From positions 6,142 through 14,734 of the forward strand of contig PLXD01000614.1 in NCBI GenBank assembly GCA_003151295.1: a stretch of 8,593 bases of DNA, given 5' to 3'. This DNA is from Chitinophagaceae bacterium (GTDB taxonomy: Bacteria > Bacteroidota > Bacteroidia > Chitinophagales > Chitinophagaceae). Positions 1 to 8,593 of the stretch are shown here, in pieces; positions within the stretch are counted from its first letter, which is position 1, and each line of letters opens with the position of its first letter. Both the position numbers and the translations under genes were made by a program. Under the pieces are notes generated by a model. That model saw only the letters and a list, made by a program, of their open reading frames with translations. It made no database searches and was not told the DNA's origin.

Positions 1-533
1 TCTGTAGCGCCATATAGGGAGCGGTAACCGCCGATTGCGAATTGCTCGCTGACACCCTTTTCGCTTAGCCCCGGCAAGGATTGTTTCGGGGAAAGGGCAA
101 AACGGGTCTCCGTTTCATGATAAGCTGCGGATTCCAGCGGTTCTATCGGGTAGACCCGGCTGGTCGACAAAAATAGGAACTTCGCCTTATGTTCCAGTGC
201 CAGCTGCAAGGTATTCAGGGTGCCGGAAAAATTCGTATTGATCAGGTATTCTTTAGAGAGTCTCCCATCCCCCCCGGCCAACACGGAGGGTTCGGCGGCT
301 GCATCGATAATGAAATCGAGGGGAAAGCGGATATCCAGGTCCTCCCTGCAACGGATATCTCCGTGTATGAATTCGACCCCGGCCGCTTGCAGGCGCGTAC
401 AATTTATCTCCGAACCCCTTCGTTTAAGGTTGTCCAGGGCAAAAATGCGGTCATCCGGATGTGCTTTTTTGCACTTGATTGCCAGATTGGAACCGATAAA
501 ACCACATCCGCCGGTGATTAATACATTCGCCAT
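1..533 (-). CDS. NAD-dependent epimerase/dehydratase (extended SDR, CDP-paratose 2-epimerase-like), 3' part missing
   Basis: This is an extended short-chain dehydrogenase probably acting on a nucleotide sugar in the cytoplasm. The frame is open from the ATG at 533-531 to the left edge, giving 177 residues plus two bases of the next codon; a full protein would be about 300-340 residues. The Rossmann nucleotide-binding motif GGCGFIGSN is at residues 8-16, an acidic residue after strand 2 is at D34, HGDI is at 57-60, and the active-site STSRVY segment is at 123-128. The wording GGCGFIGSNLA and HETETRF resembles CDP-paratose 2-epimerases, but the substrate cannot be fixed from this part. The catalytic Tyr is expected at Y174 (LYGAT, 173-177). 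The next codon starts with GA, so it encodes Asp or Glu where the Lys of YxxxK should stand. The gene starts 37 bases after the SGNH-like gene and is probably the continuation of the same operon. The family call is firm; the exact reaction is open. Confidence 0.85.
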   Translation of the reverse strand, partial: MANVLITGGCGFIGSNLAIKCKKAHPDDRIFALDNLKRRGSEINCTRLQAAGVEFIHGDIRCREDLDIRFPLDFIIDAAAEPSVLAGGDGRLSKEYLINTNFSGTLNTLQLALEHKAKFLFLSTSRVYPIEPLESAAYHETETRFALSPKQSLPGLSEKGVSEQFAIGGYRSLYGAT

Positions 534-570
534 TGCGTAAAAATAAAGAGTTTAGGTGAATTGACCCTTT

Positions 571-1524
571 TTACGGCAGAACGGGCCAGAGGACCTGCGG
601 CAAAGTATCTTTTAACATTTTATTGAAAAGCAGCGCCCCGTTGTAATTCAGATGGCTGGTATTGAAATAGCAATCATCCGGGTAAAAATGGTGGCTATAA
701 TTCAAAACAGAGACATTCGGGAATCCCGCCAGCCAGGAGAAATAATGCAAGGCATCGTCATAATTTTTATACTGATCGAAATAGGACGGGTGAAAAGGCG
801 GGATCACGATAATAAAATGGCGTTTTGGATGATTGCGGACCAGGTTGACGAACCTTTTTTCCAGGACGCTGTCATTTTTAAACCAGGTCGGCCAACTTCT
901 TCTTTCCGCGATCAGGTCGGCGAATTTCTCTTTGGTCAGTACATTTTTTTCAATGCTGGCCCCCCGTTCACTGTATTTCGTCAAATTGATCCGGTCGGTC
1001 AGATAATCCTTCACATACCATTCATACTGACCGTAATATTTGATAAAGGGGATCTTATAATAGGGCCTGTAGGTGTTCCCGATTAATTTTTTGACATCGG
1101 GATCATTGCTGTTCAATATATAATTATTCGGCTCTCCAAGGCTGTATGTGAATCCGTCCAGTGACAGGACCAGGAGAATATTAGGATTTTTCTTTACCTT
1201 TTTGCACTCCTGTTCCAGGAAGAACAACAAGACATCGTCCCTGACCCCGGATAATCCGTAATTGAAATATTCGGGGCCTAACAGGCTGGGTATAAAAGCC
1301 CCTTCCGCCGTAGAGGGGCCGAAAATGGGTATCTCGCCGGCATCGGTGAATTTTAAGATCCTGTTTATCTTATAGCTGCCGGACGATTCGCTGTGAAGGA
1401 TGATCTTCCTTTCGAAAATATACTGGAATGACAATGCCAGAACGATCACCACGCCTGCAAAGAGCAGGGTATTGATCAAATGCGATCTTTTAAAACTGGA
1501 AGTAGATGAAGGTCCTGGATACAT
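571..1524 (-). CDS. Membrane-anchored SGNH/GDSL-like protein (DltD/AlgX-like partner of the MBOAT)
   Basis: This 317-residue protein has a short basic N-terminus and one membrane segment (about residues 18-36), so the rest is probably periplasmic. The body has scattered SGNH-hydrolase features: IFGPSTAEGAF at 68-77 in place of the GDS block with candidate nucleophile S71, NYGLSG at 88-93, and the C-terminal HLNYNGA at 291-297 with candidate catalytic H291. The usual DxxH acid position is Asn (N288), with D283/D284 just before it, so activity is uncertain. Such proteins commonly sit next to MBOAT acyltransferases and act in O-acylation of extracellular polymers (AlgX/AlgJ for alginate, DltD for teichoic acid). 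The start at 1524 lies 35 bases inside the end of the MBOAT gene, and no other Met occurs before residue 303, so translational coupling is likely. Sequence identity to named families is weak by eye; the call rests on motifs plus neighbours. Confidence 0.7.
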   Translation of the reverse strand: MYPGPSSTSSFKRSHLINTLLFAGVVIVLALSFQYIFERKIILHSESSGSYKINRILKFTDAGEIPIFGPSTAEGAFIPSLLGPEYFNYGLSGVRDDVLLFFLEQECKKVKKNPNILLVLSLDGFTYSLGEPNNYILNSNDPDVKKLIGNTYRPYYKIPFIKYYGQYEWYVKDYLTDRINLTKYSERGASIEKNVLTKEKFADLIAERRSWPTWFKNDSVLEKRFVNLVRNHPKRHFIIVIPPFHPSYFDQYKNYDDALHYFSWLAGFPNVSVLNYSHHFYPDDCYFNTSHLNYNGALLFNKMLKDTLPQVLWPVLP

Positions 1525-2896
1525 CTTTGCTAAGGATTATTATTGAGAAAAATGCAATGATCGAAAATGCGAATGTCAGCCTGGATTTATATAGTTTATT
1601 GATAAAATAGAACGAGAAGATCACTAAAAAGGATAGTAATAAGTTGAGAGGTCCTTTTTCCGCGCATAATTGCGTTAAATTGAAGCTGAAATGGAAGGAG
1701 AATAATGTTTTAAAGACCAGCTTCGTTTTGCTGAAGGTGCCCGCCCTGAAAAAGACCAGCGCCAGGCATACGAAAGAAAAAGTCAGCAGCTGGCTTATCG
1801 GATTGTACAGCAGGCCAGGTATCTTTTTTGAAAGCCTGACCCGTGTTTTTTTGGTCAGGAACTCATAGCTGACGGCCGCGCCATGCACGAATCCATAGAT
1901 CAGGAACGGCCAGCCGGCCCCATGCCATAAGCCGCTGAGTAAAAACGTGATGAGCAATGAAAAGAGGACGGCCCATTTTCCCCAATCCCTTTTGGCGACG
2001 ACGATGGGTGTGAACAGGTAGTCGTTGAACCAGGAAGAGAGAGAGATATGCCAGCGGCGCCAGAATTCCGTAACGCTTCTGCTCATGAAGGGCCGGTCGA
2101 AATTCTTCATCAGGTCGTAACCCATGACCTTGGCTGCCCCGATGGCGATGTCGGAATATCCTGAAAAGTCGCAATAGATCTGGAAGGCGAAGAAGAACAG
2201 GGCGATCAGCATCGAGACCGAATTGGCATGTTGAACGTCTCCATAGACGTTATCCACGTAGACCCCTAACCGGTCGGCAATGACGATCTTCTTGAAAAAA
2301 CCCAAAAGCATCATCCGCAGTCCCGCCAGGACCCTGTCATAGTCGAAATATTTCTTTTCATGGAATTGATACAGGATATTTTGCGGCCTTTCGATAGGTC
2401 CCGCCACCAACTGGGGATAGAACATGACATACAGGGCGTAAATGCCGAAATGTCTTTCCGCTTTGTGGTTTCCCCTGTATACTTCGATGGTATAACTCAT
2501 CGCCTGGAAGGTATGGAAGGACAATCCCAACGGCAATAATATATTCAGGTAGGGGATATGATTTTTGAATCCCATTAAACCAGCGAGTCCTGTGATATTG
2601 TCATTGAGGAAATTGTAATATTTGAATACGGCCAGTATCCCGATATTCGCGATCAGGCTTAGCACGAGATAATGCTTCCTGACCCGGGGATCGATGGCCG
2701 ATTCGATTTTCAACCCGGCATAATAATCGATGGCGATCGTGAAAGCCAGTATTAAAATATACACGGGTTTAAAGAACATATAAAAAACGCAGGAGGCAAA
2801 AAGCAGCAGGAACCATCTGAACCTATGGGGAAACAAAAAGAACAAGACCGTGGTAGCAACAAAAAAAACCAGGAATTCTACCGAATTAAACAGCAT
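1490..2896 (-). CDS. MBOAT family O-acyltransferase (AlgI/DltB-like)
   Basis: This 468-residue polytopic inner-membrane protein of the membrane-bound O-acyltransferase family moves acyl groups across the membrane onto an extracytoplasmic polysaccharide or other hydroxyl acceptor. Family marks are visible in order: the N-terminus MLFNSVEFLVFF, PLGLSFHTFQ at 122-131, MFYPQLVAGPIERP at 158-171, YCDFSGYSDIAIG at 241-253, FWRRWHISLSSWF at 278-290 with H283, and SGLWHGAGW at 321-329 with the invariant H325. The protein ends in FIYFQF, a common ending in this family, and the length is typical of AlgI. AlgI-type enzymes usually serve acetylation, whereas DltB accepts D-alanyl groups from the carrier DltC. 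Because an ACP gene lies two genes upstream in the same operon, an acyl-ACP donor is plausible here (inference). The start codon is 3 bases after the stop of the VOC gene, and the 3' end overlaps the SGNH-like gene by 35 bases. Confidence 0.95.
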   Translation of the reverse strand: MLFNSVEFLVFFVATTVLFFLFPHRFRWFLLLFASCVFYMFFKPVYILILAFTIAIDYYAGLKIESAIDPRVRKHYLVLSLIANIGILAVFKYYNFLNDNITGLAGLMGFKNHIPYLNILLPLGLSFHTFQAMSYTIEVYRGNHKAERHFGIYALYVMFYPQLVAGPIERPQNILYQFHEKKYFDYDRVLAGLRMMLLGFFKKIVIADRLGVYVDNVYGDVQHANSVSMLIALFFFAFQIYCDFSGYSDIAIGAAKVMGYDLMKNFDRPFMSRSVTEFWRRWHISLSSWFNDYLFTPIVVAKRDWGKWAVLFSLLITFLLSGLWHGAGWPFLIYGFVHGAAVSYEFLTKKTRVRLSKKIPGLLYNPISQLLTFSFVCLALVFFRAGTFSKTKLVFKTLFSFHFSFNLTQLCAEKGPLNLLLSFLVIFSFYFINKLYKSRLTFAFSIIAFFSIIILSKDVSRTFIYFQF

Positions 2897-2899
2897 AAT

Positions 2900-3307
2900 T
2901 TAATTTTCTATTAATTCTATTAAATGCATTTCCCGGGTGTAAAGGAATGCGCAGTCTTTATGATCGAATGCTTCGGAGACAAAGCGGTTTACCAGGTAGA
3001 AGCCTTCTTCCTGCAACTGCTCTATCACGGCGGGAAGGCCGGTCACCAGGTAACCGGTATGATAATAGGGATTCTTGCTTCTAATTATTTTTTTTAAGGC
3101 TGGATTTTCGCCCAGCGGCTCTACCAGTTCCAAAAATACGCCGGGCGTTGTTTCTATAAAACAAACCCGGACCTGCTGGTTTGAAACGGTGATGATTTCC
3201 GACGCCTGTTTCAAACCAAGGATATTGACATAATTATTCAGGCTCTCTTCGATATTTTCCGTCAGGCAGCCTACATGGTGCAGGCGTAGTTTCTGGAGTA
3301 GTTTCAT
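2900..3307 (-). CDS. VOC (glyoxalase/methylmalonyl-CoA epimerase-like) protein
   Basis: This small 135-residue metalloenzyme-type protein of the vicinal oxygen chelate superfamily is probably cytosolic. Candidate metal ligands fall at the expected places: H11 in LHHVG, E60 or E63 in VFLELVEP (58-65), H83 in YYHTGYLV, and E131 in MHLIELIE. The overall wording, with ELVEPLGENP followed by YYHTGYLV, resembles methylmalonyl-CoA epimerases, which act at the alpha carbon of a thioester. The frame extends upstream to an ATG at 3346, but that would overlap the ACP gene. The ATG at 3307-3305 lies 2 bases after the ACP stop codon and starts right before the first strand of the fold, so it is chosen as start. 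The position between the ACP and MBOAT genes suggests it acts on an ACP-bound acyl group, for example by epimerisation; that is inference. Another VOC activity such as lyase or oxygenase cannot be excluded. Confidence 0.85.
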   Translation of the reverse strand: MKLLQKLRLHHVGCLTENIEESLNNYVNILGLKQASEIITVSNQQVRVCFIETTPGVFLELVEPLGENPALKKIIRSKNPYYHTGYLVTGLPAVIEQLQEEGFYLVNRFVSEAFDHKDCAFLYTREMHLIELIEN

Positions 3308-3309
3308 GG

Positions 3310-3552
3310 TTACCTGGAGTTGAGTTTGCCCTGGATGCTCCGGCACATTTCCCCGATGTTTTTCCAGGATTGTATTTCGCTGGAAGTGAACCGCACGTTA
3401 AAATGTCTTTCTATGGCTACCACCAGTTGAATATGGTTCAGGGAATCCCATTCCTCGATATCCATTGCGGTGGTATTTTCAGTCAGGGCGATGGATTCAT
3501 TTTCCAATACGTCTCTAAAAATCACGTTGAGCTGTTCGATTATTTCTTCCAT
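3310..3552 (-). CDS. Acyl carrier protein
   Basis: This is an 80-residue acidic, helical carrier protein that carries acyl groups as thioesters on a 4'-phosphopantetheine arm. The attachment site is S37 in [12 protein letters not shown] (33-44), matching the DSL motif of ACPs, with helix II following it. The C-terminal part ([16 protein letters not shown]) matches helices III and IV. No phosphopantetheinyl transferase is seen here, so the cell's general enzyme would be needed. The gene starts 14 bases after the methyltransferase stop and ends 2 bases before the VOC start. A dedicated ACP beside an FkbH-like protein is the arrangement known from polyketide loci that make glyceryl-ACP, and beside an MBOAT it recalls DltC. 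It does not look like the primary fatty acid AcpP, because it lies in a polysaccharide operon with no fatty acid synthesis genes. Confidence 0.95.
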
Positions 3553-3566
3553 GTTCGTGGTGTTAT

Positions 3567-4466
3567 TTATTTTTTGGTGATAAAGGCCGCATACAGCATG
3601 GCCACTTTGTATTTCTCGGCCCTCTCCTTTGAAACTTTCTCCGAATAAATGCCGATTTCGTCCGTCACTTTAAAGCCGGCCTGGTCGATTACGTTCCGGA
3701 TGTCTTCCGCATTCGTAAACAGGTAGATATGATCGATCGCCGGGGCATTGGTCGGCGTGGTGATGAATAGGGTGCCATCGTCCTTGAGCAGTTCTCCCAG
3801 CTTTTTGAGCAGGGCCACGGGGTCTTCGACGTGTTCCATGACCTCTCCCATCGTGATGAAATCGTATTTCTTCTCCGCCGGTACCTTGAAAATGTCGCTC
3901 AGCATATAATTCACGGAGCTATTCCCGATCAGCGAACGGGAGGCTTCGATCGAAGTGGGGCTGATATCGATCAGGTCGAATTTTGTCCCGGGTTTCAGCA
4001 CCGATATGGCCTGGGAGATATAGAGCCCGTGGCCGCCGCCCATTTCCAGGTAGTGTTCGATCCGGTCCTTGAATTTGGGCAAATTATCGGTGAAATAATT
4101 GAGAATGGCATAATGGTGACCCCAGAGGAACTGAGAAAGAAGCAGGCCGTTCATATAATATTCCATCACCTCGGGATTATTGTACACCCTTTTATTCACT
4201 TCATCGAACGATTTGCTTGTATATTCCCCGGTCCTTAAAAAATGCAGGCTTTCGAGCCTGACGTCGGCGATCATTTTCAGGTAGCAGTCGATCCCGTAAT
4301 CCAGCGTTTTATCTTTCTTCTTCAAATAGTCGGCGAAGCGATCGGTGAAGAGGTCGGCTTTCTGGTAAAACGCATCGTCGAATCCTGCAAGGTCTTTATG
4401 GATCTTCTTGGAATGTAAGGGGTCCAATGCTTCAATTTTTGAAATAACGTCTTTAAACACACCCAT
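3567..4466 (-). CDS. Class I SAM-dependent methyltransferase
   Basis: This is a 299-residue cytosolic methyltransferase. The SAM-binding motif I is [10 protein letters not shown] at 140-149, an acidic residue after strand 2 is D167 (FDLIDIS), a further acidic motif is LSDIF at 189-193, motif II is [14 protein letters not shown] at 203-216, and the strand 5 region is [15 protein letters not shown] at 226-240. About 135 residues precede the SAM fold and look helical, with an aromatic-rich stretch [13 protein letters not shown] at 113-125. That stretch may bind substrate or dimerise, as in many O-methyltransferases for small molecules. The gene starts one base after the stop of the FkbH-like gene (TAG C ATG), so the two are probably translationally coupled. 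In polyketide loci FkbH is accompanied by an O-methyltransferase (FkbG), so methylation of an ACP-bound hydroxyacyl group is one option; sugar O-methylation is the other. The substrate is not visible in the sequence. Confidence 0.9.
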
Positions 4467-4467
4467 G

Positions 4468-6183
4468 CTATTTGTTTTTTATGAAAGTTTTTCGCTCTTT
4501 AAAATCTGCAATCGTGAGGACATACCCCTCACCGTCCCGGGAGAATCCCAGGTCGGAGTAATGGTTTTTGACCATTCCATTCTTCGGGGTGGCGATATAT
4601 TCCCCCACCAGTTCTGAACACCCGTGACTCCGGGCGATGCCGACCATCGTATTGAGGACAAAATTTTCCATGCCCCTTTTCAATACCCTGCAACTCATGA
4701 TCCAGGTATCCACGAATAATGCCCGGTCTCTCTTTTGGAGGATGATAGCGCTTATCAGTCCGTTATCACCAAAGATATCCTGCAAAGTAAATGAAATTGT
4801 AAAATAATCCTTGTCGGTGGCAATTTTCCCGGTTTGCTCTTCCGTATACCGGACCGTTCTCAGATTGAACTGATTGGATCTCTGTGAAAGCTGGGCGATC
4901 CTTGGAATGGTGAAGGCATCGAACGCCCGGACCTCGGATCGCATCTGCAAACTGTCCAGGAACTCGTCCTCATTCAAATAGCTTTGCTGGAGTGTCGTCC
5001 TTTTGGCTTCGACCTGGTATTGCCCGGTCCTTTCCCGGTCTTCTTCGGTGAAGGAGGCCGTCTCGAACAGGTTCAGACCTTCCAGGAAGACCAGGTATTC
5101 CGAAGGGTCCTCCGGAAGAGCAGGGACCGTGATGTCGGGGATAGCCTGTTGGACCATGGTTCTTTCAAAAGGGTTATCGTCGAGGAAGACCATGGAGTCG
5201 AAGGATATATTGAGGACGCTTTGAATATGCCTGATATTATCGACCTTGTTTTCCCAATTGGCTACAAAGATAGCTATATCGTTGAGCCTGAGGACCATAT
5301 CGGGATGATTTTCAAACGGCTCCCGGGCGATCTCTTCGGTATTCTTACTGCAAACGGCGAGGAGGATGCCCCTGTTTTTGAGCTCTTTTACCCAGCGCTG
5401 GAGGCCGGTGAAGGCCTTGCCGATGCCCAGGTCCCCCACCTGGATCCCTTCGATCCCATCGTCCCCGATGATCCCGCCCCATACCGTATTGTCAAGATCC
5501 AGGATCAGGCATTTTTTAAACCTCCCGGCAACCGCCTGGATGACATCGTGCAAATTTTTAACCAAATCAGGCAAGATGTCAAGGCCGAATACCATATCGG
5601 CGTTGATATACAGCCGGGAATCGAAGCTGTTGACCAGCCCCCTACGGTTTATAATGCTGCTAAAATCGGCCAGGAACAGCCTTTTGCAGGTCCTGGACAG
5701 GTCCATTAAGCAGAGATTCAGGTATTTCACCTGGTAGGGGAAGGAAGATTGCAATTTGGTCGAGAAATTGCCGAAAACGTTGTCATTTAATTCCGGGAAG
5801 GTATTGGTGAGAACCGTACAGTCGATCCGGGACAGGATCGTATCGTAGAGGTATTGGGTATGGGCCGCCTGCTTTTGGGCAAAGCCGGCTCGCTCTTCGG
5901 GCGGCGTTTTGTAGAAATCTTTTTTCAGTTTTTCGGAACTCCTGAGGATGAGGGCATATTGAGGCTTATATTCGTAAAATGGGGAGGATGGGTCGAGTAT
6001 CTGCCACTCAATCTGGTTATAATCGGCTTCGAAAATTTCATAGTGTATCCTTTCCCCGATTCCGTATCCTTTTAAGGCCTGTACCAGGAATTGCGAGGCG
6101 AAATCACAAAGAACAGCCACTTTGATAACCGTAAATCCTTCGACCCCTTTTTTTAAATTCTTCTTTAACCCCGAAAAATCCAT
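4468..6183 (-). CDS. FkbH-like HAD-IIIC phosphatase/GNAT protein (candidate glyceryl transferase to ACP)
   Basis: This 571-residue cytosolic protein has three parts. The N-terminal 220 residues or so match in style the SGNH-like N-domain of long FkbH proteins of Bacteroidota. The middle is a HAD-IIIC phosphatase domain with the nucleophile motif LDLDNTVWGG (228-237; D229 and D231), motif II VCSKN (277-281), the motif III lysine region WENKVDNI (310-317, K313), and motif IV FLDDNPFE (333-340, D335 and D336). The C-terminal part is GNAT-like, with DIFGDNGLI (469-477) and WIMSCRVLKRGME (494-506). The Cys in MSCRV (C498) is a candidate for carrying an acyl intermediate. Characterised FkbH/OzmB-type proteins take 1,3-bisphosphoglycerate, remove a phosphate and load glyceryl onto an ACP. 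All HAD catalytic residues are present, so activity is likely. It heads the minus-strand operon, followed at once by the methyltransferase and then the ACP, its probable acceptor. Confidence 0.92.
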   Translation of the reverse strand: MDFSGLKKNLKKGVEGFTVIKVAVLCDFASQFLVQALKGYGIGERIHYEIFEADYNQIEWQILDPSSPFYEYKPQYALILRSSEKLKKDFYKTPPEERAGFAQKQAAHTQYLYDTILSRIDCTVLTNTFPELNDNVFGNFSTKLQSSFPYQVKYLNLCLMDLSRTCKRLFLADFSSIINRRGLVNSFDSRLYINADMVFGLDILPDLVKNLHDVIQAVAGRFKKCLILDLDNTVWGGIIGDDGIEGIQVGDLGIGKAFTGLQRWVKELKNRGILLAVCSKNTEEIAREPFENHPDMVLRLNDIAIFVANWENKVDNIRHIQSVLNISFDSMVFLDDNPFERTMVQQAIPDITVPALPEDPSEYLVFLEGLNLFETASFTEEDRERTGQYQVEAKRTTLQQSYLNEDEFLDSLQMRSEVRAFDAFTIPRIAQLSQRSNQFNLRTVRYTEEQTGKIATDKDYFTISFTLQDIFGDNGLISAIILQKRDRALFVDTWIMSCRVLKRGMENFVLNTMVGIARSHGCSELVGEYIATPKNGMVKNHYSDLGFSRDGEGYVLTIADFKERKTFIKNK

Positions 6184-6204
6184 TTATTCAGTATTTCAAG
6201 CGCG

Positions 6205-6212
6205 CTAAAGTA
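6205..6212 (-). promoter_or_regulatory. Weak promoter -7-like element for the minus-strand operon
   Basis: On the minus strand this reads TACTTTAG, matching 7 of 8 positions of the Bacteroidota -7 element TAnnTTTG. A TTTG lies upstream (6228-6225), but the spacing of 12 bases is shorter than usual for the -33 box. It sits about 20 bases before the FkbH-like start codon and would give a very short leader. No better candidate was seen for this operon. Confidence 0.3.
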
Positions 6213-6284
6213 GCTATTTTTTTCCAAAGGGTGATCCGGTGGATGGAGGGATAAAGAGGGCGGCATGAATGAGCAATTCAAGCA

Positions 6285-6311
6285 TTTGCATTTCAAAATC
6301 TCCTATCTTTG
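6285..6311 (+). promoter_or_regulatory. Bacteroidota-type promoter for the export operon
   Basis: TTTG at 6285-6288 is followed after 15 bases by TATCTTTG at 6304-6311, a perfect TAnnTTTG -7 element. The spacing is a little shorter than the usual 17-21 or so. Transcription would start near 6318, giving a leader of about 185 bases before the NusG-like gene. The -7 match is strong; the -33 assignment is less sure. Confidence 0.55.
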
Positions 6312-6397
6312 CATCGCAAGAAGTAAAAGGGGCGTAACCTAAAAGTTTTGTAATCCTGTGAAGAATAAGACAAGAGGTCAGTTTTTATAAAAAATAT

Positions 6398-6446
6398 GGA
6401 AAGGGTATAATGGGTAATTCATCGAATACTCACTTATACCCTTTTC
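6398..6446 (+). repeat. Long imperfect hairpin in the operon leader
   Basis: The arm GGAAAGGGTATAA (6398-6410) pairs with TTATACCCTTTTC (6434-6446), 13 pairs with a single G-U. Inside it GGGT (6412-6415) pairs with ACTC (6428-6431) with one G-U, and ATTC (6417-6420) pairs with GAAT (6424-6427) around an ATC triloop, with A6416 bulged. Together this forms about 21 pairs. On the plus strand no T-run follows the right arm, so it is not a standard intrinsic terminator in that direction. On the minus strand the stem is followed by a T-rich stretch. It lies 57 bases before the NusG-like start and may be a pause, attenuation or antiterminator recognition structure (inference). Confidence 0.65.
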
Positions 6447-6490
6447 AATTAACACATTTTCAATCAGTTACTAAAAAAACGATGTGACTG

Positions 6491-6496
6491 AGGGGG
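6491..6496 (+). promoter_or_regulatory. Shine-Dalgarno-like site of the NusG-like gene
   Basis: AGGGGG lies 7 bases before the ATG at 6504, a favourable spacing that supports this start. Most other genes here lack such a site, as is common in Bacteroidota. Confidence 0.5.
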
Positions 6497-6503
6497 CGAA
6501 GCT

Positions 6504-7004
6504 ATGGTCGTGAATAAAAAGAAATGGTATGCCGTTTACACCCGGCCGCGCTGGGAGAAGAAGGTGTTTGGCCGCCTGCAGGAAAGCGGAATAGAAGTAT
6601 ATTGTCCTTTCAACAAGGTCCGTAAAAAATGGAGCGACCGGATAAAGCTGGTGGAGGAACCTTTGTTTAAGTCTTATCTCTTCGTCAGGATCGCCGAAGA
6701 AGAACAGCCGGCCGTAAGAATGGCGAGTGGGGTGGTGAACTTCGTATATTGGTTGGGTAAACCGGCGATCGTCCGGGACAAGGACATCGAGACGATCCGA
6801 AAATTCCTGCATGAGTATGAAAATGTGCAGGCGGTTCCCCTCGAACTTACGGCGGGTACAAAGGTAAAGATCCGGCAGGGCGTCTTTATGGATAAGGAAG
6901 CCAGGGTGCTGCGAACGCAGCATAAGAAGATACAAGTGATCATCGAGAGTATCGGGTATTCCCTGGTGGCAATCGTCGATAAATCGAATTTGGCAATGAT
7001 CTAA
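6504..7004 (+). CDS. NusG-family transcription antiterminator (UpxY/RfaH-like)
   Basis: This 166-residue NusG paralogue binds RNA polymerase and probably lets it read through the long polysaccharide operon. The N-terminal NGN domain is visible as KKWYAVYTRPRWEKKVFGRL (6-25), then the PLFKSYLFVRI core (53-63) and FVYWLGKPAIV (80-90). The C-terminal KOW-like domain starts around GTKVKIRQGVF (118-128) and ends in VAIVDKSNL. The length of about 165 residues fits specialised paralogues such as UpxY of Bacteroides and not the housekeeping NusG, which is normally near 180 residues and sits beside secE and rplK. Being first in an export operon is the typical position of UpxY genes. Those act on their own operon's leader, so the hairpin at 6398-6446 is a candidate target. 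The stop is 33 bases before the Wza-like gene. Confidence 0.92.
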   Translation: MVVNKKKWYAVYTRPRWEKKVFGRLQESGIEVYCPFNKVRKKWSDRIKLVEEPLFKSYLFVRIAEEEQPAVRMASGVVNFVYWLGKPAIVRDKDIETIRKFLHEYENVQAVPLELTAGTKVKIRQGVFMDKEARVLRTQHKKIQVIIESIGYSLVAIVDKSNLAMI

Positions 7005-7018
7005 ATTCAGTAGTTTTG
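6989..7018 (+). promoter_or_regulatory. Possible internal promoter before the Wza-like gene
   Basis: TTTG at 6989-6992 is separated by 18 bases from TAGTTTTG at 7011-7018, a perfect TAnnTTTG with normal spacing. It overlaps the end of the NusG-like gene and would start transcription about a dozen bases before the ATG at 7038. The region is AT-rich, so a chance match is possible. Confidence 0.4.
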
Positions 7019-7037
7019 AAATAATTATTTTTAAAAT

Positions 7038-7871
7038 ATGAGTATTCGTTTTCGTGTAAAGAACCTCTTTTCCCTCTACACACCCATCTTAGCCATGCTG
7101 CCCTCCCTGATGGTATCCTGCACAAACACCAAACACCTGACCTATCTGGAAGGGAAGTTCGATACGGCCCGGCTCAGCCAGATCCATATCCCCGAAGCTA
7201 TGATCCAGCGTGGCGATCAGGTCAGCATCGCCGTATATAGCGATAACCCGCAGGCTTCCGCCATTTACAATCAATCCCAGGCAGGGATTGCATCGGGCGT
7301 GGGATCAATATCCGGCGGGGTCGGGGGTTCCGGTACGGCGCCTGCTTCTTCCGCCGGCGGATCTTACCTGGTGGACGACCATGGGAACATAGATTTCCCC
7401 AGCCTGGGGCGTTTGCATATTGAGGGCCTTACCCGTGACCAACTGAATGATACCCTGAATGGGAAATTAAGCGAATACCTGAAAAACCCATACTTCGTTA
7501 TTCACTTCCTCAATAACCGGTACACGATGCTGGGGGAAGTAGCCAAACCCGGCATCTACAATATACCCGGCGATCATATCAATTTGCTCGAAGCGCTTGC
7601 CGTGGCAGGGGACTTGAGTTTGTACGGCAGGCGCGATAGTATCCTGGTAATCCGGGAAGTGAATGGGAAAAGGGAATTCGCCAGGCTGGATATCACTAAA
7701 CCGGAGATCATGGCATCCCCTTATTTTAATCTCCAGCAAAATGACCTGGTATACGTTGTGCCCTCCAAGAAAAAAGCAATCGCCAATGACCAGATCACTA
7801 GCCGTAATATCGGCATTGCGGCCAGCCTTCTTTCAATTTTAGTGATCTTGATCACCGTTTTTAAACTATAA
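7038..7871 (+). CDS. Polysaccharide export lipoprotein (Wza-like, Poly_export/SLBB)
   Basis: This 277-residue protein probably forms part of the outer-membrane export channel for the polysaccharide. A signal peptide of the lipoprotein type ends with LMVSC, placing the lipidated residue at C28. The Poly_export domain starts around IQRGDQVSIAVYSDNP (56-71) and resumes at YLVDDHGNIDFPSLGRLHIEGLT (110-132), followed by an SLBB domain with VIHFLNNRYTMLGEVAKPG (154-172), LLEALAVAGDL (183-193) and NDLVYVVPSKKK (235-246). Between residues 82 and 108 lies a Gly/Ser/Ala-rich stretch that interrupts the first domain. The C-terminus ends in a membrane helix (about 257-275), as is usual in Bacteroidota relatives. 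The next gene, Wzc-like, starts 14 bases downstream, so the two are co-transcribed as in other export systems. Confidence 0.93.
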   Translation: MSIRFRVKNLFSLYTPILAMLPSLMVSCTNTKHLTYLEGKFDTARLSQIHIPEAMIQRGDQVSIAVYSDNPQASAIYNQSQAGIASGVGSISGGVGGSGTAPASSAGGSYLVDDHGNIDFPSLGRLHIEGLTRDQLNDTLNGKLSEYLKNPYFVIHFLNNRYTMLGEVAKPGIYNIPGDHINLLEALAVAGDLSLYGRRDSILVIREVNGKREFARLDITKPEIMASPYFNLQQNDLVYVVPSKKKAIANDQITSRNIGIAASLLSILVILITVFKL

Positions 7872-7885
7872 ATCATAGACTCTTT

Positions 7886-8593
7886 ATGTCTGAACCAGCC
7901 AATAGTGCATTCTCGGGGGATTTGTTGAGCGAGGGCGCAAACAAACCGATCGGCGCCCGCGAGTTCGTCCTGCGTTATTTAAAATATGTGCCCTGGGTGG
8001 TCGTCAGCGTGGCGCTATTTATGTTCATCGCCTTCCTCAAACTCAGGTGGTCCGTTCCTATTTACCGGGTACAGTCATCCATGCTGATCAATAGCGATCA
8101 TTCCGTTGGCGGAAACGACCAACGCCTGGGGGAGCTCTTCATGAACCAGGCCCCGTCCAATATGAACAATGAGATAGAGATCCTGAAGTCCCGTCCCCTC
8201 GTACGACGCGTGGTCCGCGACCTGGGCATTGAGAAACGATACTTTAACAAGGGCAAGGTGCGCTCTTCCATGCTTTACAACTCGGAAGCGCCCTTCCAGA
8301 TTGATTTTCTTCGCCCGGGTGAGCCTGCCAACTCCTTGACAATCGATGTCACAGTAATGAACGAGCGGGAATTCACGCTTTACAAATCGAAGAAGCGCTA
8401 CCATTTCGGCGAACCCTTTCCCGCAGGCGGGACTACCTGTGTACTAACGAGCAATCCCAATAACCCGCTGATGGTTTTCACCGAACAGGAATTCCAGGTT
8501 GTCTGGATGCCCATTGCATCCGTCGCGGATGAAGTGATCGCCAGCCTCAAGATCGCCCCGGCGGCCGAATATTCCACAATCCTGGGCCTCACC
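7886..8593 (+). CDS. Wzc-like chain-length determinant / tyrosine autokinase, 5' part only
   Basis: The frame is open from the ATG at 7886 to the right edge, 236 complete codons without a stop. The N-terminus is cytoplasmic, with a membrane helix around residues 34-52 (VPWVVVSVALFMFIAFLKL) that begins the Wzz-type domain. After it come VPIYRVQSSMLINSD (57-71) and NNEIEILKSRPLVRRVVRDLGI (94-115), both typical of Wzz/Wzc proteins. These proteins set chain length, and in Wzc form an inner-membrane partner of the Wza channel with a C-terminal tyrosine kinase domain. Bacteroidota versions are usually 700-800 residues and end in that kinase domain, which would lie beyond the window. Whether this one has the kinase cannot be seen. 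It follows the Wza-like gene by 14 bases. Confidence 0.88.
   Translation, partial: MSEPANSAFSGDLLSEGANKPIGAREFVLRYLKYVPWVVVSVALFMFIAFLKLRWSVPIYRVQSSMLINSDHSVGGNDQRLGELFMNQAPSNMNNEIEILKSRPLVRRVVRDLGIEKRYFNKGKVRSSMLYNSEAPFQIDFLRPGEPANSLTIDVTVMNEREFTLYKSKKRYHFGEPFPAGGTTCVLTSNPNNPLMVFTEQEFQVVWMPIASVADEVIASLKIAPAAEYSTILGLT

Follow-up and report, generated by a model that had tools for sequence, protein, structure and literature searches.

A six-gene operon of a Chitinophagaceae bacterium probably loads a glyceroyl group onto an acyl carrier protein (ACP), modifies it, and transfers it through an MBOAT acyltransferase and an SGNH protein to an exported polysaccharide as an ester. The acceptor polymer is likely the product of the adjacent Wza export system. 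The operon lies in a stretch of 8,593 nt, here called the window (GCA_003151295.1, contig PLXD01000614.1, positions 6,142-14,734, forward strand). A first-pass annotation had read the cassette as a functional parallel of dltABCD with a glycolytic acyl source, and this stands as the best inference, supported by the predicted loading module, the genetic linkage and the MBOAT loop. Within MBOAT/SGNH polymer acylation the cassette is of a new type that lies outside Dlt, and among the literature matches listed (open-access papers) there was no description of a polymer-acylation cassette of FkbH, ACP and MBOAT.

Results

The operon consists of six minus-strand genes (FkbH, methyltransferase, ACP, VOC, MBOAT and SGNH) with intergenic gaps of 1-14 bases and a single overlap of 35 bases, which confirmed the compact arrangement reported in the first-pass annotation. 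Each of the six gene names given there was backed by matches to protein families and by conserved residues, with structure models for two of the proteins. The features are as follows.

571..1524, minus strand: single-pass SGNH transferase, 317 aa (S71, N288, H291)
1490..2896, minus strand: DltB-like MBOAT membrane acyltransferase, 468 aa (PF03062; H283, H325)
1493..1510, minus strand: FIYFQF at the extreme C-terminus of the MBOAT, with Y465 (FXYXXF acyl-shuttle motif, candidate)
1994..2047, minus strand: MBOAT residues 284-301, predicted helix corresponding to DltB helix HC, where DltC docks (T296, V299, V300; AF2 model)
2900..3307, minus strand: VOC/glyoxalase-superfamily protein, 135 aa with ATG 3307 as start (PF13669 above cut-off)
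3310..3552, minus strand: acyl carrier protein, 80 aa (PF00550 above cut-off)
3567..4466, minus strand: SAM-dependent methyltransferase, 299 aa (PF13489 above cut-off)
4468..6183, minus strand: FkbH-type enzyme, 571 aa (TIGR01686 and PF21211 above cut-off)
6504-7004, plus strand: UpxY antiterminator (NF033644, 137 bits, cut-off 100)
7038-7871, plus strand: Wza-type export protein (PF02563, 55 bits, cut-off 28)

The operon is transcribed divergently from the UpxY and Wza genes, an arrangement that recurs beside a cut FkbH gene in locus L146 (genome G004, same genus as the window), and downstream of the operon are epimerase-family genes and a glycosyltransferase gene.

The FkbH-type enzyme scored 298.3 against TIGR01686 (cut-off 146.65) and its N-terminal domain 192.3 against PF21211 (cut-off 27), and residues 3-381 match PDB 3slr. 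The HAD residues D229, D231 and T233 and the cysteine C498, a candidate acyl-cysteine, are kept in all 36 aligned sequences (window included, four shorter pieces omitted). The phosphopantetheine serine of the ACP is S37, within WDSLNHIQ, and both D36 and S37 are kept in 36/36 aligned ACPs from FkbH loci, again including the window. The glyceroyl-loading module proposed earlier is thus upheld at the level of sequence by the intact HAD aspartates and the DS motif of the ACP, and FkbH is predicted as the likely loader of glyceroyl from 1,3-bisphosphoglycerate onto the ACP. Against the DltC model NF003464 the ACP scored 19.2 bits, below the equivalog cut-off of 68. It has Gln where DltC has Glu40, a salt-bridge residue to DltB, and both DltB residues of the DltC salt bridges land in gaps of the MBOAT alignment.

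The two genes between FkbH and the MBOAT other than the ACP are candidate tailoring genes. The methyltransferase is UbiG/BioC-like but falls below the equivalog cut-offs, its search matches are generic methyltransferases, and it would O-methylate the ACP-bound acyl group. Of the 28 close FkbH loci, eight have a methyltransferase gene immediately beside FkbH. Residues H24, E73, H96 and E144 of the VOC protein (GTG numbering) are kept in 14/14 VOC rows including the window, and its metal ligands are conserved. Its likely substrate is the ACP-bound acyl group, on which it perhaps serves as a C2 epimerase; methylmalonyl-CoA epimerase has a second catalytic glutamate, for which the VOC protein seems to have no counterpart. 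Related loci carry MaoC and SDR genes instead, none of which was found between the FkbH and SGNH genes of the window. The methyltransferase and VOC genes are swappable between loci and not core parts, which the first-pass annotation had missed.

The MBOAT scored 170.3 bits against the DltB model TIGR04091, below the equivalog cut-off of 375, and matches the DltB structures 8jem and 6bug with E values of about 1e-30; 6bug was also the best PDB match of its AF2 model (pLDDT 89.3). In the alignment T296, V299 and V300 map to DltB Met302, Val305 and Ile306, which are described as three of the four hydrophobic DltC contacts (PMC11035591, in the part of that source used). In its loop the window MBOAT lacks the LGG motif that carrier-less relatives usually have. 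At the C-terminus F463, Y465 and F468 are kept in 20/20 aligned MBOATs longer than 400 aa, window included. The portion of PMC12148441 drawn on here describes the FXYXXF acyl-shuttle motif as shown in PatA and DltX, with PatA auto-acetylating the Tyr and the motif sitting on DltX in the Dlt pathway. By this comparison, FIYFQF is a candidate acyl-tyrosine shuttle, one that had been overlooked.

In the SGNH protein S71 and H291 are invariant across 33 aligned sequences (window included) and position 288 is N or D, the acid of the triad being Asn in the window protein and Asp in some relatives. Its AF2 model has an N-terminal helix at 10-42 and a fold that matches DltD and OatA, and this modelled fold with catalytic Ser and His would place it in the SGNH superfamily. 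Foldseek ranked DltD first; by Z score, OatA and other SGNH folds did equally well or better. There was no Pfam DltD match for the window protein; a relative, P0032, matches at 19.7 bits, below the cut-off of 22.7. The SGNH profile gave a single match among PDB sequences, to an unrelated protein (E 0.48). The post-MBOAT protein of L118 matched the SGNH alignment with a probability of 95% (E 2.9e-08), and profile comparison with those of L231, L232 and L003 was not significant, so that the alphaproteobacterial post-MBOAT proteins are termed SGNH-like by their GxS/DxxH motifs and position alone.

Outside the window 28 close FkbH loci were found, some of them mutually near relatives (L108-L110), and 21 had at least 4.5 kb downstream. 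Within 4.5 kb, ACP was present in 18/21 and MBOAT in 14/21, so the genetic linkage of FkbH/ACP with MBOAT held and chance clustering was rejected. The first-pass annotation had named routine separation of FkbH/ACP from MBOAT as evidence against its proposal; this is not the pattern, though MBOAT is absent in seven of the 21. Two of these seven, L124 and L125, have a 344-aa gene with no Pfam match in MBOAT's place, after FkbH-ACP-MaoC-SDR. VOC, MBOAT, ACP and FkbH also cluster on pSymB of Sinorhizobium meliloti and in Rhodobacteraceae SC52, a marine alphaproteobacterium; both clusters include a protein with GxS and DxxH motifs, and LGG is absent from both of these MBOATs.

The loop was compared with carrier linkage more widely. 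When columns were ranked by how well they separate FkbH-linked (n=22) from unlinked (n=71) MBOATs, positions T296, V299 and V300 all came within the first eight. This comparison excluded L026_3932 because it was too distant, did not count L081_10001 among the linked rows, and assigned L006, the only ACP-only row, to neither group. Among 180 distinct MBOATs (L227, with no recognisable loop, excluded), just 2 of 139 LGG-type rows had an ACP within 1.5 kb. Of these two, L122 was wrongly classed as LGG by the last rule (its loop is QPLMIGARN), and in L130_14370 another MBOAT stands between the LGG-type MBOAT and the ACP. No ACP lay within that distance in 11/40 non-LGG MBOATs; five (L006, L014, L038_1227, L114, L120) have FkbH or ACP plus AMP-ligase farther off, and six (L004, L026, L158, L194, L200, L228) have no such distant partner. 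The second MBOAT of the window's own genome is also non-LGG, with no ACP found on its contig. Locus L081 holds one MBOAT of each type, the non-LGG copy coming after FkbH-ACP-MaoC-SDR. L006 has a non-LGG loop with AMP-ligase and ACP in place of FkbH, and its relatives L009, L012, L013 and L015 have an LGG loop and no ACP.

A further sample covered 148 genomes, from which 81 of 82 listed matches were fetched in 77 regions (a cut G530 match was omitted); four of the 81 were identical to first-sample MBOATs and counted there, and 76 of the remaining 77 were assigned a loop type. Among LGG-type MBOATs 0/64 had an ACP gene within 1.5 kb and among the others 8/12, or 0/61 against 8/15 with a stricter loop motif, in a sample that was not fully blind because the final loop rules were set after earlier rules had mis-called loops. 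All eight ACP-linked non-LGG MBOATs have an AMP-binding enzyme gene upstream. On the MBOAT tree the 23 FkbH-linked rows require 4 changes compared with 20.8 on shuffling; a tree-based pair test found about 3.3 pairs in agreement and 0.2 in disagreement and was not significant (median p 0.25), with too few pairs. The loop signature of the MBOAT suggests the DltB-like carrier use that had been proposed for it.

Discussion

The following pathway is proposed. FkbH, going by its family, would remove the phosphate and form glyceroyl-S-ACP. The glyceroyl group would then become O-methylglyceroyl through the methyltransferase, perhaps with inversion of C2 by the VOC protein. As in DltB, and in keeping with the loop signature, the ACP would dock on MBOAT helix HC and H325 would take the acyl group, which by analogy with PatA and DltX would go to Y465 of FIYFQF at the outer face. 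The SGNH protein would accept it from there on S71 and hand it to a hydroxyl group of a sugar. Several observations weigh against this pathway: the FkbH loci with no MBOAT nearby, the non-LGG MBOATs with no ACP close by (the second one of the window's genome included), the non-significant pair test, the LGG-type partners of the window's SGNH family, the Asn of the SGNH triad, and the Gln and the alignment gaps at the DltC-DltB salt bridges.

The Dlt system of teichoic acid D-alanylation (DltA-DltB-DltC-DltD-DltX) shares with the cassette a carrier gene, a DltB-like MBOAT, a single-pass SGNH protein and the shuttle motif, and an ester product would be common to both. However, the window cassette has FkbH where Dlt has the adenylating DltA, likely uses an acyl group from a glycolytic intermediate instead of D-alanine, has the shuttle motif fused to the MBOAT rather than on DltX, and sits in a polysaccharide-export locus. 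A true Dlt system was rejected, since the matches to the DltB and DltC models are below cut-off and the contig has no AMP-ligase; no AMP-binding protein is among the genes listed on the contig, which stops at 14.7 kb, so one may lie elsewhere in the genome. Other genomes of the phylum hold AMP-ligase-ACP-MBOAT loci (L199, L205, L210, L211, L212, L214, L216, and also L006), which have a carrier-linked non-LGG MBOAT ending in FIYFQF but an AMP-binding enzyme gene (Pfam) in FkbH's place. PatA/PatB and AlgI-type acetyltransferases share the C-terminal FXYXXF of the MBOAT and the separate SGNH protein. In the excerpt of PMC12148441 used here they are described as acyl-CoA users without a carrier, whereas the window MBOAT has an operon ACP gene and is without the LGG loop of carrier-less relatives. 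FkbH natural-product pathways (methoxymalonyl-ACP, tetronates, and glycerate in suomilide and varlaxin) share FkbH and its own carrier, and some also have an O-methyltransferase, but their acyl group is built into a polyketide or peptide, whereas the window cassette likely hands it to the MBOAT for export. A polysaccharide exported with glycerate attached, as is predicted here, is known in gellan, a Sphingomonas product; the transferase for its L-glycerate groups is not named in the portion of PMC9104527 used.

It is improbable that the MBOAT/SGNH pair instead O-acetylates a polysaccharide from acetyl-CoA in the manner of PatA or AlgI, with FkbH, methyltransferase, ACP and VOC merely adjacent and making a sugar N-acyl group. 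The window's SGNH family does adjoin an LGG-type MBOAT with no nearby carrier in four of six other loci (L009, L012, L013, L015), FkbH occurs without MBOAT in a third of the close loci with enough downstream sequence (7/21), the unmatched gene of L124 and L125 replaces the MBOAT, and N-glyceroyl sugars are known (PMC10609480, in the part used). However, the window MBOAT is without LGG, its changed columns include the three that map to the DltC contacts of DltB, none of the 64 LGG-type MBOATs of the further sample has a nearby ACP, and domain searches recognised no N-acyltransferase gene in the operon. Somewhat less improbable, but still unlikely, is a correct carrier route with another C3/C4 acid, such as methoxymalonyl, lactoyl or a C-methylated acid. 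The methyltransferase and VOC protein could alter the acid, the MaoC and SDR of related loci could convert glyceroyl to lactoyl, and glyceryl-ACP is a precursor of methoxymalonyl-ACP according to the part of PMC7489565 used. Against this, the window has no MaoC or SDR gene between FkbH and SGNH, and a methoxymalonyl-ACP pathway was rejected because neither of its two dehydrogenases was recognised among the six genes and those downstream are of epimerase and glycosyltransferase type.

A stronger competitor, though one we consider rather doubtful, concerns the acceptor, which could be LPS, a glycolipid, a protein glycan or peptidoglycan in place of the Wza-exported polysaccharide. Glyceroyl is described as rare on Bacteroidota O-glycans and the Tannerella gene as elusive (PMC12871550, PMC6120980, in the parts used), MBOAT/SGNH pairs serve several polymers (PMC12148441, same excerpt), and the 19-kb stretch shown of S. 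meliloti ml46 has no annotated polysaccharide-export gene. However, UpxY and Wza are divergent from the operon in both the window and L146, and epimerases and a glycosyltransferase come after it. Esterification of the Wza-exported polysaccharide by carrier-borne glyceroyl remains the preferred reading.

A broader reading, offered tentatively as somewhat short of an even call, is that of a widespread, glycolysis-fed Dlt-like exporter family in Bacteroidota and Alphaproteobacteria, with a private carrier that FkbH charges with glyceroyl from 1,3-bisphosphoglycerate, swappable tailoring, a non-LGG HC helix that docks the carrier and an acyl-tyrosine shuttle that serves to esterify the surface polysaccharide. 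In such a family methyltransferase and VOC, or MaoC and SDR yielding lactoyl, would set the acid, and the LGG-to-hydrophobic change would be a switch between CoA and carrier.

According to the part of a review used here, all MBOATs except DltB use acyl-CoA (PMC10213974), and a carrier-fed, glycolysis-supplied MBOAT in a Gram-negative phylum would, if true, widen that rule. The loop signature would then predict acyl donors of uncharacterised polymer acyltransferases from sequence, and glycerate groups like those on gellan would have a candidate biosynthetic route. The cassette, if confirmed, would add a new acyl-group source for bacterial surface polymers and directly couple the chemistry of these polymers to flux through glycolysis.

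Gene order of the cassette

The six genes of the cassette are tightly packed on the minus strand, with gaps of 1, 14, 2 and 3 bases from FkbH to MBOAT, followed by a 35-base overlap between MBOAT and SGNH.

6183-4468, minus: FkbH, first cassette gene
4466-3567, minus: methyltransferase, second cassette gene
3552-3310, minus: ACP, third cassette gene
3307-2900, counted from its ATG, minus: VOC, fourth cassette gene
2896-1490, minus: MBOAT, fifth cassette gene
1524-571, minus: SGNH, sixth cassette gene

A UpxY antiterminator and a Wza-type export gene lie on the opposite strand, where another gene without a Pfam match also begins. The SGNH gene is followed on its own strand by two epimerases, the first of them NAD-dependent and split between two frames, and then by a glycosyltransferase of family 2. 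The split epimerase (window 1-533, minus; 5588-6674 of L002, the window's contig) consists of ORFs of 181 and 200 aa in different frames, one matching the beginning of the Pfam family and the other its end, and the split is either a genuine break or an assembly error. Genes for a TROVE-domain protein and an aminotransferase are found on the other strand farther along the contig (L002 2221-3792 and 835-1956). The host assembly is a draft, 66% complete and in 669 contigs.

Proposed mechanism

The first-pass annotation proposed that the cassette may ester-link glyceroyl groups from an FkbH-charged ACP to a polysaccharide. What is shown here goes no further than the order of the genes, their families and residues, the models and the counts, and the chemical steps that follow are all inferred. 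The acid on the ACP is likely O-methylglyceroyl, and the four phosphopantetheinyl transferase-family matches in the draft genome could be activators of the ACP. The MBOAT would take the acyl group from the ACP and hold it on Y465, the tyrosine of its C-terminal FIYFQF motif, from which it would pass to S71, the putative catalytic serine of the SGNH protein, and then to a hydroxyl of the polysaccharide. Glycerate groups are described in the polysaccharide gellan (PMC9104527), and an O-antigen with N-glyceroyl groups is also reported (PMC10609480).

Linkage of FkbH to the other cassette genes

FkbH was detected at E 1e-60 or better in 22 of 396 genomes of the order and 17 of 395 genomes of the phylum, two counts that share members and both include the window's genome. 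All 39 FkbH loci found outside the window were retrieved, 28 of them close and 11 distant. For the 21 close loci with at least 4.5 kb downstream, an ACP gene was present within 4.5 kb in 18 and an MBOAT gene in 14; the 7 loci where MBOAT is not nearby count against the proposed cassette function. Among the distant loci, ACP was found in 9, VOC in 4 and MBOAT in 2. What is added to FkbH, ACP and MBOAT varies: nothing, methyltransferase and VOC, VOC only, MaoC and SDR, or methyltransferase, MaoC and SDR. On the MBOAT tree the FkbH-linked sequences cluster (4 changes versus 20.8 on shuffling).

VOC accompanies a distant FkbH and ACP at four loci where MBOAT is absent within 4.5 kb (L133, L135, L136 and L137), so it likely works on the carrier-bound acid, as part of carrier chemistry rather than the export step. 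MaoC and SDR occur at FkbH-ACP loci L113, L120, L124, L125, L127, L130, L142, L038 and L081, though the ACP gene was not called in L113 nor the MaoC gene in L127. By dehydration and reduction this pair could convert glyceroyl to lactoyl. At L124 and L125 a 344-aa gene without a Pfam match takes the place of MBOAT.

Similar gene sets occur outside the phylum. A Rhodobacteraceae plasmid carries consecutive genes for ACP, FkbH, MBOAT, a 358-aa protein and VOC, and pSymB of S. meliloti carries VOC, MBOAT, a 409-aa SGNH-like protein, ACP and FkbH (L230 4659-10688, L232 7889-13768). Matches were found in Sinorhizobium records for FkbH (40) and MBOAT (41), with gene order taken from two S. meliloti records. 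The S. meliloti FkbH is two overlapping frames in the strain 1021 record and a single gene in strain ml46. LGG is absent from the MBOATs of Rhodobacteraceae bacterium SC52 and S. meliloti 1021, whose C-termini read FIYFNF and FLYQGF, and the genes after the SC52 and S. meliloti MBOATs encode products with GxS and DxxH motifs. Profile comparison of these alphaproteobacterial post-MBOAT proteins with the window SGNH family was not significant.

The MBOAT loop and the acyl carrier

According to one review, DltB is the exception among MBOATs, as all others use acyl-CoA (PMC10213974). DltB is also the best PDB match of the predicted structure of the window MBOAT, in which residues 284-301 are modeled as helical. 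In most relatives without a nearby carrier gene, the loop after helix HC, the predicted counterpart of the DltC docking site of DltB, reads YIPLGGNR or similar, while in FkbH-linked MBOATs it reads TPIVINKRDW or similar. Positions 296, 299 and 300 are among the eight most distinct columns between 22 linked and 71 unlinked MBOATs, and align with DltB Met302, Val305 and Ile306, which with Met309 are described as hydrophobic contacts with DltC (PMC11035591). Met309 aligns with K302 of the window MBOAT, a less distinct column, and Lys312 and Arg317, which form the salt bridges on the DltB side, fall in alignment gaps.

A further sample took MBOATs irrespective of FkbH or ACP (matches in 55 of 148 phylum genomes; 77 regions, 76 MBOATs classified). 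An ACP gene lay within 1.5 kb of 0/64 LGG-type versus 8/12 other MBOATs. Just 5' of each of these eight lies a gene for an AMP-binding enzyme, and FkbH is in view at none of them; the non-LGG loop therefore tracks the carrier, not FkbH per se. With all three samples pooled the counts are 2/139 and 29/40, under a classification rule that was adjusted in the course of the analysis. An independent-pairs test on the tree pointed the same way without reaching significance (median p 0.25). Given this and the adjusted rule, common ancestry still makes up part of the signal. Six non-LGG MBOATs without a carrier or loader gene in view also count against the carrier reading. So does a second non-LGG MBOAT in the window's own genome (L148/L233, contig C353), which follows a bacterial sugar-transferase gene and precedes a gene with an SGNH-like motif; no ACP gene was found on C353, and this MBOAT might borrow the window's carrier in trans.

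The C-terminal motif does not distinguish the two donor types, since unlinked MBOATs carry it too (exact FIYFQF ending in 68/73); F463, Y465 and F468 are present in 20/20 aligned MBOATs. PatA is reported to self-acetylate the tyrosine of an FXYXXF motif, which in the Dlt pathway is carried by a separate peptide, DltX (PMC12148441). The SGNH gene starts next to the FIYFQF codons and overlaps them in a different frame (window 1490-1524), so its N-terminal SSTSSFK and the MBOAT motif are read from the same DNA. Such a start is kept in 63/79 SGNH homologues, most of the remaining 16 being shorter or starting farther in, so the overlap seems to be conserved.

Relation to known systems

The cassette would act in a manner analogous to Dlt, yet it does not pass the tests that define a Dlt system: its contig has no AMP-ligase, and the DltB and DltC models score below cut-off. 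The shuttle motif is common to the cassette and PatA-type enzymes, but the cassette, unlike these, has a carrier gene. Among the papers listed in searches of an open-access library, none on its gene set was found.

Other loaders also occur. At L006 (10001-14808) MBOAT and SGNH genes, both of the window's subfamily, come first, and behind them lie an AMP-binding ligase, a 220-aa gene and ACP. The loop of this MBOAT lacks LGG, and the locus is the same MBOAT/SGNH pair with a different loader. At L199, L205, L210, L211, L212, L214 and L216 the order is AMP-binding enzyme (572-586 aa), ACP and non-LGG MBOAT, with no FkbH in view. These loci are possibly undescribed Dlt-like systems.
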